A stretch of DNA of 64,000 bases from Rhea pennata. Lineage: Eukaryota; Chordata; Aves; Rheiformes; Rheidae. The stretch is taken from assembly GCF_028389875.1 (NCBI RefSeq), contig NC_084671.1, positions 27,311,083-27,375,082 on the forward strand, written 5' to 3'. A program made the position numbers and the translations under genes. Shown in pieces: positions 1 to 64,000 of this stretch. The notes below the pieces were generated by a model. That model was not told where the DNA came from. It saw only the letters and a list, made by a program, of their open reading frames with translations, and searched no databases. The number at the start of each line of letters is the position of its first letter. Position 1 is the stretch's first letter.

Positions 1-3000
1 TATTTATTTTTTTTTTTTTTTTTGAGAATGCAGGTTTTGTCACTGGACTCCGGGCTATCTTAAGCTGAGTAGAGATACCAGTGATGCTCTGGCCAACACA
101 GAGAATAGTAGTTTATTTTGAAATCTGAGCATGTTACAGGGTGAATAACATCAGGGCTATATGTCTTCAGCTGTATGTTTGCTCTCAAGTAACTGTTTAT
201 CTTTTGTGAAATCCTAAATAGTGTCAAACTTTACTACTAGAGATAACTCCTGCAGTGGGATTTGGATTTACTGGCTCCCTTGTTGCTGATTCTGGGTCTG
301 CTGTTTGGTGCTGTAGGTCATGCAGAGCTGCTGCGTCTCCAGTGCTTCCTTTTGGCAAACATCCAGTGTGATCAGGAACACTTTAGCGAGCTCATGGCCT
401 GTTTTGTGATAGTGTGTGTGTGTGGGAGGGGGTGTCTCATTTAAAAAGTAGCTTGGCACTTCTGCAGTAGTTTGTGTATTTTGTACTTTATTCACAGCTG
501 TGCTGTCTTGGAGAAGGCAGAGCTTGGACCATGGAGGAGCTGACTGCTGTCATGGGAGACAACTGGTTCTCAGGGAGAGCCTGAGCGTGGTGGGGGGAGG
601 AAGGAGTGAGAGGCGCAGTAGGCAGCGAGGAGCTTGCAGCTCACGCAAGGAGGCTAAGGCAATACCAACAGCCCTCAGAGGGCATGTGTCGTGGGGACCC
701 AGACAGCGCCGCAGAGCTTCCCGCAATTCGGATGTGAAGGCACTAGGGAGAAAGCTGGAAGCAAGGCACAGTAGGAAGGGGTGGCTGCATGTAAACCCTT
801 CCCATTTCTAGTCTGACTGAGTTGGTGTCTTTGTTTCCTCTATTTTAAGTGTCCTAGTTGTAGGAAAATCTGTGTTTTCCAAGTTAGAAAGTCTTCTGGG
901 TGTCTTCAGGGGCTCGCTGTAAGGCAAAGGTCTTGCGTATGGCTCATGAGGAGTTGGGTCTCGGCATGCAAGTCATGTTGACTGATTACAGTTTCATTTT
1001 CTGAGTAGCGACCAACCATGCAAGAACACCTTTGGACACAAAAAAGAGGTCACTTAAGACGGCAATGTTGGAAGCTTTGAGAGGACAACAGCGAGACCTT
1101 TTAATTTCCTGTGTTATCAAGGAAACTCGGCCTGCCTGTCTTCCTATTAAAAATGGTGCATTTCTAGCACAAGTTAAGCTTGATGCTGCCAATCCCAGGA
1201 TAATTCTTTCTTCTGTATTGTGCGAGGGGTTAGACTAAATGGTTGGATAGTTCGTTTAGTTTTATAGCTTATTTTTCTTGCTCTCTGTCTGCAAAGAAAA
1301 TCTTTATGATCTGCTTTCACTTCTGCAGTTTGAAGTAAATGGCAGGGGGTTCGTTCTTTGTGTCTCCTGTTCTCTAATCTTCTAATGCGTGTGTGAGCTT
1401 GTGACATTTTCTGTAATGTATATTGCCTTTGATGGTAGTGTGTTACTTAATATATTTTGGGTATTGCTATTCCTAAGGATAGGTCATACATTCAACGTGT
1501 CACATAGGCATTTTTTTTTTTTTAGCTTAACCATATCTGTTTTCTGTTTTGAAAAGCAGAATGCTAATGGAATTGATATTGACTTTTAAAGTGGGAAATG
1601 CTTGCTATATGTTTGTGTGTATGACTTTCAGACTACTTTATCTTTTGCTTTTGTAATTAGTGTCAAGAATATACTTTTTCAGTTTGACTTCTGCTAGCCA
1701 CCTTCAAAACAGTTTTTGAAAGCACATACAATTACTAATTTCTGAGAAGTTGTATTGGTAAAATATTTTCACTGTATTTTATTTTTATTAAAGGAAGGGT
1801 ATCTACTAGACGTTCTGCATTGTGTGCATATATCTATGCAAAGAACTGAAAAGGAGAAAATAGTATCGTTCTGTAATCTTCTGGGCATTAAGTTTAGAGG
1901 AATATTTTTCTGAAATTTTCCTTTTGTTTTCTGTGTAGAAGCTAGCTGAAAAATCGTTTGCCTTTGTCTCTTTATTTGTAAAATTAACTAAAAATTTTCT
2001 TCAGGTGTTAAATGGGCTTGTGCAGAATGCAAGAAAACATTTAGTTGCTTCTTGCAAGGAGACTGAAAATGGTTTTGTCCTTTTTCTTTAGGTTTACATG
2101 ATCTTTTTTGTAAAGATACACTTCATGCAGAGCAAGCTGCAGATAGTAAGTTTTAAGAGGTAACTGAGCCCCCCGTTTGTAGGGTTGCAGGAAGACAAGA
2201 GATGGAGTTGGATCTTAGGATTTGTTTCTTAAACCTTTTCTTGAGGAGTGGTTCAGTGCCTTAGCAGTGAAGCAGCCATATTTAGAATCTAGCTAATATT
2301 ATGGATGGTAATTAAGGTGAAGTGTTTTACTGAAAAACTAAATCCTCCTTTGGTTTGAACCTGGTATCATCTCAATGAAAGCAATTAGTTGTGTGAACTA
2401 TCCTGTCCTTGCTTCATCAATAGCAGTTTATCAGCTGCTTTTATCAACTTTGCTTCTCGTTTTTATTTATCTCATCTTTTCAGTTAGTAGACAAGGCTCT
2501 CTGGAATGCTGTATGTGTAGTTAGTCTTGTAATAGAGCTGGTTTAAGGACAGATTGTATGTCGTTTGAGGATCAAGTGAATCAGGCAAGCTTCTAATCAT
2601 ATAGTCTCTTTGCCTCCCCCTCCCCCCCATATTGTATAATATCTTTTGTGAAGAGGATACATGCGCTTTCTGCAAGCCTTGCCTGATGACTAAATGGGAA
2701 GTTGGTGTTGGAGCGTGCTCACATCTCAGCCTGAAGGGAAAGTGCGGGCACCTGTTTTTACACTGCTTCTCCTTGTGCAGAACTACAGGTTTCATATAAG
2801 GTTTCATAAGGTTTGCTTATGAAAGAATTGTCCTAGGAGGTCCCAGGTTACTGCTACAGTTAACATGTATTTGAACATAGTTGTCATTCTCAGGAAGATC
2901 ACTGCAGTTAACAAGTTTAACAGTCTTAGTCTGAATATTCTGAACTAAAATTCCATTAAACATAATGACTGTAACTGTTTAAAGTGTTGTCATTACTCTT

Positions 3001-3779
3001 CATAAAATGAGTAGTTCTGTGTTGTGGATCCTTAGAGCAGGAGGATTGAGTCCTAGGACCTTTATTTAGCAGCAGTGGAAAAGATTCTCTTTCCACCTAC
3101 CGCCCAAGACATTTCTTCAAGTAGAAGCACTGAGCTCCAAAGAGGAGGCAACTGATACCTTCCCGAGTGGTGCTAGACTTAGCAGAGCCTGAGATGAAGA
3201 TACTGAGCAAGGTTATTTCTCTTAAGAATATTTACATAGGGCTAATCCCCTGTTCTTGAGGAAACTGTATGATGGTATTATAGAGAACTGTTAAAATACT
3301 AAAAATAGTGCTTTGTTCCAGCAGTTTCTGGTTTCTGAATGCTTGACTTCTCAGTGGGCTTTCAACACTACTTGTAGCTTTAGATAGGAATCTAGATTAT
3401 ATTTTTCAAATATAAGGCTGTACAGCAGTAGCACAAATAGATTTAATGCAGCGAGGCCTCATACTGCAAAGGAACAGATTAACTTTTTTGACTTTTGGTC
3501 TTACTACAAAACTTTCATTTCTTCAGTATCTTCGGAGAAATAAAAAGAGCTGAAGCATTCCAAAAGATCACCTTGACCCTCTGCCTCAAAGTGTCATTGC
3601 TATTGCAAGGCATTTTTTGGGGAGAGGGTTTTTTTTCCTCTACCCTCTGATATATGAGACAACACAACTTCCTTAGGCTAGTGCTTCACTGTATTTTCCT
3701 CTTAGAAAATTTCTCCTACTGGCTTAACTAAATTTTTCTTGTTGCAGTTGAAGTCCTTTATTTCTTTTGTTCACCATGG
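1..3779. other. Non-coding stretch upstream of MAP3K13
   Basis: I see no recognisable exon, RNA gene or well-defined repeat here. The stretch is AT-rich and opens with a long T tract (about 5-23). The open frames present are short, lack homology that I recognise and have no convincing splice context. It is either intergenic DNA or an intron of a transcript starting further left. The human MAP3K13 locus has far-upstream untranslated exons, so an intron is possible. Confidence 0.6.
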
Positions 3780-4340
3780 ATGTGGAGGGTAGTTTTGCTG
3801 CTGCTTTGCAGAAACCTTTTCTATGCTTAAGGACCCTTATCCTATCTCCTTTCAATATTATCTCCTCTTTTTGCTTTTTCAGACTGAGCAACCTTTATTA
3901 GTTCACTCTTCCCTTGCCTAACCCTTTTGCTTTTCTTGTAGTTCTGCCATAGATCCTCTCTTTCTTGACATAGTGCACTCCAAAAACTGGAGCTGCAAGT
4001 CCAGCTAAAGCCTTGCCTTAACTGAGCAGACCAGCAGGGTTACTTCCACCCTCTCATACTTGTTCTCCTGTCTATGGGTAAAAGTTGCCTTGTTTATGAC
4101 AAGTGATGGTCATTTGTGTTCAGGTTGTGAGCCTCGCTGTTGCTAGATCTTTGTCTACACTACAACTGCTTAGCTGGTTCTTCTTGTGTTTGAGCACTTG
4201 ATGAGTTTTGCCTTTGAACAGAACTTCCCGTTTGTCTTTGTGGAACTGTACCCCATTTTTGAATCATTTTTCTGGTTTTGCTAATTCTTCCTCCCAATGA
4301 TTTCTCATTTATACATGGGCAGATCAGTGCCTTTTTGTAG
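3780..4340 (-). repeat. Old CR1/L3-type LINE 3' fragment, antisense
   Basis: Read on the plus strand, this stretch follows the order of phrases seen in antisense avian CR1 ORF2 3' regions. It has the segment resembling 'sensitive to crowding by a second element' positions typical of CR1: a block around 3,970-4,040 (tagtgcactccaa, then an accagcagggttacttcc block) and a block around 4,200-4,290 (gaactgtacccc, then a tctggttttgctaattctt block). Similarity is judged by eye from memory of the family and many positions differ, so it is an old, mutated copy. Boundaries are approximate. A RepeatMasker run would decide between CR1 and L3. Confidence 0.5.
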
Positions 4341-7300
4341 GAGTAACATAAATCGTAGTACTTTCCTTTCCAGCTAGCATGAATAGGTGAGGATTCATTG
4401 TCATGGTCTTCTACTTCTTTCTAGCAGTTTTGCAGGCTCCTAGCTGGGCAGAGGAAAGGTGACTGCATCTGCCTTTGGAAGCTCAGTCAGCATTGCAGAA
4501 ACCTTCTACAATATTTCTCATGACTGGCAGTTCTATCAGTGCTAATTATTGATATGAGAGACTTTATTTTGGAATGTTTTCTTGAAGGAACATTATTTTA
4601 TGGCAGTTTTCCCTGAACAGATAGCTCTTTTTTCCTCATAGGGCCTCTGCTAAAGATTTTTGCGAATGACTTCAGTGAAAAAAAACTAGAAGATAAACAC
4701 GTTTTCTTCTCTTTACTTGGGTACCATGCTCCTGATGATCTGTATTTAGCATGGCTTCCTGTTTGTTCATCCTCTCCTTGATAACTTTCCAACCTGTTCA
4801 CTGCTTTCAACCACATGTGATAAAGTGATAGAGGTTTTAAGATAACGGAATTCCTGTCGATTTTGTGCAAACACATGGGCAGCTTGGAGAAAGTTAAATG
4901 TAAGTGCTCTTACGTGGGGCCCCTGACCAAGGGGAAGGTTGTGGCCCAAGTCGGTGTAGTTTCAGGTAGCATCAAATTCTCCAAAGGAGAAAGACCTCAG
5001 TGGCTTTGCCAGCCACAAGAGGGGTGGTGTCTAGAAGCGTGTTCTGCTTCACATGTCTACTCTTTGCTTCTTGCTGGCTGGCCAAGACAACCATAAATCT
5101 GCAAAGAACTTTATTCTTCTGCTGCTGCAGCTGCTGTTTAGGACAGCAGTGAAGCAGGTTGTGACCTTGCTCGTGTAGCTGTATTTTCCTTCCTGCTGGA
5201 GTTGCAGTGTTTTTCCTGATGTCTGAGGAACTGGGCCTTTTTCCTCCAGGAAGATAAAAATTGGAGGAGGGAATCTTTTGAATTTCCCAGCCTCGTGTTT
5301 CCCCCAGCCTCATCAGTGCGTGCTCTTGCTATGTAATGGCGTGCCTTTCTGCTAAAACTGCACGGACTTTTATCATGTTCAAGACCTGAAAGGCAAGGCT
5401 CACCTGGGAAGAGTAGGCTCACTGGAAAAAAACATCTAGAGAGTCCTTAAATAAGCATTCATGCCAGCCTCAGGCTCAAACAGAGGAAGACGCAATACTT
5501 TTTGTATCTTCATTGTCTTTTATTTCTTTTTTGTTTTTTTTCTTGTGCTTTTTATGTTCTTAAAGCATTGCTAAAAGCAGTACAAGGCTAGAGCACATCT
5601 GTATGTACTCCTGCATACTCCTGCCATCATACTTTGCAGAATGTGCTTGATCTGAAGATCAGGTAGTAGCTGTACAAAAGGTGGTTTTGCTTTAAGATGC
5701 CTCGTGTAATGGAAACTGATAGCACTTTCATTTACAGACTTTGCAGTGGTGGTATGAGTGGCAGTACGAGCTGGAGGCCGTGATGGTTCAGCAACCCCCA
5801 CAAGGAAAAGGGAGATGCTCAAGGACTGCAGTCACTGTGGCTGTCCTGTTACAAACGGCCTGCCTTATTAACAGCTTGTATTTTATTTGTCTCCAACTTA
5901 AATCACAGCTTGCTGGGTTAGCCTGTTCGTGTGATGTTGCCCATGTCCCACTTCCAGGATTTTTCTGTTCTCCAGCCATTTTTTTCTTTGGTCACACTCC
6001 AGGTGGCTGTTTGAAACTGAAGTATGTTCTTTCGTATTCTTTAGGCACTCGCCACGAGTACTAGGTACTTTGAAAAAGTTCCCAGGTCACACAGAAGACT
6101 GCTGAAGGATGTTGGTCCACGCTGTTTTTTGAAAGAAATGTAAACTTTGTAGAAGAGCCAATTGCCTGGTTCTGCAGGACTTCCACAGGGAAGTAAGCCT
6201 TGGATGGCACCTCCATTCTGGTGCTCTCATCATGGTCTTCGAGGCCCTGGCTCTTGGCTCCAGTCCTGTCAAATTCCAGTTCCATTCACGTGCGTTTGCA
6301 AGCAGGACTTCTCAAAATCTCAAATCTGGAGAGAGTTTGGTTAAAAACCTGAAGACTGAGGTCTGATGCTTTTAGTAGGACCTTCCTTCCTTCCTGTCAC
6401 CCACCACTGAAGATTAGGGCATTCAAAAGAGGACTCTATGCCTATGGGGTTGGAAAAGCGACTCAAAGACTTTACAGACTTTAGAACTTCGGAATAAACG
6501 TCTCTTTAGCCATCTTACCTACACAAATATTTGCCTAGGTTTTCTTCTGTTAGAGAATCATTTGTTCCTTCACTTTTCCTGTGTGTTCCTCCATGTAGAA
6601 AGTTTTCACAGTGAGGTTCCTCTTGTACCTCTGAAAGTGTGCAGGGTGGTTTTATAAACAACCGCATGGACATACAGTCGTGAAATTACCCTTTCAGTCA
6701 CTTTAATTTCTCTTGAAATTTTCAGCTTTTTTGGCAGAATACACCACTGAAGTTTGTGGCTTTGCTTTGTTCTCATGTGCTTCCCTGTGGGTCTGTTACT
6801 GGCCAAGATGCTGGGATGAATGGTCCTTCTGCAGCAGACCAAAAGCCCATTCTTTTCAGTCAAAGTTTGTATTAGGATTTGGCCCAAGATCAGTGTCAAA
6901 GTGCCAGGCCCATAAATAGCAAGCTTATACTATTTCTTGAATATTGGCTTAATGTTATCTTCAGTCTTCTGCAGTTTCGGTAGTTTTCCAGTTTGTTAAA
7001 ATTGAAGGTCACTGGGTCAAAGAACTTGTTCAATGATTATTTTGGGACTGGGCTCAATTTAATAGTACATGCCAACTTGAAACATTATGCCTAGCAGATG
7101 CTGTATAACATTCTTATTAGTTGTTAATTGACTCCAAAGCACTTAATTATCCTCGCTCTTTCAAATATAGGGAAAAGATATTTGTTGACTACTTTTATCT
7201 TTCCTTTTGTACCATGATTACTAGTTTTGCCTGCTGTATCTGCTAATGGTCTAGTTACTTGGTTATAGTATGTATCACTCTTACATCCTTTTAGAAATCC

Positions 7301-9095
7301 TGCCATCTTTGACCTTGTCACTAGTACTTGCATCTGGCCTTATGAATCTTCAGGTTTTTATACCTTACACTGTCGTCCTTATTCTTTAATTTGTTATAAA
7401 TGTCTTTAATTTCTGTCTTTGCTACTGAACTCAACCATAGAATCGTATTTGGGCATCTTCAAAAAAGAATTACCTAGTTTGGCCAGTGTTTTTGTCTGAA
7501 TGAGAGGGGCAGAATAATTCCTCTAACAGTGATTGACTTTAAAAAGTTAGCTCTGTTGATGCATCAATGGTGAGTATGTAATGTGGGTTATTTTTAAAAC
7601 CTCTATAAATGGTTGCAACTGTTCTGTTTTCCAATGCTGCTGCTGGCTGCCAATATGATCTTGTAAACAGCTATCAATTTTAGGCCAATGATGGCTTTGT
7701 TTTTCATAGTGAGTTCAGGTGGTTATTTGCATTAAATTCAGTAGCCTTGTGTTTGGAGATGTTAAGCCCTGATCTTCTGAAAATAATTTTCTATATTTAC
7801 GGGTTCTTCAGCGATGGGACTCCTTTTCTTCTGCTTCTTACTTGTATTGTATTGTTCTTTCCTTCTACCTCATGATCTTATCCCATCTTGTTCTGGGTAA
7901 GAAAGCAGCTTACCATTTTTGTTTGTGTTTTGAAGATGCAATAGAAATCTGTTGGTTTTGTAGTATGATGGTCAGGTCAGCTGAAAAGCCAAGCACTGTC
8001 CTCTGGAGAGGAAGGACAGGCAGGAGTTCAGACTAGGTCCTCCTTCTCCCTTGCATGCAGTAGCACTTGGTCTTGTTTGAACTGCATTATCTAAATGGAA
8101 ATCTTGTTATTTGGTTCTTGAGACTTTTGGCTTTAAAGGATAAATATTTCTTCATCAGATTTCCTCACCAGAACGTGAACCTGAAAGTAGGTAACAAGGA
8201 ATTTACATTAATTTGCATTTTGCTAGGCCAGCTCTATAAAGCTCAAGTCAAAAACTAAAGTCCAAAATCTCAAAGCTCAAGTTCTCTTGGCTGCTGTTGA
8301 ATTCAAAGCATAGTAATGTGTTCGTATCATACCAATTCTTTGAAGTCGTTTTTTCTAGTATACTGTGGTACAACTAAGAGATGAAGAGATGATGCTAGAA
8401 AAAATGTGTAGAGACCCCTAGAATCCCAAAATACGATGTGTTTTGGTGTCAGGGAATTGGAGAAGTGAAGAATTGGCTGGTCGTGCTGTTCTGGCTGTCC
8501 TTTGAGATGCAAGCTCTCGTATCAAAGACATGTTAAAAATCATCTGCTGTCCTAACACATGTAAACACCAACCTATCCCCCCTTATAAATGTGTTTTTAT
8601 GTAAGTATTGTCTCCATAGGAATGGATTTTCTAGATTTCAGGAAGGCTTTTGCAGGCTTCCCTTTTATTCCTTCTACGAAAGCTAATATCAGTGGGTGCT
8701 GGCTTGTGTGATGTTAAGTAGCACAAAATCTGCCCTTCCTCTGTTTTCCAATCCCAGGTTCGCCTTGTTATTGCATCCAGACCCAGTTTATTTCAGGACG
8801 TTATCCGTTTTCCATAAGGAAAGGTGGGAATGTCTCAGGCACGCTCTTAAGATGTGCTACACAGAATAAATTCTGGGACATCCTATTTTAGCTTAATTGC
8901 TTTCTACTTGCTAGGAGAAGGGACAGTGAAAATATGGAAATTCTGACTCTTAATATCCCAGGAGGCCACGCTGTTAGAAGGAATTCTAGACACCAAATCG
9001 ATTAGTCCGGGTGAACCCCGAGATGGTGCAGCTGCATAGCTTCCTGCTGAGGTTTGACTTCAAACCTTGACCTTAATTCCCGGTTATGCTCCACT
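4341..9095. other. Non-coding stretch between the CR1 fragment and the SINE
   Basis: No gene or RNA was recognised. Open frames up to 113 codons occur on both strands (for example 4,972-5,313 minus and 5,741-6,064 plus). They show no domain that I recognise and overlap on opposite strands, so I treat them as chance. The stretch 6,340-7,470 has a repeat-like texture but I could not assign it to a family. Confidence 0.5.
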
Positions 9096-9247
9096 CAGAA
9101 CCACAGAATCAGTAAGGTTGGAAGGGACCTCTCGAGATCGCCTAGTCCAACCCCCCAAAGATTTCCTGGTGCTGGTTCCACTGGGGCTTGGACCCAGGAC
9201 CTTCAGCATGTAAAGCAGATGAGATAACCACTACACTATCCCTCTAC
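9096..9247 (-). mobile_element. tRNA-Val-headed SINE with CR1-like 3' tail
   Basis: On the minus strand the element starts with a tRNA-like head (about 9,246 to 9,173). The head shows a pol III A box (tagtgtagtgg), a TAC anticodon loop (ctttacatg), a B-box-like ggtccaagccc and a 3' end reading gtggaacca. This closely follows tRNA-Val(TAC), except that the 5' acceptor strand no longer pairs and the anticodon stem has a mismatch, so it is not a working tRNA gene. After a short linker comes a tail typical of CR1 3' ends (ggttggactagg, then aggtcccttccaacc) and two degenerate ATTCTG-type octamers ending near 9,096. Such head-plus-CR1-tail elements are known as CR1-mobilised avian SINEs. I saw no target-site duplication by eye. 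Confidence 0.8.
9173..9246 (-). pseudogene. tRNA-Val(TAC)-like sequence, head of the SINE
   Basis: The D-arm, anticodon loop (TAC) and T-arm are recognisable and in the right order. The 5' acceptor bases do not complement the 3' ggaacc, and one anticodon-stem pair is broken. It sits directly upstream of a CR1-like tail. It is therefore best read as the promoter head of a SINE and not as a functional tRNA gene. Confidence 0.75.
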
Positions 9248-9769
9248 CCACGCCCCCCCCCCCCAGTCTTATTTCAAAGATTAAAAAAAAAATAAGGCAA
9301 CATTTTTACTCTTTCTCTGTCCAGATCCAAGTGGATCATAGCTTCTCTTGTGGGCACTTACCAGGCAGCCACCGGGGCATTCAAAGTGATGCCCGGCGTC
9401 CTGGCATCTGGTGTGCGGGGACAAGTAGGTGCCTTGGCACAGGCTGCTGGGCTGCGAGGGGGGGGGTGACAGCCCCGCTGGGCTGTGTTCGGAAACCGGT
9501 TTGGCTCCTGGACGTTTCTCTGCCTGCTGTTGTGAATGTTGGAGAGCTGAACGCTTTTTTTTTTTCCCTGCCAGCACTTCTATTTTATTTTATTTTATTT
9601 GGGGGGGGTGTTTTTGCATTGGTAGCTGAATGCAAGCTGCCTATTGTTCCCCCTGCAGCTCCCTTCCAAGTGCATGCTTAAATTTTAGTTATTTTAATAA
9701 TAATGCCCTGGGTCTGCGATGCTGGCAGAAGCCGGAGAGCTAATAAACTCCTTTTCCCGATTAGCAAAT
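9248..9769. repeat. Homopolymer and simple-repeat rich segment
   Basis: Contains a C run at about 9,252-9,264, a short A run at about 9,282-9,291, G runs near 9,460 and 9,600, and a (TTTTA) array at about 9,579-9,600. No gene was recognised. These low-complexity runs lie between the SINE and the CpG island. Confidence 0.7.
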
Positions 9770-10080
9770 GCATTTGATTCGTACGGCAGATGGCCGTCAC
9801 TCGATACGCCGCCGTCGCCGAGCGGGGCGAAAACCCTCGCGGGAGAGATGCCCCCGGGGGCGCCGGAGGAGGAAGGGGCAGCGGCGATGCCGTTTTACCC
9901 TCCCGCTTGGCTCGAGGCGGCGACAAAGCGCGGCGGGCGGGCGGGTGAGCTCGGCGGCGGCGGCAGCGCCGGGGGCCGCCGGGCCCGGGCTGCCCCTCCG
10001 GCTCGCCGCCGGCCCCGTTTATATCCATTCATGAATCCGTGACGTCAGCGCGCGGCGCTGCTTCTTTGCAGCAGGCTGCA
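9770..10080 (+). promoter_or_regulatory. MAP3K13: CpG island, probable MAP3K13 promoter
   Basis: A compact, strongly CpG-rich block stands out from AT-rich flanks and includes long GGC/CCG stretches (9,940-10,015). It contains a perfect CRE palindrome TGACGTCA at 10,040-10,047 and a TATA-like tttata at 10,018-10,023 (TATAAA on the minus strand). It is the strongest island upstream of the first coding exon, about 11.4 kb away, and is followed by a consensus donor at 10,236. Assignment to MAP3K13 is an inference from position. A divergent minus-strand transcript is also possible. Confidence 0.55.
10040..10047. promoter_or_regulatory. Consensus CRE (TGACGTCA)
   Basis: Perfect 8-base palindromic CRE, the binding site of CREB/ATF family and some Jun/ATF dimers, in the CpG island. 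The match is exact in the sequence. Occupancy is not known. Confidence 0.65.
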
Positions 10081-10235
10081 GGGGTGTGTGGGTGGAATTT
10101 CCTTTTATTTTGCAACACTTCCTATTTCTCCCCTTTTTCCCTTTTTCTTTCTTTTTTTCCTTTTTTTTTTTTTTTTTTGCCTTCCATCTTTTTAAAGCGA
10201 GAAAATGGAGCATCGCGCAGGAATTCGGGATGCTT
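10048..10235 (+). other. MAP3K13: Candidate untranslated first exon of MAP3K13
   Basis: The segment lies just downstream of the CpG island and ends at a strong donor, GTAAGT at 10,236-10,241. The next acceptor that continues into coding sequence is at 21,441-21,442. A long pyrimidine tract (about 10,120-10,180) within it is unusual for an exon. The start is not defined. RNA 5' ends would be needed to confirm it. Confidence 0.3.
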
Positions 10236-10816
10236 GTAAGTAAGGAGGGGAAAATGCCTTTCCTGCCGTGTGTGCTTGCGAGCGTTTAATGGGCAGCGTT
10301 ACCCTTTCGCCATTGATTTGAGAAGGACGGAGGGACGTTGCATTTGTGGGGGGAAGGCACTGCAAAAACGAGGCAGAGACGGCAAGGGAAACGCGAGACC
10401 CTAATTTATCCGTCGCGGTATCGAAACGTAATAGCTGTCCTCTCCTTTTGCTTGTCAGCACGATAGACATTTTTCAGTTACAGTTTTGCACGTTATCTTT
10501 CTTGTGGCCCCCTTTTACCGGGGGAGAGAATGGCAATGGAGAACAGGTACTTATGGAATATGCAGGGAATGATACAAGATTTACTCGAGATAGTGTAAAG
10601 AAGCAGAACTGCATTTTTGCCTTCTAGGCAACTGTAATTTTTTTCTATCTTGTGTGCTAAGGAATCAATTAGTCTGTTGTGTTACAATAATGCATCATTA
10701 AAATTTATTCTTGAGACGGTGAGGAGATGCGGATTTCTTCTTAGCAGCCTGGTAGGAATTCGCTCTTTTATTATCAAAAGTAGCGGTTCTGACTGTCTGT
10801 TATGCTGAACACATGA

Positions 10817-10847
10817 TTTATTTTTATTTATTTATTTATTTATTTTA
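10817..10847. repeat. (TTTA)n microsatellite
   Basis: A run of TTTA units with one interruption, visible directly, within the probable first intron of MAP3K13. Confidence 0.9.
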
Positions 10848-13800
10848 CCCCCTGATTCCCTAACAGAGGAGGGAGCCGGGAGCAGCGCCGTTTCGGTTAA
10901 CGATACCGCTCCCTGGGGCAACATGGGTTGTGTTCTTGCTTACCTGGCCACGGAGCCTGATGTCATGTTTTCTCGCAGTGAAATGAGGGGAAACACTCCT
11001 TTTTTTTTGGGGGGGGCGGGGAGGGATGCTGGAAGGGGGGCGTTCGGGCACTGCAGCAGTTTAATCAGACCAAGCACTGCATCCCTTGTAAGTAAATGAA
11101 AAATTGTGCCTTTTAAGTTGGGCTGAAGAGGAGAGAGGAGCACAGACCCGTGCGTTTTAAAAGTTTTTTTTTTTTTTAGTACTTTTTGTTCCCCATCTCT
11201 TCTGTTGGGTCCCTGAACGTACGTGGGGTTTTTGTTTCTAGAGAGTCACAGCACTTTGAACCTCTTGTTTCTCTTAGACTGGCTTCTGTCGGGAAAAGCA
11301 AACAAATCTTGATTTTGATTTTATTTTATTCTGGCTTTAACACCAGTTTTATTCCTTACATGGCATATTTTGAGTTTTGGCCCCCGCTCTGTCGTGTTGA
11401 TGTAGAGCAGGCCTATTGCTCAGTTTGTCTTTGTCCCCAGCTGCCCGCTACGTAGATTTGTAGCTGGGATTGAATTTTGACCCCTCTGCCTGGAATTAGC
11501 AAATAACATATAGCACTGACTATCTCCCAGGCCCTCTGGTCATTTCTCAGATATACATGGGATTGGCTAAATGTATTTAAAAAATGGTATGTTTTCTTTT
11601 CTGCTTGCCTTTTTAACCTTTCTCTTTTGTCTCCTGTTGAAAAGAGTTGGCAAGGGGCTTATCTCCAGTGGATCAGGAAATTGGGTAATGATTTGTTTGA
11701 AAATGTTTTCAGTGATAAGCTGCTTCACAAATTGGGATTTATGAAAATATGGTTCTGCTCTAAGCAGTGGCGGTATAAGAAAGGTTTTAGAGTATTTCCT
11801 GTTTTCTCTGACTTCTGCGGCAAATACGGGAAGGGAGCTGTGGTCAGACTGGAGAGAGCTGTACCCATCGCAGACTTTCTGCAGCTCAGGTGTGTGAAAC
11901 AGGTCTCCAGACTTCTCAAAAGAACAGGATCTTTAAATAAAGCTGGTATGTACAAGTGTTTGATGTCAGTCATGGAAACGGATTCAAAGCCAGTGCACGA
12001 CCCTCGATGCACTTGAGAGAGAGCGTTTGGAGGAGAACGCGGCAGGCTTTGCTGGTTCTACAACTTCACGGCCCAAAACTGAATCAGAACGAGTGTGCTG
12101 AGGCAGACGTCCTCTCTGTGCGGGCAGCAGAGGCTGCCGCTCTCGGGAGCTGGGCACTTGGGCCGGGCCTGGCTCCAGAGACCCGGCGTCTTGGCACCTT
12201 GCGTTCCTCACAGTTTGGGTAGCGAACGTGCTGTTCGGTAATGAACGTAGGCTTTCGCAGGCTGCTGCGGTTGTGGTGTTACAGCAATTCACTTTTGCTT
12301 GTTTGCAAAATAAAGAAATATTTTTACCTAAAACACATTCTTCTTTGGATAGCAAGCTGGTAGGTGCCGCCGAAATACGGAGACAGGCTGGAACAGAAAC
12401 CCTGTGCGGATTTACTCCCTCCCTGCTGAATGCTCCATGGGTGCTTTGACCTCCAGCCTCTTTCCCTGTTTCTGAAATCTGCTGCAAAGTCGGATGTTGG
12501 AGTGGGTTCAAAGGCATTAGCGATGACTGGGAGTAGGCCAGGGTGCAGAAGAGACTTTTCTGTAAAAAGCATGCGGTTTTATAATCCTCCAGCGAACCCA
12601 CAGTTGTTTGCGCTGCTCCTGTTGCTCGTGAGAGATGTTGTGAGGGAAGAAGAACCAGCTGTTTGTAGCCAAAAGTTACCTGGCAGGGATGAACCGAGGA
12701 GCTGGGTGTGCTCGGGGGGAAGACGGGTGGCACACGTTACACCGGGCCTCGGGAGGGTCCCGTACGGCCCTGCGGTCTGCGCCGGCGTGCGCGGGGCCGT
12801 CTCGAACATGCTGCCATTGCTCGCGGCTCCGGTGGCCTCAGACTGGGATCACACCTCTCGGATGCTGCTCTCGCCCCGTACGCCGTGCTGGTAATACGGG
12901 CTTAGCCCAGGCTCCCGAGAAAGTCATTGTGCTGCCTTCTCTAACGAGGAATAATCCTCTTTCCTTGCAAAAGTGTTATGGTGCTTGCTCAGTACAACTT
13001 AGCGCTACTGCCGTGCCTCATCTGGGCATCCACCGGCTGCGTTTCACGTGTTCCCCTGCTCTTCGCATCAGGCACAAACCTTGCATGTACCCCAGGGATT
13101 TTTGCACTGTTATAGAGAGCTGCTTAATTAATTTAACCCTGGGTACAGAACATGAAGCTGTTAGTGATGAGAAATTCATGCGTATAGTTCTCATGTCAGC
13201 CTTGCAAATACTGACTAGTTAGTATCTGCTTCAAAAATAAGCATGTGAATGAATGATACCTGGGACCAGTCTGATGCCTCATGTGAGTTCAAGTGAGATT
13301 TTGATTTGTTTTTTGGATTGCTGAAAACAGTACCTGGATATTGATCTTCATCCTCAAAGATTTTTCAGACATTAATTAAACTTTGCACTACTCCTTGGGG
13401 GAAAATAGTCTTTCAGCAGAAACAGCAAGGTATGGTGTGGTGGTGGTGGTAGCGTATTTTCATGACTAAATGTTGTGATGTTAAGGAAGCTGTAAGGTGT
13501 CTGTGAACTTGACTTTGAATTTGGCTGGCTTTTGTAGTTGTAAAACCTTTGAATTTAAATGCTGTAATCGGCTGCTTCTTGCAGTAATTCAGCAGTATGA
13601 AAGGGCTAGAGTGTAGTCTTTCTTTTATGCCAGTTAAATGTTTTGAAACAGTATCGACTAGCCTTTGGTGAGGGCTGTCCAGCAGGCATCACAACATTGT
13701 GTGTGAAACCTCTGTTTAACATCTGTGCATAGCTCTATACATGCGAACCAGCAGAGCAGGGGAAAACAGAAGCAGCAAATGAACATTCAAAGCTAAAGCA

Positions 13801-15229
13801 AATTTCGCGCTGTACGGTTGTTCTAGCAGTACTGCACAAGGCAGTCCTTGGCTCCTACCCTTTCCCCCGAGGGCAGGTGGTTGGGAGGGTGGCCTCATTA
13901 CAGGCACCAAGGACCTCAATTTAGAAACATAGAGAAGGGGACTGCTTTCCAACTGGAATATCACGTAGTACCCGAATCCTGCAGTGAATATGAGAATCAT
14001 TATGCAACATCACTTACTTCCTATGGCAGCAGCTTATGCAATTTCTGAGCAGAAGAATGCAAAGCCCTGGAAGAACACAGCAACATTTCAGCAGATCCAG
14101 AAATACCTTCTACAGGATAGAGGAAGCATTTGTCTGTGGTGCTGAAAATACAGTTATGTAAGCTGCTTATTTCACAAACAGTGCTTTGCAAAGCTGACTA
14201 GCACGCAGGTGAAATAGGAGTCAATCTAGCTTTCCCAGGAATGAGTTGAGGAGGCCTCCCCAAATGCAAAGTAGGGTGGCACTGGCTCTTTGTCAGTTGT
14301 GTTCACAAAGGTGATTTTTTTTTTGCGTTATTTCTTCCTCATTCCAAAAGAAAAGTGGATGCTTGATTTTTTTTTTTTTTTCTCCAGATCAAGCATTCTT
14401 TTCTCACACCCCTCAAATTTGTGCTCTTACAGTGAAGAGGTTCCTGGTTAAATACTTGTCCTGTGTTTGAGGAGGTGGAAATCCATTCCTATGTTGAGAC
14501 CCAGTGCAGGTGCACAAATATCATGTAGTGGGAAGAGTTGACATAGCGCTGGTAAAGGGAAGTAACGTCCTGGGAACCTACTGCAGGTCTTTGAAGGAGT
14601 CAAGAGCGTATGGAAAAAAAGGAGATCTAGTTGAGGCACTCCACTGAGATTTTGACAAGAGACTCTTTTTTACCAGATATTCTTAAAGAAACTAAGCAGT
14701 TATAGTGGGACACCACAAATTACTAATTGGTTAAAAGTTATGGAATAGGAGTAGGGATAAATAGACAATAACGTTGAAAAAATTTTCACTGAAAAAGAAG
14801 TCGTCATAGGGCTGTTCTGGAGCTTGCTCTACTTGTTTTCTTTACACCTTTCCTTCCCTTATCCATTATTTAGGAATACTCTGAAGCAAGAGCTTTTCTC
14901 TCAAAGTGAGCTATTCAGAATGAAAATGTAAACCAATTGCAGAGAGTACTAGAAAGATGTCATGAAACTGGATGATAAGTCAAATGCAGTGTTAAATAAA
15001 TGCAATTAAATCTTAACATCGTATATATAGGAATAAGGCTCTGAACTAGCTTTTATCACTCAAGAATGAGATCTTAAGGTTCCATCAGGCATATGGAGAA
15101 GTTACTGTTCTGAGGCACACTTAGAAATCGCATAGGATTACAGGAATTATTAGGTGAGAAATGAAAATAAAACATCCTTGTGCCCTGGTGCGCTCCTGTG
15201 GTGGGCCCAAATCTGCGTTTCTGTCTGTG

Positions 15230-15490
15230 ATTTTAGTCTTCATATCTAAGATGATACTGAGGAAATGGAAAAGGTGCAGAGAGATGATCAAAGATGCTAA
15301 ACAACTTCCATAGGATGAATGACTGGGTAGAGCGGGATGGTTTGGCCCAAAAGGTGATGTCAGAGAAGAGGATGTGGTGCTCCCTAAGCTTGCACAACAT
15401 CCAGAAGACAAATGGAGTTCAGGTGTCATTGAAACGGTGACCGGCTCTGTTTGAGGATTGGAATTAGCAGGTAAGAGTTGCAAAGCAAAC
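15230..15490 (+). repeat. CR1/L3-like LINE fragment
   Basis: The stretch has the purine-rich layout of the CR1/L3 3' ORF end in sense orientation: a ggaaaaggtgcagag block, then gatgatcaaagatg, then a short gactgggtag block. Divergence is high and both ends are approximate. Identification is from memory of the family consensus. Confidence 0.45.
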
Positions 15491-18400
15491 AGTAGTTGAT
15501 GCTACGTTATGCAACATTTGGTTAAGCTACAAAACTTCTTGCCACAGCATAGAAATTGCCAAAGTTTTCGATTAAAAAAATTCTTTGACGCGTTTGTGCA
15601 GGAAAAAATACTTTGTAGGCTATGAAACAGAAAAATACCGTGGCATACGGTTGATGCAGAAAGTCAGTGAGCTGCAGATCCCTGGGACCTGGATGGGACT
15701 GTCCTGGGAGACTTCCCTGTCTGCAGATCCTTTTCTCCCCTTGGTCTGTGGAAGCAGGTAAGGAGGATAGGTGAACCTTTAACTCCCATTTGTTATGGAT
15801 TCTTACCATGTGATAGTCTAGGTGCCATTTATTTCTCTTTTGAAGGGCTTATTTGGAATGTATAAGGTGCATAGCAAACCTCCAGCTGGCTCTACACACA
15901 GAGCTTGATTTCAGCTATTGCAAATATTTCTTGGCTGGTATGCAGTACTATTTTTGTCACTGTCAGCAAAGGTTCAGAGCAGAAACATAGAAAGAGTTGT
16001 TTTTCTCACGGATACAATTATAATATATTTTTGACTGTCACTCTAAGATCACTTTTGCCAAAAATGACAAGCCCCTATTTGTTTGGGGCTACAGACTGAA
16101 CAAATTGCATAAAGGCTGTAAGGCAAATTTAAATCAGCAGGCACATGAATGCTAGTTTCTGCTGTCACAGTTTGGATGTAGCTTCATGCAACATGCAGTT
16201 ACTTGTCTGGGGTTTCACATGCTTAATTCCTGTGGCTATGTCAAAGTGTTCTGCTAATGTTTTAGTATCTGATAGTTGTAAACCCAAAGCAATAGCTACC
16301 GCACAGCTCGGGAAAGATGATAACAGTATCTGCAAAAGCTAAGCATCTTACGCTGAAGTGGCATCAAAGCATTTACTGGAAAACAAATTCGACATATATG
16401 TTCCAATATTTATGGCAATCAGAAAAAAAATGGGGTGAAACACCCTCCCCAAAAAAGTTAGTGTTGCAACATCTTAGTTTTCCCAGCTAAACCTGCTGTT
16501 TCGTTGTAGAGTATGTCAGGTGCATACAAGAAGGAGCAGACTGGGACTGTTTCAGGGTCAGTCAGAAAAGTATCGCGTGCTTGTGTGTGTAAGTGGTTGC
16601 AGTTCCTCTCCCACCCTCGAAACGAGAGGGGACCGGATAGACAGCACGGAGCGCTAGAGCAAGATCATTTGTGATTCCTTCTCTGAATAGCTGTGCTTTG
16701 GGTAAAATAAAGAAGAGATTGCGCTGTGATCGTCTAGGTAGCTCCTGCTTTCTTAACAAGCCTGCTATTATGGTTGGTGTTCAAAACAACGGAGCAAAAC
16801 ACAAGGCTGTATAGCATGTAATGTAAAACCATGAAAGAGCAGCGTACAGGAAATAACGTGTCCCGTTCGTACAGCACTTCCCAAGCCAAGAGATCATGCA
16901 GAGACCAGGCTCGTAGAAACGCCATGGAATAAGAGAGGCGTCTCTTATTAACCAAAGCACACGATATAAATCAAAGGTCACAAGGGAGCAGCGAGGCCTC
17001 AGTACTTGTCAAGTCAGCAGCTCTCAATTCTTCCGTATGCCAAAGGTATATGTTGCGCCCGGTCAGGAGCAGGCTGCGTATCAGCCTGTTGTAAGAATTC
17101 CCTTTGGAAATTGAGAGGTGGTCACAGGGGATTAACGGAGCAGAGCTGGGCTGCAGAAAGTGGAGTGAGATGACGGTGCTTTACAAGCACGCTTCCTGCG
17201 TTCTTGCTCTAGCCACAGCTTTGAGCGCGTTTTGAGGTGGGTGTCCCAAGCCAGGAGCATCGCATTCATCTCAAGAAGACACATTTACAAATCGCGGTCG
17301 CGCTATCGGCACAGAAAGATGTAGCTGCCTCTCCGGGCCTAACGTAGCCGGAAGAGCGCGAGGGGGAAAGCAAGCTGCGTACCGGGAAAATGCGAGGCAG
17401 CTCCAGGCCTGAACGGGAGCATGGCATGGGTGGGAATCTCTGCTGCCCGTGATGTGTGCCGTGTGGCAGCCAGCTGCTTTCTGCCAACTGCTGTTTTTCA
17501 GTCTGTAAGTGTGGATCAGAGGAATACGTTACGTGCCTTGATTTCCTTTGTACGTTGGAAAATGCAAGTGCAGATCGTGTTTGACTGCGTAACATGAGAA
17601 ACGGCGTTTCAGGGCAATTTACCTAGTATTACTAGACATCTGCGCTGTCGGGAAACTGAGCAGGGCACGCTTTGCGCTCAGACAGCCTGCACGGCGTGCT
17701 AAGCTTCTCCGCTTTGCAGGCTGTAGCTGGAACTGTGCTTTGCTGCTCTCTTTTTAAGACACCTCCTTAAAGAAACTGCTTTCTTTGTGGTCCGTGCATG
17801 GCGTTTGTGCAAATGCGACGTCTTCAGGCCTGGCGGCACTTTGACACCGTTCTAAATATTTGTCTATAGGTATCTCGTGTGCTTTGGTTTCTGTGCGTGC
17901 GTGCAAGAGTGGAAATGGTACCCAGCGACGTGGGAGCACGCCTTGAGAAAACCTGCTTGCCTGCTCTTGTGCCCCTTTGGCTAAACCGTCGCTTCTCTCT
18001 ACTTACAAAGAGCAGGTCGGGCTGTCTGTGCCATTTGTGTTACTGCTGTCGGGGCACGGTGGAGCTTTGCTTGGAAAAATGCTTTGCCTGCAAACGGAGT
18101 TATTCACAAGAACTCGCCATCGTACAGAACTACGCGGAGCCTCAAAGTTCCTTACAGACATAAAATAACTTTTTCTTTTTAAGCTACAGAGTGCATGAAC
18201 TCATCAAAACAGCCCAGATCCGAGGTTCTGCCTGGAAGTCTGCTGCCGCAGAAGCGCTTCGTGAAATCGGAGCATCTTAAATATACACGCAGTCCTCCTA
18301 CACACGCACGCATGCGGCTTTCAGCTCTTGACTGCTCTAGCACAAGCATCGTAAAGATAAAAACGGAGTCCTGCTCGACTGTACTTCCCGCTGTAAAAAT

Positions 18401-18518
18401 TCAGCAGGCATGTACAGGCTCGAAGACAGCCCAAATGGCAAAGAGCCTGCATAAAATGAAACTTCAAACTTTCAGTAAAATGTTTTCCTTTACATTGAAA
18501 GAAACTATATATATGCAT

Positions 18519-18560
<42 letters not shown>

Positions 18561-18562
18561 TT
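18519..18562. repeat. AT dinucleotide repeat followed by a T run
   Basis: Directly visible alternating AC/AT then (AT)n to about 18,552, followed by T10. It is self-complementary and could extrude a cruciform. Confidence 0.9.
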
Positions 18563-18879
18563 GCAAGAGTACAGTATTACGAAGCTTAGCAATATCACTA
18601 GTGCTCTGACCAAAGGAATAGGTAAGGCATGACAGTAAAGCTTGAAATATTGGCTTCATCCCTCGTTTGAAGAGATGGCAAGGTCAAAGAAAACCTAATT
18701 TGCCTGGGTTAAATTAAATTTTGCGAAGGAAAGAGGTTGGTCATTGCAGAATTTACTGTAATATAAGATGATTAAAAAAAAAATCATTTCCCTGACAAGC
18801 CGATGTTAATGCATTATGGCAGCAGCTGCCGTCTACGCCCCAGCGAGTCTGGAACGGTTTACTTTGATTTGGCCTGATG

Positions 18880-19150
18880 CGGTGTCATTTTAGAATAAAA
18901 GCTGCCTCCTCCCGCTCTCAAAGCAGCGGGTTCACTGCACCCCCGAAAAATCGGGCCGCGGGGGCCCGCTCTTGGCTGCATTAAAGCCGTGGCCGGGCAA
19001 AGCCGCAGCCGGCTTGGCCTCGGCAGCGCTAGCCCCGCTGCAAGCGAGGAGGGAAGCTAAACGTGGTTGTTCCCAGACCTGATGGCTTTCCAGCCGGAGC
19101 GCCCCTGGCTCTGCGGTCGCCCGCTGGGCGAGGCAGAAAACGCACCTGGC
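18880..19150. promoter_or_regulatory. Short CpG-rich patch in intron 1
   Basis: A locally GC- and CpG-dense block follows an ataaaag motif at about 18,895. It could be an alternative promoter or enhancer of MAP3K13. I see no convincing downstream donor tied to it, so function is speculative. Confidence 0.3.
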
Positions 19151-20039
19151 TCGCCTAAACTTGGTGGGGTTTATCGCTGCCTAGGAAAGGGATTCTCTGC
19201 GCGTTTGCACTGCCTGCTGTGTTAAGTCTCTGATTTTGGTGGGAGCCTGGAGGCTCCTGCAGAGAAAATAACGCCGGAATTTAAAGGGAAAGGGAGAGTC
19301 AGGGTGGTCTAGTAGCTATCTCTGGCTTTACCTTGAAACGTGTGTACCGCTATAGGATAGCGCATGTATGTAGTGGGGCGTGATTCACCAGCAAGATGAG
19401 AGAGAAGCTTAACTTTCTAAGCAATGCTGAGCAGTACATGGAGCAGGGGGGTGATGTACACTGATAACATGTTTAGAAATTAGGGAGACATGAAACAGGG
19501 GTGTATGGGTACAAAAGCTCTTCCTTCAGTGGTAAATCACGTGCTGCGGCATGCTGAAGTCGGCAAGCCACATAGGAAGGCGAGAGCGAAACCCCGGCCT
19601 GCGCCAAGTGGTGTATTTTGAGAATCACAGAGCAGCAAAACAGCTTTATCCTCTAAATCTGTTTTAACGCTTTGCGCACTTGCCATTATTTAAAACTGAA
19701 GCGCTTTCGTGGGGATGTTATTTCTTCGAATTCTTGGTTTGACTCTTTTGCTAGGGTTTCATGCAGGGGAGAGTGAGGCTGACCTTTAAGCTAGGTTGGC
19801 TAATATTCCGTGGTATAAAAAACAGTGTTGCCGTTGTCACCCCACAGTTTCTAAGACGAAGGAACCGGCCACTGTGACACTGGTCGTAGACGGCTTAGGG
19901 AAACCCCCCTGCGAGGCTCCCGCCCGAGTTGAGTGCAGCTCCTTTATGGACACAGACGGTGACACAGTTTTTGCCTCCCTTGCCGTTTCGCTGCTTGTTC
20001 AAGAACTAACTCTACCACCTAAATGACGTTCTTCTAATG

Positions 20040-20170
20040 ACGCTTTGATGCGCAGCTGCCGCGCGAGCAGGCGGAAGTAAGTGAAGGTGAAGCAGGCTGC
20101 GGGTCGTCCCCATTCAATGCCTCCGCCGCCGGTGCCTCCCGCGGGCGCCGCTCTGGCGAGGAGGGACTGG
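20040..20170 (+). promoter_or_regulatory. Second short CpG-rich patch with ETS-like motif and donor
   Basis: CpG-dense block containing cggaagt (ETS-like) at about 20,072-20,078. A GTAAGT donor-like hexamer at 20,077-20,082 overlaps its end. It lies 1.4 kb before the first coding exon. It could be an alternative MAP3K13 first exon or promoter. The evidence is only base composition and motifs. Confidence 0.3.
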
Positions 20171-21442
20171 CTCAGAGGGCTTGAGCCGAGGACCTTTTCT
20201 CTTGGCTCAGAAATAATTTCATCTTGAGAACCTACAGAGCCTGAGCTGTTCCCTTATGATTGGCTGCAGGTGACCTGGCCACTTCGCTCTTCCTTTCAGT
20301 AGCTGTTTGCAGAGCCCAGGACTTTTTACCCAGTGTGATTTATCTTACTTTTTAACAAAATAGTTTCTTTTTGCCATGTTTTTTTTTCTCTTCTCAACCT
20401 CGGATGGAATTTAAGATTAGACTTTGTTCCACTGCAGGCTGAATGCGCGTAGCAGTTTCTGGCGCGAAGCTAGAAACGCGCGTCTAGAAGCAGCTGTACT
20501 CGAGAGAAGCACTTTGGTGCGGGGTGAGCGCTGCTGTGCAGCGCGGCACGGCTGGCCGCTAGCGGCCCAGCTTGGCATGCAGATCTTTGCCCGAAGGTGG
20601 GGCTGAGCTGGCTTGCAGAACGAGGCCTTTTGGTGGGACAAGTCGCAAAGGGAGAGATGGACAAACTTCTTGAGAGGGACACCTGCTCTGAATTTATCTG
20701 CAGACTACCAGTGACTTTATCAAGGGGAAGCAAAGCAGCAGGGGGAGGTGCTCATCAGGCTTGCAGAAGATGGGAGATCAGATAGGAGGGTATACTGTTC
20801 TTAAAGTTCTTTTAAGGATGATATGTACATAGTTAAAGAACTGACGTGTTTTGCTACATTGATCTTGAAAGTATTAAACTAAAGGACCGGGATGGTCCCA
20901 ACTAGATGGAGCTCTGAGGAAGCAGGTATAAACCATCCTTGGGTGGTTTGGTACACCAGTATCGCTGTACTTTGGTTCCCTAACACCTTGTCTCAAGGGT
21001 TTGCATGGGAATCCTGAGCTTAGAGACTGTAGCAGACCGAGGAACCATGACCAGACGCTACCTGTATCAGAGCTGGGAAACTGCTGATGGTCGGTCTATT
21101 AAAGGCTATGTAGTAACCATGAAGAGACAGTTCTTTGCTGTAAAAAGTCTTGACAAATTTTGATCTTCAGGCTTTTCTGTATTTTTTTTTTTTTTTAAGT
21201 GTCTGTTCACCAGGCAATTCTTGCAATAGGTTGCTGAGGAAAAAATTCATGCCTTCCAAGTGAAGCAGGTCTTGCACTGCGTGAGTGGGCTTTCTGTTGG
21301 AATCATTTTTCTTCTTTTATATAGTAATTGTTTACTAAGTAACAGCAATCATTTGTGTAAGTTAATTATCGGCTCACCTTTGTAAAAGCACTTTGTGAAA
21401 ATACTTAAATTTGATAACTGTTCTTTTTTCCTCTCATTCCAG

Positions 21443-21533
21443 GTACTGGGTCTACATGTTGTATCTGAATTGTGTTGTGCTAATTCTCTAACTACCAAAT
21501 CAGACTGTCGTCTTGATGCACCCTCACAGCATC
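21443..21533 (+). other. MAP3K13: MAP3K13 5' UTR part of first coding exon, with a uORF
   Basis: Exonic after the acceptor at 21,441-21,442. It contains an upstream ATG at 21,456 opening an 11-codon ORF that stops at 21,489-21,491. A second ATG at 21,516 is in frame with the main start and would add six residues, but its context is weak (T at -3). The main start at 21,534 has A at -3 and G at +4. Confidence 0.7.
21456..21491 (+). other. Upstream ORF in MAP3K13 leader (11 codons)
   Basis: ATG at 21,456 followed by 11 sense codons and a TAA. It ends 42 bases before the main ATG and does not overlap it, a layout compatible with reinitiation. It will matter only if this exon's 5' part is in the mature leader. 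Confidence 0.5.
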
Positions 21534-22017
21534 ATGGCCAGTACTCAGGAGCGCCTGAGCTTGTCTTCCTCTCCAAACTCAATCGGCAAAGCTTTCTGTG
21601 AAGATAAAGACTGTAGTAGGATACACGATGAACACGCACCGTCGGGAAACCACCCGTCGCCTGAACTCATAGAGGATGTGCGCGAGAAGGGCTTGCTGCA
21701 GGCAGACCTCATAGAAAACATGAACAGCCCAGTGACTGCAGCAGTGCTGACCAGCATCAGTGAGGACTCTAGGGACCAATTTGAGAACAGCGTGCTGCAG
21801 CTGAGAGAGCAGGATGAACCCGAAACACCCATTCCTCAGGGCAACAGGAACACTATGGATGGAGAAAACAACACTGGAGCAGACGATGTTAAAGTCCAGT
21901 TCAGCAGATCAGGCAGTGGGAGTGGTGGATTTCTTGAGGGACTTTTTGGCTGTCTGAGGCCGGTGTGGAACATCATAGGCAAGGCATACTCCACGGACTA
22001 CAAATTGCAACAGCAAG
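21534..22017 (+). CDS. MAP3K13: MAP3K13 coding exon 1 (residues 1-161)
   Basis: Acceptor AG at 21,441-21,442 and donor GTAAGC at 22,018. Encodes the N-terminal regulatory region ending in the strongly conserved [18 protein letters not shown] block and STDYKLQQQ. Ends after the first base of codon 162. Residues 1-60 are the most divergent part of the protein. Confidence 0.95.
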
Positions 22018-22561
22018 GTAAGCAGGGGAGCAAGCCTTCATTTTTTTCTGGGGGAATATGTGAAAATGAGGAAATCAGCCCTGGACCTTTCCCCAGCTCC
22101 CTATGTGACCATTTTTGTCTTGCTGCTCTCTTACGGGTTTGCAAAGAGAAATCCTGTATGTACATCCAACAGCTATCATCTGCAGCAATGGCAGCTAGTG
22201 ATGGAGGAAAAAACTGCATGTTCTAGACCATGCCTTGGACCGTTGTGACAGTCTGAAGTTGAACCAAGCATTTGTGTAAGTGAGGATTAGAAATAATTGT
22301 GGCAAACACAGGGGTCATACCAACTACTTTGCGTTTGCAGTCTTCTCATGCCAGATGAACTTAACCTCCTGTACATGTGTGTGAAGGCTGTCTGCAGCTG
22401 AGTGCCAAATAGCAGAAGTATTGCTTATCTGTGAGCATGTTACTTCTATGTCTTTTTATCAGGAATCAATTCACTGTTTATAATGTCGTCCATTTTCTAT
22501 CTTTCTAGCACCTACATAGGAAAGTTTTCATTAATGTTTATACATTTTTTCATGGAAATAA

Positions 22562-22628
<67 letters not shown>

Positions 22629-25600
22629 GGTGATGGGTACAGTTTGGGACTAAATAATGTCCCAAATAATCACATACTTATCTCTTTAGTGGCTACTGAA
22701 AGCTTAAGAACTGAGTGCATAATGGCTTTGGTGTCTAATTTCTCCCCTAGCGTAGGGGGAGGGAAATGGCAGATGGGAGTAGAACAAGCTGTTGTTTGGA
22801 GGAACTGAAACGGTTGGGGTGCCTGCTTACTGAGAACGGGAGCAGCCCGGCCACCGTGCCCCTGCCGGGAGCAGAACTCTCCTGTGTGCGGCCGTCGTCG
22901 TGGCTCAGTGTTAGTAAAATGGTTTTCTGACGCAGAACTGTTGGTAAACCAGTCGTTAGCTTTTGAGATGGTTTTGTATCTGAAAGCCAGAGTTTTGATG
23001 GGAAACAGTTCTTAACATGAAGTTTTATGATTTTCTTTAGGGACTGAGTATGTTCTCTATATTGAGTTAGAATTGGGCCCAAGACTAATCCCCTAAAGAG
23101 GCAAAAGGGCATGCTCATAAGTCAAAACAGCAGGGGTCTGCATAGAAAAACTTCACGTACAAACTCTGAAATATATACAAAATCTGCTAGTTGGACATAT
23201 AAATGTAACTGTGACCATCAGTGCTTCTTGCCCAGCCATCCGATACTTGCCTTGGACTTGCCAAAGGCTGCCCGAGCCCTACGTTTCTGCATACAGCAAT
23301 ACCAAATCCTCTCTGAACCCAAAGCAATGGGGTTACGCTTGGCAATGGTTAGTTTTTGAAACAACAAAGCTGTTATATAGCATGCTGGGTTGATATAGAC
23401 CCAGCATAAATAAAAAATGCGACTGCAGATCCCTTGGGGAATTAACAGCACTGGAGGATTGCGCACTATGCAGAGTTGAATGTGGTTCGTCTTGGAAGAG
23501 GAAGCGCCTGGTTGGAAGTGTCTGCGCCTCTCTCGTAGAGGAAGCTGAACTTCTGAATAGTCAAATATCATTCTGAGGCGTCATGGTATGAGTATATCTG
23601 TGTCATGCTGCTTTGGTTTGTATGCCAAATTTCTTTTATGTAAAGTTGAAATTTTCCAAGGAAAGGACATGCTTCCCCCCTCCCCCCCCCAGCAGCAAAT
23701 AGTAACAGTTTTATATTAGAAACTGTCATGATGAAGAGAATGCAAAGTGCAGTGTGTTTATTGTTCTCAAATGAATATTCATAATTCAGGGTTTTCAGCC
23801 CCTAATTTCTCCTTTTTTTTAAAAAATTATTTTCATGAAACCTAGGAATCCAGATTTTTACGTGGTCTTTCAGAGCAAAAGCTATACAGTCCTTAACATT
23901 GGAAGTTCCAGTTCTGAATTGCCTTGATGTTTGAGGGCCGTATCATACTGCAAATGCACCTTGCTTGCTGTGATTCCTGGCTCTGTGTAGATTGCTTTAA
24001 AAGTCTGGATCCCTCTTTATAATAAGATAATAGAAAAGATTTAAGCACTAATTCATGAAAGTGAATTGTTGAGAACATCATTGTATTTAGGGGATCTGCG
24101 CGGAGCTCCTGTTGGTACGTACGTAAGTACTCTGCCGTTCTCAGTGTCGTGTGTTCAGAGCTCCAAATTCCTGTATGCTCTGCAGGTCGCTCCACTGTAG
24201 AACATGTTGTATTAAGCCCTTCCTGAAAGGACGATTTTGAGACAACTACAGACGTGTCAGGGATGGAGATTAATTTGCCTCTCCTGTGTGTGGCCTGTGT
24301 GGTTTAGATGCTTCTCTGAAGTCTTCTCTGTCATAAAGGAATGTGAAATGGGGACACTTTTCTTTGAGGAGCTGTTCAACTGGACAGGTCACAGGTGTCA
24401 GTGGAGGAGTACTGCTCTTTCCAGTGGTGAAGCTTGTTGACCTCATTCTGTGCTGAAGCTTGAGGGCTTTGTCAAATATCCATATTCTGCTCTCCAGATG
24501 ACCTCGTTCTTGTTTGCTGCCACCGTGCCTGTGCGTTTCATTTGCTACTGGTCATGAACTACTCATTCAGTAACTGATGTTTGGGATTTATTTTTGCTGT
24601 CTCTTAGCAAGAATGCAGTGGATGCTTGGTTTGACTTTGTGCAAGTGTTGTGGATTTGTTCAGAGAAGACAGCCTGAGGAAATGTCTCTGGCCCTTTCAG
24701 CAGTAGAGGGAGGTTTGGCATGGTTTCATTCTCAGGGGAGCTTATTCTCACGTTTTGGGGGTCCTACAGATCTGTGCAGATGAACTTCCCCCTCTTCATG
24801 AATGACTACTATGAGTTGGAGGAGTGGAGTTGGCTGCCACAGCCCTAGACCTCAGCTCGTTTTTGATTCACTGTGTTGAGGCTGTGGAGCACCTTAGAGA
24901 TACCTGGAGCTTGCTCTGCGCTTGCGTGGGAGGGCAGTGGATGACATGCATAACATGCTTCTTTTCTGGATCTACAGTGTAGTACTACCCCTACCAGCTT
25001 GTCCTTGGGCCCTGCAGGTGTTGTGTCCAGGTACCCATGTCACAGTGGTACAACTAGGCAAGCTAAGACAGACAGACTGAGGCAAGGTAGCAGGACAGGA
25101 GCCTCCCTGGGCTGGCTGGAGAGGCAGGTGAGCACTGCTCACGGCACTGCTGTGGGAGGGGTTACATTCTTCAGCTAATCCAAGAACACTCCTTCATGCT
25201 GGGCTGAATCACTGACTGGAGGAGGTTTTGGTCCTTAAGCCATGAGAGACCATGTTGCCTGCAGATGCTTTCTAGTCCTTTTGCTGCTCACCAGCATTCC
25301 TGCTTGCCTGGTCTGGTCACCTTCAGGCAGCTGCTCCCCTTCTGTGAGCAGAAGTTGCCCAAACACTAAGATATGGTGGTGGTAGTGGTGTGGTCATAGA
25401 AAGTAAAGGAGAAGTAGATTTCAAGTCATTGGAAAACGGCTAGTACTTGGGTCCACACTGCCTACGAGGCTTGACTAGTGACTGGGTGATTGGTGAAAAG
25501 GATAGGAAGGAGAAATAACTTTTAAAAGACCACACATTCTCTTCTTCCTGAAATTATTTCTTGGGTTTCCTCAGTGCTTGAGATTACCATCAAGGGTTGT

Positions 25601-28600
25601 GTTTTTCTTGAGGTTTGTTCAGCTGGATGTTGGCTTGCTGCAGAGGGATCTATGTGAGCTGATTAAGCAGTGCTAGTTGCTGTTATTAGTTGTTAATGTA
25701 GGGAGTGTCTGCTTTTGTATTGCTTGGACCCTCAGTTAATTCTCTGAGGTTTATACGCATTGGTTTTTACCCAGAAATTCACTTTTAACTGTATTTTTCC
25801 AGTTGTTTACCCACGTGTTAAAGACTGTTGGTGGATGCTTTCATGGAGATGTACTCAGTTTTTCAGTTTGCCTCTACTGGTTGTTTGATTTGGGTTATCA
25901 GAATTTCAGCACTTTACAGTAAGACTTGTGTTTTCTATAGGCTCCTTAGACTCCTGAACCATTTTCTTTGAATTTACAATCCATTTGCATGAGTTGCTTT
26001 CACCTTCCTTTCCATTAGTTGCAAATTTACCATCACTGTGTTCATTTTTATGTAAACCTGGAAAGCAGGGTGCTTTCTAAAGTGTGCGTGTTTTTGTTCA
26101 TGGCTTTTTGGAAATCGGTGATGCTTTTTGTCTTAGTGCCAATGCTGGTGAGTGGCCAGCCCTGGCTAACAACAAAAATTTGTTTCAAATAGGTTGACTC
26201 CGTGGCTCAGCTTGCTTCTCTGCTCCAGCGTTTCCTCCCCATGGGAAACACATTCCTGTCATTCTGCTTTGATAGTTCTTAATTGCCTTAGAAACGCAAG
26301 CTCTTGGTCTAATTTCCTATTGCTACTATGCTTTAACTTATTTAGGGGAAATCTCTCATAGGTTTGTTTAGGGAGAGTCTGGAGTAAAAACTGCCTCACC
26401 ATGGTGGAAGATGTCCACCTCTTTCATCTGATGGAGGACGCTAAGTGTTAGGAGAGCTATAGCAAGCCCTGAACCTGTGCAGTCTCGGAAGATGTTTAGC
26501 CAAGCAGTGTCACATACTTCTGAAACTGGGCTAACAGAGCAGCCTCGTCTTGATTAGTGTGTCCAGACATGTCTCTGGGCCACTTCTGTCGTTAAAGTGT
26601 TACTCTTCTAGACAGGCGTCAGCACGCTGCGTTAACTGTGGTTATTCATCATAGCCATGTACCCAAGTTCTTGCAGCTGGTTTAGGCAAGTCAGTTTGGT
26701 TTCAAGTTGTTAGGTATTATGGGCCGTTGAGGATGGATTTGTATAGGCAGTGGGGGAGCTTTATAACCTGCTCTCCAGGTTTATGGTCTTGACTCTCAGC
26801 TGTACTTGCTTCTCTCTCCAGTGGTGGGCTGTGAGCCCTCTCTTTTCCAGCCTTTCCTATTACCCCCCTCAGTGGAACTGATGAACTCGATTTTTTTGGC
26901 ATTGAACCTTGCCAAGGTGTCCTTGAGGGTAGTTCTGAGGAGCTGTAGGGAGCATGTACCTGGAGTAATTTATAAATGTTTCTTAAATAATAATTAAATT
27001 TGTGCTGTAGTGGAAAATACAGATTTGCACCGCTTATGCTGACAAACCCCGTTTTTTCAGCTGAATGTAGTCCACTGCTTTTCTCGTCCAGCCTCAGTTT
27101 CTTTGGGAAGCTTTTCAGTGCTCGTTGTGTTATGTGAGCCAAATTCATCTGTGATACTGACTGGCTGTAAATGCAGTGGCACTTTCCTGTACAGTGAAAG
27201 GTTTTTTTTAATGGATTTTTGTCTTATTGTGGTGGTATATGGGCTGGCTCTTTGGTTGTCTTGAATTTTTGGAAGCTGTGACTGTGAGTGCTGCTGCCCC
27301 AGAACCTCTTTACCAGGAGAAGTGCTCAGGATTCAGGGAGCAAGTGGGATGTTCAGACTTGCCCCATCAGGAAAGGGTCTTTCTCACCAAGTGTACACTG
27401 AGTTACTTTGCAGGACCAAGCTATGAGCTTTTGCTTGCTTTGTTTGCAATCTCTCTCTGCTTTCCCCATTGCAAAGGGCAAGAGGTAGTATTAAGAGACA
27501 ACTAAGGCTCCTAAGTGATATCAGCATAGTTACCCATTACCAGGCACAAACTCTGGGTGCTTCAGGGAAATAAATGACAGTCATGTGCCTTTGGTAGGAA
27601 AGGCAGTCTTTTCCCATGCAAAGAAACAGCTATTTCATTACAATGGAATAGTTCCAGTGCTGCTTGACTAAAAATACTGTTCATCAAGGAACACAGAACA
27701 TCAGCTGAACAGGCCGCTGTCTTTGAGAAGCAATCTATTTGTGAGTTAAAAATAAATGTAGATCCTCTCTCAATTTCTCTGTAAAGGTATTCTTTCCTTA
27801 TTTAATTCAAGAACTGTCTTAAATACTGATTATGAGCATTTTGACAGAAATTATTCAAGTTGTTTGGTGAAGAATACTGCTTATTTTAAAAATCTTGAAT
27901 GTTCTGTGGTCAAGATACTGGTAGTAGCATATGGAAAGCATATTTCATGGATCAGTTAATGGTGATATCTTAGGATGAGATGCAACAGAGAAATACACAT
28001 TTGTTAGGTGGGCAGTATAACCTTCATGAGGCCTGTTGTGGCATTCTTGAAAACTGAAGATAGGGATCGACCACTGCATGTCCCCAAGTGCCGCGCGTTG
28101 CTTAGTTGTCCTGCCTTGCAGCTGAGAGCTACGTGCTCTCTTCTGCTTTCCATGTTCTTGTTCAGTGCAAGGTTGCAAGCGCACGTCTGTGTGAAAAATA
28201 CTTGTGTGTGTGTGTGTGAAGAAACATATGCTGAAGACTAGACTTTGTCCTGCCAAGTCAAAGGGAGTTTTTAGCTGTAGATTAACACTGGTGTTTTCAC
28301 AGTTTGGTGAGCAGCATGGGCCCCGAGCTCTGTGTCTGGGTGGGAGCTGGCTTTCCTCAGCCGTGCCTGAAGAGCAGTCGCTCGGAAGGAGGAGCACAGC
28401 CGGTGTCTGAGGGTCACAGGAGTGACTTGGGGAGAGCTTTGAATCCGAATCAGTCCAGCGAGAGCTGGGGACTGTAGGTTTCTCCCCAGCAGTGGCAGTG
28501 TCTAGGATGGGTGCTTTTGGGTGATGCCAGCTGTGGGTGGTCTTAACACCCCAACAGCTCACTGAGTGTGTGAAAGAGAGGAGGACGTGTCTTCACGGTG

Positions 28601-31600
28601 ATCGGAAACAGGGCTCTGTACGGGCATGACCTTATTTCAGAAATAAATGGACTAACTCTTACTGCTACTACTAAATAAATTTGTGCTCTAAGCTCAAATG
28701 TCTATTGAGTTATAGTAAAGAAATTGTTTACCTTTTATCTTACTGTTTGTGTGATGTTAAGGTAATTTAAAGATAACTTGCAATCATCAAGGTTTTCTGT
28801 TGTGATGGGCACAGCTGTCTTTAAACAGTTTGAACCGTGTTATTGGACCTCCCTAGCAGTACCCCAACAGGATGCATGCGGGTACCTGAGAGGAGGAGTC
28901 TTCTCCTTAAGATCCTCTTGCCTGTTTGATAATACACAATGTGGGTGTGGGAAGAACCTCTTTCAGAGACACATAGTGGTGGCTAACGGGCTTTGGGCTG
29001 GGTAACTTGGTGATTGCTGGTCTGGATTTTACAACCTGCCCCCTCTGCCTTTCCTTTTTGTTTCCTATTTTTATCCTGCCTCTGGGGAAAAACACTGTAT
29101 TTTTACCTAGTAGTGAATGTTAAACGTTTCTTCTCATCTGTGCTTTTCAAGAGGGTCATGTGCTTAGTAACGTATCACCATCCTTGAGTTTTGGAGTAGA
29201 AGAACGCTCCCTAAGTTGCAAATACAGTGTCTCAAGCATGTTAAGTTGTTCCTTGCCCTGGAGTGATTCACCCAAATGTTGAAAAGAGGTGGTGTACTCT
29301 GTTGAAAAAGCAGTGGAGGGTGTGAGGAGGAAGAGGCTAGAGGCAAGCATCATGGAGGAGAGGGGCACTGGCCACGGGGGGGAAGGGGCTGTATTTGGGG
29401 GAGACCCTGCCTCCTTTCCCCAGCAAAATCCACCTCCAGAGATAAGGAAGGAGGTGGCAAGTGCTGCCCTGGGGCGACCTTGCCACAGAAGAGTTTTGTG
29501 AACTTGCTCTTTGAAGCTGTTCCCCTTGCTCACCTGTGCCTAGATACCTGGGAGGTGCCGTTTGAAGAGATCTCGGAGCTGCAGTGGCTGGGCAGCGGTG
29601 CCCAGGGAGCTGTTTTCCTGGGCAAATTTCGAGCAGAGGAGGTGGCGATCAAGAAAGTGAGAGATCAGAACGAAACGGATATCAAGCACTTGCGGAAACT
29701 CAAACATCCAAACATCATTGCCTTCAAGTAGGTTGTGGTATTTGTTACAACCTTACCAGCACTACCTCTGTCGAGGGAAGAGGCAGTAGCTCTCATAGCC
29801 TGGCCATGTTTTTAATTCCAGGAATTAAGCTGTCTCTAGGACAAAGTGGACAGTCATCCTTTGCTTCCTCTTTCAAATTGTGCCTTGCAGTGACAGCAAA
29901 GCTGTGGTCACCATTCCCGCCCAATGCTGCCTTTTGGTCATGCTAACAAAATGTGTGCTGTGAACCCTGCCAGTGTGCAGTTGTGGGAAATCCAAGGAAA
30001 CCAGCCCCTGCGGCAAATGAGGCTTTGCCTGTGCAAAGCACACCGGAAACATTCCCCTTCCTATTCAGTCAGGAGAGCCGTTAGCTGAAGCTTGCCCAGG
30101 CAGAGTGAGCAGATTGCTCTCCTGACCCTTGACTGCCACATTTAAGAGTTGCTCTGGGACTCGTGCTCTGCTGATCCTCGCTCGGTGTTTTTCTTTGACA
30201 GGGGAGTTTGCACTCAAGCCCCGTGCTACTGTATTATCATGGAGTACTGTGCACACGGACAGCTCTACGAAGTTTTGCGAGCAGGGCGGAAGGTCACACC
30301 TCGGCTGCTGGTGGATTGGTCCACGGGGATTGCTAGCGGAATGAATTATCTGCACCTTCACAAAATCATCCATCGAGACCTCAAGTCACCAAAGTGAGTC
30401 TCTGTCTCCTTAAATATCCCCAAATTTGTTTCTTTTTTCTTGAGGAATAAAGTTGGGTCGAAGACACCATTTCCCCCCCCCCCCCCCCACATTCTCTCAA
30501 AACTAATGGGAGATTTTTTCCCATGTCACTCATCTCTTGTGCTGGAATTTGCCTTGGCTGTGGAAGCTGTACCAATTGCCTACGTGGAAGAGAGCAGTCA
30601 GGAAATATATCCGATGTAATGGTGCCTGGTCTTATTTGAACGTGGGGCACTGTTGCCTTCTATTCTTTTATTTTTCCTTCTTAATCGTTCTTATATTTCC
30701 CTGGTTTTCTGGAATGTGTCTTACTCGTTCCTCGGCAGCTTTCTGGTTAAAACTGTGGCTGTTCTTGTTCCCTAGATGTTTCTTGATTGCTTCTTTAGCC
30801 TGTGACCTAACTGTGACTGTGTGTTAGGGTAACACTTGTGGATGATTACAGCACAGGCTGTTAAGGTACAGCATTGCTAAAAGTTTGAAATGTTCCCAGA
30901 CGCAGTAGATCTTTGGTTACTTTAGCATGACTTGCTAATTTGCAAGTAATAAGTAATATCAAGATTTGTAGGATTTAGAAATGCAGTCAAGGCAAAATGA
31001 ACAACAAGAACCCAAAGCAAGTGAGAGCTTTAGTTGGTGAAAATGCAAAATCTTTTTCCTTGTCCTATAATCCTGCAGAATGGCCTCATCAACTGTTTAT
31101 GTTGATTAAGAAGGGATTTACTCCCAAGGGCTGTTGCAGTGCCATCTCGAGAGATGTGTGCTACATCTGTGATCTTAAAGCGAAGACATTTATTTCCATT
31201 TGGAAGAAGTTGTCTTCCGGCAGCAAAGCAAATTCTGATCTACAGGGCTGGAAATGTGCAAATTAAACAGTCTGACTTGTGTACAGTCTCACTCCAGCAT
31301 AGTGTTGCTTGGGATATCAAGCAAAGAAAGGAGGTGCACTCCTTCAGGAGTGGACAGAAAACGTGTATCTGCTGGGATTGGCCGCTGGATTTGTGAATTT
31401 AACTGTGGGACTTAGCTTTTGTGCTTGAGGGCCTTGTCGGCCACTAACTTCAGAGTGCCTCGGTTGCTTGCCTGGAATAAGTGTTGTGTGCGGCTGTTGG
31501 TGTACAGAACAGAAATTTGAGATTTTTTGCTGGAAAAAACTTTCAGGATGCTGATTTCTTCTTTTCTTCTTTCCAGTGTTTTAGTTACACACACAGATGC

Positions 31601-34600
31601 AGTAAAAATCTCAGATTTTGGTACATCTAAAGAACTTAGTGATAAAAGTACAAAAATGTCTTTTGCGGGTACTGTGGCTTGGATGGCCCCGGAGGTGATA
31701 CGCAATGAGCCTGTCTCTGAAAAAGTGGATATCTGGTGAGTAGTATTGTTTTAATTAAATATCTTCACTTTTTATTTTGGCGCTCGCTTTTCCCAGCACT
31801 CACGTATTCGATGCTCTTTTTTCCTCCTAGGGATGGGGATAGTTTGCTCGCTGGTGGAGTATTTCATTCTCAAAAGATCTGCCTAGGGCCCTCAACTCTG
31901 TTACTGAACCCTGGGCTAAAATGGCAAGAATAACATGTATGTGTAAAAGCTTAGTGTTGAGATCTGGAAGTATCAAACTGCATCATGCAGGATCTTCACA
32001 GTAAACAAATGCAGCAGTTCTCTGTTTTGGTATTCAGGCCAGAGCTTTCTCTTCCGTTACTAGTGCTTGAGGCCCTGCTGCAACTGCTACAGCCAGAGTG
32101 ATTTTTCACTTGCTTTCCATCCTCTTCAGGGCCTCCCTTCAACTCAGAGGCCTCTACTCTGCTGACTTGAAGGGTCTAACCATCTTTTCCTTTCTGCATA
32201 CTGGACGTGGCTGTTACGTGCCCAGCCACATGATTATAGTCTGGTGGAACTAACCCTGGGTCCAACGAAAGGATCTAGAAACCTAGAAACATTATAGGAA
32301 TGTGAAAGGTCCTCTGTGTCCCAAGGATCACAAGCAAAAGTCGCTGTGCCATTAAAAATGCTTGAGAGAGAACTTGGCCTTGAAGCTCCTTTGGGATGCC
32401 TCCCCACAGGCTTCACAGTCTTCAAGAGAACCACCTCTCTGTTTTTGCCTTGTTATTTCTGGTAACTAAATGACAGTATCCAGGACAAATGTATTTCTCC
32501 CCCCTTTATGGCCCTAGTGAATTTTCCTTTTTGTGGCTTTTGGCTTTGGATGCTGTCAGCCTCTCCTACCCAATGTGAAATTCCAGGTCAAAGCTGCAGG
32601 TGGGTTCAGCGTGCGAGTGGAGCCAAAAAGCTGCTGCTGCGGGTGGTTCAGCTCAGCACTCTGCTCTCGGGACTGGCTCAGAGTTGGATCATGACTTTAA
32701 GCTGATTTCCTGTAGAGGAAGAGAAAGTCTTGTAACATGTGGTGCACTGTGGTAAACGTGTCCTTTCATCTTCTTCTGAGAGCTGATTCCCTCCAGAATT
32801 AGGCAGCAAGAACAATTTTCCCTGAGATTGGCCTGAATGCCCAGGATTTGAGTCTTAAAAGATGTCCAAGTAACCACACACTCCCATGCCTTGTTTCTTT
32901 CTTTGAGTGTCAGGACAGTTGTCAGCACATGGGGGGCCATCCCGGCAGACTGGAGGAGCAAGGAGAAGCATCTGGTCGTGTGAGCAAGGCTGTGGAAGAG
33001 ACTAGGGAGAATATACTTGGGAACAGCTCTTTCCCCCGTCTAAAGTAAACATTACTTTTGGAAGACACAGTTATAAAATGATGTTTTGTGTGTTCATTTT
33101 GTGTAATTTGGCATCTGGGCTTTGGGCAGGAGTCTGAGCATTCAATTTAAGGCAGGCTGCAACATAGCCAGCTCTTCTGGGAGAAGCTCTTGGATTGTTT
33201 TAGGAAGAAATTACAGTTGCCATTTGTCTTCTGAGCTCTTCCCTTTGAATCACAGATTCATTAGGAGAGATGTTGCTGGATTTCTACCCTCAGCTTTTTC
33301 TCGTTTGGAGCAGCTTCAACTCAGGAGTACTATGCAGAGCATCATGTCCAGTAAAAAAGAGCTACTAGTCCTGCTTGAGAACTCTGAGCATTCCTTGACT
33401 TCTTTCCCAAATGACTGGCAGATGTTGTTCTTTGGTGTAAACTGAGAGATGCCTTGGATGCAAGTTGCTGCTAAATGACCTGCCCAGACTCCAGTGCGTA
33501 TTGCTGCTATGGTTCCTTTACCATCCCTTCTTTCTGCTCCCGAATATGGTGGCTTCTCTAGGGTTGCTTGCAGTGTCCCACTGAGGCAATACAGGCAACG
33601 GTGTGTTTGGCTTTTGTTCTTTGCATGATTGGAGAGAACCAGACCTCTCACCTGTGTGGAGGTGGTGGTAGACTCTTCTCCATCAGAGGGTGCAGCAGTG
33701 ATTGCTCAAACTCTTCCTTGACATCTGTTCCTCCCCCAAGATGAGTAAAACTCCTATTCCTGAATGCTGACAACAAATGAGAATGGTTCCTAAGCTGCTT
33801 ATGTGTCTGCATTCTCTCATCTTTAACAGCGTGCTAAAAAAAAAAGAAAATCTATAATCTTATCAGGAGTCTTGAAAATCCTATGTCAGGTCTTAATCAG
33901 AACAAAGCTGAAACCAGATGGGGTTTCCTGGTAGCTTGTCCAACCACCTGGGATCCCTGCTTTCTTACAGCCCACGGAAAAGTGTTTCTAGCGAAAAAAC
34001 ATTCAGAGTCTGACTTTTTTGAACATGCTTTGAAGCTTTGAAAATGAGACATTGTTTACGTGAAGTTCTGTTTCCTGACTGTTCGCATCCAGGCAGTTTG
34101 TCCTTTGGGTGGTCTTCTGTACTTAATAAAAACAATTCAGTGTAGTACAAGGCAGGAAAACCCGTGTCACTTCTCACCTGGTTTGGCTTACCAGCAGAGC
34201 TGGCGCCTCATGGGCATATAGGGTCACAAGTGAGGAGGTACCTGTGGGTGTGAAATTGAGACAGCTGTACATCCCCCCTTATCTGAGGGGGTCTTAAGGC
34301 ACACTATGAGCGGTGTTGGTCTGCAGCAGCTTTTGTTTGCCTCTGTATTGACTGGTTTGCTATTTATTTGCTGTTTTCTTGGGTGGATATTGTAAATAAA
34401 CCCAATAACTACTGTCATAAATGAAGATTTTGATCCTTACTTGGGCATTTTGCTGAGGAAGAGAAGCAAAGTGAGTTTTATGGCCTGTATCTTTCATTTC
34501 TTGTAGTAGGAGGTTCTTACCCAGACAAAGAACTTTTCTTCTCTTTAAATGAGTTTGTTCTTTCTTTGACATTCCTTTTTTCCAATTAGAGCACAAAACT

Positions 34601-37600
34601 AATTCCAGATGAAATTACACCTGCTTTTGATTCTGACATTTACACAAGTTGCATTTGCTTCTTCATTTCCTTGTTGCAGTGGTTAATAGTGATGAGTCTC
34701 ATAAGCTTCTGAAACACCCATCTAGGAGTATTATGAGCGGCTGAGTACACACAGCAGCAGAGAGAGCTTTTGGCTATGAAAAAAAGATAAATGACATTAA
34801 CGCAACTTCTCTGCTGCCTTTGTAAAACACGTGTGAATTCTGACTATCCTGTAGTAGATGATCTGTTCTTCCCAATAAAAACAATCAAAAGAGCATCTCG
34901 AAAAGCTAACTTTCCCCTTTAGCAGGAGTTGGTGAGACTTCATCTACATAGAAAAACTTCTAATGTACTCTCAGGATTTTTAAAATCTACCCTTTCCCAT
35001 TTCAGTGTGAGGTAAAAGCAGTGTAGTTTGGTGTCCCAGGCTGGGACAGAGGAGGAAGAGTACTTCATATGTGAAATAGCTACTCTAGGTTAGAAGCTAG
35101 CGTTTAAACATTGTTGTATCTACTTGCCACTCCAGATTAGACGTACTTAGTTCCCTGTTCTGCGAAAGGAAGGGCAGTTTTCCATGCTCCAGGTGCTTCT
35201 GTTAAATTGCATTCATGTGGAAGTTTTCTCCTGGTCTTGTTTTTTTGTTCATCAGGTCATTCGGGGTAGTTTTGTGGGAACTGCTTACGGGAGAGATTCC
35301 CTACAAGGATGTGGACTCCTCTGCCATCATCTGGGGCGTGGGCAGCAACAGCCTGCACCTTCCTGTCCCATCCACCTGTCCGGATGGCTTCAAAATCCTC
35401 ATGAGGCAAACCTGGTAAGAGCCTCATCCCTGTGCAGAACAAGAGATGACTCCCAGCTCTCGCCAGACTCCCAGACACACCAATGAAACGAGGGTCAGGG
35501 TGAGAGTGTTAAACCCAGACCATAGGATTCTCTTAAATACTGAGCAGCTCAGCACAGGAACGATAAGGCATAACATTATGGATCCTACTTCCTTGTGGCA
35601 GAAGGCCTGGGTCCCAGAGGATGTTTGGAGCATAATGGATGGAATAAGAGAGCTGTGTGGTTTGCTCTTGGGTTGGAAAGATGGGGCAGAGGGAAGAAGT
35701 AGGCAGACACTGTTGAGACGGGTTAACGGCGGGGGGGGGTTGAACGCTTGAGAAATGGGAGAGCGAGGCTTGATGGAAGCCCCAGGAAGGTGACAGGTTA
35801 GTTAAGAGTTGCCAGTCAAATGTGAAGCAGGAGCCCACAGCATAGAGGTTGTTTCCAGTAGCCTTTTTGCTTGAGGGGCTAAGCAGTTGATACAAGATAG
35901 TTCTGTGGGAAGGGAAGGGAAAAGGTTGGGGTTTTTTTGTTGCTTTGTTTTATTACTCTGAAAACATCTTTTAGAGTGACGAGTTGTTGAACTGAGTAGA
36001 GAAGCTTGTACTTTGTGTATGAAACCGGGATTTTACACGTGTGTATATGGGAGATGCTTCCAGTTTACTCCACCTGCCAGTTGAAAATACAGGTGAAATT
36101 CTTGGTCTTGGGCTGTGCATTAATATTTAATCTTTTGTAATTGAGTCTTGTCACAGAGTGTAAGCGATCTTTCAGCATTTCCCCGCTCTGCCGGTATGCC
36201 AGCACAAGGGGAGAAATAGGCCAATGCGTCAGTGGCTCTTTTAAAGTGGCTGTTTACCCTCCTGATCCTGAAGCCGCAGCTGGGTTTCCACGTATGACTG
36301 TGAAATGCAGATGTTACAGCTCTCAGCGCTGTGTGCATACACTTTTATCCCCACCTAGTGGAACTAGGTTGCCTGTAGGGGAGAGGTGGCCTGAGAAACT
36401 GTTGCTTACCATCTTTCACAGTGCATCCATGCAGCGAGTCTAGTGGGTTGAGTCTCGAAGCTAGGATGCCAGTCTCTTTTCTCGAAGGTACTGAGGGGTT
36501 TGTACTTAAGTGGGATCTTACACAGGTTTTCTGCCTGCTGCTGTACTGTAGGCTCAGTCTTGTGCTATACGGCTGTATAGGTGTGTCTGGTTTCTATAGC
36601 TTTGGCTCTAGTCTGTCAGCTACAGGATTCAGAGGACTGATTTTGGTGATAAGCACTTTCAGAAGGGCAGGATTAGGTAGTGTTATTAACCTGATCTCGT
36701 GTTAGTAACTGGTCTGTTTTGTTCCAGGCAGAGCAAGCCCCGGAATCGCCCCTCGTTCCGACAAACACTGATGCACCTGGATATTGCCTCTGCTGATGTG
36801 CTGGCTACTCCTCAGGAAACCTATTTCAAATCACAGGTAACTAGAGAATGGTTGTAGCCCATTAGCACCAGAGTTGGCTCCAAGGCCCTCATTTCAGGGG
36901 CTGCACTGCGTGCGGCAGAAGTCGTGACCCATAATTTTTGGTTTGATTCTTGAGGAGAAGAAAGCTGACGGGTATTCGAAAGTCTTTTATTCAGGATTTC
37001 GCAGACTGAGACGTCTGCTAGCTTTAGTCAAACTCGGTGATGTCTTTCCCGTGTCTCTGAAGACTGCTGACTTCAGATGTTCTGGTCGCAGCTGTTTCTC
37101 CTGGTACAGTTGTACAGGAAACCAGAAAACTGCTGTGAGAGGAAACACTGCATTTAATTGTGAAAATGAGTAGGGCAGCGAGTGGGACAAAGAGCTGTTG
37201 CAGAGCAGCGAAGGGACTTGTGGACACTCGGGGAAGATCTAAAAGGACTTTCTTGTAGATTCCTCCAAGTCCTCTCAGTTGGCATCTCCCAAGGTGGGAA
37301 TGAAGATGAGACCTCACCTCAGGTATTGAGGATCTGTACAGTGTTTGGTGTGTTTGCATTAGGAAGTGGGTGCCTTTTACTAAGCTACAAGAACAAGGGC
37401 TTCAAGGGACAAATAGTATCATTCTAATGACAGTCATTTTTCTGATGAATAGAGCTGTGCAAATGATTGATCTTTCAGTTTATTTTAAGTGCTAAAAGAG
37501 AAGAAAATGTCTTAAATTGAAAAGAACTTTCTAGAGTTTAATTTGTAATATTTTAGAAAATACAAGTATAATACTAGTTGAAAATGCTGAAATGAAACAT

Positions 37601-40600
37601 ACTGCAACTCTTTCACCAAAATAATTCAGCTAACGGAGGCATGTTTTCCATATGAATATGCAGTTTCTGCAGACACAAAGAATATTGCCTAAGAATTTTT
37701 GTGCAGAGCAACAAGAGTGCTCAATGCTTTGTAAATACCTGAGAGTAAATTATTTCCCTAGGCTGAATGGCGAGAAGAAGTGAAGAAACATTTTGAGAAA
37801 ATTAAAAGTGAAGGGACTTGTATCCACCGGCTAGATGAAGAATTGATTCGTCGTCGAAGAGAAGAGCTCAGGTTTGTTGACAGTCTTTTATGACGACTGC
37901 TTGCTTTTCCCATTCAGCCTGTTCTTCTCTTGGTTAAGTGGACCCGGCTCCCTCAGACTCCTCTCACAGGGTATGTACTCTAACCTCTTGACCATCTTGG
38001 AGTCTGTCTTCTGCTGCGGGCCCCAAAACAGGTCTCGGTATGTCTGGTGGCATGAATTCAGGCAGATGAAATTCCTCCTGAATCCAGAAGCTGAAGTTCC
38101 TGCTGACATGTTCTAGGTCTTAACTAATCCAAAGAAAGTAGACAGTTCTTATTTCCAGAGAAGTGAGCACACTCCTAATTTGTCAGTCCACCTAAATTAT
38201 TTTGAATATGAGACCTACTTAAAAATGAAAGCAGAAAGTTTATTTAAGAAAGCAGAGCGAGGTCTCTTCCTTGCTATAAATCTGCAAGTATAGTTGTGAA
38301 AAAGAGAGGTAAAATACCAAGTAGTGGTTCTTTGTCAGACTTGAGGAAAAACTAAAAGAAACCTCATTCAGCCAGTTTAACATAATCGTGGATCAGTGTT
38401 ACTTAGCCCTAGGAACCTTTCGAAGGCTACATCTTTGCACCTTGCTTCAGCATTTCTTATAAAACCATGCTGCTATTTATGAAATACAAATGGATGACTT
38501 TTTCTTTAGAAGCTGGCTTGACCTCTTCTCTATTCTGTGCAAACAGAATGTCAGCGCTTGGCTGAAGGGCCTGTGGGTGCACGTGAGGCATCTGCAGCTT
38601 CGCTAGTGAAAAGTGTTGCCACTTCAAGACTGCTAAATGTTTTCTAAATCATATTGTGGTTCGTTCACTGTATCATACTCTTGATTTTTTCATTCACTAC
38701 CCGGAGTCCACACACAATGTAATATAGGTGGCAAACTTGACATTTAGAAGGCCTTATTCTAAACTACCTGTGCTTTTCCTTGTTCTCCTCTCTTGGTCCA
38801 GGGCCAGCAGACTGTGGAATACTGATTTTTCTTTTCTCTTTTGCAGGCATGCGTTGGATATCCGTGAACACTACGAGAGGAAGCTGGAGCGAGCCAACAA
38901 CTTATACATGGAGCTCAGTGCTATTATGCTGCAGCTGGAGGTCCGTGAGAAGGAGCTCATAAAGTATGTATCTCTGGGCAGAATGGCATACCACATGCAT
39001 GGCAGCATGCATAGAGGAGAATAAACCAGTGCTTCGTATCTAAATTGCATGGTCGTACTTGCAGATTTAGTTTCCACTGACATGCTTCCAGGGCTAAAGA
39101 AAGGGCCAGCAGGGAGGGAGAGGGAGAGAGAAGCCTGTTAAGGGCACATGGCAGTTTGCAGTAGTCTATTCTTATCTTTACCCAGCATTTACCAACTGAG
39201 AGAAAAGTACCTTTCCCATTTGGCATTGGTATCTGCTGTTGGCCCCTTTGTAGAGAGAAACGCAGTGCTGTTTCTGGACTGTGCGCCAGGGCAGTGTTCC
39301 AACTGCCTGATCTCTGCAGAGAGAATTTAGAAAATAACTAGGTCCTTTCCCAGAAAAGCATGTCATGTTGCACCCAGCTGTAGCTGTGAAACAGGCACGC
39401 AGTGTGTTCATGTGGAGCTGCGTTTCTGTCCAACAGGAGCTGCAATTAGATAAGAGAGGAGAGAACTTATCTGGGCTTTTTCTTCCCCAATGTTTCAGGA
39501 GGGAACAAGCAGTGGAGAAGAAGTATCCTGGGACTTACAAACGCCATCCAGTCAGACCAATAATCCACCCCAACACAGTTGAGAAGCTGATGAAGAGGAA
39601 GGGGGTCTCCCATAAACCAGGCAGCCAGACTAAACGGTAAGAAGTAACAACCCGGTTGCCAGGAAGCAACTGCAGATCCGCACGGAGTTGAGCAGGCAGC
39701 TTACATCTCTTTGAGACTGACAACTTGGGACAGGCTGAAGGAATGTTCTCTCCTGAGCCTGGTCTGATCCTCAAGGCATGAATCTTGCCTTTCCTTCTAC
39801 CTGGAGAATTCTCTGGAACCACTAAGTCCATAGAAATTTTTCAAGGTGGTGATGCTCTGGCAGGAGGTGTCTGAGGCATTTCCTGAATTGCTTACAGTCC
39901 AAGCAAGCAGCAGTTAGCTCGTCCTTGACTTGGATGTTAGTAAGCAGAACAAGAGATTGTGGAAATCAGCCAGTCCTCAGGGAGGATGGATTTGTTGCTT
40001 GGGAATTAAATTGGGATTCAAGATGTGTGAATTCTTTGTCCTTTCAGCTCTTTCCTCTCTGCGTGACTTTCAGAAAGTGAGATACTGCTGGGTTTTTCAA
40101 AGGAGTTGTGTATCTCCCTCCTCCCCTTTCTAGGGTTTCTAGTTGCTGATTAACAGTGAATAATTACTTTTGAATTAATATTCATATATGCATCTGAAAT
40201 GAGCAGGCTGACATCGTCAGCAAATTGGGACCCTGTTGGGCTGAGCATCATATACGCATATGCTAAGAGACGTGCCCTACACCAAGGTCTTAGACATAGG
40301 AGGGAGCTATTTTGGGAGTAGATGATCAAAGTAAGGGTGAAAGAAAGGAGGAGAGTGTGTGTGTGTGTGTGTCAAATACTGGCAAGGGCAACAAGAAAGC
40401 AGTGCGGGGCATGATTGGCTGAACAGAAGGGATGTTGAGTGGAGAGATCAAAAGAAACTGATGGCAGAAGTCAAGCCTCCAAAGGGGAGGGAGGCCTGTA
40501 GATTATAGAAAGCAGAGTCTGCTTATGGCTACAGTTGCCTCTTCGTCCTGGCTCCAAGCTGATGTCCTTGCTCAGTTCTTAGTTCTTGGTTTAATGTTAA

Positions 40601-43600
40601 ACTTCTGATTGTGTCTCAGGCCAGATCTGCTGAAGTCAGAGGGCATACCCAGCACAGAAGCAGCATCCAATGGTTCGCCACTCTCAGGAAGTCCCAAAAT
40701 GTCAACACCGAGCGGCAAAAGTCGCTACCGCAGTAAGCCACGTCACCGCCGAGGGAACAGCAAAGGCAGCTACAATGATTTTGCAGGGATCTTGAAAAAC
40801 CAGCCAATGCATGATGATGCACCCCCACCACCTCCTCATAATCATTCTCATCACCCCGGTCTACAGCAGCAACATGGCCAAGGCCATCCCCAGGGCCATC
40901 ACTCACGGCTTCATGCCCATGGACAAGATATTGCCAACTGCGCAAACAACTTAAGGTACTTTGGCCCCGCAGCAGCGCTGCGGAGCCCTCTCAGTAACCA
41001 TGCGCAAAGGCGGATGTCTGGTTCCAGTCCTGATCTCATCTCTGCTGCAATGGAAGCAGATTGCCGGAGGAATCTGGAGAGCAGTGAAAACAAAGCTGAT
41101 CATTGGGAGTGTTGCAAAACAGATCCTTATAATTCCTGTCTTCAGTGCAGGCAAGAGAATAGTGGTCAGGTACCGATGTCATCTCTTGAAACGGGGATCG
41201 ACCATTCTCAGTCACCAACTTGTGTTTCCCTCTATGAAAATGCACAGTTCATTGAGAAGATGGAGGAAGAGGGCTTCAGCAGCAGTAAGTCGGCATCAGC
41301 CCTAGGCACTCCCCAGCACATGGCTTCTTCAGTGCTACCTTGCAAAACAAGACCCGTTCAGAAGGTAAGGATGGTATTGTGGTTGGTGAGCACTGCTAAT
41401 AGTGGAGGTTAACAATTGTGTTTTTGTTAAGGCTCTATTTTATGTTAGCTGTAATTTAGCCAGTTTTTGTTTCAACTGAACTTAGTCTGGCAGAGTTTTG
41501 TTGCTGAAATAGCCTCAAAATGTTTTCAAGCCTTTCTCAAAGGTCCATGTTAAACACCTTGCACCAGTTTCATTCAGAAATTCTGTAGCGCTGCTGTGAT
41601 TTGGATCACAAATACAATCATTGCAGAAGCCTTGGGGACATGCCTTTTGTGGCTCCTGCCAGAACCTAGCCCCCTTGCTGGAAAGTCATAGTTCTTACGT
41701 GAAGATCTGTTAGCTTAGCAGCTAAGCAAGGAGTACACTCTGACCTGGCGCTGCAAGGTCAAAACAAAGTCCCTCAAGAAAGTGTTCCTCCTTAGTGGGG
41801 AGGAACAGTTGTAGAGAGATGAAGTTCCTTTTTATTCCAGCTGCTTCTATCCAGGTGGTGAGAGTAGAAGCAGGAACCAGTCTGAGTGGAGTGCAAAGAG
41901 CAGAGAAACTGGGCCTGGGTGGAAAAGTGCAAGAAAGAGGATGAATACCAGAACCTTCAATTTGTTCTAGGCTTTGGCCCTGGAATGAAGGAGGATGAGC
42001 CCATGGGCATGGGGTAAGATAGAGGCTGATTCTGAAGTGTGAATCAGGAGTTGGCAACTTAGATGGGACAAGATTGGGCTGGAAAAAACAAGACTGTGAA
42101 GTCTGGGATTGAATGGAAGGAGGAGAATGAAAGGCTGTGCTCACTGAAGTAGAAGATGAGACAAAACTCACATTTGCTAGTTAATGAAACCCACCAAAAA
42201 GCCATCCCCCGTCCTGCTTTATGATGGCTTCATGTAGAAGAGGTTGAAGTGGTGAAGCTAGGAGTGCTAAATCAGCTCAGTTTATGTGGGTTTAGTTGTG
42301 ATCCCAATTACTTGGTTAGCTTCTGTAAAAATCTAGAAAATTATGTATGTAGTGCCTTCTGAAAGTACTCCAGTGTATTTTGAAGTTAAGCACTCCAAAC
42401 TTAGGAATGACAGCATTAATACCACCTGAAATAATCCCCCTTTAAAAAAAAGTCACTGTCAGTTCTCATTGTTAAATAAGTTCTTTTCTCATCTGGACTG
42501 TTGCAGCCTGTCAGCACAGTGACTTCGTGCTAGAAAACCAATGGGAAGCCATGTAGTTGCATATTTGTTCTTTTACAAATGTGAAATCATCATTCTTGTC
42601 CTTTCTTCGTGCCAGAGCGGTGATGACTCCTCAGAAGAGGAAGAGGGAGAAGTAGACAGTGAAGTGGAGTTTCCTCGTCGACAAAGGTAAAGGGTAAATT
42701 CACTCTAATCTTAGGTGGGACAAAACTCAGAAAGAGAACTGTCCTAGCAACTGCATGGCAGCGTCGAAACTGTGGAAGATGCTAGCAAAAGATTCAGCGT
42801 GTCCCATCCATCATCCTCAGGGATCCTGCATATTGACTTGCTGTTTTCAGCCTGTTCAGAGATGTTCTCTCTAGCACAAATTCTCTCTCGCAGGCTGTTT
42901 GCAACACAGCTTGGTCACACTTGGTTAGCAAGGGTTAATATTATTCAGTCTGTAAAAATAAACTGCTGCATCTTTGTCACCAGCATCAGCCCTATTGGAT
43001 GTTGGTAGCCTTTGTCGACTCTTTCAGATGTTTTTTATTAGCCGTTGCTGCAAGGGGCTGACTCCAGCACCTTTGTGGTGGGATTCAGGAAGGATTCAAG
43101 AGCAAGGTGACAATATAGCAGATTAAATTTGATGTTTCTTATAGAATAATAGACTCCAGGAACAGTTCCAACCTCAGCATACATGATAATGGGCTTTACA
43201 GTCCTGTGCTCAGCCAAGAGATTATGGCATTGTTGCAGTAGCTTTATGGAAACAGCTGCTTGACATGCAGGAATGATGCAGCGGGCAGATAGGTTAAGGT
43301 CTGTTATGAAAGGAGTAGAGAACAGAATAAAACCTCATCTACTGTTGTATGCATCCATGGTACACCCATAGCTTGAATCGTAAATGTCATCTTGGTTGCC
43401 CCAGCTCAAAGAACGTGGTAGAGTTTGAAAAGGATGGTTAGAGATGGCTTCCAGAGAAGAAATTAAATGGATTAGCAGTCTTTTGTCTAGAAAGAGGAGA
43501 GGGTGTAATGGAGATCCACGAAATTGTGAATTATGCAGAGGAACTCAAAAAGGAACAATTCCTCATGTTTGTACTAAGTACAGCTAGTGAATCAAGCAGT

Positions 43601-45843
43601 GGATTTAATATGAAAAAAGGAAGTGCTTTCTCCATCCAGAACTTTGACAAATGCAGAGCTCATTGTCAAGGAATGCTGTGGAAGTAAAAATATAAACAGA
43701 TAACAAGTGTTAAATTTATGGAGGGTAGATCAATCAGTGGCTGTTAAACACTGTAGTGCCGGTTCAGTCTTCAGCTCAGGAAGTCAGATCTGCTGATTGC
43801 TGCAAAGCACTAGGATGTGCCAGGAGAAAGCAGGCACTGTCTGCACACCCTGTTCTCAATTTTCCTGATTATTTCAGGAAAATGGACTGATAAAAGAGGA
43901 ATATGCTTCAGGGAAGATCAGCTGGTGTGAACGTGTGCCAGAGAAGACAGAGTAAGACAGATGAAATTAAAGCTGTGCTTCTTAAACTGAGTTATTCAAA
44001 AGGTGGTAGGTTCCCTTAGCTCCAAAATGTGATGAGTAACCCTACACGTGGCAGTGCTCTTGCCGCCTGCCTTGTGGATAAGTTAGGACTTGGCAGTTGC
44101 AGATGTATACTTATGGCAGGAAGAGGCACTTGGAGAGTTGGAGAGCCTTTCCTATGGACAGGACCTGTTCTGGTCAGTCAAAGACACTTCTGGGAGGACC
44201 ATGCACTTCTGGGAGGACCGTGCCCTTGACACAGTATGGATAAGCAGCTAGACAGCATTGCATGCCCTGTGCAGGTAGGGACACCGGGACTGAGCTGTTC
44301 AGTATCCACTCTGTGTTCAGTGCACTGCTAATGTTGTGAGAGTTTTGACTGTGATTCAAGATGTCTTGAGAGAAAGCTGTCTTTCACCCTTGCTGCACAC
44401 CAGAAACAGCGTTCTTTGTGTTTGAACGGTAGCACTGTGCTGGTTTGCCAACTGATTCTGCATGTGTGCAGCAGTGGGAGACCTTCCCACTGAGAAGCTG
44501 TAACTTCTCCAGCCAGCAGCGGGCTCCTGGGGAGAGGTTCACCCAGGGTTGAGCAGGCACCATGAGTGGGGTCAGTCAAGGCCAGCAAACTCTGGGTGCA
44601 ATAGGCAGGGGGAGCCTAACAGCACACTGGAAATTGCTTTCTGTTTGCAATCAGAGGCACTGTGATACAAGCTGAACCACTCTCCTGGTTTGCAGACCTC
44701 ACCGCTGCATTAGTAGCTGCCAGTCCTACTCAACCTTCAGCTCGGAGAACTTTTCTGTGTCGGATGGAGAGGAGGGGAACACAAGCGACCATTCAAACAG
44801 TCCGGATGAGCTGGCTGCCAAGCTAGAAGACGAGCTGGCAGAGAAGCTGGAGGACATGTTATCTCAGACTCCAGAGATCCCCATTGAAATCTCCACCCAG
44901 TCTGATGGGCTTTCAGACAAAGAGTGCGCTGTGCGGAGAGTCAAGACCCAGATGTCTCTGGGCAAACTTTGTGCAGAGGAGCACAGCAGTGAGGTGAGTT
45001 GTGTGCTTAACAATTCCTGCTTCCTTCTATCTGATGATGACGATAAAGTAATAATAATAAAAAAAAAACCACAAAGAAATCCAAGGGCCAGAAAGCTGGA
45101 ACACTGCCTAGGAGACTGTGTGGTAGATGGACTACAGTGAGGGGACTGCTTAAATACTTGGTCTTTCTCATACTAGGCCAAATGAATAGACAAAATAAGA
45201 CCTAATTTACTGCTCAGGCCGAGTGAGATATTGAGAGGCCAGCAGATCTGCAGTTGCATTAAGGGGGATAAAAAGTAGCAGGTAAAGTAGATAATGAAAT
45301 GGAAGGAATATAAGTATTTTCTTCTCAGACCCATCTGTCAGCCTTGCTGACAGACCTGAAATGATTTTCTTCCTTTTACTACCTTGCCAGCTTTTGGCAG
45401 TGGGGAGGACAAAGGCTTCTGCACCATCTTTTGGTACCTCTGTCTGTTTGTTGATGGTGCAGATTGCTTTCTACCCTAGAAGTGTCCTGTGAAGCATTTC
45501 AGTAACCAAACGCTGCCACAGAAAGCCTGAAGTGGAGTGACCGACTATCATGCTTTCCGCCAGCCCCTCCTCTGGGGGAGGAAAGAGACCTTTGGTAGGA
45601 TGTGTGCTGCTGGCATCTGTGTGCCACTGACCTCATGCCGGTGGTGACCTTTCCCTGTCTCCTGTTACGGACTGGGATAACGTGGTTGATCTGCGGTGCA
45701 GGAAAACTTCTCAGAACATTTCCTTTCCTTTTGCTTTGCAGAACCCAGCGCAGTTTGGAGAATCAGACTGTGACTCTTCCGAGGGGGAGTGTTCTGATGC
45801 CACGGTCAGGACCAATAAGCCCTGCAGCTCTGCTACTTGGTAA
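21534..45843 (+). CDS. MAP3K13: Mitogen-activated protein kinase kinase kinase 13 (leucine zipper-bearing kinase, LZK), 13 coding exons
   Basis: A Ser/Thr kinase of the mixed-lineage/DLK group that phosphorylates MKK4/MKK7 and drives JNK (and p38) signalling in the cytoplasm. It is important in neuronal injury responses. Joining 13 exons gives 955 residues without a break; the human protein has 966. Order: a variable N-terminus; a glycine-rich pre-kinase patch (about 130-160); a kinase domain (about 171-412) with GSGAQG loop (178-183), VAIKK lysine K198, HRD aspartate D282 and DFG 300-302; a double leucine zipper (about 430-504); a basic segment; a His/Gln/Pro-rich region (about 615-651); an acidic [10 protein letters not shown] stretch (about 806-815); the SDGLSD hexapeptide (892-897); and a conserved C-terminus ending SSATW. 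Start chosen at 21,534 by Kozak context and match to the family N-terminus. It converges on TMEM41A. Identity is very secure; MAP3K12 (DLK) is the nearest alternative but has a different C-terminus. Confidence 0.97.
22018..29543 (+). other. MAP3K13: MAP3K13 intron after coding exon 1
   Basis: 7.5 kb, with donor GTAAGC and an AG acceptor at 29,542-29,543. Holds a (TG)n(TA)n repeat at 22,562-22,624 and a C-rich run near 23,676-23,690. No other gene is recognised. Open frames of up to 205 codons (27,945-28,562 minus) show no domain and no conservation that I can recognise. Confidence 0.8.
22562..22624. repeat. (TG)n(TA)n microsatellite
   Basis: About 21 bases of TG repeat running straight into about 42 bases of TA repeat with one interruption, read directly. 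It lies in the MAP3K13 intron 0.54 kb downstream of coding exon 1. Alternating purine-pyrimidine DNA of this kind is prone to Z-DNA and cruciform formation and to length polymorphism. Confidence 0.95.
29544..29727 (+). CDS. MAP3K13: MAP3K13 coding exon 2 (residues 162-223), N-lobe of kinase
   Basis: Acceptor AG 29,542-29,543 and donor GTAGGT at 29,728. Encodes the start of the kinase domain: the glycine-rich loop GSGAQG and the ATP-anchoring lysine in VAIKK (codon 29,651-29,653), then the alphaC region. Ends after two bases of codon 223. Confidence 0.96.
29728..30201 (+). other. MAP3K13: MAP3K13 intron (474 bases)
   Basis: Donor GTAGGT, and acceptor TTTGACAG ending at 30,201. Nothing else is recognised. 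Confidence 0.9.
30202..30393 (+). CDS. MAP3K13: MAP3K13 coding exon 3 (residues 223-287), catalytic loop
   Basis: Encodes the hinge (IIMEYCAHG), the alphaE helix and the catalytic loop HRDLKSPN. The catalytic aspartate codon is at 30,377-30,379. Donor GTGAGT at 30,394. The Asn of the loop is split across the junction with the next exon. Confidence 0.96.
30394..31576 (+). other. MAP3K13: MAP3K13 intron (1.18 kb)
   Basis: Contains a C16-type run near 30,473-30,489 close to the donor. Ends with a TTTCCAG acceptor. No other feature is recognised. Confidence 0.85.
31577..31735 (+). CDS. MAP3K13: MAP3K13 coding exon 4 (residues 287-340), activation segment
   Basis: Encodes VKISDFGTS (magnesium-binding DFG), the activation loop with Ser/Thr residues (SDKSTKMSF) and the APE motif (WMAPEVI). 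Acceptor AG 31,575-31,576 and donor GTGAGT at 31,736. Confidence 0.96.
31736..35255 (+). other. MAP3K13: MAP3K13 intron (3.5 kb)
   Basis: Donor GTGAGT, acceptor ATCAG ending at 35,255. A short A run lies near 33,836. No gene or clear transposon is recognised. Confidence 0.85.
35256..35414 (+). CDS. MAP3K13: MAP3K13 coding exon 5 (residues 340-393), C-lobe
   Basis: Encodes [17 protein letters not shown], the alphaF helix and following C-lobe of the kinase, ending LMRQTW with the Trp split at the junction. Donor GTAAGA at 35,415. Confidence 0.96.
35415..36727 (+). other. MAP3K13: MAP3K13 intron (1.3 kb)
   Basis: Contains a G9-type run at about 35,731-35,739. Ends with a GTTCCAG acceptor. Nothing else is recognised. 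Confidence 0.85.
36728..36836 (+). CDS. MAP3K13: MAP3K13 coding exon 6 (residues 393-429), end of kinase domain
   Basis: Encodes [19 protein letters not shown], the kinase subdomain XI with its conserved Arg, and the linker to the zipper (ETYFKSQ). Donor GTAACT at 36,837. Ends on a complete codon. Confidence 0.95.
36837..37761 (+). other. MAP3K13: MAP3K13 intron (925 bases)
   Basis: Donor GTAACT, acceptor CCCTAG ending at 37,761. Nothing else is recognised. Confidence 0.85.
37762..37871 (+). CDS. MAP3K13: MAP3K13 coding exon 7 (residues 430-466), first leucine zipper
   Basis: Encodes [18 protein letters not shown] and [15 protein letters not shown], a charged helix that forms the first zipper and mediates homodimerisation in this family. 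The donor is the less usual GTTTGT at 37,872. Confidence 0.95.
37872..38846 (+). other. MAP3K13: MAP3K13 intron (975 bases)
   Basis: Donor GTTTGT, good polypyrimidine tract and acceptor TTGCAG ending at 38,846. Nothing else is recognised. Confidence 0.85.
38847..38963 (+). CDS. MAP3K13: MAP3K13 coding exon 8 (residues 466-505), second leucine zipper
   Basis: Encodes [20 protein letters not shown] and the following [17 protein letters not shown] heptad series. The hydrophobic spacing fits a coiled coil. Donor GTATGT at 38,964. Confidence 0.95.
38964..39498 (+). other. MAP3K13: MAP3K13 intron (535 bases)
   Basis: Donor GTATGT, acceptor TTTCAG ending at 39,498. Nothing else is recognised. Confidence 0.85.
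39499..39636 (+). CDS. MAP3K13: MAP3K13 coding exon 9 (residues 505-551)
   Basis: Encodes [20 protein letters not shown], the conserved basic stretch after the zippers, ending with a Lys/Arg-rich [10 protein letters not shown] block. Donor GTAAGA at 39,637. Confidence 0.95.
39637..40619 (+). other. MAP3K13: MAP3K13 intron (983 bases)
   Basis: Contains a short (GT)8-9 repeat at about 40,355-40,372. Ends with a TGTCTCAG acceptor. Nothing else is recognised. Confidence 0.85.
40620..41364 (+). CDS. MAP3K13: MAP3K13 coding exon 10 (residues 551-799), disordered regulatory region
   Basis: The largest coding exon. It carries [20 protein letters not shown] (basic, phosphorylatable), a Pro/His/Gln-rich low-complexity region at 40,810-40,920 with about 11 His in 37 residues, the conserved [20 protein letters not shown] block, then a poorly conserved Cys- and Ser-rich stretch. 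Donor GTAAGG at 41,365. Confidence 0.94.
41365..42615 (+). other. MAP3K13: MAP3K13 intron (1.25 kb)
   Basis: Donor GTAAGG, acceptor GCCAG ending at 42,615. A 149-codon minus-strand open frame at 41,722-42,171 has no recognisable domain. Nothing else is seen. Confidence 0.85.
42616..42686 (+). CDS. MAP3K13: MAP3K13 coding exon 11 (residues 800-823), acidic stretch
   Basis: A 71-base exon encoding [20 protein letters not shown] and RRQR, a conserved acidic block that ends in a basic patch. Donor GTAAAG at 42,687, a weaker match to consensus. Confidence 0.94.
43340..43870 (+). mobile_element. CR1/L3-type LINE 3' end, sense orientation
   Basis: The order of blocks follows the CR1/L3 LINE 3' region closely: tggttgccccagctcaaag, agagtttgaaaaggat, a gagggtgtaatggagatc block, ttaatatgaaaaaaggaagt, gagctcattgtcaagg, and tggagggtagatcaatcag followed by the 3' UTR-like tail. 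The ORF is not intact. Divergence suggests an old insertion. The family was recognised from memory of consensus phrases. Boundaries are approximate and the element may start as early as 43,140. Confidence 0.7.
44185..44222 (+). repeat. 19-base tandem duplication
   Basis: Two adjacent copies of cacttctgggaggaccatg that differ at one base, in an intron of MAP3K13. Seen directly. Confidence 0.9.
44696..44993 (+). CDS. MAP3K13: MAP3K13 coding exon 12 (residues 823-922), Ca2+-responsive hexapeptide
   Basis: Encodes [20 protein letters not shown], an acidic helical segment (two ELA/AEKLED repeats), then SDGLSD (codons 44,901-44,918) and the [12 protein letters not shown] block. SDGLSD is the motif reported to give Ca2+-dependent regulation in C. 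elegans DLK-1 and to be kept in MAP3K13. Donor GTGAGT at 44,994. Confidence 0.95.
44994..45741 (+). other. MAP3K13: MAP3K13 last intron (748 bases)
   Basis: Donor GTGAGT, acceptor TTTGCAG ending at 45,741. Has a small ATA/A-rich tract near 45,047-45,068. Nothing else is recognised. Confidence 0.85.
45742..45843 (+). CDS. MAP3K13: MAP3K13 coding exon 13 (residues 923-955 and stop)
   Basis: Encodes [20 protein letters not shown] and the conserved terminal SSATW, followed by TAA at 45,841-45,843. Acceptor AG 45,740-45,741. Confidence 0.95.
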   Translation, partial: NPAQFGESDCDSSEGECSDATVRTNKPCSSATW

Positions 45844-46154
45844 TACAGATCTCCCCAAAGCTTCCTGATACTGGCATTTTGATTTCCCTGAGATTCCACT
45901 TCATTCCCCTTCACTACACTTTACAGGAAGAGAAGATGCTTCTCCTTCCCACCCCAGGAGTGATTTGCAATAACCCGAATCTCTGGAAAATGTCCAAATG
46001 AAATTAATTCTCTTTGAGCATTTCAATCAAGAATGGCAGGGATGTATTTTATTGAATAATCTAGTTACTGTAACATGGATATTTATTTTTTTGACATTTT
46101 AACACTTTTTACTGTAAAGAGTGGATTGTATTTATAGACACACAGACTTGTTGC

Positions 46155-46183
46155 AAAAAAAAACAAAACAAAAACAAAAAAAA
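46155..46183 (+). repeat. A-rich tract in MAP3K13 3' UTR
   Basis: A run of A interrupted by single C bases, directly visible. In the mRNA it could pair with the U run about 370 bases downstream. Confidence 0.9.
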
Positions 46184-46544
46184 GTTCAGAAAGCAAGCAC
46201 ATTACAGAGAAACATCCTGGGAGTCCTACCTGGACAGCATTGTGTACAAATGCGGGGGATTCTCTTGCTGCTTTCACAGGGGACCAGGCCTCTTGGCCCT
46301 GAAGATTGGCAAACAGATCAAGAAAACAAAACCACTCAGTCTTATCAAATGAGGAAGCATATAAAGACCTTACTACAAGGTAACCTGTGAACAAAGCATC
46401 TTCAATATAACCAGCTGGGTCATTTTTAATCAGAAGGTGGACACGTTCCTGGAGAAAATTGGTACTGAGGTGCTAACATCCAGGGTCTTCTGAGTCAACA
46501 CATCCCCAGGAATGTAATAGTGGGTTTTGTTTTAAGGGTTTTTA

Positions 46545-46573
46545 GTTTTTTGTTTTTTTTTTTTTTTTTTTTT
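46545..46573 (+). repeat. Long T run in MAP3K13 3' UTR
   Basis: Five T, one G, then T to 46,573 including about 21 consecutive T. Directly visible, and U-rich in the mRNA. Confidence 0.9.
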
Positions 46574-49500
46574 AAATCAGCATTTTGTTGTGAGATCCTG
46601 CAAATGTATTCTAACCTCGTCCTCTTGAGAATTGGTATAAGAGCACTTCGTAACATCGCCCTTGCTTCACTCTGGCAGCGTTGATCTCCAGTCGAGCAGG
46701 GAAACCTCCTTCAGATGCAGTGTGCCATTTCCCAGTTTACTTCCTCCTCTTACCTCCTGCCTGTTTCAGTCAGTTAAAGAAATCAATCAAATCAGTGTTG
46801 GCAAAGTGAGAACTTGCAAACCGTGGAGAGCACATCCTGTAGAGCCCGAGCACGCTTCTGGGAGGGAACTGGAGGTGCCTGTACTGGACGTGGAGAAGCA
46901 GTCTCTCACCTGCAACAGCATCGATAACCAGCAGAGAGCTGTGTGTGGAGGGGGAAGACTGGGAATCGCTGGCCTAGACACGAGCATCAGCCCTGCTCAG
47001 TCCCCTTGTTCACTGTACGTTCTTGAAAGCATTAACAGCTGCCTGCCCTTCATGTCAGGCTTTGTGCAAACCAGACAAGTTGCACAGGGAGTCTTGATTG
47101 TGGCTGTGGCACAGCTGTGCGTCTCAGGTGTACCCTGAGGTCTCTGTTTCTCATCTAAGCTGGTGAAAGTGAGGATAGCCCTGGTATGTGGCATTGGCAG
47201 ATGAGAAAAATTTGTTTTCTGGTAGAACTCATAGTGCCTTCCCTTCAAACACTACTCTTCTAAATCAATGTTTAAAGAGAACAAAACCTAGAGCACGTCT
47301 CCCCCACCTTAGTTGATGTCCCCCTGCGAGAGCTTTCACTCTGCCCTTCCTAGCGTGCTGGCTGAGCCGGCCGGGCCAGGCGCGTGCGGGCCGGTCGGCC
47401 GGGTGCTGCTCTGCACGCCGGCACACCAGCCTGAGATGAACGGCAGGAACGGACCATGGACAGGTACTTCTGTTGCTTTGTTTGTTTACATTTTTATGTT
47501 AAAATATTGGTTTGAATTTAACTGTGGTAATTTATAGCCTCATGGCAAAATGAAGGAAAATGTCTTACTTATACAGAGAGCAGTATTGTATGAGTTAAAT
47601 TATCCCATATTTTTAAATTTTTGTAGCTGGACTACACACAAATCTTAAGTTATGATGTTATTTTATTATTTATTATCATTTCTGTAGATCAGAAGGTTGG
47701 CTTCACTGCTAGCACAATTGTAACCCGTTTGTGTGATGTTACCTTCTCCCTGATCCCTTGGGAGGGGGGACACGGGAGCGGAGCTGGGCTCAGAGGCTGT
47801 CAGTAGTCGCTGCCTCTCGCGCTTTCCAAGGATGCCGAGAACGTGTCGAGCCTGGCACGGGAGGGATGGGTGCAGGCAGCCCCGGGGGCCTGTGATACTC
47901 CTCGAGGTCGATGCTGCAGTTCGCTCGTGCGCTGCTGGTGGAGTTGACAGCCCCCGTGTTGGCGGGGAAATAGTGATCAGGGAGCGGTGGTTTTGTATTG
48001 ATTGCAAAGCAAATAACCTTCTACAAAGACCCCCTGGCAAAAAAAGGACGCGTAGAGTGGAGGGCAGTGGGCACGGCGTCGAGGTGGCCGGCAGCGGGTC
48101 CACACTGTGCATCACCAGCGCAGGGCCAACGAGGCTGCTGATGAGGAGGAGCTACTGCTCCCCCCTACCTGCAGCAGCAGCACTCAGACCCGGGCTGGAG
48201 GAAGAACGTGGAGGGGAGCAAGGCTCGTCTGACTTGGTTTCATGTTTCCTTTATCTCCCCATCCCTCATTCTTCCCCCAAACGCTCTCATTCTTGGCCAG
48301 TGGCACAAGGAGGTGGCAGGGCTGGACAAAGCTTTGCTGTCCTGGTGTGGCAGGGGTTTTGGGGTGGAAAGAGGTGGTAGGAAGCTGGAGGCCGGGGTGC
48401 AGGAACTTGAGACAGCCCAAACAGTGGAGAATCATGTCTATGTGTAACCCCATGCACACAAAGAGGAAGACCAAAGTACTGCAGAAGGAGAGAGGGGGTG
48501 ATGTGTGCAAGTGTTGAGAACTACCATCACGGCTTACACCTGATCTCCAGCACAGCAGAGGGGGCCAGGCCTTGCACCCCGGAGAGACCCTGCTGCTCGG
48601 ATTTGGCAGGTTTCCTGAGCTCCAAGAGGCCGTGCTGTGAGCTGGCCGCGGGCAGCGCTGCATCAGCCAGTCGTGCCCGCTGCCCGTGCGAAGCGCTCGC
48701 TTGCGAAGGCGATCATACAGCAATAGCCCAAAGCTCTCAGAGGCCTCTCGGAGTCTCAGTGACTTCAGTCTGCGATGATTCGGTCCCTAACAAAAAGGTC
48801 CTGGAGAGGTTTGGAAGCTGCAGCCTCAGCTCAGCAGAGCCCCACAAGGTGATGGAGCTCCTTGGGGAGCCCCTGGCCTTCACCGGCGCTTGCTGAGATG
48901 GGGAGAGGCCTTTATGTACAGGAGTTTGGGACCCTTCTGGCCAGCTTTCCTTGATATGTGCTCAGATTTCTTCCTGCCTGTGCCACAGGAGACATTGACA
49001 GCTTGGAAAAACAGAGCAGAAGCTCTTCTGGTTGTCTGTTGCCATGCTCCAGCCACACTTTGGTCTAGTTGCTTTCCATGCGCAGGTCATTGCGCTGTAA
49101 CCTTCCAGCATTGCTCCTCCTAACTGCTGCCTGCTATGCAGCATCCCTTTGGGACTGCCACCTCCTTGCGTAAATGAACAGCCCGTACGCCCGTGGAGAT
49201 ACCATCCTGGCCTCCCCTGCGCGCACACCCCGTTCGCCTCGGCTGTGCGCGGGCAGGGGCGGCTTGGCGGCCCTCCCGCGCAGCCCAAATCGCACGTAGA
49301 CCTGATCTCCACGTTGCCGTACGGGCGCCTGCGCTGCGGTTCCTTGCACTTTCCTCCCTCGCGGGATACGGGGGCTGAGGCACCCAAACTGGCCTGCTTC
49401 CTCCTCACCGAAACACCTCACTTGCAGGACAGAGGTAAATTGTGGGTTCCCCTTTCAGCATCCTGGCTACCCTGATCCAGAGCTCATGGCTGCTGACAGC

Positions 49501-49708
49501 TCCTGAACACTAGCCTAGATTTTCTCCCAGAGCTGAATGTTGCCTTCCCCACTGTCGTGTTAAGTAACCATTTCATCTTGGCCCTGTCCAGTAGTGTTCA
49601 TCTCTCTCTCCCCTGCTCTGCGGATTCCTGATACAAACTTGATTTTTTTGTATTGAACAGTGTACAGTGATGGAAACAAGAATGACTATCAAAGCAAACA
49701 ATGCATGG

Positions 49709-49714
49709 AATAAA
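49709..49714 (+). terminator. MAP3K13: Poly(A) signal AATAAA of MAP3K13
   Basis: Canonical hexamer followed after about 25-35 bases by GT-rich DNA (ggctggtgtggtg and gtttgtgatgtatgttggg). This is the typical arrangement of a cleavage site near 49,730. It is the first clear canonical signal after the stop on this strand. Confidence 0.7.
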
Positions 49715-49735
49715 AAGCCAGTGTACTTCAATGCT

Positions 49736-51465
49736 TCTCAGGCTGGTGTGGTGATCTGGGGAGGGTTTGTGATGTATGTTGGGATAGAGTCATGAAGCCT
49801 TTTAATAACATGATGTTTGTCAGCAAAGAGGGTGTTTTAAGTTGCTGATCTCAGCTGAACTGTATCTCCTGGGTGCTTCAAGAACTAGGGTTTGCCCTAG
49901 GCTTGGTGGGATGCAGGTAGCCTGCCGAGCACCCACGTGTCCCTGAACATTTTGCTCCTGTCACATGAGAGATTTTGCTATGTGAGCTGGGGGGGGGGTG
50001 TGAATCTGCAACCTTGTTTTCTCTTGCAGCCTTGGAAATTTTTCTTTGCCATCCTGCTTGGCCCCAATTCTCCTGTTGGGGAAGGTGGTAAAATGGATTA
50101 AGCTTTCTGTCAGCTTCTCAAATGCTCTGGGGTCTCCCACCACGGCCCCTTCCATGCCAGCTAGTCTACTTTTATCCTTTGAGGGAAGGGCAGAGTCAGG
50201 GGATCAGAGCATGAAGTACAAGTAACAAAAACCCAGGAGCATGGTATCTTCCCTGGGGACCAGGCTCCAGCAAATGGTACAAAACCTACCTACTTCTCTG
50301 GAAACCACTTAGTTATACATATGCAATGCCTGTCTCTAAAGATACATGGCTCAAGGACAAATCTCTGCAAAGCAGGCAAATCGCTTTTTTTTTCTTTAGT
50401 CTTGGAGGGGAAGGAGCAGATAACTGATAGTTGTCAGAAGAAATCATGTGTCTGCTGACACAGGAATGATATTACAAGCATCTTCTTGCAGGCCCCCAAA
50501 ACTCGTGTAGGTGGAGAGTATTCATTCCCCTTGCTGTATGAGCTTGTAACACCTGAGTCAAAGTGGAAAAATCTCTCCACTAAAGCCTGCAAAAGCTGTC
50601 CTACAGAAGGTGCAGAGACAAACAACAGAACCTGAAACATTTTTTTCCCCTCAAATTGGTCTTGTAGTACTGTGCTAAGAGCACAGAAGTAGCGTTTTTT
50701 TCAGTTTAGTCCAAAATGGCATTTTTGGCCTTTTCAGTTTAGGCCAAAAATGCTGAATACTTATGGATGTGGAGAGGGTTGGGGGAGGGCGTAAGGTCTG
50801 CCAAGAGCTGGGGAATGATGCTATTTGACAGGGAAAAACAGCCGAGGCTTCTGGTGCTGCTGCCCACCATGCATACCTCCCTCTGTGCTGTGCACTCCGT
50901 GCCCTCAGGTAACAAGAGATAAGGCTGAGGCAGAAAAACATTCGTCAAGGCCAGTGGCACTCTTCCTCCCTGCAGCATTGCTGCTCCGGTGGCAGAGCTG
51001 AGGTCACAGAGCTGGACTTGGTGGGAGCTGCAGCAGCCTGCGACGTGGGCTGGGAGGCAGACTGGATGCTGGAGGGAGGTGGTTGGCACCCTTATTCGGG
51101 AGCCAGCAAGGACAAAGGCAGCCTGATTTGTCTTCCTTGCAGGATCGTGATTTTTCCCCCTGTTGCTAACAGATTTGTAGTGGGCGGGCAACACTCTCAC
51201 GCACACTGAAGACGCAGGCTTACTTAAAGGACACAGGCAATTTAACTAAAATGTTCACAAAGCCCCTGTATAGCACTCTCAGTGCAGATACAGGCACAGT
51301 TACAATTTAAAAACAAGACCCTTACACCTCCTCTCAGATGAGAGGTGTAAGCAGTGCAACTGTCCTTGGTCCATGGTGGAGCAGAGCATGCAGAGCAAAG
51401 CCCGCAGGAAGAGAGACCTGCAGCTTCTCTGAGGCAGTCCCCTGACAGCTGGCACACCAGAGCCG
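49736..51465. other. Tail-to-tail interval between MAP3K13 and TMEM41A, including TMEM41A 3' UTR
   Basis: TMEM41A's 3' UTR begins at 51,465 and runs leftwards, but I find no canonical AATAAA on the minus strand. The nearest ATTAAA variant is at 49,801-49,806, which would bring the two transcripts nearly end to end. No other gene is recognised. Confidence 0.55.
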
Positions 51466-53858
<2,393 letters not shown>

Positions 53859-53864
53859 TTTATT
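53859..53864 (-). terminator. LIPH: Poly(A) signal AATAAA of LIPH
   Basis: Canonical AATAAA on the minus strand (TTTATT on plus), 335 bases downstream of the LIPH stop. The following DNA (towards 53,830) is moderately GT-rich on the minus strand. It is the first canonical signal after the stop. Confidence 0.65.
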
Positions 53865-54198
53865 TGCTCTCAGTGCTTTACAACAGTACAATTCCATGTG
53901 GTTTCATAAGCAAGTAGTCGAGGCGAAGGCCCTCATCAGAGCCTCTCGGAACAAAGCGGCCTCCTGGCTCTGCAGAGGAAGTGTGCTCGGGCAGCCTAAG
54001 ATGTCGCAATTTTTCACGCAGCTACAGACTGATTTATAAATCTCCACACTGACAGAAGAAGCCCCGAAAGAGTTGTACCATTGGTGTGATCTCCACAGAA
54101 GATACCAAGAAAATTTAAGGTGAGTCCACTGGTACTCCTGGCTGGCTGTGATGCACGAGATGTCTGCCGCTGGCACGGTGGAAGAACACATTCAAGTC
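53865..54198 (-). other. LIPH: LIPH 3' UTR
   Basis: From the TAA at 54,199-54,201 (minus) to the AATAAA. Short and without other features that I can name. Confidence 0.65.
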
Positions 54199-54289
54199 TT
54201 AGCTCTTGTTCTTGCTCTGACACGGGATGGGCTTGAAGGTTGTTTTGGTGTTCTCCGTCAGGACAAGGTCATACCTGCACAGCTGTGGT
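54199..54289 (-). CDS. LIPH: LIPH exon 10, C-terminus and stop
   Basis: Encodes [20 protein letters not shown] and [10 protein letters not shown], then TAA at 54,199-54,201 (minus). Human has [19 protein letters not shown], so identity is clear. The last residues are more polar than in human. Confidence 0.94.
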
Positions 54290-57200
54290 CTGCATAAAAA
54301 GAATGAACCCAGGCCAAAAATGAAAAAATTGCCTTCCGTCTATCATTTTTCCAGTCAAGTCTTCCAACATACTGGAGGTTTGTATAAAATAAGTAATGTT
54401 TTCAGGACATGTGGAAGGCTCCTGAGGTGAGGTGCAGTTCCAGCGTGACAGAGGTCGGGGTGCTTTGGGTGCATCTTTGTTGTGTTCTACATGCAAGGGA
54501 AAGGGAGTGCCGGGAGGAGTTGCAGGAAAAGGGCCTTGCACAGTAGACACGCCTGTTTCTTTCCTTACTGTGAGACTAAGATGAGGGTAGCAGACTTTCA
54601 TGAACTGGAAAGAAGCATATTCTGCAGCTCAGTCCAGTTTTGCTTCCCCCTTCTCAGTCTGTGATATACAATCCTTGTTTTAACACTCACATAAAGCATA
54701 TGCGGGCTGGTGGCCACACGGCTTCCTTGCACACAGAGTCACCCCAAGAGGGCCTGTACTCACTGGGCTCGGGCAAAGATCTGCTCTTTCTGAAGTGCCC
54801 CCAAATCAGGGAAACTTCAGGGTATAACGACATAGCGGGTGGAGGTTAATGAGGTGACTGAAGCCACTGAGGAAATCTCACAAGCAAATGGTGTCGTAGG
54901 TACCACATACATGTTCAGGGCAACCAGTGCTTCAAAGTGTAGTGTACAGGAGCTCTCACATCATGGGAATTTCAGGATTAAATTAATCTCCCAATTTGTC
55001 AGAAGATAGCGGCTGGGATATTAAATGTGTATTAGGGGCTGAATGCCTGCGTTTACCTGAGAGTCACATCTACTTTCAGTCCAGTTTTCAGGCTTGGGTG
55101 CCTTATCTGTAGCTACCCAAAGGGCAGAACTTATTTTCTTGACCAAAGGTTAGAGAGTCAGACCACAATTTTTTTTTCAATACAATAAGGCAACTTCTGT
55201 TTTCAAAGGTGTTCAACTGTGGGATTTGTGTGCATGCACTAAAGGCAGATTTATATAAGGTGCACAAGAATTATTAAGTGTGAAATAAATGTAACTCTTC
55301 TGGACTCCACTAGGTCAGGACTCTAAGAGACGTATTTACTTCTGTGTGGTTTGCAGCTTTAGAAATGGTTTGTTATTCTCTGCTTACCTTTCTGGATTTG
55401 TAATTGACCGTAGCCTCATTTGGAGAATCCTGAGTTTAAACTTTGGGCCAATGATAGACCCGGTGGAAAATGTCAAGGAAATTCTTTCTACGTTTTTGAG
55501 ATCCTGGTCAAATCCAATTAACAAAGAGATTTGGTTGTACTGCTGAAAAGCTGCAGTTTCTCTAAAAGTGAAGGAGACAAGGTAGCACAAATTCACCAAG
55601 ATATTAGAAACAGTGCTAGGGAAGAAGGACTAGATTTAGGATTAGTTTCTGATCTTCAGGAAAGGGATATGGATTAAAGTCCCCTGATGTGAGCCTGCTC
55701 TGCCATTTTTGCAGTCATTCCCAGGGCGGTGCCCAAAGGTCTGATGCTGTTTACTCTGGTCCCAAACTAGAATCCTCACTGCAATTCTGCTTTGAACCCA
55801 AGTGGACTAGACTCTACAGATACCGCACATGGCTGTCTGTGCAGACCGGCGTGCCGAGTCATCTGCAGAGGTTGCAGAGCATGTTGCTGTATGCAAAAAT
55901 CTGGTTTGTAATAACACAGGATGGCTGAGGTAGCTTTACTAATGCAAGAATGTACACTGTGGGTGTTAAAGTCTCTAACTAAATTTCTAGTAGCTCTCTT
56001 GCAAACAACAGATGTGTCTGTGAAACAATGCGGAGTTGACCAGAATTAATGGAGCGTAATCCAGCCTCTCAGCATGGTAAACCAGTACAAGCTTAAAGAC
56101 AGCACAGTCTCACAGGGCTGGGGTTTGACACTGGGCCTTTTCAACAGAATGGCCAGTTCTGCTTTGAGACGTGCACAGATACTGCACCAATCTTGGTGCA
56201 AAAACAGCAGAGCTGCTCACAGGAATGTTGCTATACAACGTGGGCTTTATATGGCCGGTTGTTTGGCCTCTCTAGCTGACTGGAGTTGCAGATTTCCCTT
56301 ATAAATGTGCGGAGTGGAGATAGGATTGGAAGTGGATCCCAGTTACGGCATTCAGAACAGCTGGCCCTGTTTAGGAATTTTAGGAGGTCTGCGGAATTGG
56401 ACAAGTTTGAGCCAGTCAGAGGTAGTTAGAGCACGTGTGTGTAAGCGTGCTGACTGGTGGGCTGTCACACGCTCAGCGGCGTGCGGTGGGCCTGTTGTGA
56501 AACCTCAGAGAGCTGTGCACGTTACTCTGGTGCAAGCACATGTGGCTGACGGCAGTGAGATCATGCTGTTGAAGCTGCCACGCCACACTTGGAAAAACTA
56601 GTTGAGCAGGACTTGTTTGGCTGAAGTGTGTTTAGTCTCTGTTTGCGTGTCTCCGTACAGAGTAGCCATTACTTTGCCCTTCCGAGCAGAATGAGTTGTT
56701 TTGGGTGCTACGTATTCAGGACCGGGTTCATGCCAGCTCTCTGGGGCACCAGAGCTGGAGCTCAGCCTACCTAAGGGCGTGGAGCTGCCCCTACTCCCAG
56801 GAAAGGGGCAAAAGGAGGGAGAAGGGGCGCCTATGGAAGCATAGGACAGCCATACCACTGGCTGAAATTGTTTTCTTAAGTGCTTAAGATGATTAGAAGT
56901 GTGTGAACGGAAGGGCTGGGCTGTCACCTGATGTGCAGTGGAGGAGTCTGTGGAAATCACATATGGCCAGGCAAGCCCTTACTATCAAGTATCAGCAAAG
57001 AAATTTGAGGAGGATATCTTTCCTCTTCCCAGAATCAGTTACGCTAAGTGATTTGCTATCATTTATAGATCACGGACTCAGTAAGACTTACGGATTGACT
57101 TTAGATTCTGCTTTCTTCCCTGTTTCATCAGCTAATGTAATGGCAAAGGTGCCTCTTCTGGTATCTTTGTTCCACGTAGTAATATCCAAGAAGTAGTGAT

Positions 57201-60200
57201 AAACTGCGAGGTGACAGAGAGACAGTGCGCAGTTAGACTCCGTCCCGCTTGCTTTCGGGGCTGGTTGGCACGCAGCGATCACCGACGCACTGCACAAGGG
57301 AGAGGTGTGTGTGTGGTGGGGGAGTGATGAGAGTCAAAGACATGCTCTGGCTGAGCTGAACCAGCTGTGAGCCTGAATCTCTGTACTGCCTGCGAGCACA
57401 AAAGAGCAGCATGTTGTTGTGAAACACAATGTAAGTACTACCTTTTTATGCTTCGCTCATATGTTCTCAACAAATTCCCTAGCTGTGTAAGGAAGATGAG
57501 CCTGTTCTTGCTCATCTCTGTTTAACTAGCACTTTTGCAGCAAAAAGTATGTTTGCAGTTATGGAATATAATGGCAGGCCTGCAGATGGACATAATTCTA
57601 TCCAACAGCCACAGGCTGTATTTCTAAGATGCTGGATATGATGCCAATAGCAACTAACCATCTCTTCTCAGCTGTTGCTGAAGGAGGCAGTACACAAAGA
57701 AAAATCATTTCAGAAATCTTACTTACTACAATATGGCTCTTTGTCCGCTGTATCAAAAAACGTGCCTGTCACTGGATGACTCTGTTGCGTGAAATAGCTT
57801 TTCCACTTATTGGCGTAATAACCTATAGATAACAGCATAAAAACAGAGCAGAAGGTTACTCCACAGTTATATAGGCAATTAAATAACTGAAAATATAAAA
57901 CAGGTGTTTAGGAATACTATATTGCTTTTGAGCTGCAAGGTAATACGCTGGGACGTGCTCCTATGTGCCATAGACTTGCACAAGGGCTTAATTTTATTTG
58001 TGTTACTAAAGCCAACTCTGTGTCCAAATATATCTGGTTACTATTCGTCACTTACTTTAAGATACATCTTTTTTCACCTCTGATATTCCCGGTCAAGAAG
58101 GCTTGCGTGGCCCAGAATGAAAATAATCTCCTGAGCTTTAAAAGCTAATTTCCAGAAGTATCAGAGTTTTGGCAACATTAACATTTTAGATATGACAGTT
58201 GGAAGCTGTGCTGTCACACCCAGGCTGGGACACCTCTGTGGGTGAGTCTCAAAAAAGCAAAATACCCTTTGTTTGGCCCCTCTCTGCCATTCCTTTTATA
58301 GTCAAAGAGGGGGATGTGGTGCTCAAAATTTCTTAGAAAAGATTATATTTTAGCAGGAACATGCCCTTATCCCTCAAAATCTGCAGCTGATGGCCTTCAA
58401 TTAATTGCTTCTGTGACTTCAGTCTAAAGATATCAAGTCTTGTTTTAGCATTTCTAGTTCTGGTTCCTTTACATGTGGATTTCTGCTCTAGATTATGATG
58501 TGAGGTAACCATACAAAGAGAGGGGAACCTCTCAGGCCTCTTTTGCCTGTTGCGGAGGCTTGTACCTCTCAAAGCCAAGGAGAGATCATCCCAAAAAAAG
58601 ACAGTAGAAATAATTTATATGTTAATATAATATATGTTATATAATTTATATTTTTTGCAAAGCACAGGGTTATGTTGGTCCTTTAGCAAAACATTTGTCA
58701 CAGTCACATGGATGGATTAAAAGTTACAGCAATGGTGGGTAGCTACATCAGACACATGTATTCACATTCCCTGGATTCACAATGCTCTTTGTATCTTCCT
58801 TACCTAGGATGGGGCATGGCAAGGGCTGAAAAGTTTTGCAGCTGGTACATTTGCCATTCCTGTAATTTCTGTATGAGTCACACGGGTATGCAGTAATATT
58901 GCAGCTCATTTTCAGGGATGATATGAACAAGAAAACAGACCTCTGGTGGTCACATTTAAAATACTGCAATCCTTAATCACATGTAGAGAAGAAATATTTC
59001 ATTAGCAATCCTTGTGCTTCAGAAGAGCGTTAATTTACTAGCAAAAGACACACAGACACTGACCAGTGTGAATACAGCAGATTGAGATGGGAAGCACTGG
59101 ACTGTGGCAGAGCAGTAAATGGGCACCAGCCTCTTCCTTCGAGTGCACTCAGCTCTACCAATGTCTGCTTTAGTCTTCTACTAGTCTACTTTATTTTTTA
59201 AAAGCATACTTGTTACTACTGTTACTGCGGTTCCTGAGGATCCAGCTATAGATCCTACTCCATCTCAGATGCTGTCTTCTTCTCTCTGAGCCCAGGCATG
59301 ACAGTTGGATATTGCATATCTTTGCACAAGACCTTGCCATTTCTGTTTAAAAAAACCCTTTAGAAAGACATACCCGATAAAATGAGTTGCTCCATGAGCA
59401 GCAAAATAAGCCAAGCCTCATTTCCTATGCATTTTTGTTCCAGGGTTGGTTTGCTATGTAGATTTCCCTTGTGCCTGATAAGGGTTGAGTTCACATTATT
59501 GCCTTTCCTTCATAAGGTCTCGTCTTCACCCAGCTTTCACAAAAGCAGTTCTGCTGCTGAGCTAGAAAGCAGAAAAGCTTTCTTGTGTTCAGGACTAGGG
59601 CTCTGCCTACTGGTTGTACTGTCTGTCGCTGCCAAGAAAGGCTCTTTGGATTCAGTATAGTGGTCTAATCTACATGTGTGTGTCATAAGTCTGTTTTCTG
59701 AACAAGTGCTTGCTGTTGCTAATCTTCGGGGTTTTGTATATGTTCTACATAATTTTTTTAAAAAAGTCACAAAATGAGGGTACAAATTCACCTGATGAGT
59801 TTTTGCATGCAAAATTCATCTCACTGTGTTTGTGAGAGAGAGCAGAAAAGACCACTCCGACTCATATCTCTGCCTAGTGCACGTCATCTCAATTCCTCTG
59901 GTGTCAGCATGCCACATCGATGCTGGGAAAAGAATGCTTTCATGGCTTCCCAGAAAAATTGTTTCTGTGTATTTTCTAGGAGTAATGATGTTTCTTTGGC
60001 CTTCTCTTCCTTTTTCTGACTGGAAATATTTTGCCAGTATTTTTGCAATTCAGAGCTGAATTAATTACCAGAAAATATTGTTTGTGGACAGCCTGGCTGG
60101 TCAGTCCCGCCATTGGGGTAGAAGTCTATGTGGCCTAGTGCTTCTCTGTAACCTAGTCCTGGTAAAACAAAATATGGAGGGAGGGGATTATTAAACCATA

Positions 60201-63154
60201 AAATACAGAAAAAAGAAACATAAGAAACTAACTGAAAAAAAAAAACAACAGTTATTTAGCTCTAGGATGTCTGCCTGTGCAGGAATTTTAATGTCATTGA
60301 TGTATTTATGCAGCAAACCAAACAGCTGTGACCCAACTATGTCATTTTAGCAACGGTACTGAATGCCCAAAATAAGTCTGTGCATGTGGCACGGCACAGA
60401 ATTAGCTTTTTTGCTGTAGCTGCCTGCAGGAGGGGAAAAGGGATGTGAAATAGTGGGCGTTTCTGTGCTGCCGAAGTCCAAGTTCTTGGAGGGTTTGGGA
60501 GAAGAAAGAAGGCTGTGAGGTGGGAAAGCTGAGTCCTCCAGGGAGGATGCCCATGGGAGCAGAGCTGGGGGATTGTGTCGCATCGCCAGCCTGGCTGTCG
60601 GATTTGAAGACATGCCGTGCAGCACTTGGGAAAGGCAAGAGGTAAAGGAAGTGCCAGACTCACCCAGAAGGTGGTTTAAGCCACAGCAGGTTTAAGCCAC
60701 AACTTCTTGGGCCACGGGACCTCCAGGGCCTCCCTACCCAGGGCAATTCCCTTCATTTCTAGGGCAGCAAAACAAGCTGCACTCAGCATGGTCCATCCCT
60801 GTCCAGCATGGTCCATCCCTGATGGCTGGGAGGGTTGGTACCTCCCCACTGGACCCTGATGGCCACATTCAGCTGTTAGGAGGAATAGCTGTAAAACAGC
60901 ATGTTTTGAAATGCAAATACAGCAGCAGCACTGGAGGGAGTCCTGACCACAGAGTGAACAGTACAGGCCTGCCGAGCCCCTCACAGCCCCACTGCATCCT
61001 GCACCTGGAAGCAGGCTGCAGTCCTCCTGGGCCAAAGGAGCAAAAATTCCCCCAGCACAGCTGCCTCCTGGAGCCTCTGCTCTCCTATGCTCCGCAGCAG
61101 TCTCTAGGTTTCTTTGTAATGATAAAGAAGCAAAATGTTGCTTACCATCGGTGTCCGAATGAATGACATCAACAAACTGTGCGTCTGTGGGGTCTAACCT
61201 CTCACTAGGCAGCGTGCCTCTGTACAAGGGACCTGCTGGGTCAAGGCCTGCAATGCAGAACCATGTGCGTGGCTTAACATCAGTACTGGGCAGCTCACAC
61301 CACTCACTGTGCCCGAAGCAAAGGGACTGACTGGAGGAGGGGCTTACCGGTGATTCTTCCAAGTTTACCTTCATACATCTGTCCCACAAAGCCAGAGATG
61401 TGTGCTCCCAGGCTGACTCCTATCATGTGAAGGGAGTCAAGTGATGCTCCCTCAATCTGAGATTTAAAAATACTCATGGTCGTAGATGCTGGGAACACTG
61501 AAGACATAAAAATGTCAAGAAGAGGAAATGTAAATGCATCTCCCTACTTTTCCCATGTTCTTCAGTGGTATGTGCTCCGCTCCTTATAAATATCCCCCCT
61601 TTCATCCCTTTGCTCATCCTACAGTGCAACAATCACTCATGTTGAGGCCCTTGGGAGAGCTGAGGAGAACAGTTCAGGCAATGGTTGTGTTTTCTTAGGG
61701 TAATGACAACATGTGTGGACAGGAATAAGTAAATATTCGTGAACACCATGAATCTAACTCCATTTGCTGGCATGTGGTTTCCACAAGGCATTAGCAGAAC
61801 CAGCGAGTCTAATGGTCCCAGAGCCTTAGTTATGCGTGTGCGTGACAACAACTACTTAAGTTAGGGGCCAGTTATCTGCCTCAACAAGAAGTTTTCCTGT
61901 ACTTATGAGATGGCTTTTTACCTTCCACAAACATTAAGGGGAATTAATATAATTTTTGAGCAAGTTACCAACTTAGAGAAATAAATAGAACTGAAAAAAA
62001 AATGTTTAGTGAAGGTTCAAGTAAACATTATAGCCCAGTGTATTAAATAAATGGAAGTCAAACAACCACAAATATATTTAAGATCCTGGTCCTGCATCTA
62101 AATGTAAGCATGATCATGGGGAAAAAAAATGCCCTACGTTCCAAATGTAATCACTTTTTGTACCAGGAGAGCCACTGCATAGGTGTAGAAATTCAGCAGC
62201 ATTTTTTTTTTTCACGGTGCAGCTCTAACTTAGTCCACTAAGATGTGTACTCATAATCCCTCTTCTGCCCAGTTTAGGGGTGTCTAGCTGAAATAGTTTA
62301 CTCCTTTTGCAAACTAAACTGCAGTGTAGTCTCAGGGTGAGCTCTTAGCAGTGACTATGCTGAACATGTAAAAGCCCACTAACAACTAGTATCTCTGCCT
62401 GGAGGTGCCCGGCTTTGGAATCTAATGCCATAGCTGACTGCATCTGTGCAATGATGGCTAATGGATTGTAGCTGATCTGCATAAGCTGACTTTAGGACAT
62501 CCGGAACATGGAAATCAAGTGTCTGTGCAAATGAAAATAAATCCTTGGAGTTTCATATCCAGAAATGTAGAGACTTAGAATGTAAATTGAATATTGCAAC
62601 AAAATACTGACATACCAAGACTGAGGATAGAATTTTGCATTGCAGTATAGTTGCACTTACGAGAATGAATGTATCCCTTTTCAGGAGTGTCTTTTCCCAG
62701 ACATCCTGCTGTTTTTAAACACTTCCTTGTGGCCTTTGCATATTGTGCTTTAATGACTATGTAATATTATGAATCTCTAACTTACCAACATTTCATCAAT
62801 AAGTTTCTTCAAAATCTCAGCAACTTTCTTGCAGTTTCTGGAAGCATTGCTATAAATGAGAGTTGTTGCCCCATGGTTCCAGTCCACAAGGATGATGTTC
62901 ATGTCTTCTACAGAAAGCAGGAGATATACTAAGTCAGGAATCCACAGCGGGGGAGAGCCTGTGAGTCGATATCCATGGATAATGAAGGTAGTTTTCTTGG
63001 TTATATCTAGATACTTGGAGGCTGTTGAATTGAGGCTGTTCGGCACAGTTTGGGTTCTGCCTGGTGTAGAGCATTAGCTTCACTTCGAGGTCTGTCCCTA
63101 TTAAAGCGCTGCCCAGGCTGAGGCTTGTGAATGCAGGGCATGCCTTCTCAGGGT
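54199..63154 (-). CDS. LIPH: Lipase member H (mPA-PLA1alpha), exons 2-10, with a one-base frame break in exon 2
   Basis: Secreted, membrane-associated phospholipase A1 that cleaves phosphatidic acid to 2-acyl lysophosphatidic acid. In mammals the product acts on LPAR6 in hair follicles. Nine exons were joined; they match the human protein (451 residues) from just after the signal peptide to the end. Visible: the oxyanion block FIIHGY, Ser nucleophile in IGVSLGAH (codon 61,412-61,414), Asp in GLDPAGP (61,240-61,242), His in KCDHQRS (58,946-58,948), Cys-rich surface loop, and C-terminal domain with YNQISLL.GFDQDL. The signal-peptide exon was not found. Exon 2 has one base too many near 63,041-63,043: reading straight through stops at 62,934. 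All eight other exons keep phase and splice sites, so this is either a sequence/assembly error, a polymorphism or a very recent loss. LIPI or pancreatic lipase are less likely because of the exon-by-exon match. Confidence 0.92.
54290..55387 (-). other. LIPH: LIPH intron between exons 9 and 10 (1.1 kb)
   Basis: Donor GTAAGC, acceptor TTTATGCAG. Nothing else is recognised. Confidence 0.85.
55388..55561 (-). CDS. LIPH: LIPH exon 9, C-terminal domain
   Basis: Encodes [40 protein letters not shown] and [10 protein letters not shown], strongly matching the human C-terminal domain. Donor GTAAGC at 55,386-55,387 (minus). Confidence 0.95.
55562..57091 (-). other. LIPH: LIPH intron between exons 8 and 9 (1.5 kb)
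   Basis: Donor GTAAGT, acceptor CTTTTAG. Nothing else is recognised. Confidence 0.85.
57092..57203 (-). CDS. LIPH: LIPH exon 8, start of C-terminal domain
   Basis: Encodes [20 protein letters not shown] and [16 protein letters not shown], the first strands of the C-terminal lipase domain. Acceptor TCGCAG and donor GTAAGT at 57,090-57,091 (minus). Confidence 0.94.
57204..57726 (-). other. LIPH: LIPH intron between exons 7 and 8 (523 bases)
   Basis: Donor GTAAGT, acceptor CTCGCAG. Nothing else is recognised. Confidence 0.85.
57727..57822 (-). CDS. LIPH: LIPH exon 7
   Basis: A 96-base exon that reads [20 protein letters not shown] and [12 protein letters not shown] in the correct phase, matching the human GYYADNWK...FFDTAEESPFC block. 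Donor GTAAGT at 57,725-57,726 (minus). It is too short to stand out as an open frame. Confidence 0.92.
57823..58803 (-). other. LIPH: LIPH intron between exons 6 and 7 (981 bases)
   Basis: Donor GTAAGG, acceptor ATCTATAG. An AT-rich patch lies near 58,610-58,650. Nothing else is recognised. Confidence 0.85.
58804..58971 (-). CDS. LIPH: LIPH exon 6, catalytic His and Cys-rich loop
   Basis: Encodes [20 protein letters not shown] then [20 protein letters not shown]. The catalytic His codon is at 58,946-58,948. Donor GTAAGG at 58,802-58,803 (minus). Confidence 0.95.
58972..60068 (-). other. LIPH: LIPH intron between exons 5 and 6 (1.1 kb)
   Basis: Donor GTAATT, acceptor GATTAAG with a weak polypyrimidine tract. 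Nothing else is recognised. Confidence 0.85.
60069..60158 (-). CDS. LIPH: LIPH exon 5
   Basis: A 90-base exon whose translation continues in phase from exon 4: [18 protein letters not shown] then [22 protein letters not shown] is a strong family signature. Acceptor TTTACCAG and donor GTAATT at 60,067-60,068 (minus). Confidence 0.94.
60159..61145 (-). other. LIPH: LIPH intron between exons 4 and 5 (987 bases)
   Basis: Donor GTAAGC, acceptor TTACCAG. Contains a 20-base tandem duplication at 60,784-60,823 and an A run near 60,234. No other feature is recognised. Confidence 0.85.
60784..60823 (+). repeat. 20-base tandem duplication
   Basis: Two adjacent near-identical copies of cagcatggtccatccctgtc inside a LIPH intron. 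Seen directly. Confidence 0.85.
61146..61247 (-). CDS. LIPH: LIPH exon 4, catalytic Asp exon
   Basis: Encodes [20 protein letters not shown] and [14 protein letters not shown]. The catalytic Asp codon is at 61,240-61,242. Acceptor TTGCAG, donor GTAAGC at 61,144-61,145 (minus). The gap to exon 3 is only 100 bases. Confidence 0.95.
61348..61456 (-). CDS. LIPH: LIPH exon 3, nucleophile exon
   Basis: Encodes [20 protein letters not shown] and [17 protein letters not shown]. The GxSxG serine codon is at 61,412-61,414. Acceptor ATCTCAG and donor GTAAGC at 61,346-61,347 (minus). Phase is compatible with both neighbours. Confidence 0.95.
61457..62785 (-). other. LIPH: LIPH intron between exons 2 and 3 (1.3 kb)
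   Basis: Donor GTAAGT, acceptor AAATCTCAG. Nothing else is recognised. Confidence 0.85.
62786..63154 (-). CDS. LIPH: LIPH exon 2, frame broken by one extra base
   Basis: Acceptor TTTACAG (just after 63,154) and donor GTAAGT at 62,784-62,785 (minus). Length 369, where the phases of both neighbours require 3n+2, so it is one base too long. The first frame reads [20 protein letters not shown] and continues to [12 protein letters not shown]. The second frame resumes with [44 protein letters not shown] and KKLIDEML. Dropping one base at 63,041-63,043 restores alignment to the human protein with no gap. Confidence 0.9.
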
Positions 63155-64000
63155 CTGTAAAGAGCACAGCATGGCAATCCTGAGGTTAGCGCCAAGAAAT
63201 GCCTTGGACTTTTCTACCTGCCAGCTCTGCACAGGCTGAAGAACTTGCATTGTGAGCTCCCTGACCTGGTGCTGCTCTTTTCCTCTCCATCACGTTCATG
63301 ATTAGAGTTACCCTGAAAATTAGGGTTTTCTGCTGTGCTGGGACAAGGCTTTTCATTGCAAACTAGCACCTTCTGTCAAAGGTTGCATCTCCCTACTCCT
63401 TTAGCTGCCTTTTGCCTTTATCCCATGTAACCCCTTTGAACAGTACTTTTCTGGGCCAGACTGCAAGTGTACCTTCTGGGAAGAGCATTCCCTGAAGCAA
63501 CACAGTCCTACTTCCTCCAGCAGCTGGGAGGGAGCATGGGCTTTCTCCAAAAATCTCATTAGTGTATGTACCACCTCTATTGGATGGGCGATGAGCCCAG
63601 CAGGTCTGCAGCTGAACCTGGTCCCATGAATCCCCAGAGTGATTGTGCGGCTGCTCACTTGACTCAACTCTCCATTCACCATAACAACATTTCTTACAGA
63701 AAGTTCCCTGGGAAGGGAGTAGGCTCTGGCACTTGGGCTTTATTCTCAGCTTTCCATAACTGACTCCCAACACCTGCCAGAGTACCTTGGTGTTCACTTG
63801 TATGTTGTTAAATATATAACGTACTTCACTCCCAGAAGGGGCTGTCTTGAGATTTAACAGCCATGTTGATGTCATGCTATCTCAGGTTGGGAAGCTGAAC
63901 TCCATCCAGAGGAAACATTTTGAGATCTCTTTTGAGGAGGGGCATTAGTGGCTGGCGTGGTTGCTGTGTCGGTTTGAGAGCACACCCAGATGCTCTGAAC
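63155..64000 (-). other. LIPH: LIPH intron 1 (partial); signal-peptide exon not found
   Basis: Exon 2 enters at phase 1, so an upstream exon carrying the signal peptide must exist. I see no ATG plus hydrophobic run plus phase-1 donor here, so it probably lies beyond the right edge. A 160-codon minus-strand open frame at 63,393-63,875 has no domain that I recognise. Confidence 0.6.

Follow-up and report, generated by a model that had tools for sequence, protein, structure and literature searches.

In chicken, the LIPH gene of chromosome 9 (listed as 'LIPH2', XP_422687.3) is given in the tables of Holmes and Cox (2012, PMC3482443) as 10 coding exons over 8,866 bases, encoding 459 amino acids with glycosylation sites 59NST, 75NVT, 120NAS, 265NIT and 389NIT. 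The entry is a database prediction and was compared here through these published tables, which also give, on chicken chromosome 1, a LIPH duplicate ('LIPH1') linked to the origin of LIPI. The 75NVT entry breaks the eight-residue spacing of most other rows of the table and was therefore given no weight. In the same publication, LIPH is defined by disulfide cysteines and a short lid of 12 residues, human LIPH is placed near MAP3K13 and SENP2, and the N-glycosylation site 66NVT of the human protein is listed as conserved in all 18 of the vertebrate LIPH proteins. A single-base break of this gene has been described in the rex rabbit, in which the deletion 1362delA lies in exon 9, near the C-terminus, and is backed by segregation, being homozygous in 60 of 60 rex animals and absent from 60 of 60 non-rex animals (Diribarne et al. 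2011, PMC3084274). For bird genes, frameshift errors caused by an unpolished stretch have been reported in hummingbird TLK1 (PMC8081667), and false indels are described in older bird assemblies, for example in PCDH17 of an older zebra finch assembly (PMC9516821). Among the matches listed for CC-licensed PMC papers, no title concerned a bird LIPH frameshift.

The window analyzed here is a stretch of 64,000 nucleotides from Rhea pennata (positions 27311083 to 27375082 of contig 9 of the assembly), in whose coordinates features are given unless stated otherwise. LIPH exons 2 to 10 were found on its minus strand, running from 63154 down to 54199, by similarity to human LIPH and exon-wise modelling, the human protein serving as the basis of both the exon search and the alignment.

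62786..63154, minus strand: LIPH exon 2, 369 bases (3n, where the phases require 3n+2), contains the frame break
63032..63044, minus strand: interval of the one-base LIPH frame change, from similarity, exon model and trial omissions
62934..62936, minus strand: first in-frame stop on the straight reading of exon 2
63018-63026 and 63032-63040, plus strand: the 9-mer GAGGCTGTT, present twice and nowhere else in the window on either strand
61348..61456, minus strand: LIPH exon 3, active-site Ser (GVSLG)
61146..61247, minus strand: LIPH exon 4, active-site Asp (LDPAGP)
60069..60158, minus strand: LIPH exon 5, from the match to human LIPH and the exon model
58804..58971, minus strand: LIPH exon 6, active-site His (CDHQRS)
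57727..57822, minus strand: LIPH exon 7, from the match to human LIPH and the exon model
57092..57203, minus strand: LIPH exon 8, from the match to human LIPH and the exon model
55388..55561, minus strand: LIPH exon 9, from the match to human LIPH and the exon model
54199..54289, minus strand: LIPH exon 10, ends in the stop codon

The splice sites of exons 2 to 10 within the window comprise nine AG acceptors and eight GT donors. A predicted exon 1 lies 3.7 kb outside the window, at position 27378818 of contig 9 (equivalent to 67736 in window numbering), and reads MLRLCVMLIYLSCGVKT (MLRLC...), followed by one base and the donor GTAGGA. This was the sole candidate from a scan whose rules had been changed after an earlier failure: the first scan had yielded a single candidate, dropped as unlike LIPH, and tblastn with the human start had returned nothing usable. 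A CpG-rich stretch is found approximately 5-7 kb further on. With nine exons in the window and one predicted exon 1, the gene would have ten coding exons, span about 13.5 kb between candidate exon 1 and the stop codon, and encode 453 residues once the frame break is bridged.

Using human proteins as probes, exons of MAP3K13 were located at 21534-45840 on the plus strand and exons of TMEM41A at 53143-51472 on the minus strand, so that LIPH lies near MAP3K13 in the window, while a SENP2 probe found no match in the 40 kb beyond it. A wrong gene was rejected, these two neighbors, the exon count and the residue register described below all pointing to LIPH. A 401-base query covering 62900-63300 had a single match in the whole assembly, and none of the pattern stretches picked up as possible relatives of exon 2, 55 in genome contigs and 13 in viral contigs, could be confirmed. 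The locus is best described as an ordinary bird LIPH, predicted to encode membrane phosphatidic-acid-selective phospholipase A1 and well preserved in other respects. Three minor features were also recorded in the window: an exact tandem repeat of 1.9 copies of a 20-base unit (60784-60821) between LIPH exons 4 and 5, an imperfect 24-base tandem pair (79% matches, 44808-44855) in the ELAxKLED stretch of a MAP3K13 coding exon, and a weak tRNA covariance match at 9173-9241 on the minus strand (32.2 bits against a gathering threshold of 29), perhaps a tRNA-derived repeat.

The boundaries of exon 2 are canonical (acceptor ACAG/AC, donor TTG/GTAAGT) and enclose 369 bases. Because exon 3 starts in phase 0 and exon 2 owes two bases to its first codon, the length of exon 2 must be 3n+2; the mismatch pointed out in the preliminary description was thus confirmed by the exon model and the flanking phases. 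Human LIPH covers exon 2 as two overlapping pieces, one in frame -3 (E 1.1e-10) and the other in frame -1 (E 7e-31). Since both halves match LIPH, the gene model is not wrong, and mis-set exon boundaries were discarded on the strength of the canonical splice sites together with these matches in different frames. In a trial of 24 places, 18 distinct one-base omissions (not scored) reopened the frame of exon 2. The omissions that preserve the cysteine equivalent to human Cys53 as well as Asn-Ser-Thr at residue 59 delimit the interval 63032-63044, inside which falls the frame jump previously placed near 63,041-63,043; the exact extra base cannot be pinned down from the sequence. On a straight reading, the protein ends at 62936-62934, in exon 2 of 10 and ahead of the Ser, Asp and His of the triad, as had been proposed, and the resulting piece of 72 residues, far shorter than the bridged protein, has no Pfam match at E <=10. 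By the usual rule, a stop so early in a ten-exon gene would make the transcript a target of nonsense-mediated decay.

Apart from this one-base interruption of its reading frame, the gene was found to be intact as far as checked. With one base fewer, the joined exons 2-10 are open for 435 residues, and the bridged protein extended by candidate exon 1 is identical to human LIPH in 288 of 451 alignment columns. The alignment holds two gap columns, neither of them at the break, in keeping with the earlier claim that no gap remains there after correction. The protein bridged over the break matches the Pfam Lipase family (PF00151, 6e-83), its Ser, Asp and His align with columns 154, 178 and 248 of human LIPH, cysteines are kept at all 13 of the 13 cysteine positions of that protein, and the lid cysteines, counted on the human alignment, enclose 12 residues, as in the published definition of the short LIPH lid. 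Among proteins of solved structure, 15 distinct sequences match it at E <=0.001, namely pancreatic lipases and proteins related to these, lipoprotein lipase and a phospholipase A1 from a hornet. The AG/GT sites, the open joined reading and the human alignment agree with the preliminary description in that the other eight exons, the splice sites and the triad are intact, and its proviso that any decay, if real, is very recent holds for a single lesion in an otherwise intact gene. The equivalent of the widely retained 66NVT site reads Asp-Ile-Thr here (63005-63007, minus strand, about 25-40 bases past the break), a replacement that could hint at relaxed constraint.

We then compared the bridged protein, whose glycosylation sites fall at residues 59, 120, 265 and 451, with chicken chromosome-9 LIPH as tabulated. 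Both genes have ten coding exons, exon 1 being predicted here, and share the sites at 59, 120 and 265; three of the five chicken site numbers therefore match exactly, and all three lie at or past the break. As such numbers count the residues ahead of the break, correcting one base puts the protein in register with chicken, and as residue numbers equal those of chicken once the break is bridged, the chicken gene as annotated is without the break. The two differ in size (459 amino acids and 8,866 bases in chicken, 453 residues after bridging and about 13.5 kb here), in the tabulated chicken sites 75NVT and 389NIT, which have no counterpart here, in an additional 451NKS here, and in the one base too many carried by exon 2 of the present gene.

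We consider the extra base to be most probably a consensus error, introduced by sequencing or polishing into an otherwise ordinary bird LIPH, with a probability of about 0.6; the weights given to this and the other explanations are a matter of judgement and not a computed posterior. The preliminary description had itself named an assembly error as a result that would overturn it. The frame break, its consequence and, if it is real, its recency were upheld, whereas support did not extend to the suggestion that a feathered animal has lost LIPH, base rates favoring a consensus error. Under this explanation, reads of the sequenced animal would carry one base fewer than the consensus. In any one animal, a given gene carries a true frameshift allele less often than a technical one, as is known from human exomes. 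The single lesion, the intactness of the remaining gene and the residue register in common with chicken as published all suggest, at the level of sequence, an error of this kind, which takes the lead because published frameshift-error rates per gene are appreciable. According to a preprint, the share of BUSCO genes with such errors is 2.2% for VGP genomes and 4.9% for others (PMC13320880). The 2021 VGP paper states that, in assemblies meeting its goals, less than 3% of genes were annotated with base errors that shift the frame, and that before polishing the commonest error was the short indel arising in consensus calling (PMC8081667). Like the reported false frameshifts of hummingbird TLK1 and zebra finch PCDH17, the LIPH break is a short frame-breaking change in a bird gene, but those errors were recognized by their authors with further data, whereas the LIPH break is known from the assembly alone.

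Several characters count against an error, namely the lack of a long homopolymer, a direct repeat at the break, the uniqueness of the break among the coding bases checked and the contiguity of the assembly; the Asp-Ile-Thr at an otherwise conserved glycosylation site could do so too. Runs in the break interval reach two bases at most, and HiFi errors typically occur in long homopolymers. The two copies of GAGGCTGTT form an exact direct repeat, 14 bases apart, of which the latter copy reaches into the break interval. Slippage or templated mutation can truly occur in such a setting, which weakly favors a real allele. When base duplications were simulated in these exons (20,000 trials), 0.2% newly created a repeat of at least 9 bases within 20 bases. 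The extra base completes the 9-mer repeat for some of its placements only, the repeat otherwise pre-existing or staying incomplete, and this dependence on placement weakens the argument. A single break was encountered in 4,777 coding bases from 25 exons (9 of LIPH, 12 of MAP3K13 and 4 of TMEM41A), a count too small for an error rate, which leaves out LIPH exon 1, the first TMEM41A exon and an unjoined open MAP3K13 exon at about 42634 (junction 9); a generally noisy window was rejected on this basis. At large scale the assembly is contiguous, 180 contigs making up 1.27 Gb and contig 9 measuring 30.8 Mb, and it includes a contig of 16,749 bases (contig 180) which we take to be mitochondrial from six long open frames in its first 10 kb.

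The strongest alternative, possible albeit clearly less probable than a consensus error, is a true and very recent LIPH frameshift allele that is heterozygous, segregating or newly fixed in the lineage. Its premature stop would probably lead to nonsense-mediated decay and to the absence of the enzyme, and production of LPA by the LIPH route would be lost in homozygotes. The position of the break outside a long homopolymer, the 9-base repeat and the lack of a second break in the coding bases checked are all in its favor, as is the failure to find a plausible splice rescue within exon 2, and loss of LIPH is viable, as illustrated in published accounts by the rex rabbit (PMC3084274) and by human woolly hair/hypotrichosis. 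Nine exons without another lesion and the appreciable technical frameshift rates weigh against it. As in the rex rabbit, a single-base frameshift would affect an otherwise unchanged ten-exon gene; the rabbit break is situated in exon 9 and the present one early in exon 2, and the bird case is known from one assembly alone. Somewhat more tentatively still, slippage or local templating between the two 9-base repeats may have made a young null allele in this bird, that is a natural knock-out.

It is very unlikely that the extra base is real yet tolerated, being bypassed by a cryptic splice or a translational frameshift. Inside exon 2, 16 GT..AG pairs spaced by at least 30 nt would reopen the frame, but the mildest of these internal 'introns' is shorter, at 40 nt, than vertebrate splicing allows, and the next mildest delete conserved stretches. 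Stop-free in-frame acceptors inside exon 2 would cost at least 31 residues, and skipping of exon 2 breaks the frame too, by arithmetic with candidate exon 1. No plausible frame-restoring splice, the other outcome that the preliminary description had offered against itself, was found among the acceptors and internal GT..AG pairs of exon 2 or by its skipping. Least probable of all is an older pseudogene, in which LIPH would have been lost in the lineage with the break as its first visible scar: the frame break itself and the Asp-Ile-Thr replacement are compatible with it, but a decayed copy would show several independent lesions, and here there is one in nine exons, the other exons, splice sites, triad and cysteines being kept over 451 aligned columns.

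If the extra base is a consensus error, it adds to the false losses by which surveys of lost genes would be misled, and the locus deserves a flag. If it is real, it would represent a known kind of single-base LIPH break in a new class of animal, and a natural loss of an enzyme whose absence leads to woolly hair in people and whose alteration leads to the rex coat in rabbits. Such an allele could show whether the LIPH-LPA-LPA6 route of the hair follicle also matters for feathers.
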